Shown: positions 1 through 55,848 of the stretch, in pieces | How positions within the stretch are numbered: the stretch's first letter is position 1 | How the letters are laid out: every line of letters starts with the position of its first letter | Assembly (NCBI GenBank): GCA_019247695.1 | Contig: JAFBAP010000094.1 | Coordinates: 1-55,848 of the forward strand | Length of the DNA stretch: 55,848 bases | Direction: 5' to 3' | Source: Verrucomicrobiota bacterium | GTDB taxonomy: Bacteria; Verrucomicrobiota; Verrucomicrobiia; Chthoniobacterales; JAFAMB01 | Program-made: the position numbers and the translations under genes | The notes under the pieces: model-generated | What the model saw: the letters and a program-made list of their open reading frames with translations, nothing else | What the model was told of the DNA's origin: nothing | Databases searched by the model: none

Positions 1-666
1 GGGGGTCGGCGCCGCCGGGCTTAGGCCGGCGCTGGGAGCCGGGGTAGGCGCAGCGCTTTCGGCTGCGGCAGGGGAGGGTGAAACGGCAGGCGATGCCGGA
101 ACTTCAGGACTACTGGTGCCGGCCGCAGAGGCAGAGGCAGAAGCGGCCGTAGCAGGGGAAGGAACCGCCTCCGGTGAGGCGGCCACGGTAGCGGCCGGGG
201 CAGGTGACGCCGCGACAGCTGAGGCCGCGGCGGCGGGAGGCGCCGCTTCCGCCGGCGAGGCGGAAGCATTGGCGACCGGAGCCGCCCCGGCCGGGGCCTT
301 CACAGCGGAAGCCGCCGGCGAGGCGGTCACGGCCGCGCCGGCTCCCGCCGGTGCGCTCGCGCTCGGAACCGGCTTGGCCGTACGCGCTTCGCTCTCGAGC
401 AGTCCTTCACGCCGGGCGGTACCCTGGCGGGCGGTCAGGATCGTCAGCAAAAGGGTGATGGCAAAAAGGGTTCCCCCCAGGTACGACGTCGCCTTGGTCA
501 GCACCGAGGTGGTTTGCGCGCCGAAGATGTTTTCGGTCATGCCGGATCCGAACGCCGCTCCCAGGCCTTCGCTCTTCGGCCGCTGCATCAGGACGACCAG
601 CATCAGGAGCAGACAGACAATCACGAGAATCGTCAGGAGAATCGGGATCAGGATCGACAGCCACAT
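1..666 (-). CDS. secG: SecG, preprotein translocase subunit (3' end outside window)
   Basis: Small integral membrane subunit of the SecYEG channel, which assists protein export across the inner membrane. Reading down from an ATG at 666, the frame is open to base 1. Residues 1-27 form the first membrane helix, followed by the SecG hallmark block: QRPKSEGLGAAFGSG, then NIFGAQTTSVLTKAT at about 46-60, then a second helix ending near residue 79. After residue about 85 the protein turns into a long Ala/Pro/Ser/Glu-rich low-complexity tail of more than 130 residues with no stop before the edge. Ordinary SecG is 75-115 residues, so this tail is an unusual C-terminal extension. There is no clear Shine-Dalgarno; the start rests on the family N-terminus. 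Identity is secure; the full length is unknown. Confidence 0.9.
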   Translation of the reverse strand, partial: MWLSILIPILLTILVIVCLLLMLVVLMQRPKSEGLGAAFGSGMTENIFGAQTTSVLTKATSYLGGTLFAITLLLTILTARQGTARREGLLESEARTAKPVPSASAPAGAGAAVTASPAASAVKAPAGAAPVANASASPAEAAPPAAAASAVAASPAPAATVAASPEAVPSPATAASASASAAGTSSPEVPASPAVSPSPAAAESAAPTPAPSAGLSPAAPTP

Positions 667-767
667 AGCAAGGGGCGGAATATGTGCCGCCGGTCGGGAG
701 TTGTAAAGCGCGGGCGTGATTTGGGGTTTGCCACACCCCGGGTGTACTGAGCATAAGCGAGGCAGCT

Positions 768-2921
768 ATGTTTTGGCGTCTCTTGCTGGCTTGTGCGGTC
801 GGGTCAACCTTTGCCGCCGAACCGTTGCGCTACCCGGTAACCCGCAAGGATGATGTCATCGATGATTATCACGGGACGAAAGTGCCTGATCCTTACCGGT
901 GGCTCGAGGACGCCGATTGCAGCGAGGTTAAAACCTGGATTGAAGACCAGAATGAACTGACGTTTGCTTACCTGGGCCGGTTGCCCGCGCGAGACCGGTT
1001 CAACGCACGCCTGACCCGGCTGCTGGACTTTGAACGGTTCTCGGCGCCGGTGCATGAAGGGGACCGCTATTTCTTCCTGCGCAACACCGGGCTGCAAAAC
1101 CAAAGCGTCCTGCTTACGACCACGAGCCTGCAGGAAGAACCCCGGCCGCTGCTCGATCCGAACACGCTGTCGGCCGACGGCACGGTGGCGTTGACGGAAA
1201 TCGCCCCCAGCCGTGACGGCCGCCTGCTGGCGTACATGCTCTCGACCAGCGGCTCCGACTGGGCCGAGATGCGCGTGCGCGAGGTGGAAACCGGGCGGGA
1301 CCGGCCCGATGCGCTGCACGGGCTCAAGTTTACCGAAGCCAGCTGGACCAACGATCACCGGGGCTTTTTCTATGCGCGGTTTCCGGCGCCGGAGCCGGGT
1401 AAAGGAGAAATGCCGGTACGAAACCAGAAGTTTTATTACCATCGCCTGGGAGATCCGCAGGAGAAAGACCGGTTGATCCTGGATGCGCCGGAACATCCCG
1501 ACTGGCTGTTCGAGGCGAGCACGACTGAAGACGGCCGTTACCTTATCGTTCAGATCCAGCACGGGGCCGACAACTATAATCTGTTGTACGTCAAAGACCT
1601 GGGAGATCCGCTGAACCCTGACCTTGACCGGCCGTTCCAACCCGTGATTGACCAATTTACGGCCGAATACCGTCCGCTCGGGGTAGTTGATCAACGGCTC
1701 CTGCTCCTCACCAATCAGGATGCGCCCAGGTCCAAAATCGTCTCCGTCGCGCTGGGGACGCCAACGCCGAGCCCGGCGGACGCGACCGGCACGACGGGCG
1801 TGACCGGCGTCATGACGGACCTGGTGCCGGAAATGGGCGACAGACTGGAGCGAGCGCTGCTGGCCGGCGGCAAGCTGGTTTTGGTTTACCTGGTGGATGC
1901 CAAACACCAGCTCCGGATCGCGGGCCTCGATGGTAAACCGGAAGGCGACATTCCGCTGCCATCGCTCGGCACGATAAGGGAATTGGCCGGCAAACCGGGC
2001 CGGACGGAACTCTTTTATTCGTTTACCTCTTTCCTTTACCCGACCACCGTCTATCGATACGACCTCGCCACGGGCAAAAACGAAGTCTTTCACCGGCCCG
2101 GCATCGATTTTGATCCGGGCAGGTTCGAGACCAGGCAGATTTTTTACCATTCGAAAGACGGGACCCGGGTGCCGATGTTCATCGTCCACTCCAAGGGTAT
2201 AAAACTCGACGGCAGTAATCCCGTTTACCTCACGGGCTACGGCGGGTTTAACATTTCGCGAACGCCCGAGTTTTCGACCGTCTTGCTCGCGTGGGTGGAG
2301 AAGGGAGGCATTTTCGCCCAGCCTAACCTGAGGGGTGGGGGCGAATACGGCCAGGCATGGCACCTGGCCGGGACCCGCGACCGCAAGCAAAATGTCTTTG
2401 ATGACTTTTATGCCGCTGCGGAAACGCTGATCGCCGAGGGCTACACAAACCCGGCGAAGCTGGCCATTATAGGGGGATCAAATGGGGGCTTGCTGGTCGG
2501 CGCCGCGGTGGTCCAACGCCCCGAATTGTTCGGTGCCGCCGTGGCGCAAGTGGGGGTGATGGACATGTTGCGCTACCAGAAATTCACGATCGGCTGGGCC
2601 TGGGAACCGGATTACGGCGTCTCGGACGATCCGGGCGGGTTCACCTACCTGTTCAGGTATTCCCCGTTGCACAATATCAAACCGGGCGCCTGCTACCCGT
2701 CGACCTTGATCACAACGGCTGATCATGATGACCGGGTCGTGCCGGCGCATTCGTTTAAGTTTGCGGCGGCGCTGCAGGCCGCCCAGGGATGCGCAAACCC
2801 GGTGTTGATCCGGGTCGAAACCAGGGCGGGGCACGGCGGCGGTCGACCCCTCACAAAGTTTATCGACGAACAGAGCGATGTCCTGGCGTTTATGTGGGAA
2901 CGGGTAACGGGGAGCGAGTGA
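768..2921 (+). CDS. Secreted prolyl oligopeptidase, S9A family
   Basis: Serine peptidase expected to cut short peptides after proline. The 717 residues match the family length of about 700. A short signal peptide (residues 1-16, FWRLLLACAVGSTFAA) suggests export. The N-terminus has the S9A opening (YHGTKVPDPYRWLED), followed by a beta-propeller to about residue 430 and an alpha/beta-hydrolase domain. The nucleophile is Ser571 in GGSNGG, the acid is the Asp of DHDDRV (about 655), and the His is His689 in AGHGGG. The last residues (ERVTGSE) are read from the GGGTAACGGGGAGCG-type intergenic repeat, so the original end was probably a few codons earlier. It stands alone, downstream of and divergent from secG. 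No SD is visible; the ATG is chosen because the signal peptide starts there. Confidence 0.93.
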   Translation: MFWRLLLACAVGSTFAAEPLRYPVTRKDDVIDDYHGTKVPDPYRWLEDADCSEVKTWIEDQNELTFAYLGRLPARDRFNARLTRLLDFERFSAPVHEGDRYFFLRNTGLQNQSVLLTTTSLQEEPRPLLDPNTLSADGTVALTEIAPSRDGRLLAYMLSTSGSDWAEMRVREVETGRDRPDALHGLKFTEASWTNDHRGFFYARFPAPEPGKGEMPVRNQKFYYHRLGDPQEKDRLILDAPEHPDWLFEASTTEDGRYLIVQIQHGADNYNLLYVKDLGDPLNPDLDRPFQPVIDQFTAEYRPLGVVDQRLLLLTNQDAPRSKIVSVALGTPTPSPADATGTTGVTGVMTDLVPEMGDRLERALLAGGKLVLVYLVDAKHQLRIAGLDGKPEGDIPLPSLGTIRELAGKPGRTELFYSFTSFLYPTTVYRYDLATGKNEVFHRPGIDFDPGRFETRQIFYHSKDGTRVPMFIVHSKGIKLDGSNPVYLTGYGGFNISRTPEFSTVLLAWVEKGGIFAQPNLRGGGEYGQAWHLAGTRDRKQNVFDDFYAAAETLIAEGYTNPAKLAIIGGSNGGLLVGAAVVQRPELFGAAVAQVGVMDMLRYQKFTIGWAWEPDYGVSDDPGGFTYLFRYSPLHNIKPGACYPSTLITTADHDDRVVPAHSFKFAAALQAAQGCANPVLIRVETRAGHGGGRPLTKFIDEQSDVLAFMWERVTGSE

Positions 2922-3050
2922 CGGGTAACGGGTGGCGGGGGTCGGTCACACGGCGGGCACAGCGGGTTTGGCGGGCACAACGTAAGAGTTCACACGGCGA
3001 ACACGGCGGGCCACGGCGACCACGGCGGGAAGAGGAGAGAGTTCGGGGTA
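2905..3050. repeat. Composite intergenic repeat cassette 1
   Basis: It begins inside the last codons of the peptidase with GGGTAACGGGGAGCG and ACGGGTAACGGGTGGCGG. It continues with the CACGGCGGGCACAGCGGG module, the AACGTAAGAGTTCACACGG module and CACGGCGACCACGGCGGG, and ends with GAGAGAGTTCGGGG. The same blocks recur at about 10.5, 17.2, 24.4 and 32.8 kb. No protein is supported here. Confidence 0.85.
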
Positions 3051-3100
3051 ACCTTAAGCGCGGAGGGGCGTCACATAATATCCATAATCACACACTTGAT

Positions 3101-3106
3101 TATAAT
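3101..3106 (+). promoter_or_regulatory. Possible -10 box
   Basis: A perfect TATAAT lies 77 bp before the ATG of the adenylation gene, in a short AT-rich island (3070-3110) inside very GC-rich DNA. No convincing -35 hexamer is found 16-18 bp upstream, so this is only a candidate. Confidence 0.3.
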
Positions 3107-3183
3107 CATGCGACGGCTCTGTGCTTTTCCAGACAGTTGCGCCGGGTTACAACAATCATCGAAGACGTACACCGTCGTGCATT

Positions 3184-4446
3184 ATGAATTCGCCGCTTAT
3201 CGACAACGCTTTCGACCCCAACGGTCAACTCTCGCCTGAGGAGGATCTTCGGACCAGTGACGCGCCCGTCATGGCGCAGACCGCATTCGAGCGCTGGGTT
3301 CTGGTGGACGGAAAACGAGCCAGCGTGATCGCGGGTTCCAGGGTGGTAAGCTATCACGAACTTAACCGCCAGGCTGAGGGCATCGCCCACGCCCTGGTCG
3401 AGGCCGGGGTTTGTCCCGGACACTTCGTGGGGATTTGCCTGCCGCGTTCGGTCGCACAGATTGCAGCGGTGCTGGGCGTATTGAAAGCCGGGGCCGCCTG
3501 TCTGCCCATTGATGCCACCGATACGGCCAAACACATTCAGCTCGTTTGCCGGGATGCGCTGACCTCGTTCATCCTGACTTCCGCGACGGCCAGCCACATG
3601 TTGGCCGCCGTATCCGGCCGGAAAATGCTGGCGGACGTGCTCGTGCATGGCCCCACGGGAGGAGGTACGTCGTCCTGTCCGGCCCAAGAGGATGCGCCTG
3701 CTTACCTGATGTATACCCCCAGTCCGAACGGACTCCCGAAAGGGGTGGTCATGCCGCATCGCGCTCTGGTCAATCTGCTGCGTTGGCATGAACGCGCCTT
3801 GCCGAGGCCGGCGCGTACCCTGCAGCTCGCCCCGCTCAGCTCGGATCTCGCGTTCCAGGAAATCTTCAGCACCTTAAGCGCGGGCGGCACGCTCGTGCTG
3901 ATGGACGAGGCGCAGCGCCGTGATCCTAAAGGGGTGTGGAATCTGATCAAGGCAAAGCAGGTCGAGCGCCTGTTCGTTCCCGCTGCGGGTCTGCTGCAAT
4001 TAGCCGCGGTGGTGGATGGACCGTGCCGCTTGCGCGAGGTGATAACCTTCGGTGAGCAACTGCGCATCACCCCCCAGATCCGGCGGATGTTTGTCCTGCT
4101 GGCGCCCTGCACGCTGCGTAATCAGTACGGCCCGAGCGAGACGAACGCGGTAACCGATTACGAGATGGGCGGTTCGCCGGTGGACTGGCCGGCCCTGCCG
4201 CCGGCCGGCAAGCCGATTGATCGCACCTACGTCACGCTCGAGCCCATTCCCGGCGGCCGGCCTGATCAGGGTCAGATTCTCATCGCCGGTCGATCCCTGT
4301 GCGACGGTTACCTGTACCGGCCCGATCTCAACGCGGAAAAATTCGTGGTGCTGGAGGATGGACGCCGCTATTTCCGGACCGGAGACCTGGGGGGCTTCGT
4401 TGAGGACGGCAACCTGCAGGTTCTCGGGCGCATGGCGGCGAAGTGA
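3184..4446 (+). CDS. AMP-binding (amino acid adenylation) domain protein, C-terminally truncated
   Basis: Resembles the large subdomain of NRPS-type adenylation domains of the ANL superfamily. From the ATG at 3184 it is 420 residues. Recognisable cores are A2-like (LKAGAACLPID), A5 (NQYGPSET, 313-320) and A7 (YFRTGDLG, 396-403). Two things are wrong. The A3 phosphate-binding loop, normally YTSGSTGxPKG, reads YTPSPNGLPKG (177-187), losing most Ser/Thr. The protein also stops after LGRMAAK, where A8 begins, so the roughly 100-residue C-terminal subdomain with the A10 lysine is absent. No thiolation or condensation domain is nearby. The stop codon lies next to a GTTACCCGTTAC repeat, suggesting 3' loss. 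It could be a degraded gene or a binding-only protein; normal acyl-adenylate synthesis is unlikely. Confidence 0.8.
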   Translation: MNSPLIDNAFDPNGQLSPEEDLRTSDAPVMAQTAFERWVLVDGKRASVIAGSRVVSYHELNRQAEGIAHALVEAGVCPGHFVGICLPRSVAQIAAVLGVLKAGAACLPIDATDTAKHIQLVCRDALTSFILTSATASHMLAAVSGRKMLADVLVHGPTGGGTSSCPAQEDAPAYLMYTPSPNGLPKGVVMPHRALVNLLRWHERALPRPARTLQLAPLSSDLAFQEIFSTLSAGGTLVLMDEAQRRDPKGVWNLIKAKQVERLFVPAAGLLQLAAVVDGPCRLREVITFGEQLRITPQIRRMFVLLAPCTLRNQYGPSETNAVTDYEMGGSPVDWPALPPAGKPIDRTYVTLEPIPGGRPDQGQILIAGRSLCDGYLYRPDLNAEKFVVLEDGRRYFRTGDLGGFVEDGNLQVLGRMAAK

Positions 4447-4490
4447 AGGCACCACCACCCGCCACCCGCTACGCGTTACCCGTTACTAAT
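4447..4490. repeat. Short GTTACCCGTTAC-type repeat between convergent genes
   Basis: Contains GCCACCCGCTACGCGTTACCCGTTAC, the reverse complement of the GGGTAACGGGTAAC family. It directly abuts the stop codons of both flanking genes: the adenylation gene on plus, and the 3D lipoprotein on minus, whose TAG runs straight into TAACGGGTAACG. Confidence 0.7.
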
Positions 4491-5001
4491 AAAACCTCCT
4501 GATTTCCGAGAGCATGCGCCGGACGTGGGCGTGGCGCTCACGGGGTTTGAGAATGTGGTAGCAACGCCAGGGATCACCCCAGCGCAGGATCTCGATGGTG
4601 ACGTGCCGGACGCCCCAACTGTTCATTTCGCCGCGTGACGGGCAGTAGAGGTCGATGGTGTTGCGTCCCGACAACGCCCATCCGTAATCGTCGATTTCGT
4701 AGACCTGGCCGGTTGCAAGGAGCAGGAACCGGGTACCGGCCGGCCAGCGCGCCCAATCGGCGGCGGCACTGCGGACCGGGCCGCGGGTCAGGATATTGCC
4801 GACCGCGCTGTGGTTTGTGTAGCGCAGGTGATCGCTTTCGGTATGCGTGTAGGCCGTGGTCCGGACCTTCATGAACTGGCTCCGTTTCAGGGGCGGCTCG
4901 TAGGCGGGCAGCCGGCGCGTCGTGGTGCAGCCGGCCAGGATGAGGAGCAGCAGCGCCAAAGGTAAGCCGAGCCGGACCAGACGGGGCGTCATGGCCCGCA
5001 T
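4486..5001 (-). CDS. 3D-domain lipoprotein
   Basis: Predicted envelope lipoprotein with a 3D (Asp-Asp-Asp) domain, the double-psi beta-barrel fold shared with MltA-type lytic transglycosylases and Rpf/YabE proteins. The signal sequence ends in the lipobox LILAGC with Cys25. The 3D core is at the C-terminal half: TTAYTHTESDH near residue 48, IDDYGWALSGRNTIDLY near 104-120, and WGVRHVTIEIL. The three conserved acidic residues are visible as DDY and DLY. It is 171 residues, much smaller than MltA, so it is the 3D module alone. It is divergent from the D,D-carboxypeptidase across about 80 bp, which fits a shared role in peptidoglycan. The start could be Met1 or Met4. Confidence 0.82.
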   Translation of the reverse strand: MRAMTPRLVRLGLPLALLLLILAGCTTTRRLPAYEPPLKRSQFMKVRTTAYTHTESDHLRYTNHSAVGNILTRGPVRSAAADWARWPAGTRFLLLATGQVYEIDDYGWALSGRNTIDLYCPSRGEMNSWGVRHVTIEILRWGDPWRCYHILKPRERHAHVRRMLSEIRRFY

Positions 5002-5082
5002 GATAGTGATCCGGCCTTGATTTGGGTAGATTTTAGCGTTTGGCCGGGAGGATTTGCGTAGCGCGGATTTGTAGTCTAAAAC

Positions 5083-6108
5083 TTGGCCGTGCAGTGCAAC
5101 CAGCGCTTACGTCTCGTTCTGTTTGCCGGGAACTTTTTCTTGCTTTTGCTGGCCGGACCGAGCGGCCTGCCGGCGCAGTCGGTTGACCGGCCGGCGCCGC
5201 GCGCAGAGTTGGTGGTGTCGCCGCCGGCCGCGGTCGCCTCCCAGGTTCAGGAACCCGGGTTGGCGGCCGCGCCACCCATCCGGTTGCTGCCGTTCAATAC
5301 GGTCGCGGTCGATCCGCCGGGTATCGAGGGATTGAGGCATTACCCGGTGGAGGCCCCGGATACCGTGGCTGCTTCAGCGATGATGATCGATGCGCACACG
5401 GGCCAGGTGCTTTATTCTAAAGATCCCGATGTGCGGCGGCCGGTGGCCAGCACCCAGAAGCTGCTTACGGCGTTGCTGGTGGCGGAGCACGGGAGTCTGG
5501 ACCGCTACGTGCGGGTGGCGCCGGAAGATTGCCGGGTGGAACCGACCAAACTGGGCTTTGCGCCGGGAGAAGCTTATACGCGCCGCCAGTTGCTTGCTGC
5601 GATGCTGGTCCACAGCTGCAACGATGCCGCCGTTTGCCTGGCCCGAAACGACGCGGGCAGCATCGCCCAGTTCGCCGAACGGATGAACGCCAAAGCCAAT
5701 GCGCTGGGTGCGACCGAGAGCCGTTTTGTTAATCCAAACGGGTTGCCGGTCCCGGGCCAGTTCTCGACCGCCCGCAACATGGCGCGGATCGCTTACTCGG
5801 CTTATCGCAATTCGACCCTGCGCCAGTTTATGCGCATGCCCGGCTTAAGATTCACCTACCCCTCGGGCCGCCAACGTTATTTTGACGCCACGAATAAGCT
5901 CTTGCTGCGTTCAACCATGTTTACCGGGATGAAAACCGGTTACACGGGCGTGAGCGGCCGCTGCCTGATCTCAAGCGCTTCCGATGGGAACAAAGACGTT
6001 ATCCTGGTGCAGTTGGGCGGAACGCACCGCATGTTGTTCGATGATGCCGAACGCTTGTTGATGTGGGGGCTCGGGCAGCGTTCCGGCTTCTTTAACGTCG
6101 GTCCCTGA
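5083..6108 (+). CDS. D-alanyl-D-alanine carboxypeptidase, S11 family
   Basis: Penicillin-binding serine peptidase that trims the terminal D-Ala of peptidoglycan stem peptides. All three motifs are present: STQK (Ser123-Lys126), SCN in HSCNDAA, and KTG in GMKTGYTG. A hydrophobic signal segment (LRLVLFAGNFFLLLLAG) precedes a Pro/Ala-rich linker of about 70 residues, longer than usual. The C-terminal beta-sandwich and amphipathic anchor of PBP5-type enzymes seem absent, since the ORF stops soon after the catalytic domain (341 residues in all). There is no ATG at the 5' end; the start is TTG at 5083 or GTG at 5089. It is divergent from the 3D lipoprotein. Confidence 0.88.
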   Translation: MAVQCNQRLRLVLFAGNFFLLLLAGPSGLPAQSVDRPAPRAELVVSPPAAVASQVQEPGLAAAPPIRLLPFNTVAVDPPGIEGLRHYPVEAPDTVAASAMMIDAHTGQVLYSKDPDVRRPVASTQKLLTALLVAEHGSLDRYVRVAPEDCRVEPTKLGFAPGEAYTRRQLLAAMLVHSCNDAAVCLARNDAGSIAQFAERMNAKANALGATESRFVNPNGLPVPGQFSTARNMARIAYSAYRNSTLRQFMRMPGLRFTYPSGRQRYFDATNKLLLRSTMFTGMKTGYTGVSGRCLISSASDGNKDVILVQLGGTHRMLFDDAERLLMWGLGQRSGFFNVGP

Positions 6109-6113
6109 GGCGC

Positions 6114-6791
6114 TTAAACATCAACATCAATATCAACCGGAACCGGCCGGTCTTTAAGCTCGGCTTCGATCGCCATAAAGCCGCGCGGGGCGCCGTCCGG
6201 TCCCAGAAGCGGACTGATCGCGATTGCCGCCCAATACGGGTGACCGTCCTTGTGGTAGTTAATCAGTTCCTCGCGGCACGGCGTTCCGGCCAGGATGGCT
6301 TGCCGGAGCCGGGAAACGCCGCCCGGATCAGTTAATTTACCTTGCAGCATGGAGCCGGGTTTACGGCCGCGCAATTCGTCCAGGGTAAAGCCGCACATGC
6401 AGGTAAAGGCAGGATTAACCCACCGCACGAACCCGGCGGCATCGGTGAGGACGGCGGCTTCCGACGGGTCCTGCAAATAGGCGCTTACAAATCGTTCGAT
6501 CTCAAGTTTCGCCTCAATCGACTGCAAGATCCGCCCTTTCAGCTCCGGGGGCGGGCTTTGCACGGGAGGAAGTGACGCCAACTGGACGGCGGCAGCTACT
6601 TCCTGCAGTTCAGTGGTATAGGCTAACAAGGCCGGCTGCCGCTCGAGCAAAGCTTCGTACTCAGCCCGTTCCTCTGCCGTCATCGCACCTGCAACGTATA
6701 GGCAGGCCTGGGTTTGCAGCTCCTCTGAAATCCCTTCAGCCTCAGTCTGAGACAACTTCTCTCCATCCATCGTATTCGGAAATTGCGGCAT
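6114..6791 (-). CDS. PAS-domain protein with anti-sigma-like N-terminus (copy 2)
   Basis: Two-part protein. Residues about 25-75 (ACLYVAGAMTAEERAEYEAL...LQEVAAAVQLA) resemble the helical N-terminus of RskA-type anti-sigma factors but lack zinc-ligand Cys. Residues about 105-215 form a PAS domain with the LOV-like layout (GRKPGSMLQG, ELINYHKDGHPYW). The flavin-binding Cys motif GxNCRFLQ is absent, so blue-light photochemistry is not predicted. Paralogous to the adjacent upstream gene, from which it is separated by 12 bp; the two were probably produced by tandem duplication and are co-transcribed. No kinase, GGDEF or sigma domain is attached. ATG 6791 was chosen; a GTG lies at 6800. Function unknown; a sensory anti-sigma or partner-switch role is inference. 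Confidence 0.7.
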   Translation of the reverse strand: MPQFPNTMDGEKLSQTEAEGISEELQTQACLYVAGAMTAEERAEYEALLERQPALLAYTTELQEVAAAVQLASLPPVQSPPPELKGRILQSIEAKLEIERFVSAYLQDPSEAAVLTDAAGFVRWVNPAFTCMCGFTLDELRGRKPGSMLQGKLTDPGGVSRLRQAILAGTPCREELINYHKDGHPYWAAIAISPLLGPDGAPRGFMAIEAELKDRPVPVDIDVDV

Positions 6792-6803
6792 GCGGCACAC
6801 CGG

Positions 6804-7451
6804 CTATCGAGGTACCGGTTTCGAAACCAACTCCTTTTCGATCGAAATGAAGCCGCGCGCCTTACCTTCGGTATCCACGATCGGGCAAATGGTCAAGCGC
6901 ACCCAGTAAGGATGCCCGTCTTTATGATAATTTATCACTTCTTCGGTTCGGATTTTTCGCGACCGGATGGCTTTCCGCAAACGGCGCAGCACACGGGCGC
7001 CGGTCCGCGAACCGTGAAGGAGCTGGCCGGGCCTTTTGCCCTGGAGTTCGCCCAGGGTATAACCGCACATCCTTGAAAACGCGGCATTCGCCCAGGTGAT
7101 ATGGCTATCCGTGTCGGTGATGACAATGCAATCATCCGAGGCCGCCGCAAACCGGGCCATAAAGGTCTCCAAGCCGCTGAGTGCATCAATCGACCTGAAC
7201 AATCGTGCTTTAACGCCGGGGCTCGGGGCCGGCGCGTCCTCGTCCGGTTCGAAAAGGAAACTGTCTGCGGCCGTTTCCAGGCGACGGACAGTTTCCCGTT
7301 GCAAGCGAACGTCACGTTCCATCTCCACTTCAACCTTCAAACGTTCGGATTCCGAGAAGCCACCCAAGGCGTAACAGATGGCCTTGGCCAGAGTCAGCTC
7401 CGATTCCTGCGGGCTAACTGGGACAGAAGCAGCAGTCTGGTGATGTTTCAC
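6804..7451 (-). CDS. PAS-domain protein with anti-sigma-like N-terminus (copy 1)
   Basis: Upstream paralogue of the PAS protein at 6114-6791 with the same order: a helical acidic N-terminus (AKAICYALGGFSESERLKVEVEM), a linker, then a PAS domain from about residue 100 (ITWANAAFSRMCGYTLGEL, GKRPGQLLHG, EVINYHKDGHPYW). The first half is considerably more diverged than the PAS half. It starts with GTG at 7451 and is 215 residues. No output domain is visible. The start of the pair is about 300 bp downstream (on the minus strand) of a HAD gene's stop, so the pair may have its own promoter in 7452-7569, where nothing else is seen. Confidence 0.7.
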   Translation of the reverse strand: MKHHQTAASVPVSPQESELTLAKAICYALGGFSESERLKVEVEMERDVRLQRETVRRLETAADSFLFEPDEDAPAPSPGVKARLFRSIDALSGLETFMARFAAASDDCIVITDTDSHITWANAAFSRMCGYTLGELQGKRPGQLLHGSRTGARVLRRLRKAIRSRKIRTEEVINYHKDGHPYWVRLTICPIVDTEGKARGFISIEKELVSKPVPR

Positions 7452-7569
7452 GTTTGGAACGATTCCGGCTCAGCGCCGCGTTGCCGGAGCAACACCACAC
7501 CTGGCCTATGCCGGGGATACGAAGCGTCTGCCCGGTGCAGACGCAAAAAATGTTACGCCGAAGGTTCGA

Positions 7570-8154
7570 TCAGGGGCGGCCCACGAGAACGTGGTCCATT
7601 CCGGCGGCTTCGGCGGCTTTGATTCCCGCCGTACTATCTTCTATTACCAGGCAAGTCTTCGGCTCTACCTGCATGCGCCGGGCCGCCTCCAGAAACATGT
7701 CCGGGAACGGTTTTCCGCGCTCGACCTGTTCGCTGGTGAGGATCACAGGGAAAAAGTCCTTGAAGCCGATTGCCGCCAGGGTGCGCTCGACGACCGGCAG
7801 GGTGCCGCCCGAGGCAATCGCCACTTTTGCGCGCGCCACCACCCGGCGGGCAAACTCGGCGACCTCTTCGATGGCCTGCATCGTCGTGATGGCCTCCACG
7901 TAAAACGCCTCTTTCTGGTCGGCCACCAGGTCCGGGTCCATGCTGGTGCCGCAACGTTCATTCAGGATTTCGATGATCCGCCGGGTGGGATAACCGCCCA
8001 GGCTGTAGAAAAGATCCTCCGACATCGTGGCACCGAAAGGTGTGATCGCCTGCAGCCAGGCCCGGTAATGCACGGGCATGGAGTGGGCCAGGGTTCCATC
8101 CAGGTCAAAAATGTAACCGGCGTATTCCTTGATTGGAGCATTGAAGATCGCCAT
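7570..8154 (-). CDS. HAD-superfamily hydrolase, beta-phosphoglucomutase/YqaB-like
   Basis: Predicted soluble phosphatase or phosphosugar mutase. Motif I is FDLDGT with nucleophile Asp17 and acid Asp19; the cap helices follow (HYRAWLQAITPFGA, then PTRRIIEILNERCG). Motif II is ASGG (normally S/T-S/N), motif III is the Lys of ERGKPFPDMF, and motif IV is VIEDSTAGIKAAEAAGM. At 194 residues it is the length of YqaB-type fructose-1-phosphate/6-phosphogluconate phosphatases, and the last conserved strand is present. The frame runs open well upstream, but that sequence is intergenic repeat, so the ATG at 8154 is taken as the true start. Substrate cannot be decided. Confidence 0.85.
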   Translation of the reverse strand: MAIFNAPIKEYAGYIFDLDGTLAHSMPVHYRAWLQAITPFGATMSEDLFYSLGGYPTRRIIEILNERCGTSMDPDLVADQKEAFYVEAITTMQAIEEVAEFARRVVARAKVAIASGGTLPVVERTLAAIGFKDFFPVILTSEQVERGKPFPDMFLEAARRMQVEPKTCLVIEDSTAGIKAAEAAGMDHVLVGRP

Positions 8155-8159
8155 GGAGA

Positions 8160-8545
8160 GGAGTGTCGAGCGTCGGGTGGCGAGTGTCGAGTCACGCGGC
8201 GGGCACAGCGGGAAGAAGTTCGGGGCTCGGCGTTCGGCGTTCGGCGTTCGGAGCGGCAGAGAATGCCACAAATGAAGAGGCGCCGGGTCTGGTAATCTTT
8301 TTCTGCGTGTTCTGCGTGTTCTGCGGATGATTCCTGTCTTTCCGCCGTGTTCGCCGTGGCCCGCCGTGTGAACTCTGTCGCCGTGCCCGCCAAATCGCCG
8401 TGCCCGCCGTGTGACCTTAATCTGTGTCAATCTGTGTAATCTGTGGATGTTTTTTCTTTTCTGCGTTCTTCTGCGTGTTCTGCGGATGATTGCTGCCTCC
8501 GAACGCCGAACCCCGAACGCCGAACCCCGAACTTCTTTTTTATTG
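8160..8545. repeat. Composite intergenic repeat cassette 2 (no gene)
   Basis: A 430-bp gap between divergent genes made almost wholly of repeats. In order: GTGTCGAGCGTCGGG; CACGCGGCGGGCACAGCGGG; five 7-bp units of GTTCGGN type (8218-8252) followed by GCGGCAGAGAATGCC and ACAAATGAAGAG; CTGCGTGTTCTGCGG; reverse-oriented CCGTGTTCGCCGTGGCCCGCC; AATCTGTGTCAATCTGTG; TTCTGCGTTCTTCTGCG; and reverse-oriented CCGAACGCCGAACCCCGAAC (8499-8532). The GTTCGGN array therefore has an inverted partner at the other end. Confidence 0.85.
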
Positions 8546-8583
8546 ATTTTGCGCTTGATCGCCGGATGGTTGCAGCCCTGCTT

Positions 8584-9060
8584 ATGCGCCATACCATATC
8601 CGTCCTGGTCGAAAACCGCTTTGGGGTCTTAGCCCGAGTCGCGGGAATGTTCAGCGGACGCGGATTTAACATCGATAGTTTAAATGTCGCGCCGACCACT
8701 GATGCTTCTACCTCGCGTATGACGATCGTGGTACGGGGAGACGATACGGTGCTTGAGCAGGTGACCAAGCAGCTCAACAAGCTCGTCGACGTGATCCAGA
8801 TCCAGGATTTTCGGGATGGTGAATACGTCGACCGCGAGCTGGTGATGTTGCGGGTCAACACCGACTCGAACACCCGGGCCGAGGTCATGCAGATCTGCGA
8901 CATTTTCCGAGCGAAGATCGTTGATGTCCAGCCTCGCGGGCTGGCCATTGAGGTTACGGGTAACGAGAGTAAGATCAGCAAATTTCTGAAGCTGATGGAG
9001 AACTTCGGCATCAGCGATTTAACGCGGACTGGCAAGGTGGCCCTGGCCCGCGTCGAATGA
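8584..9060 (+). CDS. ilvN: Acetolactate synthase small (regulatory) subunit
   Basis: Regulatory subunit of acetohydroxyacid synthase, which binds valine and stimulates the catalytic subunit in branched-chain amino acid synthesis. The N-terminal ACT domain is clear (HTISVLVENRFGVLARVAG, GFNIDSLNVAPT, SRMTIVV), and the ALS_ss_C domain follows from about residue 80 (DRELVMLRV, FGISDLTRTG). Its 158 residues match IlvH/IlvN length. Start ATG 8584 aligns with the family; an in-frame ATG at 8566 adds six residues. It lies 42 bp before ilvC, a probable operon. The catalytic subunit gene (ilvB/ilvI), usually directly upstream, is not here; a repeat cassette occupies that place. Confidence 0.93.
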   Translation: MRHTISVLVENRFGVLARVAGMFSGRGFNIDSLNVAPTTDASTSRMTIVVRGDDTVLEQVTKQLNKLVDVIQIQDFRDGEYVDRELVMLRVNTDSNTRAEVMQICDIFRAKIVDVQPRGLAIEVTGNESKISKFLKLMENFGISDLTRTGKVALARVE

Positions 9061-9102
9061 ATGAAGCGAACCATTTTCCCCTTTGATTTTTAAACTGTTT
9101 AT

Positions 9103-10128
9103 ATGGCAGCAAAAGTTTACACCGATAAAGACGCGGACCTGGCGCACCTGCAGAAGAAGCGTTGTGCGGTCCTCGGGTTCGGGTCACAAGGACACGCCCA
9201 CGCGCTTAATCTGAAGGATAGCGGCGTCGAGGTTCTCGTCGGCCTCTATCCTGAGAGTAAATCTATCCCGGCCGCGAAGGAGAAGGGGTTTGAGGTGCGG
9301 CCGGTTTCGGAGGTAGTTGAAGCGGCCGATGTGATTCTCTTTGCCACGCCGGACCTTAAGATCCGGACGATTTATGAGAAGGAGGTTGCGCCCAAGCTGG
9401 CGGACGGCAAGACGCTCCTGTTCAGTCACGGGTTCGCAGTTCACTTCAACACGATCAGCATACCGGCCGGCACCGACGTGGCGATGGTTGCTCCAAAAGG
9501 GCCGGGTCACATCGTGCGGCGGCAGTACGTCGAGAACAAAGGGGTCCCGGCCCTGATCGCGGTTCATCAAAACCCGAGCAAACAGGCCAAGAAAACGGCG
9601 CTGGCCTGGGCGAAAGGAATCGGCGCGACCCGGGCGGGCGTGCTGGAGACCACGTTCAAAGAGGAAACGGAAACCGACCTCTTCGGGGAGCAAACGGTGC
9701 TTTGCGGCGGGCTGACCTCGCTGGTCAAGAACGGTTTTGAGGTGCTGGTGGAAGCCGGTTACCAGCCGGAGATGGCCTATTTCGAGTGCCTGCACGAATT
9801 GAAGCTGATCGTGGACCTGATGTACGAGTCGGGCATCGCCGGGATGCGCTTCTCGATTTCAGAGACGGCCAAATGGGGAGACGTTTCGGTCGGACCGAAA
9901 ATCGTGGATGCGTCGGTGAAGAAAAAAATGGCAAAGGCGCTCAAGGACATCCAGTCAGGCAAGTTCGCCAAAGGCTGGATCGGGGAGTATGACGCGGGGC
10001 TGCCTGAGTACAAGCGGCTGCTCAAGGAAGGAGAAGTTCATCCGATCGAAAAAGTCGGCCAGCGTCTCCGTTCGCTGATGCCCTGGATCGCGAAGAAAAA
10101 TCTTAAGGGCGCTCAAGCCAACTATTGA
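9103..10128 (+). CDS. ilvC: Ketol-acid reductoisomerase, class I
   Basis: Converts 2-acetolactate or acetohydroxybutyrate to the dihydroxy acid with NAD(P)H and two Mg2+, the step after acetolactate synthase. The Rossmann motif is [17 protein letters not shown]. The metal-binding knotted domain has ETDLFGEQ, the conserved [16 protein letters not shown] block and the Ser of RFSISETA. It has 341 residues, the short class I length, with a normal C-terminus. It follows ilvN by 42 bp. The cofactor loop after [10 protein letters not shown] ([10 protein letters not shown]) carries two Ser, which fits NADPH preference, but this is only suggestive. Confidence 0.96.
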
Positions 10129-10165
10129 CGGGCGCGGCGGCCGCGGCCGCGGGTGCCTTACTGCC

Positions 10166-10360
10166 TTACTCGATGTATCGCGACCGCGATCGCAACCGGC
10201 CTAGGGTGACCAGCTCCTTCTGAGCCGAACGGGCGAGACGATCCTCAATCTGAGACGCAAGCCGGAAGAGGAATTCCGGGCTAAGGTCTACGGGTGTATT
10301 GACGTGGGAAGGTTCGTCTGGGAACCTCCGTGGCACCTGTTTCCAGCGCCTGTTGTCCAT
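10166..10360 (-). CDS. Possible small hypothetical protein
   Basis: A 64-residue frame from ATG 10360. Its middle (PEFLFRLASQIEDRLARSAQ) could form one amphipathic helix and the rest is basic. No SD, family or neighbour support is seen. In GC-rich DNA a frame of this length is expected by chance, so this is listed only because it is the best candidate in the gap. Confidence 0.2.
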   Translation of the reverse strand: MDNRRWKQVPRRFPDEPSHVNTPVDLSPEFLFRLASQIEDRLARSAQKELVTLGRLRSRSRYIE

Positions 10361-10518
10361 AACAGCGTTACTACTGCTTACGTTGGTGTGGGTAAATCTC
10401 TGTTCCCCCGGCCCTGAACGCCATCCTGAGTGCCGAATGTACTTGAGTTCTCAAACCGGTCCACGGGAAATGCCCGATCCGCAACGCGCCCGGACCCTGG
10501 GATTTGGGTCAGGGCAGG

Positions 10519-10664
10519 GGGTCACACGGTGGGCACAGCGGGTTGGGCGGGCACAACGTAAGAGTTCACACGGTCACACGGTGGGCACAGCGGGTTGGGC
10601 GGGCACAACGTAAGAGTTCACACGGCGAACACGGAGAGCCACGGCGACCACGGCGGAAAGAAGA
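10519..10664. repeat. Tandemly duplicated repeat module (cassette 3)
   Basis: The block from GTCACACGGTGGGCACAGCG through AACGTAAGAGTTCACACGG occurs twice in a row (10519-10575 and 10576-10624). It is followed once by the CGAACACGGAGAGCC / CACGGCGACCACGGCGG end module. The near-identity of the two copies points to recent local duplication. Confidence 0.85.
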
Positions 10665-10712
10665 ATTACAGGGTTGACATGGGCGGTTCTCCCCCATGAT
10701 CGCCCCGGCACC

Positions 10713-12530
10713 CTAACTGAGCAGCAATTGGCGAAGTTCCTGGACGCGCCGGCCGAACAGGTCAACGACTTGCTCGATTGGTTCGGGTGTTTCCATGTCA
10801 ACGCCGGCAGCCCGCAAGGTGTCCAGCGGGTAGCGCAGCCCTCCGGACTTGAGAAACCCGAGGTAAGCTTCGACGGCAGACGGGCCGTCCTGGCGTACGC
10901 GGTGGGCCAGGCTGATCGCGGCGGCAATGCCCGTGGCATATTTATACACGTAGAAGGCCGAGTAGAAATGGGGAATGCGCAGGCATTCCAGGTCAAGCTG
11001 CGGGTCCAATGTGAACCGGGGACCGAAATAGTCGGCCAACAGTTCATGGTAAACCGAGGTAAAAGTCTCGAGGGTCAGCGGGCCCCCTTCCTCTTCGATC
11101 TGATGGATTCTTTTCTCAAACTCGGCAAACATGGTCTGCCGGAAGAAGGTGCCCCGGATGTCCTCGACCTGGCGGTCGAGCAGGTAGGCGCGCAGGGGTG
11201 GGTCTTCGGCCCGTTCGAGCATGTAATGGGTGAGCAGTTCCTCGTTGAAGGTCGAAGCCACCTCGGCCAGGAAGATGGGATAACCGTAGTCCTGGAACCG
11301 CTGATGTTTTTGCGCCAGCCACGTGTGCATCGAATGCCCGGCCTCGTGCGCCAGGGTAAAAACATCCGAGAACACCTCGGGCTTGTAGTTCATCAGGATG
11401 TAAGGCGGGTTGCCGTAGCTGGAGGAAGAAAACGCGCCGCTGCGTTTGCCTTTGCTCTCATACCGGTCCACCCAACGGCTTTTCAGGCCGTTCCGGAGCA
11501 CCTCGACGTATTCCGGTCCCAAAGGGGTAAGCGCACCGCACACGAGGTCAATGGCTTCGTCGAACGTGTGCCGCCCTTTCACGGCGGGAACCAGGGGGAC
11601 GAAGGTGTCGTACTGATGGACTTCGTTGAGCTTCAGCAGCTGCTTGCGCAGATCATAGTACTCGTGCAGGACCGTCAGGTGTTTGCGTACCGTCTCGATG
11701 AGATTGTCATAGACGCCGCCGGGAATATTGTCGGCGAAAAGTGAGGCGGCGCGGGCCGACGGGTAGCGCCGAACCCGGGCATAGAACACGTCCGCCCGCA
11801 CGGAAGAAGCCAGGGCGGATGCCAGGGTGTACTGGTGATCCTGAAACTCCTGGTAAAACTGTTCGAAGGCATTGCGGCGCAAGGAACGGTCGGGCTGGTG
11901 CAGCAGGGCGATGTAGTTGCTTTGCGACAGGGCAATCGTCCGGCCCTCCGCATCGGTGAGCACGCCGAACTTCATGTCGACGTTCGTCAGCTGCGAAAAC
12001 GTTTCCGCATGACCGCGGATCGCCGTCGAGCCTGAGGCCAGGATGCGTTCCTCCGCCTCGGAAAGGGTGTGCGGGCGGAACCGGCGGATCTTTTCCAGGG
12101 CGGCTCGCCATTCGTCCAGGACCGGATCCTGCAGAAAGGCCGTGAATGTCTCATCGGGAATCTGCTGGATCTCCGGAGTGATAAACGCCGTCGCTTCACG
12201 GATTCGGGTGAACAAGTTGGAGAGTTCAGCCTTTCGCGCGAGGTTCGCCGTGTTGGAGCTGTCCTCAGCATTCTTGAGCGAAACGTAATGTCCCAACCGT
12301 TCCGAGAGAAGATCGATTTCCTTTTCGAGCTCCAGGACAGTCCGCAGGTCCTGCGCCGAGCGGCCGAGCGTGCCCTTCTTTTCTACCAGTTGCGGGTAGA
12401 TGGCCTTTAACGTCTCCAGCCTTTGGCGGTACTCGGCCTCATCCGCGAATAATCGGGAAAGGTCCCAGGTGTCTTCGGCGGGGATGTCGGCTCGGGTGGG
12501 GATCTGGGCAATGTTGGTCGTCGTCGTCAT
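10713..12530 (-). CDS. pepF: Oligoendopeptidase F, M3 family
   Basis: Cytoplasmic zinc metallopeptidase that degrades oligopeptides of roughly 7-17 residues. The zinc site is HEAGH (His395, Glu396, His399) with the third ligand Glu423 in LAEVASTFNE; family residues FSSSSYGNPPYILMNY and FYVYKYATGIAAA also match. At 605 residues it is full length, with the N-terminal helical region (ERLGHYVSLKNAEDSSN) intact and no signal peptide. It is downstream of the Xer gene on the same strand, but a terminator-like T8 tract sits immediately before its ATG, so it probably depends on its own signals or on readthrough. Confidence 0.95.
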   Translation of the reverse strand: MTTTTNIAQIPTRADIPAEDTWDLSRLFADEAEYRQRLETLKAIYPQLVEKKGTLGRSAQDLRTVLELEKEIDLLSERLGHYVSLKNAEDSSNTANLARKAELSNLFTRIREATAFITPEIQQIPDETFTAFLQDPVLDEWRAALEKIRRFRPHTLSEAEERILASGSTAIRGHAETFSQLTNVDMKFGVLTDAEGRTIALSQSNYIALLHQPDRSLRRNAFEQFYQEFQDHQYTLASALASSVRADVFYARVRRYPSARAASLFADNIPGGVYDNLIETVRKHLTVLHEYYDLRKQLLKLNEVHQYDTFVPLVPAVKGRHTFDEAIDLVCGALTPLGPEYVEVLRNGLKSRWVDRYESKGKRSGAFSSSSYGNPPYILMNYKPEVFSDVFTLAHEAGHSMHTWLAQKHQRFQDYGYPIFLAEVASTFNEELLTHYMLERAEDPPLRAYLLDRQVEDIRGTFFRQTMFAEFEKRIHQIEEEGGPLTLETFTSVYHELLADYFGPRFTLDPQLDLECLRIPHFYSAFYVYKYATGIAAAISLAHRVRQDGPSAVEAYLGFLKSGGLRYPLDTLRAAGVDMETPEPIEQVVDLFGRRVQELRQLLLS

Positions 12531-12532
12531 AC

Positions 12533-12556
12533 AAAAAAAAGCAAGGCGAGCCCGCC
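12533..12556 (-). terminator. Terminator-like hairpin plus T8 between xer and pepF
   Basis: On the minus strand GGCGGGCTCGCC can fold (GGCG/CGCC), or the longer CCCGCC...GGCGGG stem upstream can form. Four bases on comes TTTTTTTT, then GT and the pepF ATG. It probably ends xer transcripts. The T-run touching a start codon is unusual. Confidence 0.5.
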
Positions 12557-12611
12557 GCGATACCCGGGCGGGTCCCGGCCGGTGCCAACGTGGAGCGATG
12601 AATGCCTCGGT

Positions 12612-13511
12612 TCAAGCCCTTGGGTGCGCCTGATCGTAGGCCGCCTTCAACCGGGCCGCCGTGACGTGGGTGTAAATCTGGGTGGTCGAAAGGTTAGCGT
12701 GCCCGAGTAAAGACTGGACGCTGCGAAGGTCTGCGCCGTTGTCGAGCAGGTGCGTCGCAAAACTGTGACGCAACTTGTGGGGAGAAATTTTCAACGGGAT
12801 GCCCGTTTCCGCCAGGTATTTCTTCAGCAACAACCAGACCGAACGCGCCGAGATCCGTTTGCGAAGCTTACTGATGAACAGCGGCCCGGTGTGAACGCTG
12901 GCCGCCTGACGGTATTTCTGGATGGCGGTGAGGGCGGCCTGGCCGACCGGCACGATGCGTTCCTTCCTGCCTTTACCAAAAACCCGGACCGATTCGGTGT
13001 AGAGGTCAACGTCCGCCACGTCGAGCGCCACCAGTTCGCTCAGACGCAGCCCGCTGCTGTAGAACAGTTCAAGAATCGCCGCGTCGCGGGTTGCCGCCCA
13101 GGGCGGCGCCTGGTTTTTCCGTTCGGCGGCCGTAGGTTTGGCCAGCAGGTTGTCCACCTGTTTGACGGAAAGGATCACCGGCAATTTCTTCTCCATCTTC
13201 GGCAGTTGCACCTGGTTGAGCGGGTTCTCAGTAAACCCTGCCCGTTCACGCAGGTACCGGTAAAAGCTGCGGAGCGCCGCAAACGTCAGCCGGACGTAGG
13301 AGCGCGCCATGTCTTCCTGCATGCAATTCAGCAGGAAAGCACGAAAATGGGCCGGGGTGGCCGTGTGCCAGGAGACTTCATCGCCGGCGAACTGCTTAAA
13401 GCGGTTCAAGGCATGGCGGTAGGCCGTGATGGTACGGGGGGAGGCATTCTTTTCGACCTCAAGGTGCTGCAGGTAGCGGTCAAGCAAGCGATCCTTTTTT
13501 TGGTGAGCCAT
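12612..13511 (-). CDS. Tyrosine recombinase, XerC/XerD type
   Basis: Site-specific recombinase that normally resolves chromosome dimers at dif. The core-binding domain occupies residues 1-95 and the catalytic domain the rest. All catalytic residues are visible: Arg156 (SGLRLSEL), Lys180 (GKGRKER), His245 and Arg248 (HKLRHSFATHLL), His271 (LLGHANLSTTQIY) and Tyr280. Its 299 residues are the housekeeping Xer length, and the C-terminal helix after the Tyr is present. Next to pepF and a structural gene, with no phage or integron genes, so a chromosomal Xer rather than an integrase. XerC versus XerD cannot be told from one copy. Confidence 0.93.
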   Translation of the reverse strand: MAHQKKDRLLDRYLQHLEVEKNASPRTITAYRHALNRFKQFAGDEVSWHTATPAHFRAFLLNCMQEDMARSYVRLTFAALRSFYRYLRERAGFTENPLNQVQLPKMEKKLPVILSVKQVDNLLAKPTAAERKNQAPPWAATRDAAILELFYSSGLRLSELVALDVADVDLYTESVRVFGKGRKERIVPVGQAALTAIQKYRQAASVHTGPLFISKLRKRISARSVWLLLKKYLAETGIPLKISPHKLRHSFATHLLDNGADLRSVQSLLGHANLSTTQIYTHVTAARLKAAYDQAHPRA

Positions 13512-13526
13512 GCACGCCGGAAACGC

Positions 13527-13565
13527 GGCGACCCTCCCAGTGGGGGTCGCCTGCTGATTTTTTTT
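13527..13565 (+). terminator. Strong hairpin with T8 (plus orientation)
   Basis: GGCGACCC (13527-13534) pairs with GGGTCGCC (13544-13551) around a 9-nt loop, and TTTTTTTT follows at 13558-13565. It has intrinsic-terminator form on the plus strand, yet no plus-strand gene precedes it. On the minus strand it is a hairpin after the DUF4912 gene without a T-run. It may act in both directions or block antisense transcription. Confidence 0.55.
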
Positions 13566-13597
13566 ACATCCTGGATTTAAGTAAGTCAGAACGACGC

Positions 13598-15562
13598 TTA
13601 CTTCGCGCCCATCGGGTTGGTCAGGTGCGCCGGCTGCACGGTTGCGCCCACGTCGCCCTGGCGCTGGGTCGTGCGGCGAAACGAGAGGATCGCCGTCCGG
13701 GCTTCAACGTTGTCCGGTGAAATCGCGATGATCGGGATCTCGAATTCCTGGTCCGGAAACTTGAAGTGGTACCGGAAGGTGCCGTCAGGGTTAAGCTGGA
13801 CGGGTTGGCCGGCAATGAAGACCTTGGCGCGCGGATCCGTGCCGCCGTAAAAGATGACTTCGGCGTTCACGTGCATGAAGAAACCGCGCTCGCCGTACGG
13901 CTGTTCGCCCCAGCTGGCGCCTATGCCGCTGAACAAGCTCGACTCAGACCAGAGTTCCGACCAGCTCGAGAAACTGGATTCCAGGCCGCTCCAGAGGGCC
14001 TGGCTTTCCGAACCGAACGCACCCGAACTCAGGGTTTCGGAGCTCAACGACAAGAATTCCGAACCGCCGCCCAGCAGGAGGGCCTTTTCCCAGGACAGCA
14101 AAGATTCTGAACCCAGCGAACTCAACAGCTCCAGGCTGGAAAAGATTTCGCCGAAACTCGCCAGCGCGCCGCTGCTCTCGACGCCGCCGAGGCTTTGAAG
14201 CACTTCCTGTTGCCAACTCGAGAGCGACTCGCTGCTCACGCCGAGAGAAGACAAGATTTCACTGCTCAGACCCAGCGAGGACAAAGTCTCGCTGGTGAGG
14301 CCAAACGAGGATAACACCTCACGGCTCAACCCCAGCGAGGATAGTGATTCACTGCTCAGGCCGAGAGAAGAGAGCGATTCACTCGCCAAGCCGAAGGAAG
14401 AAAGCTGGGCGCTCGAAGTCTCCAGGCCGAAGCTGCTGACCCCCGCGCTCGAGGTTTCCAGGCCGAAGCTGCTCACTTCCGCACTGGAGGTCTCCGCGCC
14501 GAAACTGCTCACTTCCGCGCTGGAGGTCTCCGCGCCGAAACTGGTTACTCCCGCGCTGGAGGTTTGTGCGCCGAAGCTGGTCACCTCGGCACCGGAGGTT
14601 TGTGCGCCGAAGCTGGTCACCTCGGCACTGGAGGTTTGTGCGCCGAAACTGGTCACCTCGGCACTGGAGGTCTGTGCGCCGAAACTGCTTACCCCAGCGC
14701 TGGAGAGCTCGGTGGCAACGGCGGCTTTCAGGAAATGGCTGAACAGGCTGGTCTCACCGGGCGCGAGCATCTCGGCCAGCCGCCCGCGCGCCAGCAATTC
14801 GCTGGCCGCCCCCGAGTCGAGCTTGTTTTCAAGTTCGCGCCGGATGTACGCGGTGATTTCGCTTGAGCTTAGGACGCCTGAACTCAAAGAGAAAAGCCGC
14901 TCGAGCAGGTCTTTACCCAAGAGCGCTTCGAGGATTTTGACCTGACCGGTATGCCGTTCGGAAGAACCGCCGCCGGCCTTCAAGGCGGCGCGCTCGAGAT
15001 CTCCCAACGCCTTGATCAACGGTTCGCCGGAAACGCGGGCGGCCTCGATCACGTCCAGCAGCAAATTGAAGCTGAGGTGAAAGGGGACCGTGGCGAATTC
15101 AGAGTTCCAATCCGAGCTGAGCGATTCAGGAGGCGTTCTCGCCGGCCCGGCTCCGGCCACCTCATGCCACGTACCCGCCTGGTCGCGATAGCCGAAAACG
15201 ACCCGGTACGACGCATCGGCCCGCTGCACGGGGATGTACCAGTTGCGTGCCAACTCGTTGATATCGATCGTCGTCTCAAGGTTGCCGTCGCAAAAAACCT
15301 GCAACACCAGGTGACGGTTAGCCGGAAACTGCGCGTAATCGAAATCCCAATAAGTAAACAGCCAATGCGGATCCCGGGCGATCAAATACATCTGGTCATA
15401 CCGCGCGGGAAGTTCGCCGAGGTTCTCGAACTCCGGACGGGTAGCAGGGTCAGTCGCCGGAACGTATTGGCTCGGCTCCTCGGACCTGGCGTATGCCAAC
15501 ACCGGGTCTGAAGCTACTCGGAAGTCTTTCGGGGTGTTGGTTGTTTGTTCGCTCATAGTCAT
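13598..15562 (-). CDS. DUF4912 protein with long Ser-rich tandem repeat
   Basis: Three parts are visible. Residues about 45-160 form the DUF4912 domain (RDPHWLFTYWDFD, WYIPVQRADASYRVVFGYRD). Residues about 285-445 hold nine 12-residue repeats of the form SSAEVTSFGAQT, then five 10-residue repeats of the form ESLSSLGLSS, then a degenerate Ser/Leu/Gly-rich stretch. The last about 85 residues form a beta-rich domain (NAEVIFYGGTDPRAKVFI, FEIPIIAISPD) typical of the C-terminus of these proteins. DUF4912 proteins occur near glycan-metabolism genes in other bacteria, but none is here. ATG 15562 or 15556 is the start; TTTATAATA just before it looks like a -10 box, hinting at a leaderless transcript. 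Function unknown. Confidence 0.8.
   Translation of the reverse strand: MTMSEQTTNTPKDFRVASDPVLAYARSEEPSQYVPATDPATRPEFENLGELPARYDQMYLIARDPHWLFTYWDFDYAQFPANRHLVLQVFCDGNLETTIDINELARNWYIPVQRADASYRVVFGYRDQAGTWHEVAGAGPARTPPESLSSDWNSEFATVPFHLSFNLLLDVIEAARVSGEPLIKALGDLERAALKAGGGSSERHTGQVKILEALLGKDLLERLFSLSSGVLSSSEITAYIRRELENKLDSGAASELLARGRLAEMLAPGETSLFSHFLKAAVATELSSAGVSSFGAQTSSAEVTSFGAQTSSAEVTSFGAQTSGAEVTSFGAQTSSAGVTSFGAETSSAEVSSFGAETSSAEVSSFGLETSSAGVSSFGLETSSAQLSSFGLASESLSSLGLSSESLSSLGLSREVLSSFGLTSETLSSLGLSSEILSSLGVSSESLSSWQQEVLQSLGGVESSGALASFGEIFSSLELLSSLGSESLLSWEKALLLGGGSEFLSLSSETLSSGAFGSESQALWSGLESSFSSWSELWSESSLFSGIGASWGEQPYGERGFFMHVNAEVIFYGGTDPRAKVFIAGQPVQLNPDGTFRYHFKFPDQEFEIPIIAISPDNVEARTAILSFRRTTQRQGDVGATVQPAHLTNPMGAK
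14232..14705 (-). repeat. In-frame 36-bp and 30-bp tandem repeats
   Basis: Nine 36-bp units (14382-14705) encode 12-residue repeats; five 30-bp units (14232-14381) encode 10-residue repeats. Adjacent units are nearly identical, and a few substitutions are shared by neighbours (Ala-Gln in the first four, then Ala-Glu, then Leu-Glu), the pattern expected from stepwise tandem duplication. Confidence 0.9.
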
Positions 15563-15652
15563 TATTATAAAGCGCGCCGGGGGCCTCGCACCCGCAAGAG
15601 TGCGGGCATTCCGGATTTTTGCAAAAGAAAATTTTCTCAACCCTAGACGGCT

Positions 15653-16510
15653 CTAAGGGCTCTCGCCGGGCAGGCGGTAAATCCCGCACTGGCCCAACGC
15701 CTCCATCAACGATGAGTCCTTGCGGATGAGACCGGCCAAATACGCGTTCCGAAGGGGGAGGGCCGGCGCGCGTCCGATGTTTTCCGGATTTTCAAGTCGC
15801 GAGAAGATGGCCGAGGCGATGCGTGCGCGGGGCACAACCTTCTCGCCGAACCCGAGCGGTTGGTTGCTGGACCAGAAACGAACCATTTCCACCCCCTGGC
15901 TGGTCTCTCGCCCGAGGTAAATGACCGAATGGCCGTGTTCGGCGCGTCCGACGGCGGCCGTCCAGAAGATCTTCATGAAATCACCGGGACGGGCAAGGTC
16001 GAACGAGCTAAAATTTCTGCCCAGCCTGAGTTCCTGGAACAGGCAGGCCGTACCGGGCCCGTTGGCATTCCAACGTCCCCAGACGCCGACCCCGTCCGGT
16101 TGGCCGCGGATCAGGAGGGCGTCGATCAACGCCGGGTTTGAGTCCAGCGCTCGACGGTTAAGAAATTGGAGCGCTTTAAGGAAAACGAGGTAAGTCGCGC
16201 CGGAACAATAACTGGGCCTCGCCAGCTCGGGCAGCACCATCAACCCGTTCCGGGGCTGAACGGCCGACTGCAAGCGCCGGGTCGTCTCGGAGGAAGCGGA
16301 GTAGCCGCCGGCATGCGGCATCGTGCCGAGCACGGAAAGAATGACTTCATTCGGGTCCTGGCGCGACAACGCAAATTGTGCCTGTACGGGCAGCGCCGCG
16401 ACGGTCCAGAATGCGAGGAGGAGAAATCGAATCAGGTTCTTCAAACGCTGAAGATGATCAATGACCGCACGCCGATAATCAATTATTATTGACCACGGAC
16501 CATTGATCAT
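15653..16510 (-). CDS. Predicted secreted NlpC/P60-like hydrolase
   Basis: A hydrophobic segment (residues 27-44, RFLLLAFWTVAALPVQAQ) reads as a signal peptide after a 20-residue cytoplasmic stretch. The mature part has a papain-like layout: Cys102 at a helix start (SYCSGATYLVFL), ARPGDFMKIFW, and His194 in EHGHSVIYLGRE. This order of Cys, Gly-Asp and His-x-x-x-Tyr-Leu-Gly is that of NlpC/P60 and CHAP peptidoglycan hydrolases, but overall similarity is loose and the third catalytic residue is not identified. It is divergent from lexA; its ATG is only 18 bp from the LexA operator, so SOS control is plausible. An alternative is a structural homologue with another substrate. Confidence 0.55.
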   Translation of the reverse strand: MINGPWSIIIDYRRAVIDHLQRLKNLIRFLLLAFWTVAALPVQAQFALSRQDPNEVILSVLGTMPHAGGYSASSETTRRLQSAVQPRNGLMVLPELARPSYCSGATYLVFLKALQFLNRRALDSNPALIDALLIRGQPDGVGVWGRWNANGPGTACLFQELRLGRNFSSFDLARPGDFMKIFWTAAVGRAEHGHSVIYLGRETSQGVEMVRFWSSNQPLGFGEKVVPRARIASAIFSRLENPENIGRAPALPLRNAYLAGLIRKDSSLMEALGQCGIYRLPGESP

Positions 16511-16527
16511 TAGTTATTGATCAGTAG

Positions 16528-16541
16528 TGTTCGCCGGAACA
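16528..16541. promoter_or_regulatory. LexA operator (SOS box), Verrucomicrobia type
   Basis: TGTTCGCCGGAACA is a perfect match to TGTTC-N4-GAACA, the LexA-binding motif reported for Verrucomicrobia. It lies 9 bp before the lexA ATG and 18 bp before the divergent NlpC-like ATG. This indicates autoregulation of lexA and possibly joint control of both genes. Confidence 0.88.
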
Positions 16542-16549
16542 CAGATGAC

Positions 16550-17152
16550 ATGCTTACGCAAAGGCAGCAGGAAGTACTCACTTTCATAGAAAAACAGCAG
16601 CGCGACACCGGTCTCCCGCCCACGACCCGTGAGATTCAGGCCCATTTCGGCTTTCACAGCCAGACGGCCGCGATGAACCACCTGCGGGCGCTGGAAAAAA
16701 AGGGCGCGATTCACAAGTCCCCGGGGAAAGCCCGGGCCGCCGTGGTGCCGCAACCGGAGCGGGAGCCCTGGGAACGCCGTATTCCGTTCCTGGGTACGAT
16801 TCCCGCCGGACCGACCGTGGAAGCAGAGGAGGAAACGGATCAGGCGCTCGAACTCGACCTGCGCCTTTTCGGCCAGGGATCACCGGCGGGCGTGTTCGCC
16901 TTGCGTGTTCGGGGCGACTCCATGATCAACGCCCAGATCGCCGATGGCGACCTGGTCATTGTCCAGAAAAGGCAGCCCCGGGAAGGGGACATCGTTGCGG
17001 CCCTGATTGACGGCGAGGTGACGCTGAAGCGTTATGTGATCGTTGACCGCAAGCCCCGCCTCGTAGCCGAAAACCCGCGGTATCGCGACCTGGTTCCGGC
17101 CGCCGATCTCCAGATTCAGGGCGTCATGATCGGCCTGATCCGGCGGGCGTAG
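16550..17152 (+). CDS. lexA: LexA repressor
   Basis: SOS repressor that self-cleaves when RecA filaments form. Residues 1-65 are the winged HTH (TQRQQEVLTFIEKQQ, PPTTREIQAHFGF, AAMNHLRALEKKG). The S24 domain follows, with cleavage site Ala86-Gly87 (TIPAGP), Ser124 (RGDSM) and Lys160 (VTLKRY). It is 200 residues. The frame is open further upstream, but that would place the operator inside the coding sequence, so ATG 16550 is chosen. The recognition helix region is consistent with a non-canonical operator. A repeat cassette starts within 10 bp of the stop. Confidence 0.95.
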   Translation: MLTQRQQEVLTFIEKQQRDTGLPPTTREIQAHFGFHSQTAAMNHLRALEKKGAIHKSPGKARAAVVPQPEREPWERRIPFLGTIPAGPTVEAEEETDQALELDLRLFGQGSPAGVFALRVRGDSMINAQIADGDLVIVQKRQPREGDIVAALIDGEVTLKRYVIVDRKPRLVAENPRYRDLVPAADLQIQGVMIGLIRRA

Positions 17153-17158
17153 GGTGTC

Positions 17159-17300
17159 GGTCACACGGCGGACACGGCGGGTTGGGCGGGCACAACGACT
17201 GAGTTCACACGGTCACACGGCGGGCGCAGCGGAGGAGGGCGGGCACGACGTAAGAGTTCACACGGCGAACACGGCGGGCCACGGCGACCACGGCGGGAAG
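17159..17300. repeat. Composite intergenic repeat cassette 4, first part
   Basis: Two partial runs of the CACACGGCGGGCACAGCGGG-like module, each ending in a GAGTTCACACGG block, then CGAACACGGCGGGCC and CACGGCGACCACGGCGGG. Same order and orientation as cassettes 1, 3 and the left half of cassette 6. The whole 17153-17678 gap contains no gene. Confidence 0.85.
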
Positions 17301-17308
17301 AGGAAAGC

Positions 17309-17462
17309 GTTCGGCGTTCGGCGTTCGGCGTTCGGCGTTCGGCGTTCGGCGTTCGGCGTTCGGCGTTCGGAGTTCGGAGTTCGGAGTTCGGAGTTCGGAG
17401 TTCGGAGTTCGGAGTTCGGAGTTCGGAGTTCGGAGTTCGGAGTTCGGAGTTCGGAGTTCGGA
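17309..17462. repeat. 22-unit perfect heptamer array
   Basis: Eight exact GTTCGGC units (17309-17364) followed by fourteen exact GTTCGGA units (17365-17462), then GCGGC. Because 7 is not a multiple of 3, each frame reads a 7-residue peptide repeat and no stop arises. Long apparent ORFs over it are artefacts. It is a candidate variable-number locus. Confidence 0.95.
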
Positions 17463-17514
17463 GCGGCATCCTGGGGAATGGCTGCGAGTGTCAACCTTAG
17501 AGTTGCCGCCAGGT

Positions 17515-17605
17515 CCCTTTAATCTGTGTCAATCTAAATAATCCGCAGGATCTGTGGATGATTCCTCTTTTCTGCGTTCTTCTGCGTGTTCTGCGGGTGA
17601 TTCTG
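17515..17605. repeat. AATCTGTG / CTGCGTGTTCTGCGG module
   Basis: Contains AATCTGTGTCAATCT, ATCTGTGGATG, TTCTGCGTTCTTCTGCG and TGTTCTGCGGGTGATTC, the same ordered module as at 8300-8490 and 33030-33105. It closes the cassette downstream of the heptamer array. Confidence 0.8.
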
Positions 17606-17678
17606 TTTTCCCGCGGTGTGAACGTGACCCTCGGGGGCGGCCGGACTCAGTTATGCGGCGCCTCCGAACCCCGAGCTC

Positions 17679-19049
17679 CTACTCTTCCCGCCGCGAACGC
17701 AACCGGAAGAGAACCGGCAGCCCGTAAAAACCGGCGTGGTCGCGAACCTTTGCCTCCAGGTAACGCCTGTACTCATCGTTCAGCAATTCAGGGTGGTTCA
17801 CAAAGAGCAGGAACGCAGGGATGGGTACCGGTGTGCCTTCGGCTGGAGTCAGCTGCGTCGCGTACAGGATCTTCAGACGGCGTTGGCCCTTTAAGGGTGG
17901 GGGATGTTGCTCCATGGCCGTCTGCAGCAAACGGTTAAGCTGGCCGGTACCGATGACCCGCTGCGAGTGCGTTTCGATCTTTTCGATGCTGTTGAAGAGC
18001 CGGTCCAGGTTCTCACGCGTTTCCGCCGACAGGATGTCGATCGGCGCATAACTCAGAAAGAAGAGGTTAGTCCGGATCTGCCCGAGGACACCGTTCAGGA
18101 AATCCCGGACTTTGGTCGGCGGTTTGACCAAGTCCAGTTTGTTGACGACGACGATGCACGGCTTTTCATTCTTCTGAATCAAGCCCGCGATTTTTTTGTC
18201 CTGCGCCGTTACCCCGTCGACGGCGTCGATCAGCAGCGCGCAGACGTCTGCACGCTCGATGCTCTTTTCCGAACGCATCACGCTGAAAACCTCGACCGAC
18301 GTGTTGTGTTTGCCTCGGGGACGGATGCCGGCCGTGTCGATCAACAGAAATTTCTTCCCGCTTCGCTCGTAGGGAACGTCGACCGCATCACGGGTCGTGC
18401 CGGGGACATCGCTTACGATCGTGCGTTGGTCCTGCAGAATGGCGTTGATCAATGACGATTTGCCGACGTTCGGCCGCCCGACGATCGCAAGGCGAAGGGG
18501 CCGGTCGGCCGGCGGACCGGTCTGCTCACCGGGTTCGCCCCTCTCCGGCGGCAGTTCGTGCTGGACCCGCTCAAGTAGTTCAGGGATCCCCCGGCCGTGG
18601 GCGGCGCTGATTGCAACCAGGTCGGGAAAGCCGAGGGATGAAAAATCAGCTTCGGCATCCGCGTGCCGCTCGTGATCGATCTTGTTTACCGCCACGATGA
18701 TCGGTTTGCGCGTTTTGCGAAGTTCTTTCGCGAGCATCTGATCGACCGGGGTGACGCCGTCTTTGGCGTCCGTCACGAACAGGATCACGTCTGCCATGTC
18801 CATGGCCAGGTCAGCTTCCGACCGCACGCGTTCCTCAAACCGCTCGTCGCTGCTGCCTCCGCCGATGCCGCCCGTGTCGACGACCGTGAAAGAACGCAGG
18901 CCGGCATTGCACTCCGCTACCAACCGGTCCCGGGTTACCCCCGGCTGATCGTGAACGATGGCGATCCGCCTTTGCACCAAGCGGTTGAACAAGGCCGATT
19001 TGCCGACGTTCGGCCGGCCGACGATAGCGACGGTTGGCAAGGTTCCCAT
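17679..19049 (-). CDS. der: GTPase Der (EngA), ribosome biogenesis
   Basis: Essential double GTPase needed for 50S subunit maturation. Two G domains are visible, each with its P-loop: GRPNVGKSALFNRL near residue 10 and GRPNVGKSSLINAI near residue 190. Each has DTGG or DTAG switch II and an NKxD (VNKIDH, VNKLDL). A KH-like C-terminal domain follows (residues about 350-456, ending in FRLRSRREE). Its 456 residues are full length. A Pro/Glu-rich linker (PPERGEPGEQTGPP) joins the G domains. ATG 19049 was chosen. It is last on its strand before the repeat cassette. Confidence 0.97.
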   Translation of the reverse strand: MGTLPTVAIVGRPNVGKSALFNRLVQRRIAIVHDQPGVTRDRLVAECNAGLRSFTVVDTGGIGGGSSDERFEERVRSEADLAMDMADVILFVTDAKDGVTPVDQMLAKELRKTRKPIIVAVNKIDHERHADAEADFSSLGFPDLVAISAAHGRGIPELLERVQHELPPERGEPGEQTGPPADRPLRLAIVGRPNVGKSSLINAILQDQRTIVSDVPGTTRDAVDVPYERSGKKFLLIDTAGIRPRGKHNTSVEVFSVMRSEKSIERADVCALLIDAVDGVTAQDKKIAGLIQKNEKPCIVVVNKLDLVKPPTKVRDFLNGVLGQIRTNLFFLSYAPIDILSAETRENLDRLFNSIEKIETHSQRVIGTGQLNRLLQTAMEQHPPPLKGQRRLKILYATQLTPAEGTPVPIPAFLLFVNHPELLNDEYRRYLEAKVRDHAGFYGLPVLFRLRSRREE

Positions 19050-19173
19050 GTGTTCCTGACCTCACCGGCGTTGTACACGTTGATTCTGCCGGGCAACACC
19101 AGAGGCGAATGCCCGTAAGGTGAGTCCAAACGGCGGGCCATGCAACCGCGTCAAACCCGATAAAGGCTACAAA

Positions 19174-19203
19174 CGGAAAAATGCCACGAATACCGCAAAT
19201 GCC
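19174..19203. repeat. Single ATGCCAC-type repeat remnant
   Basis: CGGAAAAATGCCACGAATACC followed by GCAAATGCC matches the ATGCCACAAATG family. It lies in the 187-bp gap between pgsA and der, about 35 bp after the pgsA stop. Nothing else is seen in this gap. Confidence 0.6.
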
Positions 19204-19236
19204 TGGCCCCGTATGCGCCGCACCCTCCAGATTTCC

Positions 19237-19809
19237 TCAGCGTGCGGTGGGGTTTCCGGCCTTTTTCCAGGCGTCGTACAGGTAACCGAGCCCGGAGGCC
19301 ACCGTGAGCGCCGAAGCCGTCGTCACCAGCAATCGCACGGTCGATTTGCGGATCCCGAGCAGGACCGCCAGCATCGATAACAGTTGGAAAAGGGTCGCCG
19401 CCTTCCCGGCCGGGCTCGGCTTGACCTCAACGCCCCCCCGGCGTTCCTTCAACGCCCAGTAGCCGCTCACCACCAGACTTTCCCGGCCAAGCACGACGGC
19501 CGGAAACCAGGCCGGGAATCCTTCATTCCAGCGACCCAGGCCCAGCGTGAGCAGTGCAATCAGCATCAGGCCTTTGTCCGCAATCGGATCAAGGATCATG
19601 CCGAGCCGGCTTTTCTGATCAAATCGCCTGGCGACAAAGCCATCGACGCCGTCCGTGAGAGTCGCAAAAAAGAAAGCGGCCGTCGCGAGGCGGCGCAGCC
19701 TTTCATCAGGTTTGCCGGCCGAAACCGAGCGGCTATAAGCCCCTGCAAATCCGCCGAAAAGCGGAATTAACCCGATGCGTGCCAGAGTGATGCGATTTGC
19801 CAGGGTCAT
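19237..19809 (-). CDS. pgsA: CDP-alcohol phosphatidyltransferase, PgsA-like
   Basis: Membrane enzyme that most likely joins glycerol-3-phosphate to CDP-diacylglycerol, the committed step of phosphatidylglycerol synthesis. The catalytic signature DGxxAR-x8-GxxxDxxxD is complete: DGFVARRFDQKSRLGMILD followed by PIAD. The N-terminus TLANRITLARIGLIPLF is the family start, and several membrane helices follow. It is 190 residues from ATG 19809; the longer TTG start at 19863 adds non-conserved sequence. It is upstream of der on the same strand. A CDP-alcohol transferase with another acceptor cannot be excluded. Confidence 0.88.
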   Translation of the reverse strand: MTLANRITLARIGLIPLFGGFAGAYSRSVSAGKPDERLRRLATAAFFFATLTDGVDGFVARRFDQKSRLGMILDPIADKGLMLIALLTLGLGRWNEGFPAWFPAVVLGRESLVVSGYWALKERRGGVEVKPSPAGKAATLFQLLSMLAVLLGIRKSTVRLLVTTASALTVASGLGYLYDAWKKAGNPTAR

Positions 19810-19903
19810 GCCGTCTGCCGGAATCGTAAGCAAAACCCACCGCCGTGCAAGAGGGCGGAGCAATCCCTACGCCCTGACGCGGGTTCGGCGACTCGCCAGG
19901 CCC

Positions 19904-20593
19904 TTACAATCCGCCGGAAGGAGCCGGTACGGGCGGCTTGGCTTCCTCAAAGCTGACGTCGACCTGGAGGCCGGCCGGCGCCAGCCGGTCACGCAGGGTT
20001 TTCTGGAACGCATCCTCTGCCGCCGCAGGCAGATCGGCCGCCTTGACGCGAGCCGCGTCCGGCATGGCGGCGAGTTCCGTCTGCACGTCTGATGCTTGTA
20101 CCCGGTTCCACAAACCGTTATCTAACCCGTCGACGTGAGTCTCAACCGGTTCAACCGTCAGGATCTCAGCCGGGGGCACCTTTACCTCGACGTGATTACC
20201 GGACACCTCAACGCTGAAGCGTTTCATCAGGTCAAAACCGGCCTGCACCCGGTAAACGGCTCGCAACCGGACGCTCTTGGTGCTGCCCAGCCAGGTCGTA
20301 CTGGTCTGGCGCGTCACTTCAGTTTCGCGGCTGACCAGAGCCAATTGGGAAATCGGGGCCGTTTGCGGATCGATCTTGATCTCGTTCCGGGTGGTGACCG
20401 TCGGCCGCAGATGAAAAAGCTCCACCAGGGTTTCGCTGACTTTGGCCGCGTTCCGGGCGGATTCACGGCCCACGGCGGCGATCGCCTCACCGGGAAGCTC
20501 GCTGAGGCGATGAACGCTGTACCATGCGAGCGTGGTAACGAGCAGAACGATGATGACCAACGCGAGGGGCCAGCTGATTCTTCCGCGTCTCAT
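19904..20593 (-). CDS. DUF4230 membrane-anchored protein
   Basis: An N-terminal membrane anchor (residues 7-24, SWPLALVIIVLLVTTLAW) is followed by a soluble domain of the DUF4230 type. The first block carries LRPTVTTRNEIKIDPQ and LALVSRETEVTRQTS, then a beta-rich core ending in EVKVPPAEILTVEPVET and a helical C-terminus (AAAEDAFQKTLRDRLAPAGLQV). DUF4230 has no established biochemical role. The downstream neighbour is pgsA, 95 bp from the stop. The start codon lies 6 nt after a terminator-like hairpin and T-run (see 20609-20639), so expression may be attenuated or the transcript leaderless. Confidence 0.75.
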   Translation of the reverse strand: MRRGRISWPLALVIIVLLVTTLAWYSVHRLSELPGEAIAAVGRESARNAAKVSETLVELFHLRPTVTTRNEIKIDPQTAPISQLALVSRETEVTRQTSTTWLGSTKSVRLRAVYRVQAGFDLMKRFSVEVSGNHVEVKVPPAEILTVEPVETHVDGLDNGLWNRVQASDVQTELAAMPDAARVKAADLPAAAEDAFQKTLRDRLAPAGLQVDVSFEEAKPPVPAPSGGL

Positions 20594-20599
20594 GTCCCG

Positions 20600-20820
20600 A
20601 AAAAATACAGCCCCCCGTATCCGCTGGATACGAAGGGCTGCTGTTCCCCCCAGAACAATCCTTCAAAAAATTGAAGAGCAATCTCGCTCAAGCCGAGTCA
20701 CCTTTCAACCACATATTTCGCGATTTTACCGCTCGGTCAAGATGCAACTCATCCCGCACAAATCAGCTTACCACGGCGCCCCTGATCCATGCGTATGCGT
20801 AGAATAACATAAACAGATCT
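20600..20820 (-). ncRNA. Candidate structured leader or small RNA upstream of DUF4230
   Basis: About 220 nt with no plausible gene ends, on the minus strand, in an intrinsic-terminator-like hairpin. It contains a second small palindrome (CTTCAATTTTTTGAAG) and purine-rich single-stranded stretches. Composition is markedly less GC-rich than the flanks. Length and ending suit a small RNA or an attenuated leader. No known RNA family was recognised. Confidence 0.25.
20609..20639 (-). terminator. Terminator-like hairpin just before the DUF4230 start
   Basis: On the minus strand AGCCC...GTATCC / GGATAC...GGGCT form a two-part stem (inner GTATCC with GGATAC around AGC), followed by TATTTTTTC. The T-run ends about 6 nt before the ATG. 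Confidence 0.6.
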
Positions 20821-21072
20821 ACATTCTAGAAAAATTGTGCAGGTTTGGCTCCCCCTGCCGCACTTTCGTAACGCCGTCGTCGGTGCCGGCTCCGCGTGCG
20901 TTAGCGCGGGGCCAAGCTCCCCCGGAGCGGCCGGGACATGCGCTTCCTCTCACCCCCCGGCAGCCGGGCAAGCCAACCGTTTTTCGGCCTCGCCCGCATG
21001 CGTCGTCCGGAGGGGTTAGAAGTTGCAACCTCCGCGGAATTCAGCCATCCATAAGCGCCAGAGAACATTCGC
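20821..21072. other. Upstream region of the pyrophosphatase gene
   Basis: The gap between the divergent DUF4230 and pyrophosphatase genes. No ORF, repeat or clear promoter hexamers were recognised in this half. It should hold the plus-strand promoter because it is the only sequence upstream of the three-gene unit. Confidence 0.4.
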
Positions 21073-21077
21073 GGAGG
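21073..21077 (+). promoter_or_regulatory. Shine-Dalgarno GGAGG
   Basis: GGAGG sits 8 nt before ATG 21086 and decides this start over the longer open frame from 21023. It is one of only three clear SD sequences in the window. Confidence 0.75.
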
Positions 21078-21085
21078 ACTCCCCC

Positions 21086-22750
21086 ATGCAGACGATCGTG
21101 ATTGGCCACCGTAACCCCGATATGGATTCCATCTGTTCCGCCATCGCGTACGCGGGGCTGAAACGGCGGCTGGGTATGGCCGACGTCATTGCCGGCCGGG
21201 CCGGCAATACCAACGAGCGCATTGACTACGTTCTTCAGCGGTTCGGGGTACCGGCACCGCAGTTTGTGAGCGACGTGGCCCCACGGGTTGCCGACATCAT
21301 GGACACCAAGGTGGTCTCGGTTCCTCAACACGCCTCCATTTATCAGGCGATGGCCTCCATGGAACTGAAGCGGCTCCGCGCGCTGCCGGTCGTCGACGAG
21401 GAGAATCGCTGCCTTGGCCTCTTGTCCGGCTGGAAGATGAGCCGCTACCTGTTTCCGCCGCGCGAGGAAACGATGAATGCACGCCGGTTTGAAGGCGCCA
21501 TCGCCGACATTGTCCACGCCCTTGATGGCCAGTTGCTGGCCGGTGAGGCGCGACCCGAGGTCCGTCCGCTGGTGATCATGGTGGCGGCGATGCGGCTGGA
21601 GTCGTTTGCAGCCCGGCTGGAAGGCTATGATCCATGCCAGGTGGTGCTCTTCGTTGGAGACCGGGAAGATATCCAGGCGGCAGCCATTGACGCCGGTGTC
21701 CTGGCGATCGTCGTCACGGGCGGGTTAGGCGTGTCGGCAGCCATCCGCGCGAAAGCCAGGGAGAAAGATGTCCTCCTGATTTCCAGCCAGTTCGATACGG
21801 CGACCTCCGCCCTGTTATCCCGCGGCGCAGTCCGGGTCGGGCGCATGGTCGACGCCAATTTCACCAGCTTCAACCCTGACGCGTCGCTGCGTTCCGTCCG
21901 CCAGTTGGTAGCCAACTCGGCCGACCTGCTCTTTCCGGTGATTGAGGGTGACCGGCAGCTCGTCGGTCTGCTCTCCAAGAGCGACTTTTTGAAGCCCGTG
22001 CCACGCCAGCTCATCCTGGTCGATCACAACGAACTTTCTCAGGCCGTGCCCGGGGCTTCCGAGTTGCCCATCATCGAGGTCCTGGATCACCACCGGATCG
22101 GCGGGCTGAGCACTGACCTGCCGATCATGTTCTGGAATAATCCCGTCGGTTCAACCAGTACGCTCGTCGCCTTGGCTTACCGGCAGTACGGGATACCGGT
22201 CGACGGCTCCACCGCCGGGCTGCTCCTTGCAGGCCTGATTTCCGACACCCTCAACCTGACCTCGCCGACCACCACGGACATTGATCGCCAGGTCGCGGAG
22301 GAGCTTAGCCGGACCGCCGGCGTGACGGCGACCCGGCTCGCCGAAGAGATCTTTTCCGTCGGTTCCCCGCTCCGCTCACTTGCCCCCAAAGACGTCGTTA
22401 CCGCCGATTGCAAGGATTACGACGAAAGCGGCGCTCGCTTCAGCGTCTCGCAAATCGAGGAGCTCAATTTTAATGCTTTCTGGGAGAAAAAGGAGGATTT
22501 GTACAAAGCCCTGGAATCCTACCGGGCCGCCCAAGGCGCCTACTTCGCCGCGCTGCTGATCACGGACGTGAACACGCAGAACTCATTGCTGCTGCTGGCC
22601 GCGCCGCCCGAGTTCCTGGGTACGATCACGTACCCCGCCCTGGAAGCAAACCTTTTCGAGTTAAACGGGGTCGTTTCACGCAAAAAGCAGCTCCTGCCTT
22701 TTCTGCTGGATTGCCTGCATAAGGCGGAAGCGGTCCGCCCGAGAGCGTGA
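21086..22750 (+). CDS. Mn-dependent inorganic pyrophosphatase, family II, with CBS-DRTGG insert
   Basis: Hydrolyses pyrophosphate to phosphate. The N-terminal DHH catalytic half begins GHRNPDMDSICSAIA (His8, Asp12, Asp14). It is interrupted at about residues 65-300 by a regulatory insert: a CBS domain (VADIMDTKVVSVPQHASIYQ), a DRTGG-like domain, and a second CBS domain (DANFTSFNPDASLRSVRQL). The catalytic half resumes with LVDHNE and EVLDHHRIGG, and the C-terminal DHHA2 domain has the RKKQLLPFL motif. The 554-residue length fits CBS-PPases, which are inhibited by AMP/ADP and activated by ATP. Unusually, its stop overlaps the GTG of an ABC permease gene (GTGA), implying coupled translation. 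Confidence 0.92.
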   Translation: MQTIVIGHRNPDMDSICSAIAYAGLKRRLGMADVIAGRAGNTNERIDYVLQRFGVPAPQFVSDVAPRVADIMDTKVVSVPQHASIYQAMASMELKRLRALPVVDEENRCLGLLSGWKMSRYLFPPREETMNARRFEGAIADIVHALDGQLLAGEARPEVRPLVIMVAAMRLESFAARLEGYDPCQVVLFVGDREDIQAAAIDAGVLAIVVTGGLGVSAAIRAKAREKDVLLISSQFDTATSALLSRGAVRVGRMVDANFTSFNPDASLRSVRQLVANSADLLFPVIEGDRQLVGLLSKSDFLKPVPRQLILVDHNELSQAVPGASELPIIEVLDHHRIGGLSTDLPIMFWNNPVGSTSTLVALAYRQYGIPVDGSTAGLLLAGLISDTLNLTSPTTTDIDRQVAEELSRTAGVTATRLAEEIFSVGSPLRSLAPKDVVTADCKDYDESGARFSVSQIEELNFNAFWEKKEDLYKALESYRAAQGAYFAALLITDVNTQNSLLLLAAPPEFLGTITYPALEANLFELNGVVSRKKQLLPFLLDCLHKAEAVRPRA

Positions 22751-23550
22751 CCCGGGACAAAATCCTGCGCTGGTTTTGGCTTGACCCATACCAGGGTCAA
22801 CGGCGGGTGAGCTGGCCGGTGGCGCTGCTCAATTGGGCGCTGGCCTTCCTTCTCATCGGCGTGGTGTGCGTGTTTTCCTTCAGCCGGCTTCGTTACCATT
22901 GGGATTGGCATACGATCGGCAGTTACCAGGGTTTCTTCTGGCGCGGCTGGTGGCACACGCTGGGCATTTCCCTGGTCGCCCTGGTGTGCAGCACGCTGAT
23001 CGGCCTGCTCACCGCCCTCGCGCGAAGATCCGGTTGGCTGGTCCTCCGGGCGCTTAGCCGATTGTACGTCGAAGTGATCCGCGGGACGCCGCTGCTGGTG
23101 CAGATCTCATTCGCGTTTTACGTCGTGGCAGACGCCTTTCGGGTCGAGAATCGTTTCATCGTCGGCGTGGCCACCCTCTCGGTGTTCACCGGCGCGTTCG
23201 TCGGCGAAACGATCCGCGGCGGCATCGAGAGTATTGGCGCTTCCCAGCTCGACTCAGCCAAAGCCATCGGGTTAACCCGGCGCCAGACCTACCTGTACGT
23301 CATTTTCCCCCAGGCCATCCGCGTGATCTTACCGTCGCTGGCGGGCATGTTTGCAAACCTGATCAAGGATTCGTCCCTGCTCTCCGTAATCTCGATCGAG
23401 GATTTTACCTGGAATGCCCAGCAGGTTGCGGCGCTGACCTTTAACCATTTTGAGTGCTACCTCGTCCTCGCCGGCGGCTACCTCGTGCTTACGCTGCCCA
23501 TCACCCTGGGCGCCCAATACCTGGAGCGCCGTACGACGTATGAAACTTGA
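22747..23550 (+). CDS. Polar amino acid ABC transporter permease (HisM/GlnP type)
   Basis: Inner-membrane subunit of an amino acid importer. After a 25-residue cytoplasmic start there is an early helix (VALLNWALAFLLIGVVCV), then the permease core of about five helices with WWHTLGISLVALVCST and VEVIRGTPLLVQI, a hallmark of the polar amino acid family. The EAA loop is SAKAIGLTRRQTYLYVIFPQA. It starts with GTG 22747, overlapping the pyrophosphatase stop by 4 bp, and runs 11 bp into the ATPase gene, so three genes form one translationally linked unit. No substrate-binding protein gene is adjacent. Substrate is not determinable. Confidence 0.9.
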   Translation: MTRDKILRWFWLDPYQGQRRVSWPVALLNWALAFLLIGVVCVFSFSRLRYHWDWHTIGSYQGFFWRGWWHTLGISLVALVCSTLIGLLTALARRSGWLVLRALSRLYVEVIRGTPLLVQISFAFYVVADAFRVENRFIVGVATLSVFTGAFVGETIRGGIESIGASQLDSAKAIGLTRRQTYLYVIFPQAIRVILPSLAGMFANLIKDSSLLSVISIEDFTWNAQQVAALTFNHFECYLVLAGGYLVLTLPITLGAQYLERRTTYET

Positions 23551-24271
23551 GCTCGCCGGCCTTTGGAAATCGTTCGGATCCCACCCCGTCCTGCGCGGCG
23601 CTAACCTTGACGTCGGCCAGACGCGAACCCTTGCGTTGATCGGTCCATCCGGTGGCGGCAAGTCGACGCTGCTCCGGCTGCTGGCCGGCCTCGATCGCGC
23701 CGACGCCGGACAAATCGTGCTTGATGGTCAGGTTTTACCTCGCACCGAAGACGAATTGCGGCATTACCGGATGTCGATCGGGACGGTCTTCCAGGCTTAC
23801 AACCTGTTTCCTCACCTGAACGCGTTGCGGAACATCACCCTGCCGCTTGAAAAGGTGCATGGGTTAAGGCCCGCCGACGCACGCGGAACCGCCGAACAGA
23901 TCCTGGAGCGGCTCCAATTGCAGGAGCACCGCTTTAAAACGCCCGCTGAGTTGTCCGGCGGGCAGCGCCAGCGCGTCGCCATCGCCCGGGCCATCGCGAT
24001 TCGGCCCAGGCTCCTGCTGTTCGATGAACCCACGTCGGCCCTCGACCCGGAAATGACGGCGGAGGTTCTGGAAGTGATCGAGGAACTGCGCCTCGAAGGG
24101 CGCGACTTTATCCTGGTGACGCACCAGATGGGCTTCGCCCGAAAAGTGGCGGACCAGGTCGCCCTGTTGAGCAGCGGCCGCATCGTCGAGTGCGGTCCGC
24201 CCGCCGCCGTTCTGGAGCACCCGCAGTCGGAGCCGGCACGGCGGTTCCTATCCCGGATCCTGAAGTACTGA
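23540..24271 (+). CDS. Polar amino acid ABC transporter ATP-binding protein (GlnQ/HisP type)
   Basis: ATPase subunit that powers the permease encoded just before it. It has Walker A GPSGGGKST (Gly in place of the usual Ser-Gly-Ser), Q-loop FQAYNLFPHL, signature LSGGQRQR, Walker B LLLFDEPTSALD and switch His in LVTHQMGFAR. FQxYNLFPHxxxLxNI and HQMGFAR are diagnostic of the GlnQ/HisP group. It is 243 residues, full length. ATG 23540 overlaps the permease by 11 bp. A repeat cassette begins about 12 bp after the stop. Confidence 0.94.
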   Translation: MKLELAGLWKSFGSHPVLRGANLDVGQTRTLALIGPSGGGKSTLLRLLAGLDRADAGQIVLDGQVLPRTEDELRHYRMSIGTVFQAYNLFPHLNALRNITLPLEKVHGLRPADARGTAEQILERLQLQEHRFKTPAELSGGQRQRVAIARAIAIRPRLLLFDEPTSALDPEMTAEVLEVIEELRLEGRDFILVTHQMGFARKVADQVALLSSGRIVECGPPAAVLEHPQSEPARRFLSRILKY

Positions 24272-24596
24272 GTGCCGAGTGTCGAGGAGAGTTCGGGGTT
24301 CGGGGTTCGGGGTTCGGGGTTCGGAGTTCGGAGCGGCAGAGCATGCCACAAATGAAGAAGTGCCGGGTAACGGGTAACGAGTGTCGGGTGTCGGGCACGA
24401 GCGTGGGGAAGAGTTGCCGATGCCAAATCTGTAACTCTTCTTTCCGCCGTGGTCGCCGTGGCTCGCCGTGTTCGCCGTGTGAACTCTTACGTTGTGCCCG
24501 TCTCCCCCGCTGTGCCCGCCGTGTGACCCGACACCCGACACTCGTTACCCGTTACCCGTTACCCGCCACTTCTTCATTTGTGGCATTCGCCTGCCG
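24272..24596. repeat. Composite repeat cassette 5 with long inverted repeat
   Basis: Fills the whole gap between convergent genes. It begins with six heptamers (four GTTCGGG, two GTTCGGA; 24291-24332) and GCGGCAGAGCATGCC. A left arm (24343-24395: ATGCCACAAATGAAGAAG, then GGGTAACGGGTAACGAGTG, then TCGGGTGTCGGG) is mirrored by a right arm (24527-24586) with the same modules in reverse complement. Between them lies the reverse-oriented CCGTGTTCGCCGTGTGAACTC module. The arms could form a stem of more than 50 bp. Confidence 0.9.
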
Positions 24597-25331
24597 CTAC
24601 GCCAGTACGGTTCGTCCCCTCACAAATTCGAGGACAAACGGCGTGGCCGGTTCGTCCTGGATCTGCGCCGGAGTTCCGATCTGTTCGATCCGCGCGTTGT
24701 TCATCACCACCACGCGATCCGCGATCTCTAACGCCTCATCCTGATCGTGAGTCACAAACAGGGCCGTAATCTTCAGGTCCCGCTGAAGCTGTTTGACCCA
24801 GCCGCGCAGTTCTTTCCGGACTTTTGCATCGAGCGCGCCGAACGGCTCATCGAGCAGGAGGATCCGCGGCTCAATCGCCAGTGCGCGCGCCAGCGCCACC
24901 CGTTGCCGCTGGCCGCCGGAAAGTTGGTGCGGGTACCGGTGTTCCAGGTTCGGCAGCTGCACCAGGCGCAGCAGCTCGGAAACGCGCCGCCGGATCTCGT
25001 CGGACGCCGGCCGGGCGCGGCCCGGCTTCACCTCAAGGCCGAACGCGACATTTTTCGCCACCGTCATATGCCGGAACAGCGCGTAATTCTGAAAGACAAA
25101 TCCCACCCGCCGTTTCTGGATCTTAAGCCGCGTCGCGTCCTCACCCCCGAATAAGACCGTCCCGCTGTCCGGGTAATCAAGCCCTGCGATGATGCGGAGC
25201 AGGGTGGTCTTGCCCGACCCGGAAGGGCCCAGCAGGGCCAGGAATTCACCGTCGTCAGCCGTGACCGACACGTGGTCAAGCGCAATCATCCGGCCATAGG
25301 TCCGGACCAGATCTCTGACTTCAATTTTCAT
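24597..25331 (-). CDS. cysA: Sulfate ABC transporter ATP-binding protein, short form
   Basis: ATPase of the sulfate/thiosulfate importer. Walker [11 protein letters not shown]-loop VFQNYALF, signature LSGGQRQR, Walker [13 protein letters not shown] and switch His in [12 protein letters not shown] are intact; [15 protein letters not shown] is typical of CysA. From ATG 25331 it has 244 residues and ends soon after [13 protein letters not shown]. CysA is usually 330-365 residues with a C-terminal TOBE-like regulatory domain, which is missing. The stop is followed within 8 bp by a repeat cassette, so the domain may have been lost there. It overlaps cysW by 4 bp (ATGA). Confidence 0.92.
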
Positions 25332-26212
25332 CCTAAAGCTCCGGCCGATGCCGCCTGCGAACCCGATCCCAGGCGCAGGCGCCATTCAATCACCGCTTTG
25401 ATGGCCAACGTCAATAGCGCGAGCAACGCCAGCAGCGAGGCCATCGCAAACGCGGCAACCAGGTTGTATTCGTTATAAAGGATTTCCACGTGGAGCGGAA
25501 TGGTGTTCGTCAAGCCCCGGATGTGACCTGACACCACCGACACCGCCCCGAATTCGCCCATGGCCCGCGCATTGCATAAAATCACCCCATAGATCAACCC
25601 CCAGCGTACCTTGGGCAGGGTGATCCTCCAGAAAGTCTGCCAGCCGTTCGCACCGAGGGAAAGGGCCGCCTGCTCTTCCTCGCTTCCCTGCGCCTGCATC
25701 ACCGGAATCAGTTCGCGGGCGACAAAAGGAAACGTCACAAAGATGGTCGTCAGGACGATTCCGGGGACGGCGAAGATAATCTTCAGGTGATGCGCAGCCA
25801 GCAACGGCCCCAGCCAGCCGTTCGCCCCGAAAAGCAGCACGTAAATCAGCCCCGAGACAACCGGTGAAACCGCGAAAGGAAGGTCGATCAGCGTAATCAG
25901 AAGGCTCTTGCCGGGAAACGCGAAGCGCGAAATCGCCCAGGCCGCGCAGATCCCGAACACCAGGTTCGCCGGCACTGCGATGGCTGCGACCATCAAAGTC
26001 AGGCGAATGGCCGCCTGGGCCACCGGATCGTGGAAGACGGCCAGATAAGCGGTCAGACCCTTGGCCAGAGCTTCGCTAAACACCGTAACAAGCGGCAGGA
26101 ACAGGAAAACCAATAAGAAGACTAACGTTACCACGATCAGCAAAGCCCGAAGCGGCCATGGATCGGCAATGGCGGGATGGGCTTTGGGCGGTTGGGGCCG
26201 GGCTTCCAGCAT
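25328..26212 (-). CDS. cysW: Sulfate ABC transporter permease CysW
   Basis: Second membrane subunit of the sulfate importer. Six helices are visible from about residue 22 ([20 protein letters not shown]) to 280. The EAA loop is [22 protein letters not shown]. CysW-type blocks include [35 protein letters not shown] and [19 protein letters not shown]. It has 294 residues with ATG 26212, 42 bp after the cysT stop, and its own stop overlaps the cysA start. Confidence 0.95.
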
Positions 26213-26254
26213 AATCGATAACTCACCGGCTACCGGTTGTGTACCTCGCGGGTT

Positions 26255-27133
26255 CTAACGGGTAATCCAGCGGGCCGACCACCGTTGGAGCAGGTTGATG
26301 ATCAGGAGAAGTGAGAACGACAGCACCAGCATGGTGACCGCCACCGCCGTCGCACCGCGGTAATCGTACTGTTCCAGCTTCGTGATGATCAGCAGGGGCA
26401 CAATCTCCGTCTTCATCGGCATGTTGCCGGCGACAAAAACGACTGAGCCGTACTCACCGAGCGCCCGGGCAAACGCCAGCGCGAACCCCGTCAGCGCCGC
26501 CGGGACGAGTTCCGGCCCGATCACGCGCCGCAGGCTTTGCCAGCGTGAAGCGCCCAGGCTCGCCGCCGCCTCTTCGTACTCCGGATCAAGCTCCAGCATG
26601 ACCGGTTGCAGGGTCCTTACCACGAACGGCAGGCTGATGAAGGTCAGGGCGACGAAAATCCCGGTTTCCGTGTACGCTACCTTCCAGCCAAACGTCCGGA
26701 GCAACGGTCCACCCACCGGCCCGTGCGGACCGTAGATCGCCGCCAGCGCAATTCCTGCCACCGATGTCGGCAGCGCAAACGGCAGATCTACCATGGCATC
26801 CAGCAGCCGTTTACCCGGAAACCGGTACCGTACCAACGCCCAGGCAACGATGGTCCCCAGCACGGTGTTGACCGCCGCAGCCGCTGCGGATGCGCGGACG
26901 CTTACCCCAAAGGACGCAACCACGCGCGGCGCCGTGACCGCCCGGATGAAGCCCTCCCAACCCAGTCCGGACGCCTTCAGGAAGGCGGCGGAAAGCGGTA
27001 GAAGCACCAGCAGGCAGAGATAGACCAACGTAAACCCGAGCGTCAGGCCGAACCCGGGAAGAATCTGACGCCGCCGCCAGAGACGAACGCCGTTTGCCTC
27101 AGCGTTGATAGATTTGATCAAAGACCCCGCCAT
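26255..27133 (-). CDS. cysT: Sulfate ABC transporter permease CysT
   Basis: First membrane subunit of the sulfate importer. Family blocks are [40 protein letters not shown], and the EAA loop [18 protein letters not shown], with [19 protein letters not shown] near the end. The frame is open far upstream, but ATG 27133 ([15 protein letters not shown]) gives a normal 292-residue protein. This start lies 35 bp inside the end of the sbp gene, so the two overlap and translation is probably coupled. Confidence 0.94.
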
Positions 27134-28097
27134 CGTCAAAGAACTGCGCCTGCGCCTTGGCCCAGCCGCCGTAAACTTCATCGACGGTAAATAAGGGAAT
27201 CTGCGGGAACTGGCTCGCGTACTTCGCCACCAGGTCCGGCGACAGTGGCCGGTAGAAGTTCTTCGCCGCGATCTCCTGGGCCTCAGGCGTGTAGAGAAAT
27301 TGCAGGTATGCGGTCGCGTCTTCCCGCGTGTGCTTCTGATCAACCACCTTGTCAACCACGGCCACCGGCGGTTCAGCCTTGATGCTCACTGAGGGGTAAA
27401 GGACTTGGAACTGGTCTTTCCCGAACTCCTTGAGCGTCAGGTATCCTTCGTTTTCCCAGGCGATCAGCGCGTCGCCCAGTTGCCGCTGCGCGAATGTGAT
27501 GGTCGCCCCGCGCGCGCCTGAATCCAAAACCGGTACATTTCGGTAAAGTTTGGTGATGAAATCTTTTGCCTTCGTTTCGTCTCCTCCCGCCTTGTGGAGC
27601 GCGTAGCCATACGCCGCCAGAAAATTCCAGCGCCCGCCACTCGACGTCTTCGGGTTCGGCGTGATCACTTGGAGGCCGGGGTTGATGAGGTCATCCCAGT
27701 CTTTAACGTTTTTCGGGTTTCCTTTGCGGACCAGGAACAGCACCGTCGAGGTATAAGGCACCGAACGATTCGGAAAGCGGTTCGGCCAATCCGCCGCGAC
27801 GAGGTTGCCGTTGGTATGAAGCGCGTCGATGTCGGCCGCCAACCCGAGCGTGACCACGTCCGCCGGCAAACCGTCGATCACCGAACGGGCTTGCTTGCTT
27901 GAACCACCGTGCGATTGCTGAATCTCGACCTTCTTACCGGTCTTGACCGCGTACGCCTTGGCAAACGCTTCATTGAATTGCTGGTAGAACTCGCGGGTCG
28001 GATCGTACGAAGCATTGAGCAACTGCACGGTCTCCGCCGCGAGCGGCGCGACGGCCAGAAGCGAACTTAAAAAAAATAAACGCAGTGCGTAGATCAT
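27099..28097 (-). CDS. sbp: Sulfate-binding protein of the ABC importer
   Basis: Exported protein that captures sulfate. A signal peptide ends at about residue 21 (LAVAPLAAE). Very close to the Sbp/CysP family: [51 protein letters not shown], and [20 protein letters not shown], which hold the sulfate-contacting Ser/Gly residues. It has 332 residues, full length. It is the first transporter gene after the Rrf2 regulator, 145 bp away, and overlaps cysT. The gap 28098-28242 contains a repeated ATCATAAG and probably carries regulatory sites. Confidence 0.95.
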
Positions 28098-28242
28098 AAG
28101 ATCATAAGAAGCGAAGCTTTACCCTACCAACATCGTAGGCTTTAAAGCACGTTAAACGGCGGGCGTAAAGGAGTTTTTCATTCCAACCCGCACCCGTCCG
28201 AGCCCCCGACTAACTCACGCGCGCCCCGGCGTATTCACAACC

Positions 28243-28800
28243 TCACTTGCTCCGGACCGGGCCGTTGCGCGCCTCTTTACGGGAACCGCCGGAACGCCCC
28301 CGGCCTGCGGTGGCCAGGGATTTGAGAACCGTCTCGGCCGCGAAAGGAAGCGGTACACGATCGCGCCGCATCTTTCGCAGGGTCACCTCTACCACCTCTG
28401 CCAGGGTAAACCGATCGAGGATATTCGAAATGGCGTTGCGCACGTCCTGCATCAGCATACGCAGCCCGCAATGTTCTTCGTCCGGGCAGGTACAACGGCT
28501 GTACGCGGTCTGGCTTACGCAGGCGATAGGCGCCAGCGGCCCATCGATAAGCCGGACAACCTGACCAATCCGGATCTGCTCCGGCGGCGCCGCCAGTAAG
28601 TAACCGCCGTGTTTGCCTCGACGACTCTCCAGATAGCCGCCCGCCTTTAGCTGCATCAGGATCTGCTCGAGAAACTTAACCGGGATGTCCTCTTTCCGGG
28701 CCAGTTCATTGACCTGCAGCAGCGGCTTGCCTAACGCCCGGGCTAAACCGAAATCGATCAGCGCCCGCAGCGCGTACTCACCCCGTTTAGAAAGCTTCAC
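28243..28800 (-). CDS. Rrf2-family regulator with cysteine cluster (CymR/IscR-like)
   Basis: Transcription regulator with an N-terminal winged HTH (KLSKRGEYALRALIDFGLA, VKFLEQILMQLKAGGYLESRRGKHGGYLLA). It has four Cys at residues 94, 103, 105 and 111 in the loop before the dimerisation helix. The HTH matches the family start, so GTG 28800 is the start codon. IscR and NsrR bind Fe-S clusters with three Cys in this loop, while CymR controls cysteine and sulfur genes. Its position as first gene before sbp-cysT-cysW-cysA makes it a likely local regulator of sulfate uptake. The Arg/Gly/Lys-rich C-terminal 25 residues are extra. Confidence 0.88.
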   Translation of the reverse strand: MKLSKRGEYALRALIDFGLARALGKPLLQVNELARKEDIPVKFLEQILMQLKAGGYLESRRGKHGGYLLAAPPEQIRIGQVVRLIDGPLAPIACVSQTAYSRCTCPDEEHCGLRMLMQDVRNAISNILDRFTLAEVVEVTLRKMRRDRVPLPFAAETVLKSLATAGRGRSGGSRKEARNGPVRSK

Positions 28801-28942
28801 GGCGCCTCATAGTAAAAGTTTCTCCGCGCCCAACATAACACATCTGCCGCACCTGATTCCATAATCCAGGCGTTTTTTAAGGCGAAGTGCGAGGCCGGAC
28901 GCCGCCCCGGCTGCAGACCCGGTGCCGGGCATCCCCGCCCGG

Positions 28943-29028
<86 letters not shown>

Positions 29029-29158
29029 TTCCGGGCGAAATGAACCAGTAAGTGCATCCGCCAAAAACGCAAGGGACAAATTTCCAGGTTTACCCGGCAG
29101 TCATCCCATTCAGACAGTTACCTTGGTAGGATGCCGGCTCAGGGGCCTGCAACCAGCC

Positions 29159-30241
29159 TCAGCGCCATTTGCCGCCGGCCCCGTTTCCGTCCCCGGCCTC
29201 GTCGGGGCTGCCGGCGGGCGGCATAACCCCGCAGCGGGTCTCGATTCGGGCAACCGCCCAGCGCGCGTGCTCCGCGACCAGCGAATCCCCGCATGCCTCC
29301 AGGCGGCGCAATGCCGCCAGGTCGCCCGAATCCCCGGCGTTGCCCAGAGCCACGCAAACGTTTCGCATGAAACGCCGCCACTTCAGGCGTTTCACGGGCG
29401 ACCGGCGGAACAGAACGCGAAAATCGTCCTCGCTCAACGTCGCGAGCCGGTTAAGCGAGAAATCCCGAACCGGCGCGGTTTCGTAAAATTGTAATTCCCG
29501 TGCCTGGGCGGCGAACCGGTTCCAGGGACAGGCTTCAAGGCAATCGTCGCATCCGTAAACACGGTCGCCCAGGGCCGGACGAAACTCCTCGGGAATCGAT
29601 CCCTGGTGTTCGATCGTCAGATAAGAGAGGCAGCGCGTGGCCTCAAGCCGGTACGGCGCCGTCAGCGCGCCGGTAGGACACGCGTCAAGGCAGCGGCGGC
29701 AACTGCCGCAGTGCCCGCGCGCCGGCGGATCCGGTTCCAGCGCCAGCGTGGTCAGGATCGTGCCGAGAAAAAACCAGGTGCCGAGCCGCTCGTTCAGGCA
29801 AAGGGTGCTCTTGCCCTGCCAGCCCACCCCGGACTCCGAGGCGAAATCGCGTTCCAGGACCGGGCCGGTGTCAACGTAACATTTTTGGCTGCCGCCACGT
29901 TCGCGGAGAAAATCGGCCAGTTGCCGGAGCTTCGGCAGCAGGACGTCGTGATAGTCCATACCCCAGGCGTAACGGGCAAAACGCCCGGGGCCCATTCGGA
30001 AGGAGCCGCCCTGATAATAATTGGCCGCCACGACCACGACCGAACACGCTCCCGGCAGAACCCGGCGCGGATCCGTTCGCCGATGAGGGTCGCGCGCCAG
30101 CCAGTGCATGTCGCCATGGTGCCCCTCGCGCAGCCACGCCAGAAAGCGATCGGCATGGCGCGCCGTCTGTGCCTCCGCGATCCGGCACGCGTCAAAGCCG
30201 AGCTCAACGGCCCGCATCTGGAGTAGCTCTTTCGTCCCCAC
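29159..30241 (-). CDS. queG: Epoxyqueuosine reductase QueG
   Basis: Cobalamin- and Fe-S-dependent enzyme for the last step of queuosine synthesis on tRNA. The catalytic block YVDTGPVLERDFA is at 122-134. Two [4Fe-4S] motifs are intact: CGSCRRCLDACPTGAL (Cys178, 181, 184, 188) and GCDDCLEACPW (Cys231, 234, 238). The C-terminal HEAT-like part (ALGNAGDSGDLAALRRLE) is present; the final 20 residues are Gly/Asp-rich and not conserved. It has 360 residues. The GTG start at 30241 overlaps the aroK end by 38 bp; ATG 30217 is an alternative. Confidence 0.95.
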   Translation of the reverse strand: MGTKELLQMRAVELGFDACRIAEAQTARHADRFLAWLREGHHGDMHWLARDPHRRTDPRRVLPGACSVVVVAANYYQGGSFRMGPGRFARYAWGMDYHDVLLPKLRQLADFLRERGGSQKCYVDTGPVLERDFASESGVGWQGKSTLCLNERLGTWFFLGTILTTLALEPDPPARGHCGSCRRCLDACPTGALTAPYRLEATRCLSYLTIEHQGSIPEEFRPALGDRVYGCDDCLEACPWNRFAAQARELQFYETAPVRDFSLNRLATLSEDDFRVLFRRSPVKRLKWRRFMRNVCVALGNAGDSGDLAALRRLEACGDSLVAEHARWAVARIETRCGVMPPAGSPDEAGDGNGAGGKWR

Positions 30242-30767
30242 GACCAGACCAGTTTCGCACGGCCGCCAGGACTTGCCTAGCGACCTGCTGATGGTTGAGG
30301 CCGGACGAATCCACCGAAAAATCGGCGACGGCGGCGTATAAGCCCTGCCGCGTCCTCAATAGCTGGCGTACCGTTTGCCGGGGATTGGCGGTGTGCAGGA
30401 GAGGTCGGGTCGCATTTCGGCTCACGCGCGCCCAGATGGTCGGTTCATCGGCGGTTAACCAAATGACCGGGCCGAGCTGCCTCAGCAAGGGGCCGTTCGC
30501 CGGATCCAGCACAATCCCGCCGCCGGTCGCAAGCACCATCGCGCGCTCCGTTTGCAGAGCACGCAGGACCTCGCTTTCCTCTGCGCGGAAAAAAGCTTCT
30601 CCATACGCCGCGAAAATTTCCGGAATCGATTTGCCTACTCGCAAACGGACAAGTAAATCCGTGTCGCGAAAACGATACCCGGTGCAGCGCGCCAATTCCC
30701 GGCCCACGGAAGACTTTCCGGAGCCCATAAAGCCAACCAGCACAATGTTTGGAAGCGTCAACGTCAA
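30204..30767 (-). CDS. aroK: Shikimate kinase
   Basis: Phosphorylates shikimate in the pathway to chorismate and aromatic amino acids. The Walker A is GFMGSGKSSVGREL (about 12-25), the shikimate-binding DTD is in FRDTDLLVR, and GGGIVLD and the lid segment (RNATRPLL) are present. It has 187 residues. No ATG is available; the start is TTG 30767 or TTG 30761, set by the conserved LPNIVLVGFMGSGK. The end overlaps queG by 38 bp, so the two are co-transcribed; a functional link is not obvious. Confidence 0.92.
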   Translation of the reverse strand: MTLTLPNIVLVGFMGSGKSSVGRELARCTGYRFRDTDLLVRLRVGKSIPEIFAAYGEAFFRAEESEVLRALQTERAMVLATGGGIVLDPANGPLLRQLGPVIWLTADEPTIWARVSRNATRPLLHTANPRQTVRQLLRTRQGLYAAVADFSVDSSGLNHQQVARQVLAAVRNWSGRGDERATPDAGR

Positions 30768-30816
30768 ATACTACCGCTTCATTCGCGTGTTGGTGGCCGG
30801 CCCCGCGTAGGCACCC

Positions 30817-31026
30817 CTATGCGATTGTCCGAACAACGTTCCGCGCCTTTGCTCCTTTTTCGTCTTGATAAAGTTCGTACTCTACCGTCTCGCCTTCGTT
30901 AAGAGTTTTAAACCCATCCGCTTGGATCACGGAAAAATGAACGAAGATATCCGTTGGAACTTCAGGATCGACAATGAAGCCGAAACCTTTCTTCTCGTTG
31001 AACCATTTAACTGTACCTTTAGCCAT
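30817..31026 (-). CDS. Cold-shock protein, CspA family
   Basis: A 69-residue single cold-shock domain that binds single-stranded RNA and DNA. RNP1 (KGFGFI) and RNP2 (DIFVHFS) are both present in [18 protein letters not shown] and its continuation. ATG 31026 is the family start; the open frame upstream is leader. The leader of at least 100 bp (31027-31140) is longer than average in this window, as is common for csp genes, where it can fold and regulate translation. It is divergent from purE. Confidence 0.95.
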
Positions 31027-31227
31027 ACTCTCGACAGACCGAGCCAGTCCATTAGTTGCTGAAGTTCTTGCGTCGTCGCACTGACGATGTAGAACTCCGC
31101 GACGAAGGAACTGTCTCGAGGGCGGCAGCATATCGGGCAGCGCTGAAAAAGGTCAAGCGTTTAGCATGACATTGGTTCACGTCCCGAAAATTTTAAGCTA
31201 ACAGACTTCCGAAACTTCAACCCTATC
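31027..31227. other. Divergent leader region between csp and purE
   Basis: About 200 bp that must hold both promoters. The csp-proximal half is rich in small direct repeats such as GACGAAG/CGTCGTCG, and the purE half is AT-rich (AAAATTTTAAGCTAACAG, 31187-31204). No confident -35/-10 pair was assigned. Confidence 0.4.
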
Positions 31228-31734
31228 GTGCCAGACTTAGCAAAAATAGCCGTCGTCATGGGCAGCCGGTCGGACTGGGAAACCATGCGCCACGCCGTGT
31301 CCATCCTCGAACAGTTCGGAGTCGCTCACCAGCGCAGGATCGTTTCTGCGCACCGAACTCCGGAGTTGTTGACGCAGTTTGCCAGGGACGCGGAACAAAA
31401 CGGCCTCAACGTCATCATTGCCGGCGCCGGCGGGGCCGCCCACCTGCCGGGCATGATCGCCGCCCATACGCACCTGCCCGTCCTCGGCGTGCCCGTACGC
31501 AGCCGCGCCCTCGGCGGGGTCGACTCTTTGCTCTCCATCGTGCAGATGCCCGCCGGAATCCCGGTGCTTACCCTCGCCATCGGTGAAGCCGGTGCCAGAA
31601 ATGCCGCCTTGGCCGCCATCGCCATCCTGGCCCTGCAAGATTCACAGCTGCGGGATAAGTTGGTAGCGTACCGCGCGGCCCAGACCGAGAGGGTGCTGCG
31701 CGACCAGTTAGAAGACGAAACCCAACCGTCATAG
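31228..31734 (+). CDS. purE: N5-carboxyaminoimidazole ribonucleotide mutase
   Basis: Purine synthesis step converting N5-CAIR to CAIR. The class I PurE signature is clear: [22 protein letters not shown], and [17 protein letters not shown] with [13 protein letters not shown]. Its 168 residues are full length. GTG 31228 is the start given by the conserved N-terminus. purK, often adjacent, is not in the window. The downstream gene starts 31 bp later. Confidence 0.96.
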
Positions 31735-31765
31735 TTATTTACTAACATTACGGACATTCTGGTTT

Positions 31766-32767
31766 TTGGAGAATTACCTAACAGAAATCGTCGATGGTAC
31801 CCAGCCACGGGCAATCGCCCAGGCCGCTGCACTCTTGCTCGCCGGCGAGGTCGTCGCGTTACCTTCCGAGACCGTCTACGGCCTGGCAGGTAACGCGCTC
31901 CATCCTGAGGCGGTAGAGAAGATTTTTGCCGTCAAAATGCGTCCCGCCTTCGACCCGTTGATTATCCACGTGGCGGGCGTTGAGTTCATCGAGCCCCTCG
32001 TGCGCATGACCGGGCCGATCCGGGCCCAGGTCGATGGGCTCACCCGGCGGTTTTGGCCGGGACCGCTGACCCTTCTGCTTCCTCGCGCGCCGGCCATAGT
32101 CGATTCCGTTACCGCCGGTTTGGAAACGGTGGCGGTCCGCGCCCCGGCCCACCGGGTGTTCAGGCAGGTGCTGCAGGCGGCCCGGGTTCCCCTGGCCGCC
32201 CCCAGCGCCAACCGGTTTGGCCGCATCAGTCCCACCGCCGCGGCGCACGTGCTTGCTGAGCTGCACGGCCGGATTCCCCTGATCCTGGACGGTGGTCCCA
32301 CCCGCATCGGCCTGGAGTCGACCATCGTGCGGCCGACCGGGGAACGCCTGGAGATCCTCCGCCCCGGCCCGGTCACGGCTGAGGCATTATGTGATTTCGG
32401 GGAAGTGGTTTCCCTTGCGCCGGCCGCATCGGGACCGGTTGAAGCGCCGGGACAACTGCCGAGTCACTACGCGCCGAATCGCCCGGTAATCCTGATTGAT
32501 CGCCCTGACGAGATTACCGGCCCCCGGCGCGCTGCCCTCCTGGCCTGGGGTGCCCTACCCGAAACCGGTGACTTTGCGTTTGCCGCATCCCTGAGCGAAC
32601 ACCAGGACCTTGCCGAGGGCGCCGCGCGTTTGTTCCGGCTGTTGCGCGAAGCCGACGACCGGCCCGGGGTCGAGGTGATTTACGTCCAACGGGTGCCCGA
32701 AAGGGGGATCGGCGCTGCGATCATGAACCGGCTCCGGCGCGCCGCGGCAAAGCGAGAACCCAGATGA
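31766..32767 (+). CDS. Threonylcarbamoyl-AMP synthase, Sua5/YwlC type
   Basis: Makes threonylcarbamoyl-AMP for the t6A modification of tRNAs reading ANN codons. The YrdC domain spans residues 12-200 (LPSETVYGLAGNAL, KMRPAFDPLIIH, RFWPGPLTLLL, APSANRFGRISPT, STIVRP). A linker APGQLPSHYAPNRP and a C-terminal Sua5 domain complete the long two-domain form at 333 residues. The only start available is TTG 31766. Its TGA stop lies in AGATGAAGAGTGGCGG, the start of the next repeat cassette. Confidence 0.94.
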   Translation: MENYLTEIVDGTQPRAIAQAAALLLAGEVVALPSETVYGLAGNALHPEAVEKIFAVKMRPAFDPLIIHVAGVEFIEPLVRMTGPIRAQVDGLTRRFWPGPLTLLLPRAPAIVDSVTAGLETVAVRAPAHRVFRQVLQAARVPLAAPSANRFGRISPTAAAHVLAELHGRIPLILDGGPTRIGLESTIVRPTGERLEILRPGPVTAEALCDFGEVVSLAPAASGPVEAPGQLPSHYAPNRPVILIDRPDEITGPRRAALLAWGALPETGDFAFAASLSEHQDLAEGAARLFRLLREADDRPGVEVIYVQRVPERGIGAAIMNRLRRAAAKREPR

Positions 32768-33210
32768 AGAGTGGCGGGTAACGGGTAATGGGTGTCGGGT
32801 AAAGTTCGGAGTTCGGTCACACGGCGGGCACAGCGGGTCCGGCGGGCGCAACGTAAGAGTTCACACGGCGAACACGGCGGACCACGGCGAACACGGCGGG
32901 AAGAGGGGGAAAGAGTTCGGAGTTCGGAGTTCGGAGTTCGGAGTTCGGAGTTCGGAGTTCGGAGTTCGGAGTTCGGAGCGGCAGCATGGGGGGTGGGTGC
33001 GAGTGTCAACCTTCGAGTTGCCAGGTCTTCTTAATCTGCGTCAATCTGTGTAATCTGTGGATGTTTTCTCTGTTCTGCGTTCTCTGCGTGTTCTGCGGAT
33101 GATTTAATCTTTCCGCCGTGTTCGCCGTGTGAACTCTTACGTTGTGCCCGCCCGATCGCTGTGCCCGTGGTGTGACGGCACTCGACACCCGGCACCCGGC
33201 ACCCGACACT
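32768..33210. repeat. Composite repeat cassette 6, with inverted ends
   Basis: Fills the gap between two plus-strand genes. In order: GGGTAACGGGTAATGGGTG; CACGGCGGGCACAGCGGG; AACGTAAGAGTTCACACGG; CGAACACGGCGGACC; nine GTTCGGA heptamers (32915-32977) and GCGGCAGCATGG; AATCTGCGTCAATCTGTG (33031 on); TCTGCGTGTTCTGCGG; then reverse-oriented CCGTGTTCGCCGTGTGAACTC and CTTACGTTGTGCCC (33113-33152); and reverse CACCCGGCACCCG. The first and last modules mirror each other around the heptamers. No gene is present. Confidence 0.9.
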
Positions 33211-33215
33211 CTGTC

Positions 33216-35204
33216 ATGATTAACAACCCGGTGCTTTCCTCCATTCCTTGGCCGGGGCGAAAACTGTTCGGCGTTCTCGGGCTGATCGCGATTCTGATTT
33301 TTGGCCTGTGCTACTACGGTTCTTATGCATTGTCCGGCCTCGACATCATGGGTGAAGGAGGAACGGTGGCCGTCATCGCCCAGCGCATTCTCCAGGGACA
33401 ACGCCCGATCGTGGACACCTTTCTAGGCTATAATCTCCTCTGGTTTCTGCCCATCGTGGGATTGTTCAAGATTTTCGGACCCAACTTTACTGCCGTCCGC
33501 CTTTTCTTTTTTGCCCTGTGTACCCTGACCGCGTTGCTTGGGTACCGGGCGGTGCTGCGGTCCACCGGCCGGGTTTGGCTGGCCGCGGTGGTCGGGGTGC
33601 TGCTCGTGCTCGTGCCCGGCATGCAGTTTCGCAACTACATGGGCTTCCTGGGGGTGGCTAACCTTGCCTGTCTGCTGGAAGTATTTGTTCTGCCGCAGCC
33701 GCGCCTTCGCGGTCGGCTCGCCTGGGCCGCAGTTGCCGCCGCCATGCTCGGGATCACGTTTCTCATTCGGATTGACCTGGGCATTTTCTTTCTGCTCATC
33801 GCGCTGGCGGGAATCGTGCTTAACCTGGGCCTGGGTCAAGGCGGCCGGGCGGCTCGCCTGGCGACGTCAGGCGTCTTCCTGGTCCTGATCCCGGGAATGT
33901 TCATCGCCACCCATGAACCGGTGGACGTTTATGCCGCCCGGCATGGGTTCCGGGCCCAGTTCCGGGCGCAATACGAATATTACGTCTCGTACCTGGCGGC
34001 CCGGTTCCACGATCTGGCGACGAAGCTGCAACCCAACACCACCGACTGGCGTTCACCGCGAGCTGGACTCTCCGTCAGGCCGGCACTGCAGCCGGTTGCC
34101 GGCACGCCGGCGACGGGCGCCGCCGACAACCCTCAAAACGGCAGGACGGTTCAGGATGACACGACCCTGCAGGAAGGCAAAGCGGAGGTCGACCGCCGCA
34201 TGCGTCCGCTCCCGCCGTTGCGTGACGTCTTCTTGGCCGAACGTTCCAAACAGCGGGAACTGGCGTTTATCATCTACTACCCGGTGTTCGCCGCCGGTTT
34301 GATCGGAACGGTGCTGGCCGGCCTGTTCGTGCTCGCGTTTCGCCGCCCGTCTGTCCGGGCCTCGCTCTTTTCATTGTTCATCGCGCTGGCCTCAACGTTG
34401 ACCCTGTTTCCGCAATACCTCTTTTTCCGGCCGGATCCGCCGCACGTGAGTGAAATGATGTGCCCGTTTATGGTGTTCGCCGGCCTGGCGGCCGCCCCGG
34501 CGCTGGCCCGGTGCAGGAAGTCGCGGCCGGCCTGGCTCAGGATCATGGCTTCGGTCTGGCTGCTCCTTACGGCGGTGCATCTGGGTATCTACACGCGTTA
34601 CGGGCTCGGCCGGCCTTCCATGGGCTCAATCGCCATCAAGCAACCCCACGAAGTGAAGTTCACCGCCGATAACGGCGTCGTTGCATACCTTCCCCCGGAT
34701 CAGAAAATGCAGTTCCAGCAACTCTACCGGTTAATTCATCGCTACGCCGCGCCTGACGATTATGTGATCTGCTATCCGTACGGGCCAACGGTTAACTTTA
34801 TGACCAACCGGCCGTCCTACCAATGGAACCTGTACGTTGACAACGTAACCCGGCCCGATGGCTTTGATGCTTTTGCCATCGGCCAGATTGAGCATTACCG
34901 CCCGGCAGTCGTGCTGGTGGACGATGTACCGATGAACGAAACTCCGTCCTCCCGCTTCAGCGTTTGGGCGGCGCCGACTCTGGCCTACCTCCGGCAACAT
35001 TACCATTACGCAGGATTCTACGTCCGGAACGAGGTTTACGTGCGCGACTTCAACCACGTGGAGAATGCCACAAATGCCACAAGCGGAAAAATGCCACAAA
35101 TGGAGGAGGTGTCGAGTGCCGGGTGCCGGGTGTCGGGTGTCGAGTCGAATGCCACGAGTAACCGGCATCTCTATCTGTGGCATTCTGCTTTACCACGCCG
35201 GTGA
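33216..35204 (+). CDS. Polytopic membrane protein, GT-C glycosyltransferase-like
   Basis: About ten membrane helices are visible (for example LFGVLGLIAILIFGLCYYGS, VWLAAVVGVLLVLVPGM, AWAAVAAAMLGITFLI). The first outer loop has acidic residues (LDIMGEGGTVAVIAQRIL), followed by DTFLGYNLLWFLPIVGLFKIFG, the layout of GT39/ArnT-like mannosyl- or arabinosyl-transferases. A soluble C-terminal part (PHEVKFTADNG onward) follows the last helix. From ATG 33216 it is 662 residues. The final 45 or so residues, after FNHVENATNATSGKMPQM, are read from intergenic repeats; an original stop near codon 617 is likely. Substrate and pathway unknown. Confidence 0.68.
   Translation: MINNPVLSSIPWPGRKLFGVLGLIAILIFGLCYYGSYALSGLDIMGEGGTVAVIAQRILQGQRPIVDTFLGYNLLWFLPIVGLFKIFGPNFTAVRLFFFALCTLTALLGYRAVLRSTGRVWLAAVVGVLLVLVPGMQFRNYMGFLGVANLACLLEVFVLPQPRLRGRLAWAAVAAAMLGITFLIRIDLGIFFLLIALAGIVLNLGLGQGGRAARLATSGVFLVLIPGMFIATHEPVDVYAARHGFRAQFRAQYEYYVSYLAARFHDLATKLQPNTTDWRSPRAGLSVRPALQPVAGTPATGAADNPQNGRTVQDDTTLQEGKAEVDRRMRPLPPLRDVFLAERSKQRELAFIIYYPVFAAGLIGTVLAGLFVLAFRRPSVRASLFSLFIALASTLTLFPQYLFFRPDPPHVSEMMCPFMVFAGLAAAPALARCRKSRPAWLRIMASVWLLLTAVHLGIYTRYGLGRPSMGSIAIKQPHEVKFTADNGVVAYLPPDQKMQFQQLYRLIHRYAAPDDYVICYPYGPTVNFMTNRPSYQWNLYVDNVTRPDGFDAFAIGQIEHYRPAVVLVDDVPMNETPSSRFSVWAAPTLAYLRQHYHYAGFYVRNEVYVRDFNHVENATNATSGKMPQMEEVSSAGCRVSGVESNATSNRHLYLWHSALPRR
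35068..35190. repeat. Inverted ATGCCACAAATG repeat inside the 3' end of a gene
   Basis: AATGCCACAAATGCCACAAG, AAAAATGCCACAAATGGAGG, GTGTCGAGTGCCGGGTGCCGG and then AATGCCACG face CTGTGGCATTCTG at the end. All of it is translated as the tail of the membrane protein. Confidence 0.8.
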
Positions 35205-35278
35205 CCTTCCTTGATTCGTCAGCCGTGTAATCTCAAGAAGAAGGGCCCCAAATCAGGTGCTCTTCCATTCGCGGCATT

Positions 35279-36214
35279 TCACCCGGCACCCGGCACCCGC
35301 TCCTCGTTACCCGCCACTTCTTCATTTGTGGCATTCTCTTCTGCCAGCCCGCGTAGCGTCGCCAGGTTCTTCACGTCTTCCTCCAGATCGGATTGTTTGG
35401 GGGTTTCCAACACTTTCGGCACGGCGCGAAATTCCGGGGCGGTGATGATTTCGCGGAACGGTTCCAAACCGATTTTACCCGTGCCGATGTGCTCATGGCG
35501 ATCGACGCGGGAATTAAGCACGGTTTTGGAATCGTTCAGGTGCCAGGCGGCGAGCCGATCCGGGCCGATGATCCGGTCAAACTCCCTCATCATTTTCCAG
35601 AACCCTTTGGCGGTCGAAAGGTTGTACCCGGCCGCAAACAGGTGAGCGGTGTCCAGGCAGATGCATAGGCGTTCCGGGAAAAGGCAACGGCTGATGATGT
35701 CGGCGAGGTGCTCGAAGCTATACCCGAGGCAGCTGCCCTGCCCGGCCGTAATTTCGAGGGCGATTTTGCACTGCCCCTGGGGCAGGCCTCCAAAAACGGA
35801 GTCAAGGCTCCGGGCGACGCGGGCCAGGCCTGCGGCCTCGCCCTCTCCCAGATGCGCGCCGGGGTGCAACACCAAAAAAGGCAGTTGTAGCTGATCGGCG
35901 CGCACCAGCTCTTCGTGGAGGCTCCGCAGCGACTTTTCCATAAACTCGGCCTTGTTCGTTCCAAGGTTGATCAGGTAGCCGGTATGGCCGAACACGGAGC
36001 CGGGGCGGTCAGGGTACCGGCGAAAGCGGGTTACCTCCGCTTCCGGGAACGGGTCGGCAAACCATTGCAGATTGTTCTTAACAAAGATCTGAACGGCGGT
36101 GCAGCCGATCGAACGCCCGCGCTCGAGCGCTTTGACCGGTCCGCCGGCGATGGACATGTGCGCTCCGACCAGCGGCAGAGGTTGGGGCGTTCGTGGCATT
36201 ATCCGCCGTGACAT
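35279..36214 (-). CDS. nfo: Endonuclease IV (AP endonuclease)
   Basis: Zinc-dependent TIM-barrel enzyme that cuts DNA 5' of abasic sites in base excision repair. Family blocks: GAHMSIAGG at the N-terminus, FGHTGYLINLGT, LHPGAHLG (His ligand), LEITAGQGSCLGYSFEHLA, CLDTAHLFAAGYN, HLNDSKTVLNSRVDRHEHIG and LETPKQSDLEED. It is normally about 280 residues; here it is 311 from ATG 36214, or 306 from ATG 36199. The last 18 residues (NATNEEVAGNEERVPGAG) come from the ATGCCACAAATGAAG and GGGTAACG repeats. The start lies 6 bp from the upstream gene's stop, within another repeat. Confidence 0.95.
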   Translation of the reverse strand: MSRRIMPRTPQPLPLVGAHMSIAGGPVKALERGRSIGCTAVQIFVKNNLQWFADPFPEAEVTRFRRYPDRPGSVFGHTGYLINLGTNKAEFMEKSLRSLHEELVRADQLQLPFLVLHPGAHLGEGEAAGLARVARSLDSVFGGLPQGQCKIALEITAGQGSCLGYSFEHLADIISRCLFPERLCICLDTAHLFAAGYNLSTAKGFWKMMREFDRIIGPDRLAAWHLNDSKTVLNSRVDRHEHIGTGKIGLEPFREIITAPEFRAVPKVLETPKQSDLEEDVKNLATLRGLAEENATNEEVAGNEERVPGAG

Positions 36215-36298
36215 TCTCTTCACTCCGTCATTTGTGGCATTTTTCCGAGACCCGACACCCGACACTCGAAACCTCCTCCATTTGCGGCATTCTCTCCC
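36206..36298. repeat. ATGCCACAAATG / GTGTCGGGTGTCGGG repeat at a gene junction
   Basis: Reading on minus: GAGAGAATGCCGCAAATGG, then CGAGTGTCGGGTGTCGGGTC, then AAAAATGCCACAAATGACGG. It supplies the last 24 codons and the stop of the AsmA-like gene and lies directly before the nfo start. Confidence 0.85.
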
Positions 36299-38517
36299 GT
36301 CTCCCAGACCGGTTCGGCCAGCGTGCCGCTCACCCGTACGTTGAGGCGGCCGTCGTAATTTCCGGACAGGTCGAGGGAAGCCCCGAAGAGCTGGATCGCG
36401 CCACTTAGATCGAGGTGATGCGGGCCGGATGCGAACTGCAACCGGGGCACGCGCAGGGTACCGTGCTCACCATTGACCTGGAGGGCAACGTCGATCGCGT
36501 CGCCGAATTGCAGCGACCGCAAGAGCGGCAGGAATGCGCGCAGGGGGGCGGCCTGCTGGAGCTGAGTGCCACGCGCAGTGAGGTCGGCCTGGAAACCCAG
36601 AGGATCGTCGGCCGCGGCCGCAAATTCCACCGTCCCGGACAAGCGGCCGGCCGGCCCTAACAGCGAGCCGACGTCGCTGCAGGGGATGTCCGACAGCTGC
36701 ATGGCTGACCGCTGCAGTTCCAGATCGGCGCCGATCTCAAGATCGGCTATCCAGGTGCCGCCGCCGGCCCGGCCATCAAAATGAACGCTGGCCGGCTGGC
36801 CGGGCCGCCAGTTAACCGCGGCATCAGCCGAGTCAAACCGCAGCTGCTGCCCCGCCAAACGGTAGGTAAACGGCGCCTGGACCGAGAGGCGCGCGTGCCC
36901 GCCGTCCTGGTCACCCTCGGCGACGACGGCCGGATTCTGTTCGAACCTGAACCCTTCGAGCTGCCGGCTCAGCTCGGGGCGCAACCAGGTGGCGAGGGCT
37001 ACCGGCGAAACTTTCGCCTCGAGTGACTTGAGCGTCAGGGCGCCGTTCCCGGCGTCGAACGCGAACGCACCCGTGCAATCCCCGTCGTCACGTGCAATGC
37101 GTACGGCGTCAAAGTTTATGACGCCGTCCCGGACCTGGAACCGGGCGCTGCCGGAATTAAAGGACACGCCCCGGAACTTCGTGTGGCCGAGCCAGATCTG
37201 GCCGCTGCCGGTGAGCCGGTCCGGAAAGGGAGCGTCCCCCCGGAGATTGACCTGCAGGACCGGCGAAGCCTGGAATTCCCATTCGGCCAGCCGTTCCTGG
37301 AAGGAAGACGCCAGCAGCGGGGCAAGCGCCTGCGGGTCGATCCCGGACTGCAGGCGAAGCCGAAACTCGCCCGGCCGCCGCAAAACTTCACCGGCCAGGG
37401 TACCCGTCCGGTGACCGACTTCAGCGTCGGTCAACATCCAGGTCAGGCCGTCTTTGGAGAAGTTGGCATGCAGGCTTAGGAAACCGACTCCGCGATAAAC
37501 GAACTGATCGCACGCGACGCTGCCCAGGAAGCGGACGTGCCCGTCGGCCCGAACCGCGCCGCTCAACTCGACCTGCGGTCCGCGCGGAAAACTCCAGTCA
37601 CGGGCCCACAGGCACCGGGGATCAGGACCGAGAAGCGCCGGCAGATCCAGGCTGGTGCGGACCTGGAAGGTTTTGTCGCCTGAAACGAAGTCCCATGAGC
37701 CCGAAGCCAGCGCCTCGCCTTTGGCGTCGCGCAGGTGCATCCGGCGCACTTCGAGCCGCTGTTGTTCGACCTTGAATTCCGCGCTGACGTCTTCCAGCCG
37801 GTAGCCGAGGCGCTCAATCTGCCTGGCCTGGAAGGACCCGTCCTCAATGCGCAATGAAGCCAGGTCGGCCATGTCCCCCTGGAACGTAAAGTTCAATTGC
37901 GGCGGCCCTTTCGCCGAACGCAGCCGCTGAATCTCGCCGATGATACCGCTCAGGAACCGGTCGTTGCTGTGCGGCCTGGCATTTGCATCCGGGGAGAGGC
38001 CGCTGAAATTTTCGGGATTGATCAGGGTTCCCGAAGCGGTGCAGCGGATGCCGAGAACGTCGCCACTCAGCTGGCGGATTTCGATCCGGCCGGGTATGAA
38101 GTAAATGCGGGCCTGCACGCTGCCGGCATAAAGACGCAGGGAGCCGTCGCGGTTCGGCTGGAGTGGGATCAACAGCCGCGCGTCACGCAGGTCGACCGCG
38201 TTCAGGGCCGGTTCGTGCTGGAAAAGCGCTGCGTAATTGATGTCGAGTGAGAGGTTACTCACCTGCGCGAGCAGGTTGTCCATGGCCTCGTCCTCAAAGA
38301 TGTCAACATCCTGCGCGACGAGCCCGCGGAACGGGTCGAGGGTCAGCCGGCGTACGTTGATGACGAGGCCGAAACGTTTGAACTCGTGGGCCAATAAGGC
38401 GCGCCAGCGGCGGCCAAAACCTTTGTCATAGGCGTAGTAGCCGGCCCAGCTCAAGCCGGCCAGGGTCAACGCGACCACCAACCACCGGTACGCCGAGAGT
38501 AAACGGGCGAGCTTCAC
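36220..38517 (-). CDS. AsmA-like / TamB-related membrane-anchored protein
   Basis: One N-terminal membrane anchor (YRWLVVALTLAGLSWAGYYAY) followed by about 700 residues of predicted beta-strand repeats. Resembles the AsmA group thought to bridge inner and outer membranes for lipid transport: INVRRLTLDPFRGLVAQDVDIF, LSLDINYAALFQ, repeated short strands ending in G-x-hydrophobic, and the C-terminal FASGPHHLDLSGAIQLFGASL with LNVRVSGTLAEPVWE, an AsmA_2-like end. The final residues (NAANGGGFECRVSGLGKMPQM onward) are repeat-encoded. The start is uncertain: GTG 38517 is preferred, TTG 38556 would add 13 residues. It is upstream of nfo and possibly co-transcribed. Confidence 0.65.
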   Translation of the reverse strand: MKLARLLSAYRWLVVALTLAGLSWAGYYAYDKGFGRRWRALLAHEFKRFGLVINVRRLTLDPFRGLVAQDVDIFEDEAMDNLLAQVSNLSLDINYAALFQHEPALNAVDLRDARLLIPLQPNRDGSLRLYAGSVQARIYFIPGRIEIRQLSGDVLGIRCTASGTLINPENFSGLSPDANARPHSNDRFLSGIIGEIQRLRSAKGPPQLNFTFQGDMADLASLRIEDGSFQARQIERLGYRLEDVSAEFKVEQQRLEVRRMHLRDAKGEALASGSWDFVSGDKTFQVRTSLDLPALLGPDPRCLWARDWSFPRGPQVELSGAVRADGHVRFLGSVACDQFVYRGVGFLSLHANFSKDGLTWMLTDAEVGHRTGTLAGEVLRRPGEFRLRLQSGIDPQALAPLLASSFQERLAEWEFQASPVLQVNLRGDAPFPDRLTGSGQIWLGHTKFRGVSFNSGSARFQVRDGVINFDAVRIARDDGDCTGAFAFDAGNGALTLKSLEAKVSPVALATWLRPELSRQLEGFRFEQNPAVVAEGDQDGGHARLSVQAPFTYRLAGQQLRFDSADAAVNWRPGQPASVHFDGRAGGGTWIADLEIGADLELQRSAMQLSDIPCSDVGSLLGPAGRLSGTVEFAAAADDPLGFQADLTARGTQLQQAAPLRAFLPLLRSLQFGDAIDVALQVNGEHGTLRVPRLQFASGPHHLDLSGAIQLFGASLDLSGNYDGRLNVRVSGTLAEPVWETGENAANGGGFECRVSGLGKMPQMTE

Positions 38518-38662
38518 GTGAAACAAAAATTTGTCAGCACCCAATCCCGGAGGCAACCGCGATTCGTATGAGGTATGAACGGGGGAGGCTTTTCATGAAT
38601 GAATAACCTGGTGCAAATTGGTTTGCCAAGCGGGCACATAAGCTGCTAAAGAATAATTCCCG

Positions 38663-39349
38663 ATGATTCAACCGAATTGTCGGGCACGCTTTACGGCGGA
38701 CGATTTCGGGTTCATGGTCCGTGCGCTCACGAAGCATGAACCTCAGGCCGTCAGCTTGGTCGATTTGCTGACCGACGCAGAAACGCGTGACCAGATTCTC
38801 GACCACGAAGTGCTCGTCCGTGCGGTGCTGGAAAACCCATCCAATCTGACCATTTCTCCGCAGTTCTACTTTTATATCTTAGCCAGGCTTGCCTTAAAAC
38901 GCTCAGGGATAACTGATCGGAACCTGGCGGATTACGTGGCGGCGCTGCTTGAGGATTTCACACGGACGCGCCGGCTTCAGGGCTTGATGGAAAACGTGCA
39001 AAGCACCTATGTCTCCGACCTGCTGCTGGCACTCCGCAACGCGAGCTCTTTTGAAACCTTCCTGATCCGGACGCACATCGGTAATTACGCCCTGTTCATC
39101 ACCGGCATTTTCCATGACAACGTCGAGCGGCGCAGTTTGCGCGGGGCGCCGTCGTGTGCGTTTTACGAGGACATGGGGCGCCGCAGTTTTCAAGTGGTGG
39201 CTTCGCACCAGGTGGCGCGGCGTTTCGAAATGAGTGACCTGTTCGAAAACCTGGCTGACCAGTTTCATCATTGCCGGGTGGCCCTGAACCGGCTGGCCGA
39301 AGAGTTGTTAGATTTAAATGGTGACCATCGGATGCCTTCATTTGGATGA
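38663..39349 (+). CDS. Protein of unknown function, first gene of a two-gene unit
   Basis: 228 residues, mostly helical, no signal peptide or membrane segment. Features visible: FTADDFGFMVRALTKHEP, LVRAVLENPSNLTISPQFYFYILARLALK, then RTRRLQGLMENVQSTYVSDLLLALRNASSFETFLIRTHIGNYALFITGIF, and a C-terminal ASHQVARRFEMSDLFENLADQFHHCRVALNRLAE. No family was recognised. ATG 38663 is the start; its stop overlaps the next gene's ATG (ATGA), so the two products are made together and may interact. Codon use looks like the surrounding core genes. Confidence 0.75.
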   Translation: MIQPNCRARFTADDFGFMVRALTKHEPQAVSLVDLLTDAETRDQILDHEVLVRAVLENPSNLTISPQFYFYILARLALKRSGITDRNLADYVAALLEDFTRTRRLQGLMENVQSTYVSDLLLALRNASSFETFLIRTHIGNYALFITGIFHDNVERRSLRGAPSCAFYEDMGRRSFQVVASHQVARRFEMSDLFENLADQFHHCRVALNRLAEELLDLNGDHRMPSFG

Positions 39350-40047
39350 ACCCGACTTTGTTCAGTGAAGTTCAGCGTTTGTTCGAGCGCACCTATGCGA
39401 GCGCCGGCATTAATCTTGAGGAATGCCTGATAGATCGATCGCGTTGCGCCCATCTAACCAGGCTCGCCGGCGCTTCTGCGTGCGAGTTGAACGATCTGGC
39501 GCGCACCTTTTTGCGGACGGCCGACGACCGCCTGTACGTAGGTATTTATTATTCAAGCTGGTTGATCGAACAGCTCGAGCGGCACGATCCCCGGTTAGGT
39601 TTGTCCGACTCGAATATCCGGTCACTGATCATGTTCGTCGAAGAGATTAACCACGCGTTGCACGCCGCACTGCAGTTTAAAGCCGGTCTGCGCCAGATTG
39701 CCGCTGAGGATTTTGCACGCAACCTTGAGCTTCAGGGTTTGGTTGACACCTACCTGGTGCTCTTGTTGTTCGTGGCGTTTTTCCGGCGTACCCAACGGGT
39801 TTCACGGGCCGACCGGCGGTGGCTCAGGTTTCATCTCTTTGAATGCCAGGCCCCGGACGCTTACAAGGATGAGAACCTGCGGGCGCGATACCTGGAGACC
39901 GGCGAACTGGCGGCATCGTACACCCATTTTCTTGATACCTTGAATGGCGCGCGCCGGCTGGAAGAGATTCGAAACTTTCACTCTTTAAGCTATGAACAGA
40001 AGAAGCGCCACATCCTTGCGCTGATTAATCGTCCGCAGGAACCCTAG
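39346..40047 (+). CDS. Protein of unknown function, second gene of the unit
   Basis: 233 residues, helical and soluble. It contains YVGIYYSSWLIEQLERHDP, then IRSLIMFVEEINHALHAALQF with an E-x-x-H (Glu-Ile-Asn-His) motif reminiscent of, but not sufficient for, ferritin-like di-iron proteins, then LVDTYLVLLLFVAFFRRTQ and a basic C-terminus (SYEQKKRHILALINRP). No second ExxH is seen, so a metal site is only a possibility. Coupled to the upstream gene by a 4-bp overlap. No family recognised. Confidence 0.72.
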   Translation: MNPTLFSEVQRLFERTYASAGINLEECLIDRSRCAHLTRLAGASACELNDLARTFLRTADDRLYVGIYYSSWLIEQLERHDPRLGLSDSNIRSLIMFVEEINHALHAALQFKAGLRQIAAEDFARNLELQGLVDTYLVLLLFVAFFRRTQRVSRADRRWLRFHLFECQAPDAYKDENLRARYLETGELAASYTHFLDTLNGARRLEEIRNFHSLSYEQKKRHILALINRPQEP

Positions 40048-40121
40048 CAACAGGACCGGCGGTGCGATGGACGCTTGGGTCTTGTCTTGTATATGCGCCG
40101 TTCACCGTTCATGGTGCAGCC

Positions 40122-40904
40122 ATGCCGGCAGCGGCCCGTCTGATTGTGACCGGTGACGACTTCGGCGCGAGCAGCCGAGTCAATGAAGCGATCCATCGCG
40201 CCTACGAAAGCGGCCTGTTGCAGCAGGCCAGCCTGATGGTTTCGGGGTTTGCCGCGGCCGAGGCGGTGCGCATCGCCAAACGATGCCCGGGGTTAACCGT
40301 GGGCCTGCACCTTACTTTATGCGCCGGCCACGCGTTGAGGGCGTCTCGATTGACGGACGCCAGCCGCCGTCTGCCGGCCAGCCCGCTTGTGGCCGGTTTG
40401 CGGTATGCCGTTGACCCCCGCTGGGAACACGACCTTGCCGGTGAGATCGAAGCGCAATTCACCGCCTTTCGCCGGCTTGGCCTCGGCACTGCTTATTGGG
40501 ACGGTCACTGTCACCTGCACCTGCATCCAAAGATCTTCGGGCACGCCGCCCGCAGCGCGGGTAGCGGTTTCAGTTACGTGCGGCTGGTACGGTCTCCACT
40601 GCCCGGAAACATTCTGGAACAGGTCTTCAACCGGTTGAGTGACGATGCACTCCGCCGTTTACAGGGCAGGCGACCGCTTGCCTGCGCAGACGCCCTTTAT
40701 GGATTACGGTACAGCGGACGAATGAACACGGAGAATTTTCTGGCCTGCGTTCGTTCCATTCGACCCGGCCAGCTGGCCGAGATCTATTATCATCCGGGCG
40801 CGGAGACCGTTGAACCCGACCCCGACATCATCCTGGAAGCGATCCGGCACCGCGGCGTTGTCCTCTGCTCAAGCCGGGCGGTGCGCGCCCCGGTAAACTC
40901 GTAG
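40122..40904 (+). CDS. YdjC/ChbG-family carbohydrate deacetylase (HpnK-like)
   Basis: Predicted metal-dependent deacetylase of N-acetylated sugars or, in the HpnK branch, hopanoid glycosides. The N-terminal motif RLIVTGDDFGASSRVNEAI carries the metal-binding Asp pair; LTVGLHLTL and the HCHLHLHPKIF block carry the His ligands; EIYYHPGAET completes the site. It has 260 residues from ATG 40122; the open frame from GTG 40062 adds 20 unsupported residues. It lies 75 bp after the unknown two-gene unit. HpnK is favoured by the opening motif, but no other hopanoid gene is in the window. Confidence 0.82.
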   Translation: MPAAARLIVTGDDFGASSRVNEAIHRAYESGLLQQASLMVSGFAAAEAVRIAKRCPGLTVGLHLTLCAGHALRASRLTDASRRLPASPLVAGLRYAVDPRWEHDLAGEIEAQFTAFRRLGLGTAYWDGHCHLHLHPKIFGHAARSAGSGFSYVRLVRSPLPGNILEQVFNRLSDDALRRLQGRRPLACADALYGLRYSGRMNTENFLACVRSIRPGQLAEIYYHPGAETVEPDPDIILEAIRHRGVVLCSSRAVRAPVNS

Positions 40905-41090
40905 GCATGCGTGTGACCAACCACAGCCTTGACGGGTGCCCCCTGGGGGTGGTTGGTCCGACGCGTACGATGGCCATACGTTACTGCTGAGGCGAAGCCG
41001 CTGCCTGATCCCCCTGCGGTGATCGTGAGTGAGGCATGCTCAGTGAAACAAAACGTTTGACAGCCTGCTTACACCCCTTCTGAGGATGGT

Positions 41091-41366
41091 TGAGCCGGTT
41101 TTAGCCCCGAAGGGGCGGCAGAACCTAGCCCAGGGTTTTACCCTGGGAACGCCATCCCCCTCAGCGTTGAGCCCTCCTAAGGCGTCACGCCTGTACGCCC
41201 ATCCTGACAAACACCCGCCCCGCCGGGTTGGATTTGCTGAAGGGGCGGCAGAAAATGCGAGCGACACCTTCTGCCGGCCCTTCAGGCCTCCGACGAGGAA
41301 GAGGGCCGCTTCCCAGGGTAAAACCCTGGGCTAGGTTCTGCCGCCCCTTCGGGGCTAAAATCGGCT
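41091..41366. repeat. 58-nt near-perfect inverted repeat with 160-bp spacer
   Basis: 41091-41148 and 41309-41366 are reverse complements with one mismatch in 58. Each arm holds two smaller hairpins, GCCCCGAAGGGGC and CCCAGGGTTTTACCCTGGG. A related copy with CCCAGGGCAAACCCTGGG is at 49040-49083. The form recalls paired REP-like units. Confidence 0.92.
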
Positions 41367-41469
41367 CGGTCGGCCGGAGCAAGCAAGGCCACCGGCCACC
41401 CCCTCTGGCCGTCTCACTCGCGCAACGAGCCGCTCAACCAACTTCAAAACCGGTGTAGGGTGGAGGGCG

Positions 41470-41633
41470 TGGATGACTCTGCGCGCGGCGGATCGCATTC
41501 GCCTTCCGGTTCGGTTTCCATCGCCCCTTCCAGCAAACACACCGGACAGCCCGTGCCGTCGCCTCGGGCCGGATAGGGCGGTGCCGCAGGCTGGGCAGGC
41601 TCGAGACACGTGCATCGAAACGTTCGGGTTCAT
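41470..41633 (-). pseudogene. Relic of a Ser/Thr kinase zinc-ribbon N-terminus
   Basis: From ATG 41633 the frame reads SRACPACGTA and then drifts. With removal of one C the next frame reads CGTPYPARGDGTGCPVCLLEG, which matches the ribbon of the kinase at 46526 (CGTPYPAGAKGLGCAVCLLQG) residue for residue at the Cys positions. No kinase domain follows; the repeat region begins instead. A frameshifted, truncated copy. Confidence 0.6.
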
Positions 41634-41654
41634 GGCGCAGCGGGTCCCCTTGGT

Positions 41655-43223
41655 CTACACGATGGCCGCGGCCTGTGCCTTAACGCGCTCCCGCTCGAAT
41701 CGATCAAGTCCGTACCGGTCGTAAAATTCGGCCGGTGCATCGTGGGCCCCCAGAATGGCGGCCATTTCGTGGTGGAAACGTTCCTCAATCACGGGTTCTC
41801 GGAATGGCTGCGCCTGCTGAGGATCCTTCTGCAAGTCATACAGCACGGTGCCCCGCTCCGGCTCGAATCGCAACGCACCCCGCGTCGCGAGGTGCTGCGG
41901 CTCCTTGAGGGCGTTCACGCGCAGCACCGGCATGCCTTTGGTGAAATCAAAAGGCGGCGCCAACTCCGCCGTCCGCAGCTCCTCGGCCGTAAAAAGGGAG
42001 CGCAGGTCCATGGGCATCAGCGTGTACTGGTAGAGGCCGGGTGCGTAAAGGTCAGGCGGGTAGAGGTAGTGAACGTAACGTCCATCGCACGCACCTAACG
42101 GGCCACCAAACATGCCGAACAGGCAGGTTGTCCGAAACCCTCGGTCCTGGGCCAGGAGGGGGAGCAGCGAATGACCCTGCACTTCCTTAGGTATGTCTAC
42201 CTCGAAGCAGTTTAAAAAGGTCGGCATCAGGTCGATCGTTTGCGTCAACGCCTGGCGCCGCGATCCCCCTTCGCCGGCGTGGGCGGGATGGTAAACGAGC
42301 AACGGGATATGGGAAATCTCCACGTAGTATGGCATCCGATTTTTGCCCCACCACTCGTGTTCCGCGAGCAGGAATCCGTGGTCGGTGGAGAGAATCAAAA
42401 TGGTGTCATTCCACAACCCGTGCCGGTCGAAAGCATCGAGCAACTTGCCGAAATAATGGTCGCTCATGGTCACGAGCGCGGCGTAGTTTGCCCGAATCTC
42501 GGCGATTTCCAATGCGCTATCGGTCGCCCGCTCGTACTGCGGCCAGTCCAGCACTTTCCCGGTATACCCGGTCGGGTACAGGTCTCGAAAGCGCGGAGGG
42601 GCATCAAAGGGTTCGTGCGGGTCGAAGCACTCCACCTGCAGGAACCAGGGCCCGGCGGTGTGGTTGAGCTCCAGGAATTCCAAAGCCGCCGCAAAGCAAT
42701 TTGGTCCCGGCATGGCCGCTTCGTCGCGCATCCATTGACGGTTAATGACATTTTGCCGATGGGGACTGACCGGGTCGAAGCGGTACTGCTTCGCTGAGTA
42801 TTTCTCTCGGAAGCGTTCCAGCGGGGGCTGGACCATCGCCTTCCAGGCGTCATCCTCCTGCCCCCGGAAGAACTCCCAGCTCTGGAAACGCCCGTGGTAG
42901 GTGGCGCCGCCGTCTTTGAAGTAATGGAGGTGGTCGGTGATCAAGTGGGTGTAGACGCCGGCAGCCCGCATCAGCGCGGGGAACGAATTGTCGAAGGGCT
43001 CAAGCGGTCCCCAGGGCCGGTGCATGAAACTGAGCCGGCCGGTATGGAGGTCGCGCCGGGCCGGCATGCACGGGAGGCTGCCGACGTAATGGCGGTCGAA
43101 AGCGACGGCGCGCCGGGCGAAGCGGTCAAAGTTCGGGGTGTGCACGCCGTTAGCCCCGTAGCAGCCGAGCGCGGTGCGGTTCAATGAGTCAAAAAGGACA
43201 AAAACCGTGTTCAAACGATGCAT
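41655..43223 (-). CDS. Sulfatase (type I, formylglycine-dependent)
   Basis: Alkaline phosphatase superfamily sulfatase. The signature CMPARRDLHTG (Cys52, Pro54, Arg56) fits C-x-P-[S/A]-R, in which Cys is converted to formylglycine. Other metal and substrate residues are in FDSLNRTALGCYGANGVHTPN, CFDPHEPFDAPP, and ILSTDHGFLLAEHEWWGKN. It has 522 residues from ATG 43223 and no signal peptide, unlike many environmental sulfatases, suggesting a cytoplasmic site or an unusual substrate. No maturase gene is nearby. It follows ino1 on the same strand, 170 bp away. Substrate unknown. Confidence 0.92.
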   Translation of the reverse strand: MHRLNTVFVLFDSLNRTALGCYGANGVHTPNFDRFARRAVAFDRHYVGSLPCMPARRDLHTGRLSFMHRPWGPLEPFDNSFPALMRAAGVYTHLITDHLHYFKDGGATYHGRFQSWEFFRGQEDDAWKAMVQPPLERFREKYSAKQYRFDPVSPHRQNVINRQWMRDEAAMPGPNCFAAALEFLELNHTAGPWFLQVECFDPHEPFDAPPRFRDLYPTGYTGKVLDWPQYERATDSALEIAEIRANYAALVTMSDHYFGKLLDAFDRHGLWNDTILILSTDHGFLLAEHEWWGKNRMPYYVEISHIPLLVYHPAHAGEGGSRRQALTQTIDLMPTFLNCFEVDIPKEVQGHSLLPLLAQDRGFRTTCLFGMFGGPLGACDGRYVHYLYPPDLYAPGLYQYTLMPMDLRSLFTAEELRTAELAPPFDFTKGMPVLRVNALKEPQHLATRGALRFEPERGTVLYDLQKDPQQAQPFREPVIEERFHHEMAAILGAHDAPAEFYDRYGLDRFERERVKAQAAAIV

Positions 43224-43394
43224 CGTGTGCGGACCGAAGTTGCGGGTTAGAGGCAACGCCACAGGCCGTTATTGAGGCCGTTCCTCGCGGGTCGGAACCG
43301 GCGACGGCGTCCAAGCCCCTTGCTTGCCGGCGAATGCGCGGCCCGCTGCCCGCCGAGGCCGGCAGGACGCGGGGCCAAGCCGAAAACGCGCGCC

Positions 43395-44537
43395 CTAGCG
43401 GAGTTCACGTCCCTGGATAAACGCTTCCGTCTTCTGTCGGGCTTCGTCGTCGCTGAACTGGCGGGGCGGCGATTTCATGAAGTAACTGGAGGCGCTCTCC
43501 AACACGCCGCCAATCCCGCGGTCCATCGCGAGCTTGGCGCAACGCACGGCATCGATCACGACGCCGGCGGAATTGGGCGAATCCCATACCTCCAGTTTCA
43601 ACTCACAGTTGAGCGGAACGCCCCCAAAGGTGGTGCCTTCCATGCGGATGTAGCAGAATTTGCGGTCTTCGAGCCAAGGGACAAAATCGCTGGGTCCCAC
43701 GTGAATATTTCGCTCGGCGATCCGCTCGTCGCCAAGCTGGCTTACCACCGCTTGGGTTTTCGAAATCTTTTTGGATTCCAGCCGTTCCCGCTCGAGCATG
43801 TTTAAAAAGTCGGTATTGCCCCCGAAATTGAGCTGGTAGGTCCGGTCGAGCTGCACGCCGCGTTCCCGGAAAAGGTTGGTCAACACGCGGTGCACGATCG
43901 TGGCGCCCACCTGGCTCTTGATGTCGTCGCCGATCAAGGGGAGCCCGCGCTGCTCAAAGCGTTTGCGCCAATCCTTGTCGGACGCGATGAAGACGGGAAT
44001 GCAATTCACAAACGCGCAACCGGCTTCCAGGACCTGTTCGGCGTACCATCGGCTGGCCACCTCGGAGCCCACCGGGAGGTAGGACACGACGACGTCCGTC
44101 CGGGTGTCCCTGAGGATCTGGACGACGTTTTCGGGGTCCCGGGCGGTGGTTGGAACCGCTTTCTTCAGATACTTTCCGAGCCCATCGTGGAGCGGGCCCC
44201 GGTACACACGGGCGGCGGTTACGGGAACATCGGCGAACTTGTGGGTGTTATTCGGGCTGGCGAAGATGGCTTCGGCCAGGGGCCGGCCCACCTTGGTTTC
44301 ATTGACGTCGAAGCCCGCCGTAAACTCGACGTCGCGAATGCGGTAGGGGCCCACAATCGGGTTCATGAGTCCGGGTACTCGCCGGTTCGCGTCGACGCTT
44401 TGGTAATACTCGACGCCTTGGACCAGGGAGGAGGCGCAGTTGCCTACGCCGATGATGGCCACGCGTACTTTTTTCTGATTCGTGGTAGGGGAAGTGGAGG
44501 TTGGGTTCATGATTTGTATGGATTTTGATAGTTGCAT
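43395..44537 (-). CDS. ino1: Inositol-3-phosphate synthase
   Basis: Converts glucose-6-phosphate to inositol-3-phosphate with NAD as recycled cofactor. Rossmann motif [20 protein letters not shown]; conserved [44 protein letters not shown], and [12 protein letters not shown] with [10 protein letters not shown]. At 380 residues it belongs to the short form known from actinobacteria and archaea, not the roughly 500-residue eukaryotic form. ATG 44537 or 44510 may be the start. It lies between an EamA transporter (upstream) and a sulfatase (downstream); a role in inositol lipids or a solute is likely but not shown. Confidence 0.94.
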
Positions 44538-44589
44538 ATTTATGCATTGGGGGTCTGGAGCCTCGCGGATAGATGCATCACCCCGCCGG

Positions 44590-45483
44590 TCAGGGCCGTT
44601 GGGGTGAGGCGCTTGCCCACGAACCTTTGAACGGGGACGGCGGGCGGCGCGCCGAGGTAGAAAGGCCTTCGTCCTTGGAGGCCAGGATGCTGCGGATCAG
44701 GGACGTGGTGAGGACGACGGCACCGCCCAGCACAGACCAACCCGACGGACACTCATGCGCGGCGAGCATCACCCAGACGGGGTTCAAGATCGGCTCAACC
44801 ATGGTGATTAACGTGGCGTCGAGCGCCCTGACTTCCCGGATCGCACGCGAGTAGAGCACGTAGGGCACTCCAAGGGAGAGCCCGCCCAGCAACAGCAGCC
44901 ACAGCGCGTTGTGCCCCAGGTTGTGGGCTGGGAACATCCAGGGACTGGCGACGGCAAGGGTCAGCAGGTTGCCCAGTTGGGCCACGGCTTCGGGGCAAGC
45001 CGTGCGCGCCCGGCGCATCAGCATGATCAGCCACGCCGAGCAAAACCCGCTGCCCAGGCCCGCCAAAACGCCCCAGCGGCTTTGCAGGTCGAGTTCATTG
45101 CAAAAAAACAGGGCCACCCCGCCCAGTGCGAGGCCGATAAGCGCCCAGTCCCGTCGCCGGGTGCGCTCACCCAGCAGCCAGGGACCAATCAGCGCGATAT
45201 GGAGCGGGGCCGTGTAGTGGAGGAACACGGCGTTGGCCGCCGTGGTTAATTTTGTGGCGATCACGAACAGGAACATCACGGCCGCGTAGGCCAGGGCCCC
45301 GGGCACCGCACCCCAGGTGAGCTGGCGCAATGCCTGCGGCTTGGCCACGGCAAGGACGGCGAAGGCAATCAGGCCACGGGCGCCGGCGATGGCCACCGGG
45401 TTCCAATCGATGAATTTGACCCAGAGGCCGCCGAGCGACCAGAGGACCGCAGTCATGAGCAGCAATACCACGCCTTTTTTCAT
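44590..45483 (-). CDS. EamA-family (DMT) transporter
   Basis: Ten-helix inner-membrane transporter of the drug/metabolite superfamily, made of two EamA repeats of five helices. The first repeat begins [20 protein letters not shown] and ends [10 protein letters not shown]; the second begins [20 protein letters not shown] and ends [19 protein letters not shown], with the usual [13 protein letters not shown]. It has 297 residues from ATG 45483. A 30-residue polar C-terminus is extra. It lies 52 bp before ino1 on the same strand. Substrate unknown. Confidence 0.9.
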
Positions 45484-45678
45484 AATTTTACCCAGGGAAT
45501 CGAGGTCGGTTTGCGGAGGATTCGTGCTTTGGAGCCTAAGCAGGCCGCAGGATCGGGAGCGGTTCTTGACGGATGGCCGGAAGGCTCAGGGGGCTGCCAA
45601 ACCAGAGGTAAGCGTTCGCATTCATGGCGGTTTACAAACCGCTTCAGCGCTAAAGGTTTCAGAAGGGCTGCATCGGAT

Positions 45679-45708
45679 TTGACTTTTTTTATCGCCCGAA
45701 AGTTTTAT
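45679..45708 (+). promoter_or_regulatory. Possible promoter of the sigma-factor gene
   Basis: TTGACT (45679-45684) and TTTTAT (45703-45708) are 18 bp apart, 35 bp before ATG 45744. The -35 is good and the -10 fair. The rest of 45484-45678 shows no gene or repeat. Confidence 0.4.
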
Positions 45709-45743
45709 AGAGGGTCTGGAGGAAGGAGTTTTGTATCGCCCGT

Positions 45744-46514
45744 ATGGACCCGAAGGACAGCCCCGAGGCGTACAGCCCGGCGGGCTTTGAGCCCACCCGC
45801 TGGACCGTGGTGCTCGATGCGGCCCAAAGCGCGGCCCCGGGCGGCCCGCAAGCGCTGGCCCGGCTGTGCGCGCGCTACTGGCGACCTTTGTACACCTTTG
45901 CCCGGGGGCAGGGCCACAGCCCCGAGGACGCCCAGGACTTGGTCCAGGGCTTCTTTGCCCACCTGATCGAGCACCGCGCCCTGCGCAGCGCCGACCGGGC
46001 CAAGGGCCGCTTTCGATCCTTTTTGCTGGCCTCTTTTCAGCATTTCATGGCCAACGAACGCCGCCGGGCCCGTACCGAGAAACGCGGCGGGCATGCCGAA
46101 GTGCTGCGCCTGGACTGGCAGGACGAGGAGGGACGCCTGGGCTTTGAACCCCAGGACCCCCTTACCCCGGAGGTCCTCTACGACGCGCGCTGGGCGTTGC
46201 TGGTCTTGCGGCGCGCTGCCCTCAAGCTCGAACAAGAACAGGCGGCGGCGGGCCGGGGCGAGGCCTTCGGAACCCTCAAAAGTTTTCTGGGGGACGAAGG
46301 CACCCGGGCCAACCTTTCGTATGAGGAGGCTGCCCGCAGGCTGCAGGTGGGGCTGCCTGCCTTGAAGACGCTCGTCCACCGGTTGCGCCGGCGGCATGCG
46401 GAGCTGGTGCGCGCCGAAGTGGAGGGCACGCTGGAGGACCCGGCGGAGGTCGACGCCGAGCTGCGGGCCTTGCGCGAGGCGCTTTTGGCGGCCCGGGGTC
46501 GCGTGGAAGCCTGA
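45744..46514 (+). CDS. ECF-type RNA polymerase sigma factor
   Basis: Sigma2 region: ARLCARYWRPLYTFARGQGHSPEDAQDLVQGFFAHLI (about 42-78), with the ECF DAxDLVQ core. Sigma4 is a diverged HTH (FLGDEGTRANLSYEEAARRLQVGLPALKTLVHRLRRRHAELVR). It has 256 residues, longer than the usual 170-200 because of an insert between regions 2 and 4 and a C-terminal tail. The sequence FxPTRWTVVLDAAQ at the start and FRSFLLASFQHFMANERRRA mark the group found beside Ser/Thr kinases in Planctomycetes and Verrucomicrobia. It lies 11 bp before the kinase gene. No anti-sigma factor is adjacent, so kinase-based control is likely for this class. Confidence 0.88.
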   Translation: MDPKDSPEAYSPAGFEPTRWTVVLDAAQSAAPGGPQALARLCARYWRPLYTFARGQGHSPEDAQDLVQGFFAHLIEHRALRSADRAKGRFRSFLLASFQHFMANERRRARTEKRGGHAEVLRLDWQDEEGRLGFEPQDPLTPEVLYDARWALLVLRRAALKLEQEQAAAGRGEAFGTLKSFLGDEGTRANLSYEEAARRLQVGLPALKTLVHRLRRRHAELVRAEVEGTLEDPAEVDAELRALREALLAARGRVEA

Positions 46515-46525
46515 CAAGGGGCGCT

Positions 46526-48085
46526 TTGGGGGAAACGGCGATTAACGCGGAGGCGGACCCCTTGCCCGAAGCCCCGTCGAGCCGGGCGGCTCAGGCCTGC
46601 TGCCCGTCCTGCGGCACGCCCTACCCGGCCGGGGCGAAGGGCCTGGGCTGCGCGGTCTGCTTATTGCAGGGGGCGCTAGGGGTTGAATCCGCAACCGAAG
46701 GCTGCCCGGGGGGTAACGGGCCTTGGCTGTCGGAAGAAGGCCGCTTTGGCCATTACGCACTGGTGCGGCGCGCGGACGGCGCCTTCGAGGAACTGGGCCG
46801 GGGCGCCATGGGCGTGACTTACCAAGCCATCGACACCGTCCTGGGTCATGCCGTGGCGCTCAAAGTACTCGAGGCGCCCCTGGCGGCCCGCACCGACGCA
46901 CGGGAGCGTTTCTTGCGCGAGGCCCGCGCCGCCGCGCACCTGCGCCACCCCCACGTCGCCTCGGTCCTTTATTACGGGGTGCGCAAAAGCGATGGCCAAT
47001 GCTTTTACGCCATGGAACTGGTCGAAGGCGAGACCCTGGAAGCCCGGCTGCGGCGCGAAGGGCCGCTGGACGCGCCCGAAGCGTTGGCAATCGTCACGCA
47101 GGTCGCCCGTGCGCTGGTCGCGGCCGAGGCCCAAGGGCTCGTGCACCGGGACTTGAAACCTTCCAACCTGATGCTGGTGAAGGGACCGGAATGGCTCGTG
47201 AAGGTCATCGATTTTGGCTTGGCTAAGGCAATGGTGGCCGGTCCGGAGGAGAGCGCCCTAACCTGCGGCGGTTTTGTGGGCACGCCCGCCTTCGCCAGCC
47301 CCGAGCAGTGCGCCGGGGGGCAGGTTGACGCCCGTTCGGACCTTTATGCGTTAGGCGTGACGCTCTGGCAAGCGCTCACCGGGCAGGTGCCTTTCCGCGG
47401 TTCTGCGGCCGAGGTCATTGGGATGCATCGGCGCGCGCCCTTGCCGCTGGAGCGCCTTCAAGGCGTGCCTCAACCGGTGGTGGTCTTGATCCGAAAATTA
47501 TTGGAGAAAAACCCGGCGCGGCGGTTGCAGACCCCGGCCCAGCTCCTGCAGGCGCTGGCAACGGTCACGGCCGCCGTTGAGGAGGACCGTACCCTCACCC
47601 AGCGCGGGTTACGCCCAGCGTCGGCGATCGGTGGAGGGGCTATCACCCGCAAGAAGCCGTCCATACGACGAGGGCCGAAGGAGATTTGCGTCGCCCGGCT
47701 GCCCGTGACCACGAGCCAAGTCTTCGGCCGGGAGGCGGACCTGGCGTTTCTGGATGCCGCCTGGGACGATTGGAAGGTCAACGTCGTTTCCGTGGTGGCC
47801 TGGGGCGGCGTGGGCAAGTCCGCACTGGTCAACCATTGGCTGCGGCGCTTGGCGGCCAAGGGTTACCGTTCGGCGGACGGGGTGTTCGGCTGGTCGTTTT
47901 ACCGGCAAGGCACTTCCGGGGAAGGGACCTCGGCCGATGAGTTCCTTGACGCAGCCTTGAGTTGGTTTGGCGACCCAGACCCTCGGCGGGGCTCAGGTTG
48001 GGAGAAAGGCGAACGGCTGGCGCGGCTCATCGCCCGGCGACGCACGTTATTGGTACTCGACGGTTTGGAGCCGCTGGAATTGTGA
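46526..48085 (+). CDS. Ser/Thr protein kinase fused to STAND-type NTPase, truncated after Walker B
   Basis: Domains in order: a zinc ribbon (Cys26, 29, 42, 45; CPSCGTPYPAG...GCAVCLL); a Hanks-type kinase with GRGAMGVTY (91-99), Lys113, HRDLKPSN (207-214), DFG (229-231) and the APE-equivalent ASPEQ; then an NTPase with VFGREADL, Walker A GGVGKSAL (427-434) and Walker B LLVLDG (508-513). It stops six residues later, at LEPLEL. Proteins of this type normally continue for hundreds of residues with the rest of the NTPase and WD40 or TPR repeats. The sequence after the stop is unrelated, so the gene appears cut by recombination near 48083. Start TTG 46526. Kinase activity could survive. Confidence 0.85.
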   Translation: MGETAINAEADPLPEAPSSRAAQACCPSCGTPYPAGAKGLGCAVCLLQGALGVESATEGCPGGNGPWLSEEGRFGHYALVRRADGAFEELGRGAMGVTYQAIDTVLGHAVALKVLEAPLAARTDARERFLREARAAAHLRHPHVASVLYYGVRKSDGQCFYAMELVEGETLEARLRREGPLDAPEALAIVTQVARALVAAEAQGLVHRDLKPSNLMLVKGPEWLVKVIDFGLAKAMVAGPEESALTCGGFVGTPAFASPEQCAGGQVDARSDLYALGVTLWQALTGQVPFRGSAAEVIGMHRRAPLPLERLQGVPQPVVVLIRKLLEKNPARRLQTPAQLLQALATVTAAVEEDRTLTQRGLRPASAIGGGAITRKKPSIRRGPKEICVARLPVTTSQVFGREADLAFLDAAWDDWKVNVVSVVAWGGVGKSALVNHWLRRLAAKGYRSADGVFGWSFYRQGTSGEGTSADEFLDAALSWFGDPDPRRGSGWEKGERLARLIARRRTLLVLDGLEPLEL

Positions 48086-48146
48086 TATGCTCCTGCGTTC
48101 CTAATGCGCGCTCGATCCCGAGCGCCAAACTACACCCCCGAACCAA

Positions 48147-48152
48147 AAGGAG
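48147..48152 (+). promoter_or_regulatory. Strong Shine-Dalgarno AAGGAG
   Basis: AAGGAG ends 4 nt before ATG 48157. It is exceptional in this window, where most genes have none, and supports a foreign origin for the lipocalin-like gene. Confidence 0.75.
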
Positions 48153-48156
48153 CACC

Positions 48157-48660
48157 ATGAATCGCATCATTTCGGCTGTTGTCACGGCGTCAGCGCTGAT
48201 TTTCGGAGTTTTTCTGCCCAGAGGCGAGGCGGTCGCGCAAACGGCCAAGGATCTTGTGGGGACGTGGACGCTCGTTTCCATCACGCGAGAGCAGGACGGC
48301 AAGAAGACCGATTTTTTTGGTCCCAATCCGCAAGGCCAGGCAATTTTCGAGCCAAATGGCCGCTTTTCCATAATGTTTATTCGTTCCGATGTTCCTAAAT
48401 TCGCGTCCAACAATCGCGAGGCAGGAACTCCAGAAGAAAACAAGGCAGCCACGCAGGGGAGCCTTGCCTACTTCGGCACGTACTCGGTAAGCGAGGCAGA
48501 TCATACACTCAACTCTCACCTTGAGGGCAGTACGTTCCCAAACTGGAGGGGAGCCGATCAGAAACGAGTTCTCAAAATTTCCGGGGACGAACTCACCTTG
48601 ATCAATCCTAGATCATCCGCGACTGGAAGCGCTACCTCGGTCTGGAAGCGCGCCAAATAG
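48157..48660 (+). CDS. Secreted lipocalin-like domain protein
   Basis: A signal peptide (residues 1-26, ending EAVAQ) precedes a small beta-barrel domain of the lipocalin-like type: DLVGTWTLVSITREQDGKK, then GQAIFEPNGRFSIMFIRSD, LAYFGTYSVSEADHTLNSHLE and RVLKISGDELTLINPRSS. This motif order is that of short proteins seen in many soil proteobacteria. It has 167 residues. Its base composition is less GC-rich than its neighbours, it has a clear SD, and it directly follows the broken kinase, all consistent with recent acquisition. Ligand unknown. Confidence 0.8.
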   Translation: MNRIISAVVTASALIFGVFLPRGEAVAQTAKDLVGTWTLVSITREQDGKKTDFFGPNPQGQAIFEPNGRFSIMFIRSDVPKFASNNREAGTPEENKAATQGSLAYFGTYSVSEADHTLNSHLEGSTFPNWRGADQKRVLKISGDELTLINPRSSATGSATSVWKRAK

Positions 48661-48671
48661 GCGAAGTATCT

Positions 48672-49229
48672 AGTGGGTCAGTTGTCGAAGTTGTTGGCAT
48701 TGATTGGTCCGCGGATTGCGCGACGGCGGTGAAACTGGCGCCCGCGCTGAGGGCCAAGCGCGCGCGAGCCCGGGCAACGTGGGCTGCGGGTTCCCCGGGC
48801 CCGCGCTAAGAAGCCCGTTAATTCTGCCTGGTCTTAGTTCGGTTACGGCGCGCGATGGTTGCTTGTGGGCCCGGCTTATGCCCGAGGCCCGTGAGCTTCC
48901 CGCTTATACCATTTCGACGGCCATGGAGGTAGGATCTTGTTTCCCAGGTGCCCGGCCCGCGTTACATCTAACAGACCGTATAAACGGCCCAGGCCCAAAG
49001 GGCTCGCCCCTCTAGGGCTCGATCGTGATTTGACGGTTACCCAGGGCAAACCCTGGGCTAAGTTCCTTTGGCCCTTCAGGCCATCAAACCGTCTGCGGGC
49101 CCGTTGGGCCTAAGACCGAGTCAACCAGCTACGGAGCATCCTGCGGTGCCGACGCCCTCTCCAGCCGGCATTCTACCGAGACAACTCTCTGAATGGTATT
49201 AATGGCCACAACTTTGACAAATGACCCAC
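48672..49229. mobile_element. Segment bounded by imperfect inverted repeats (possible MITE or IS remnant)
   Basis: AGTGGGTCAGTTGTCGAAG at 48672 and, reverse complemented, GGTGGGTCATTTGTCAAAG ending at 49229 extend as inverted repeats of about 34 bp with roughly 75% identity. The segment encodes no protein. No target duplication was recognised, so transposon origin is a guess. Confidence 0.35.
48890..49146. repeat. 180-bp element, copy A, carrying a nested insert
   Basis: Matches the reverse complement of 53170-53350 through TATACC, GGCC-GGAGGTA, AGACCGTATAAACG, AGGCCCAA-GGG, CCATCAAACCGTCT, CGTTGGGCCTAAGACCGA and CAACCAGC-ACGGAGCATCC. Between AGGCCCAAAGGG and CCATCAAACC copy A has about 80 extra bases with the CCCAGGGCAAACCCTGGG unit, which copy B lacks. 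Confidence 0.85.
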
Positions 49230-49270
49230 CAGGAGTGGGTAATGCGCCACGTTGTTTCAGGAACGTCTGG

Positions 49271-49480
49271 CTAACCCCATCGCCGGCGCAGCTTTTCAAA
49301 AAATTCCTCGCCGTCGATGGGTTTCACCCTGCCGCTTTTGAGGTCGTCGTAGCGGCTGTCGAACGTTCCGCGGATCTGACGCACGCCGTCAAAATAGTCC
49401 GCGACCACATCCTCAAGCAGGTCGTCGGTTCCGTGCTCGTATTCATCCTTATGAGCTGTCCGTGATCGCCGCCGGCCGGC
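49271..49480 (-). pseudogene. Fragment resembling a type II antitoxin
   Basis: On minus, the frame reads HKDEYEHGTDDLLEDVVADY, then DGVRQIRGTFDSRYDDLKSG and RVKPIDGEEFFEKLRRRWG before TAG at 49271. The end (DLKSGRVKPIDGEEFFEKLR) resembles the C-terminus of ParD-like or addiction-module antidotes. No ATG or good GTG exists upstream before a stop near 49550 and the upstream codons look unlike protein, so it is a fragment or a frameshifted gene. No toxin gene is beside it. Confidence 0.4.
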
Positions 49481-49568
49481 AATAACGCCGTCAACGCATC
49501 GCGCGCATCCAAACCGGCGACGTCCGCGTTTGACCTGTACGCCTGGTTCTCATACAACCCGCTAACCC

Positions 49569-50441
49569 ATGAAGATCTGGATCAACCGTGCCGGCCAAAA
49601 CCTTGGAACGTTTGCGTTAGAGGAAGTGCAGCGCGGCCTGGACCAGGGACAATTCGTGCCGACGGACCTGGGCTGGCATGAGGGCATGGAGACCTGGAAA
49701 CCGCTTGCGGAGTTTCCAGATCTGCGAATGCCGCCGTCTGAACCGCCGCCGCCACCCGTTGCCGTGCCGGCCGGCGTCCAACCGGTCCCGGCCGGCAGCG
49801 GGCCCCGGCCGGCTTGGGAACGACGGCATGAGGTCGGGGTGGTACGCGCCTATTTTCTTACCATCCGCGAGGTGCTGTTTGAGTCGGGCATCACCTTTGC
49901 GAATTTTAATCCGAACGCAAATCTCCTGGAGCCGACGTGGTTTTTTCTGATAACCATCGCGATCCAAGCGGTGTTCGCCTTCGGGTTTCAGTTGTTGACG
50001 CTACCGCACAACCGGGCGGCACTCGACGTGCAAAGGCAGCTGAACCTGAGTCTGCTCGGCTTCCTCCTGCTGTTGCCTTTGCTGCTGGTCTTCGGCGTCC
50101 TGGTTACGCTGGTCGCCAACTTTGTCCTGGCCGGGCTTTACCATGCGGTGCTTAAGCTGCTCGGAGGCACCAGCCTTACTTACCGGGCCACTTACCGGGT
50201 GGTGACCTATTCGCACGCAGCCCAGATTTTCGGGGTGGTGCCTTGCCTCGGACCGATCGTGGCGATCGTCATGTTCCTGGTGGCCGCGAGCACCGGATTG
50301 CAGCGGGTTCATCAAACCCAGTACTGGAAAGCCGTGGTGGCGCTGGTTGTGCCGTACCTGCTTTGTTTCGGGCTGTTGCTGCTGATCTTCTCCGTGGTCG
50401 TCTCGGTCCTGGCAAACGCAGGCCATCAGCCGAATCCGTGA
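49569..50441 (+). CDS. GYF_2-domain plus Yip1-like membrane protein
   Basis: The N-terminus (residues 1-55) is a GYF_2-type domain (MKIWINRAGQNLGTFALEEV, FVPTDLGWHEGMETWKPLAEFP), followed by a Pro-rich linker and about five membrane helices with the Yip1 layout: FLTIREVLFESGITFANF, FFLITIAIQAVFAFGFQ, LLPLLLVFGVLVTLVANFVLAG, FGVVPCLGPIVAIVMFLVAA, and VALVVPYLLCFGLLLLIF. This architecture is common in Verrucomicrobia and often precedes DUF2752 genes, as here. It has 290 residues from ATG 49569. Function unknown. Confidence 0.82.
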   Translation: MKIWINRAGQNLGTFALEEVQRGLDQGQFVPTDLGWHEGMETWKPLAEFPDLRMPPSEPPPPPVAVPAGVQPVPAGSGPRPAWERRHEVGVVRAYFLTIREVLFESGITFANFNPNANLLEPTWFFLITIAIQAVFAFGFQLLTLPHNRAALDVQRQLNLSLLGFLLLLPLLLVFGVLVTLVANFVLAGLYHAVLKLLGGTSLTYRATYRVVTYSHAAQIFGVVPCLGPIVAIVMFLVAASTGLQRVHQTQYWKAVVALVVPYLLCFGLLLLIFSVVVSVLANAGHQPNP

Positions 50442-50593
50442 AGCACGGGGCGCTCATACGGATTGCGAATCGAACGGACCGTTTACAGGTTGCCGGGGGA
50501 ACCGCTTTTTTGATGCGCATGGGGTTTCGTGGCCACACCAGGCGATCGCAGAGCTCCGCTTTTCAGCCGTGTGCGGCTGGACGGCGCCGCCCC

Positions 50594-51013
50594 ATGCGCC
50601 TGCTGCTGCGACCGTTGGCACCCGGCGAGTTCGACCTTGACGCAGCGCTGTTTGCCGGCTCCCTCAGCTTCGCCACCGCCGTCCTGGTCTGGCATGGAGC
50701 CGGGCTCCCTTGGCCCCGGTGCTGGTGCCGGACCTGGACCGGGCTGCCTTGCCCTTTCTGCGGCGCAACCCATGCCGGCCTGGTCTTGCTGCACGGTGAT
50801 GTCCTGGCTGCGATCCGGATCAACCCGCTGGTATCATTCGTCTACGCAGCCATCGGGCTTTATGACGTTTACGCCGCGTTGATCCTGGCAGCCGGTCACC
50901 GGCGGCTCCGACTGGATGGACTCAGCCAGCAGCGTGAAAAAGTCCTGCTGCTCGCCGGATTGCTCCTGGTGATGGTAAACTGGGCGTACCTGCTCCTCCG
51001 GGGCTGGCGTTGA
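50594..51013 (+). CDS. DUF2752 membrane protein
   Basis: About 139 residues with two or three membrane helices. The family motif is GLPCPFCGATHAGLVLLHGD, followed by the amphipathic stretch AAIRINPLVSFVYAAIGLYDVYAA and a final helix ending NWAYLLLRGWR. The start is probably ATG 50594; the frame is open further upstream but unlike the family. It follows the GYF/Yip1 gene. Its last 180 bp lie on the opposite strand of the metallo-hydrolase gene. Role unknown. Confidence 0.82.
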   Translation: MRLLLRPLAPGEFDLDAALFAGSLSFATAVLVWHGAGLPWPRCWCRTWTGLPCPFCGATHAGLVLLHGDVLAAIRINPLVSFVYAAIGLYDVYAALILAAGHRRLRLDGLSQQREKVLLLAGLLLVMVNWAYLLLRGWR

Positions 51014-51793
51014 GGCTATGGCCTGAACTTCAAACGTCGGGCTGACTTGCTCCTGGCTTGCGCAATACAGGTTCAGACAACCGAGGTCGGCCGCATGCAT
51101 GGCTGCCAAGGCCAGTTCCGGCCGGTTGCAGTCGCGGCTCAGATGGCCGAGAACCACCCGCTGGAGCCGGTCTCCGGCCAACGACGCCACCACCTTGGCT
51201 GCCGCGACGTTCGAGAGGTGGCCATGCCGGGAAAGGATCCGCTGTTTTACCGACCAGGGCCGTTTGGCGTCGGCTTGCAGCATCTGCTCGTCGTGGTTAG
51301 TTTCGATTACGAGAAGGTCTACCTTGCGCAACCGCTGCAAAGCGAGTTTCGGCGCGTACCCCAGGTCAGTAAGAAACCCGATCGAACCGGCCGGATGGCA
51401 TAAAACAAAGGCGACCGGGTCAACGGCGTCATGCGGCACATAAAACGATGAAATCTCGAGGTCGCAGATGCGTACCGGGCTGCCGGTCTCAAAAATGTTC
51501 CATGCTGCCTGCCTGGCCCATTCACCCTCGTGGAGGGCCTCGGCGGTGAGGCGATTGCAATAGATCGGGACCTTGTGCCGCCGCGAAAATACCTCGAGCC
51601 CGGTTACATGATCCCCGTGTTCGTGCGTGATGAAAACGGCGTCCAGACTTGACGGATCAACCCCGACGCGCTGAAGCCGTTGGCTGACTTGCCGGGCGCT
51701 GAACCCGCAGTCGATCAGGATCCGGCACTCATCCGTCGTGACCAGCGAACAGTTTCCACCACTGCCACTGCCGAGTACGGTTAAGCTGAGCAC
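50834..51793 (-). CDS. Metallo-beta-lactamase fold hydrolase, YycJ/WalJ-like
   Basis: Predicted metal-dependent nuclease or phosphodiesterase, a group with a proposed role in DNA and cell-wall homeostasis in Firmicutes. LTVLGSGSGGNCSLV opens the fold; the metal motif is HEHGDH with FITHEHGDHVTGLEVF; further ligands are in YVPHDAVDPVAF, FLTDLGYAP, ETNHDEQML and VLGHLSRDCNRPELA. GTG 51793 is set by the conserved start. The core ends about residue 260; the last 60 residues (after SPTFEVQ) are encoded opposite the DUF2752 gene and show no family similarity, so the true stop may have been lost. Confidence 0.88.
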   Translation of the reverse strand: MLSLTVLGSGSGGNCSLVTTDECRILIDCGFSARQVSQRLQRVGVDPSSLDAVFITHEHGDHVTGLEVFSRRHKVPIYCNRLTAEALHEGEWARQAAWNIFETGSPVRICDLEISSFYVPHDAVDPVAFVLCHPAGSIGFLTDLGYAPKLALQRLRKVDLLVIETNHDEQMLQADAKRPWSVKQRILSRHGHLSNVAAAKVVASLAGDRLQRVVLGHLSRDCNRPELALAAMHAADLGCLNLYCASQEQVSPTFEVQAIASTPAPEEQVRPVYHHQEQSGEQQDFFTLLAESIQSEPPVTGCQDQRGVNVIKPDGCVDE

Positions 51794-52037
51794 TTCCGTA
51801 GTTATACCCCGGCCGGCTTGTCTGCCAAGGTGGAACGTCGTCAATTCTGCAATCGTCCTGGAAGAAACGCCGTCTGCGGCGGCCACGGCCGGAAGACCGA
51901 AGCAAAGAGGGGCGATTCATAAGCTCCATACTATCAGAATCTTACAATATCCGTGACCACGGTTCCAAACCCGTCAACACCGGAAAAAAGCTTGCAGAAT
52001 GCCACCTGTATCCGGACAGTGCGGGTTTCTTCCAGGT

Positions 52038-52646
52038 ATGACCAGGTACGTTACTTACTTGATATTGGGACCGCCGGGCAGCGGCAAGGGCACGCAAGGT
52101 AGGGTACTCGGAACCGTACCGCGCTTTGTTCATTTTGCCTGCGGTGACGTTTTCCGGTCGCTCGATACGCGCACACCCATGGGCCAGCGATTCATCGAGT
52201 ATTCCAGTAAAGGCCTGCTGGTGCCGGACGATCTGACCGTCGAGTTATGGCGCCACTCCATCGAAGCGCAGGTGGTCACCGCCAAGTTTAAGCCGGACAT
52301 CGATGCCTTGGTGCTGGACGGCATCCCGCGAAACCCCAATCAGGCGCGCCTGATGGGAGAGATGATCGATGTCCGCCAGGTTTTCCACCTTTCCTGCCCG
52401 AATCGGGACGAATTGGTCAGGCGTTTGCGCAAGCGCGCGTTGAAAGATAATCGCTTGGATGACGCTAATGAAACCGTGATTCGCCAGCGTTTGGAGACCT
52501 ACGACCGCGAAACGAAACCGGTGCTCGACTATTACCGGGATATCGTGAAGCGGATCGATGCGCTCCAACCTCCCATCAAGGTCTTGCATGACATCATCGC
52601 GAGCATCTGGAAGGGCCGGAATGGTACGCTGACCTTCCACGACTGA
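52038..52646 (+). CDS. adk: Adenylate kinase family protein, short (no LID domain)
   Basis: Nucleoside monophosphate kinase of the AdK fold. P-loop GPPGSGKGTQ (11-20), the AMP-binding region with FACGDVFRSLDTRTPMGQ, LVLDGIPRNPNQARL (usual LLDGFPRT), and the lid-adjacent RLRKRALKDNRLDDANETVIRQRLETYDRETKPVLDYYR. The LID insert is replaced by a short loop. It has 202 residues. ATG 52038 fits the family; ATG 51999 would add 13. Not linked to secY as in many bacteria, so this may be a second, divergent kinase. Its stop TGA is the start of the TGAAATGCC repeat. Confidence 0.85.
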   Translation: MTRYVTYLILGPPGSGKGTQGRVLGTVPRFVHFACGDVFRSLDTRTPMGQRFIEYSSKGLLVPDDLTVELWRHSIEAQVVTAKFKPDIDALVLDGIPRNPNQARLMGEMIDVRQVFHLSCPNRDELVRRLRKRALKDNRLDDANETVIRQRLETYDRETKPVLDYYRDIVKRIDALQPPIKVLHDIIASIWKGRNGTLTFHD

Positions 52647-52788
52647 AATGCCGAAAAAATGCCACAAATGCCACGAGCGGAAAAATGCCACAAATGAGAG
52701 GAATCGGCGTCCAGGCCGGTGGAAGATGGCCCTGATCTCTCTTTGTTTGCGGCATTCGTGGCATTTTACGGCTTGTGGCATTTCAAAT
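52644..52788. repeat. Inverted ATGCCACAAATG cassette after adk
   Basis: Starts at the adk stop (TGAAATGCC) with AAAAAATGCCACAAATGCC, ACGAGCGGAAAAATGCCAC and AAATGAGAGG, and ends with GCGGCATTCGTGGCATTTTAC and TTGTGGCATTTC, the reverse of the same block. The spacer is unique. It reaches to within 2 bp of the next start codon. Confidence 0.85.
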
Positions 52789-52789
52789 T

Positions 52790-53116
52790 ATGAGCACGTC
52801 GGATGAACAGCCGGCTGAGGCCGGCCCGGAGCTCCGGTTCGAACCGGAAGAGGCCTACAGTCTGGAGGTGATCGAAAAAATCACCATGGTTCCCCGCCGG
52901 ACGATCCTTGTTTATCACCGGCATGGGTTGATTCGATCAAGCACGAGCCGGGATGAGGGCGAGCACCTTTTCGACGATGAGACCGTGCGGGCGTTGCGGC
53001 GGATGGAGAGCCTGCGCCGGCGATGCAGGGTGAATCTGGCCGGCCTCAAGCTGATCATGAATCTTATGCGGGAAGTCGACGAGTTAAGGGCGGAGCTGCG
53101 TTTCCGGCGCCAGTAA
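52790..53116 (+). CDS. MerR-like / CbpM-type small regulator
   Basis: 108 residues, a single winged-helix of MerR fold (YSLEVIEKITMVPRRTILVY, HRHGLIR, LFDDETVRALRRMESLR) followed by the helix CRVNLAGLKLIMNLMREVDELRAELR. The NLAGLKLIMNLMxxVDELRAEL pattern is that of CbpM-type chaperone modulators, which inhibit the DnaJ homologue CbpA, rather than of effector-binding MerR proteins. No cbpA gene is in the window. ATG 52790 is the first ATG, 2 bp after the repeat. DNA binding cannot be excluded. Confidence 0.75.
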   Translation: MSTSDEQPAEAGPELRFEPEEAYSLEVIEKITMVPRRTILVYHRHGLIRSSTSRDEGEHLFDDETVRALRRMESLRRRCRVNLAGLKLIMNLMREVDELRAELRFRRQ

Positions 53117-53169
53117 TACCACCCGGACAGTTATCTCCGTAGAATTTCGGCTCAGGGGGGGTGTCGCCG

Positions 53170-53350
53170 CCGGAGGATGCTCCGTCGCTGGTTGAATCGG
53201 TCTTAGGCCCAACGAGCCGGTAGACGGTTTGATGGCCCGTTGGGCCTGATCGTTTATACGGTCTGGTAGGTTTAACGCCGGCAGGGCGCCCGGGAAGGAA
53301 GACAAAATTTTTACCTCCGTGGCCCTCGAAACGGTATAAAGAGAAGAACG
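53170..53350. repeat. 180-bp element, copy B (inverted relative to copy A)
   Basis: Read on minus it matches copy A at 48890-49146 throughout but without the nested CCCAGGG insert. It contains the palindrome GGCCCGTTGGGCC with a neighbour copy AGGCCCAACGAG. It ends about 60 bp before fmt and starts about 55 bp after the CbpM-like gene. No protein is supported. Confidence 0.85.
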
Positions 53351-53410
53351 GACGCTTGGCGCGTGCTGGGTCTTGCTTGACGTTGGCAGAATCGCGGGTC
53401 AGGTCGAGGG

Positions 53411-54403
53411 ATGACAAAACCGCGTGTGGCCTTCATGGGCACCGGCGAGATCGGGTTGCCGGTTTTACGTTGGTTGCGGCAGGCTCCGTCGGTTGAGTTG
53501 GTGGCGCTGGTGACCCAGCCTGACCGGCCAGTCGGCCGGTCCCAGGTGCTGACGCCGCCAGGGCCGAAAAAGGAGGTGAGTGGTTCCGGGGTAAGGGTGT
53601 TCCAGCCGGAGCGGCTGCGCCGTTCGCCGGCGGTTGACGAGCTGAGGCAACTCCGGCCCGACCTCATCGTGGTAATGGCATACGGGCAGATCCTGCCCAA
53701 GGCGGTGCTTGAGCTGCCGTCCCTTGCCTGCCTGAATCTGCACGCGTCACTATTGCCGAAGCATCGGGGGGCGGCACCGATCCAGGCGGCATTGTTAGCG
53801 GGTGACCGCGAGACCGGGATCACCGTCATGCACATGGCGGAAAGTCTGGATACCGGCGATATCGTATTGGAAAAAAAATTCCGGATTCGGCGGCGCGACA
53901 CGGGCGCGGACGTGCATGACCGGCTGGCCGACCTGGCGCCGGTAGCGCTGGCAGAAGCGCTCGAGCTTTTGCTGGCGGGCAAAGCGCCTCGTGTGCCTCA
54001 GGTGGAGGAGGAGGCGACTTATGCGGCAAAGCTCGACCGCGATTCCGGCCGGATTGACTGGCAGCAGGACTGCTGGTGCCTCGATCGTCTTGTTCGGGCG
54101 ATGTACTCATGGCCCGGGGCGTATACCGAGATACAGCTGCCGGGCGATGGGAACGGCCCGCGCCGTCTGAAAGTGCAGCGGGCGTTGCCGGTTCATCGCC
54201 GGAAAGGGTCGCCGGGAACGGTTCTCGGGGTCAGCCCGCGCGGGATCCTGGTTGCTTGCGGGGCTGGTGCGCTGCTGTTGAAGCAGGTGCAGTTGGAAGG
54301 GAAACGCCAGCTGCCGGCAGCCGAGTTTGCGCGGGGCATCCGCCTGCAGGCCGGCCAGCTCTTGGGACCGCAGCCGGGTGAGCCGGATCAAAAGAACGGA
54401 TGA
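53411..54403 (+). CDS. fmt: Methionyl-tRNA formyltransferase
   Basis: Formylates initiator Met-tRNA using 10-formyl-THF. Family motifs are FMGTGEIGLPVL at the start, VTQPDRPVGR, the active-site block LNLHASLLPKHRGAAPIQ, and SLDTGDIV with the catalytic Asp. The C-terminal OB-like domain begins near residue 210 (RIDWQQDCWCLDRLVRAMYSWPGAY). It has 330 residues and is complete. ATG 53411 has a weak GAGGG upstream. The usual partner def (peptide deformylase) is not in the window. Confidence 0.96.
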   Translation: MTKPRVAFMGTGEIGLPVLRWLRQAPSVELVALVTQPDRPVGRSQVLTPPGPKKEVSGSGVRVFQPERLRRSPAVDELRQLRPDLIVVMAYGQILPKAVLELPSLACLNLHASLLPKHRGAAPIQAALLAGDRETGITVMHMAESLDTGDIVLEKKFRIRRRDTGADVHDRLADLAPVALAEALELLLAGKAPRVPQVEEEATYAAKLDRDSGRIDWQQDCWCLDRLVRAMYSWPGAYTEIQLPGDGNGPRRLKVQRALPVHRRKGSPGTVLGVSPRGILVACGAGALLLKQVQLEGKRQLPAAEFARGIRLQAGQLLGPQPGEPDQKNG

Positions 54404-54550
54404 ACCGTCGGCGCGCCGGCCCGCAGTGCGGAAGGATTTGGCTGCCGGTTGGATATCGTGAGAGAAGACCGTTCCGAACCCGGTTACGATCTTAGTCTGA
54501 CGACGATACATCCGGACCGCAAACGTTTGGCATAACTGATTCAGTAACCG

Positions 54551-54555
54551 GGAGG
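54551..54555 (+). promoter_or_regulatory. Shine-Dalgarno GGAGG
   Basis: GGAGG 5 nt before ATG 54561, an optimal SD that fixes this start for the response regulator. Confidence 0.75.
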
Positions 54556-54560
54556 TTCTG

Positions 54561-54983
54561 ATGAGTCCAAACCTGTGGACCGGTCTAAAAAAAGGCACGG
54601 GAATGTCGGCTGACCAGCCAACCACAGCTCCGAAAGGATCACTGCTTATCGTGGATGATGAACCTTCTATCGCCAAATACATGGGCTTGGTGCTGGCGCG
54701 GGAAGGTTACCATGTGCTGACGGCGTTCAACGCTGAGCAGGCCTGGGAACTCTTCCAGCAATCGGCCCCACAGATACGCGCGGTCGTGACTGACATCGCG
54801 ATGCCCGGCGATTGGAACGGGCTGGAACTGGCGCGCCGGGTCCGGCAGGCGTCACCGGGCACGCCGGTGCTTCTCGTAAGCGGCTATGAGCCGCCGGGAT
54901 CTTTGGACGCGTGCAACGGCCTCTTGTCGAAGCCGTTTACTGCAGACCTGTTGCGCAGCACCGTCCGCCGCATGGTCGCCTGA
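54561..54983 (+). CDS. Receiver-only response regulator
   Basis: 140 residues; the receiver domain occupies about 25-140 with no output domain. Acidic pair Asp32-Asp33 (IVDDEPSIA), phosphoacceptor Asp78 (VVTDIAMPGDWNG), Ser107 (LLVSGYEP) and Lys124 (LLSKPF). The first 24 residues are a polar extension. No histidine kinase is in the window, so its partner is elsewhere. The stop is followed 7 bp later by a repeat cassette. Confidence 0.93.
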   Translation: MSPNLWTGLKKGTGMSADQPTTAPKGSLLIVDDEPSIAKYMGLVLAREGYHVLTAFNAEQAWELFQQSAPQIRAVVTDIAMPGDWNGLELARRVRQASPGTPVLLVSGYEPPGSLDACNGLLSKPFTADLLRSTVRRMVA

Positions 54984-55112
54984 GTTAAGGATGCCACAAA
55001 TGCCACAAATGATGAGTGCTTGACGGCATTTTCTTAACCGGACCCTCGGTCCCCGACACCCGACACTCTCTTCTATTTGTGGCATTTTTCGGCTTGTGGC
55101 ATTCGTGGCATT
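54984..55112. repeat. Inverted ATGCCACAAATG cassette between convergent genes
   Basis: GATGCCACAAATGCCACAAATGATG on the left mirrors TATTTGTGGCATTTTTCGG and TTGTGGCATTCGTGGCATTTC on the right, with CCCGACACCCGACACTC between. The right edge reads TGAAATGCC on minus and includes the gcvP stop codon. Confidence 0.85.
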
Positions 55113-55848
55113 TCATTCAGCGGGCTGGAACGCCTCGAGAGGCGCGCAGGTGCAGAACAGGTTGCGGTCGCCATACACGTTGTCGATGCGGCTGACCGGC
55201 GGCCAGTACTTGCGCCCCCGCACCCAGCCCAGCGGGTAAGCGGCCGACTCGCGCGTGTAGCCCCGCCCCCAGGCCTCGGCCAGCAGGTCTTCGGCCGGGT
55301 GGGGCGCCTGCTTAAGCGCGTTATCCTGCCGGTCGGCTTCCCCCGTCTCGATGGCCCGGATCTCGCCGTGGATGGCGATCAGGGCCTCGCAGAAGCGGTC
55401 CAGCTCAGCTTTGGACTCGCTTTCGGTCGGCTCGATCATCAAGGTGCCCGCCACGGGGAAGGACACCGTCGGGGCGTGGAAGCCGTAGTCGATGAGCCGT
55501 TTGGCCACGTCTTCGACCTCAATGCCGGCCGAGCGCTTGAAGGGCCGCAGGTCCAGGATGCACTCGTGAGCCACCCGGCCCTGGCGGCCCCGGTAGAGCA
55601 CGGGGTAAAACGGGGCCAGCCGCGCGGCGAGGTAGTTAGCGTTGGCGATGGCCAGCTGGGTGGCGCGGGTCAGGCCGGCCGGGCCCATGAGGGCGATGTA
55701 CATCCAGCTGATGGGCAACAGGCTGGCGCTGCTGTATGGGGCGGCCGCCACCGGCCCGGGCCGGCCGTCGGGCCCCGGGCCGCCCGCCAAAGGATGACCG
55801 GGCAGGTAGGGGGCCAGGTGCGCCTTGACCCCGATCGGGCCCATGCCG
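55113..55848 (-). CDS. gcvP: Glycine dehydrogenase (P-protein), C-terminal part; 5' end outside window
   Basis: PLP-dependent decarboxylase of the glycine cleavage system. The frame is open to 55848, so this is the last about 245 residues. It has the family block [18 protein letters not shown], then [70 protein letters not shown] in segments, and the end [29 protein letters not shown]. Whether it is the full-length GcvP or the split GcvPB subunit cannot be told. Its TGA stop is part of the adjacent repeat. Confidence 0.95.

Follow-up and report, generated by a model that had tools for sequence, protein, structure and literature searches.

The question raised by this locus is whether a LexA operator lying between lexA and a divergently transcribed gene for a secreted, hydrolase-like protein serves both genes or lexA only. 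An earlier note had read the site as an operator common to the two genes and had proposed that a peptidoglycan hydrolase is thereby placed under SOS control. The window, here the whole stretch of 55,848 nucleotides that was analysed, was examined together with related genomes.

The LexA operator and the tentative lexA promoter

The features on the lexA side are as follows.

16528 to 16541, no strand assigned: predicted LexA operator TGTTCGCCGGAACA, lexA autoregulatory, based on the perfect palindrome, genome-wide enrichment and family-wide position
16550 to 17152, plus strand: lexA, 200 aa, with TIGR00498 above its cut-off and matches to PF01726 and PF00717
16503 to 16530, plus strand: tentative lexA promoter, read from the sequence, with TTGATC (16503 to 16508), a 16-base spacer and TAGTGT (16525 to 16530), the last overlapping the operator

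LexA is identified by a TIGR00498 match of 174 bits, for which the cut-off is 111. Upstream of the gene, TGTTCGCCGGAACA is a perfect TGTTC-N4-GAACA palindrome and the sole perfect copy in the window, and it is separated from the lexA ATG at 16550 by 8 bp (9 bp in the earlier note). Such palindromes occur 12 times in the 5.19-Mb genome, compared to twice for a control consisting of the same pattern read backwards, and 94 times against 16 in the 11 genomes of the family taken together, indicating that they are present in excess of chance. At the control density, about 4e-5 perfect sites would be expected per 109 bp, and relatives in the family have a box at the same position ahead of lexA. Of the 12 sites in the genome, some (L001, L004) fall within coding regions, where they probably arose by chance, which could be said to favor a fortuitous, functionless palindrome here as well; given the genome-wide counts and the conservation, that reading is hardly credible and was discarded. 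We therefore treat 16528 to 16541 as a predicted but genuine LexA site at the lexA promoter.

Another perfect palindrome of the genome is located at imuA-imuB, gene calls that both fall below the curated cut-offs (ImuA model, E 3.5e-7; IMS domain, E 7.9e-5). Translesion genes of the imuA-imuB type are classic LexA targets. At recA, no convincing box was found, the best candidate having two mismatches. The verrucomicrobial LexA motif of Erill et al. (2016, Front Mol Biosci 3:33), to which other papers refer, is reportedly TGTTC-N4-GAACA, present at lexA, which is autoregulated, and at error-prone polymerase genes. The same motif is seen here at lexA and imuA-imuB without essential difference, in a family of uncultured Chthoniobacterales (Verrucomicrobiota), the order in which its relatives place this genome, and the operator is thus a clean case of an already known one.

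Three further perfect palindromes of the genome were recorded. One, TGTTCAGATGAACA (L010:1449-1462, contig C113), was considered as a second link to the wall, as it precedes by about 190 bp an ORF that encodes a YkuD L,D-transpeptidase domain; no long ORF starts directly at the site. The other two (L008:133-146 on contig C102 and L074:36-49 on contig C132) lie in similar surrounding sequence near contig ends, and perhaps belong to a repeated element carrying a LexA-like box.

The position of the box relative to lexA is fixed: wherever a family genome includes the sequence upstream of lexA, 2-8 bp separate the end of the box from the lexA ATG. The box directly follows a TAG in genera g1, g2 and g3, suggesting that TAGTGT may be the -10 element of lexA, with TTGATC 16 bases upstream; a sigma-70-like consensus scan did not report this pair. 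In other families of the order, boxes are present upstream of lexA in several cases, some with one mismatch. In family f12 (L052, L058, L059, L066), the palindrome before lexA is ACTGGAC-N4-GTCCAGT or close to it, replacing TGTTC-N4-GAACA, and the LexA motif may have changed in these genomes. On the other side of the gene, between lexA and der, 17309 to 17463 hold a tandem array of 22 copies of a 7-base unit, GTTCGGA or GTTCGGC.

The divergent gene and its product

15653 to 16444, minus strand: predicted hydrolase-like Cys-His protein, papain-like and secreted, beginning at TTG 16444 with signal peptide MKNLIRFLLLAFWTVAALPVQA; based on the conserved start, C79 and H171, the structure and hhalign

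The distance between the box and this gene depends on which start codon is used. The earlier note gave 18 bp, relying on the ATG at 16510. This codon is in frame in the window, and a gene starting there would have the box 17 bp away and overlapping its leader. In G001, a genome of the same genus with 87% identity at the protein level, the frame is interrupted by a stop codon shortly before the TTG, by a few codons, that matches window positions 16442 to 16444, and that TTG is the sole ATG, GTG or TTG remaining before the signal peptide. The protein read from TTG 16444 opens with MKNLIRFLLLAFWTVAALPVQA, a clean signal peptide, ahead of which the ATG would add about 22 residues. The longer ORF therefore probably does not mark the true gene start, and a start at 16510, judged very unlikely, was rejected; since TTG 16444 is the conserved start, the box lies 83 bp from the gene. 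Scanning the minus strand at the box for a sigma-70-like promoter by consensus gave none, so that the proposed overlap of the site with a promoter of the hydrolase is unsupported. The AT-rich, repeat-like spacer ATTGATCATTAGTTATTGATCA occurs once in the window, and the genome has no second copy of the intergenic region, which rules out a dispersed repeat.

The protein itself had been described as NlpC/P60-like. No notable sequence match was obtained in Pfam, NCBIfam or PDB, and none of 32 family members matched PF00877 or related Pfam families, while a PF00877 profile search of the genome gave a match on contig C84 only; a direct NlpC/P60 assignment thus failed. The structure was predicted with high confidence (mean pLDDT 91). 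Foldseek searches of PDB and viral models gave no match at E 0.001 or better; the sub-threshold neighbors were repeatedly NlpC/P60, CHAP, C51 and staphopain/cathepsin folds. When compared by hhalign with the NlpC/P60 protein on contig C84, the PGD..H..IYLG region aligned with E 4.6e-5 (for a single comparison) and a probability of 69%. The 32-row alignment has a near-invariant C79 (YCSGATYL) and H171 (GHSVI(F/Y)LG), numbered in A1, as well as the family-specific blocks WGRWNANGPG and WSSN.

With NlpC/P60 and CHAP proteins (PF00877 and relatives), the family shares a conserved Cys with Ser-Gly directly after it, a block of the form PGD...H..I(Y/F)LG and, below threshold, papain-like structural neighbors; it differs from them in the missing Pfam match across its 32 members and in its own WGRWNANGPG and WSSN blocks. 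Because there is no Pfam or NCBIfam family match, the earlier name holds as a resemblance at the level of the fold and not as a family assignment. We conclude that the product, of about 260 aa, is probably a secreted Cys-His protein with a papain-like fold resembling NlpC/P60 or CHAP, for which peptidoglycan would be a plausible substrate. Members of this protein family occur in most of the sampled genomes of Chthoniobacterales as well as in another family of the class, and, lacking a Pfam model, the group is worth annotating. One paralogue (L115, G001 contig C413) has lost both conserved residues (YSSGATYL and EHSLSMIY in place of the Cys and His motifs) and may for that reason be an inactive copy.

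Spacing and synteny of the lexA-hydrolase pair

Two more genes downstream of the hydrolase belong to the conserved neighborhood.

13598 to 15640, minus strand: DUF4912 protein (PF16258), a syntenic neighbor adjoining the hydrolase across the family; listed ORF, whose true start is probably further in
12612 to 13511, minus strand: xerC-like tyrosine recombinase, named by inspection of the translation, a syntenic neighbor in the same conserved block

The divergent lexA-hydrolase pair is present in all nine assessable family genomes (G000-G004 and G007-G010); G005, broken on both sides, and G006, with the two genes on different contigs, fall outside this count. Conservation of the pair in relatives, the check that the earlier note had called for, is thus found throughout the assessable family. 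The order xerC-DUF4912-hydrolase is kept together with it. In G046, a genome of family f5, xerC-DUF4912 lies near lexA and the hydrolase is absent there. Since the xerC-DUF4912 block is conserved and stays near lexA even in that genome, shared synteny is sufficient to account for the pairing. The DUF4912 protein of the window has a long internal region rich in Ser, Gly and Phe, with tandem repeats at 14226 to 14705, which is missing or shorter in relatives.

Spacing between box and hydrolase, measured from the start codon preceding each signal peptide, is not conserved in the same way. It is 83 bp in the window and about 82 bp in G001, so 82-83 bp in genus g1, compared to 151-955 bp in the other genera (151 in G002, 169 in G008, 184 in G010, 287 in G007, 315 in G004, 762 in G003 and 955 in G009). 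The gap in G003 contains a gene of 213 aa that overlaps the hydrolase start, and that in G009 contains what appear by eye to be remnants of two-component genes. An alignment of three genomes of genus g4 has one conserved block at the hydrolase and another at the lexA box, with unconserved DNA of variable length between them, the pattern that two separate promoters would be expected to leave.

Copies of the hydrolase gene away from lexA carry no such box. Among 70 homologue loci of Chthoniobacterales outside the family, no box with one mismatch or less was found within 600 bp upstream, as far as the sequence reaches, with about one expected by chance across these loci, and no close box was found for 10 homologues from another family of the class. 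Of two paralogues in G000, one has no box within 600 bp and the other has only a two-mismatch site at 296 bp. At the distant loci L116 and L125, lexA is 1.4 kb off on the same strand, in L116 with intervening genes. A tree places all lexA-adjacent hydrolase copies in one family clade, plus one paralogue line. In family f5, a nucleotidyltransferase gene faces the lexA box rather than the hydrolase. At L054 (G051), an imuA-like ORF, named by inspection, runs divergently from lexA and starts about 140 bp from it.

Control of the two genes and comparison with known systems

These observations are best explained, and we think probably so, by autoregulation of lexA beside a syntenic hydrolase gene with little or no LexA control. 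LexA dimers would bind 16528 to 16541, covering the promoter of lexA at its -10/start region, and would keep lexA repressed until LexA self-cleavage is stimulated by RecA upon DNA damage. The hydrolase would be kept near lexA by joint inheritance of the xerC-DUF4912-hydrolase-lexA block and would probably be transcribed from a promoter of its own, nearer its start. The comparisons do not support placing the hydrolase under SOS control: the box keeps close to lexA (2-8 bp) but not to the hydrolase (82-955 bp), the start codon on which the idea relied is probably wrong, homologues away from lexA are boxless, and in genus g4 a separate conserved block lies upstream of the hydrolase, apart from the box. 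The operator proposed for both genes thus probably serves lexA and not its neighbor. The case illustrates how a divergent neighbor can mimic an SOS gene until the position of the operator is traced across relatives.

In genus g1, shared control is possible given the short spacing in G000 and G001 and an intergenic region that is 86% identical between these two species. Here bound LexA would also lower transcription of the hydrolase, which, once SOS-induced, would remodel the wall or delay division, in keeping with the conserved pair and with the precedent of SOS division inhibitors and the wall hydrolase ChiZ next to lexA (PMC6851548; PMC3989709). We regard this as unlikely, considering that the minus strand has no sigma-70-like promoter at the box, that the 82-83 bp spacing is not retained in other genera and that homologues and paralogues are without a close box. 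Still less likely is the broader proposal that the lexA-divergent protein of this family is SOS-induced, at least in g1, and works at the wall to check division after DNA damage, which would make it a verrucomicrobial counterpart of ChiZ, YneA and SosA built on an unrelated protein.

The idea was a reasonable one, since in Gram-positive bacteria SOS genes for cell-wall and division functions are known to lie divergent from lexA, and ChiZ (Rv2719c) of M. tuberculosis is reported to be a cell wall hydrolase induced by DNA damage (PMC6851548; PMC3989709). By analogy, an SOS-controlled wall protein beside lexA has precedent as a kind. Like YneA of B. subtilis, SosA of S. aureus, DivS of C. glutamicum and ChiZ, the protein encoded here would be exported, wall-directed and located beside lexA. 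Those proteins are small, contain a membrane segment and in most cases carry LysM, whereas this one is secreted and papain-like; the box here, moreover, tracks lexA only. Were SOS induction true, it would constitute a wall-directed output of DNA damage in Verrucomicrobiota, comparable with the inhibitors linked to lexA in Gram-positive bacteria.
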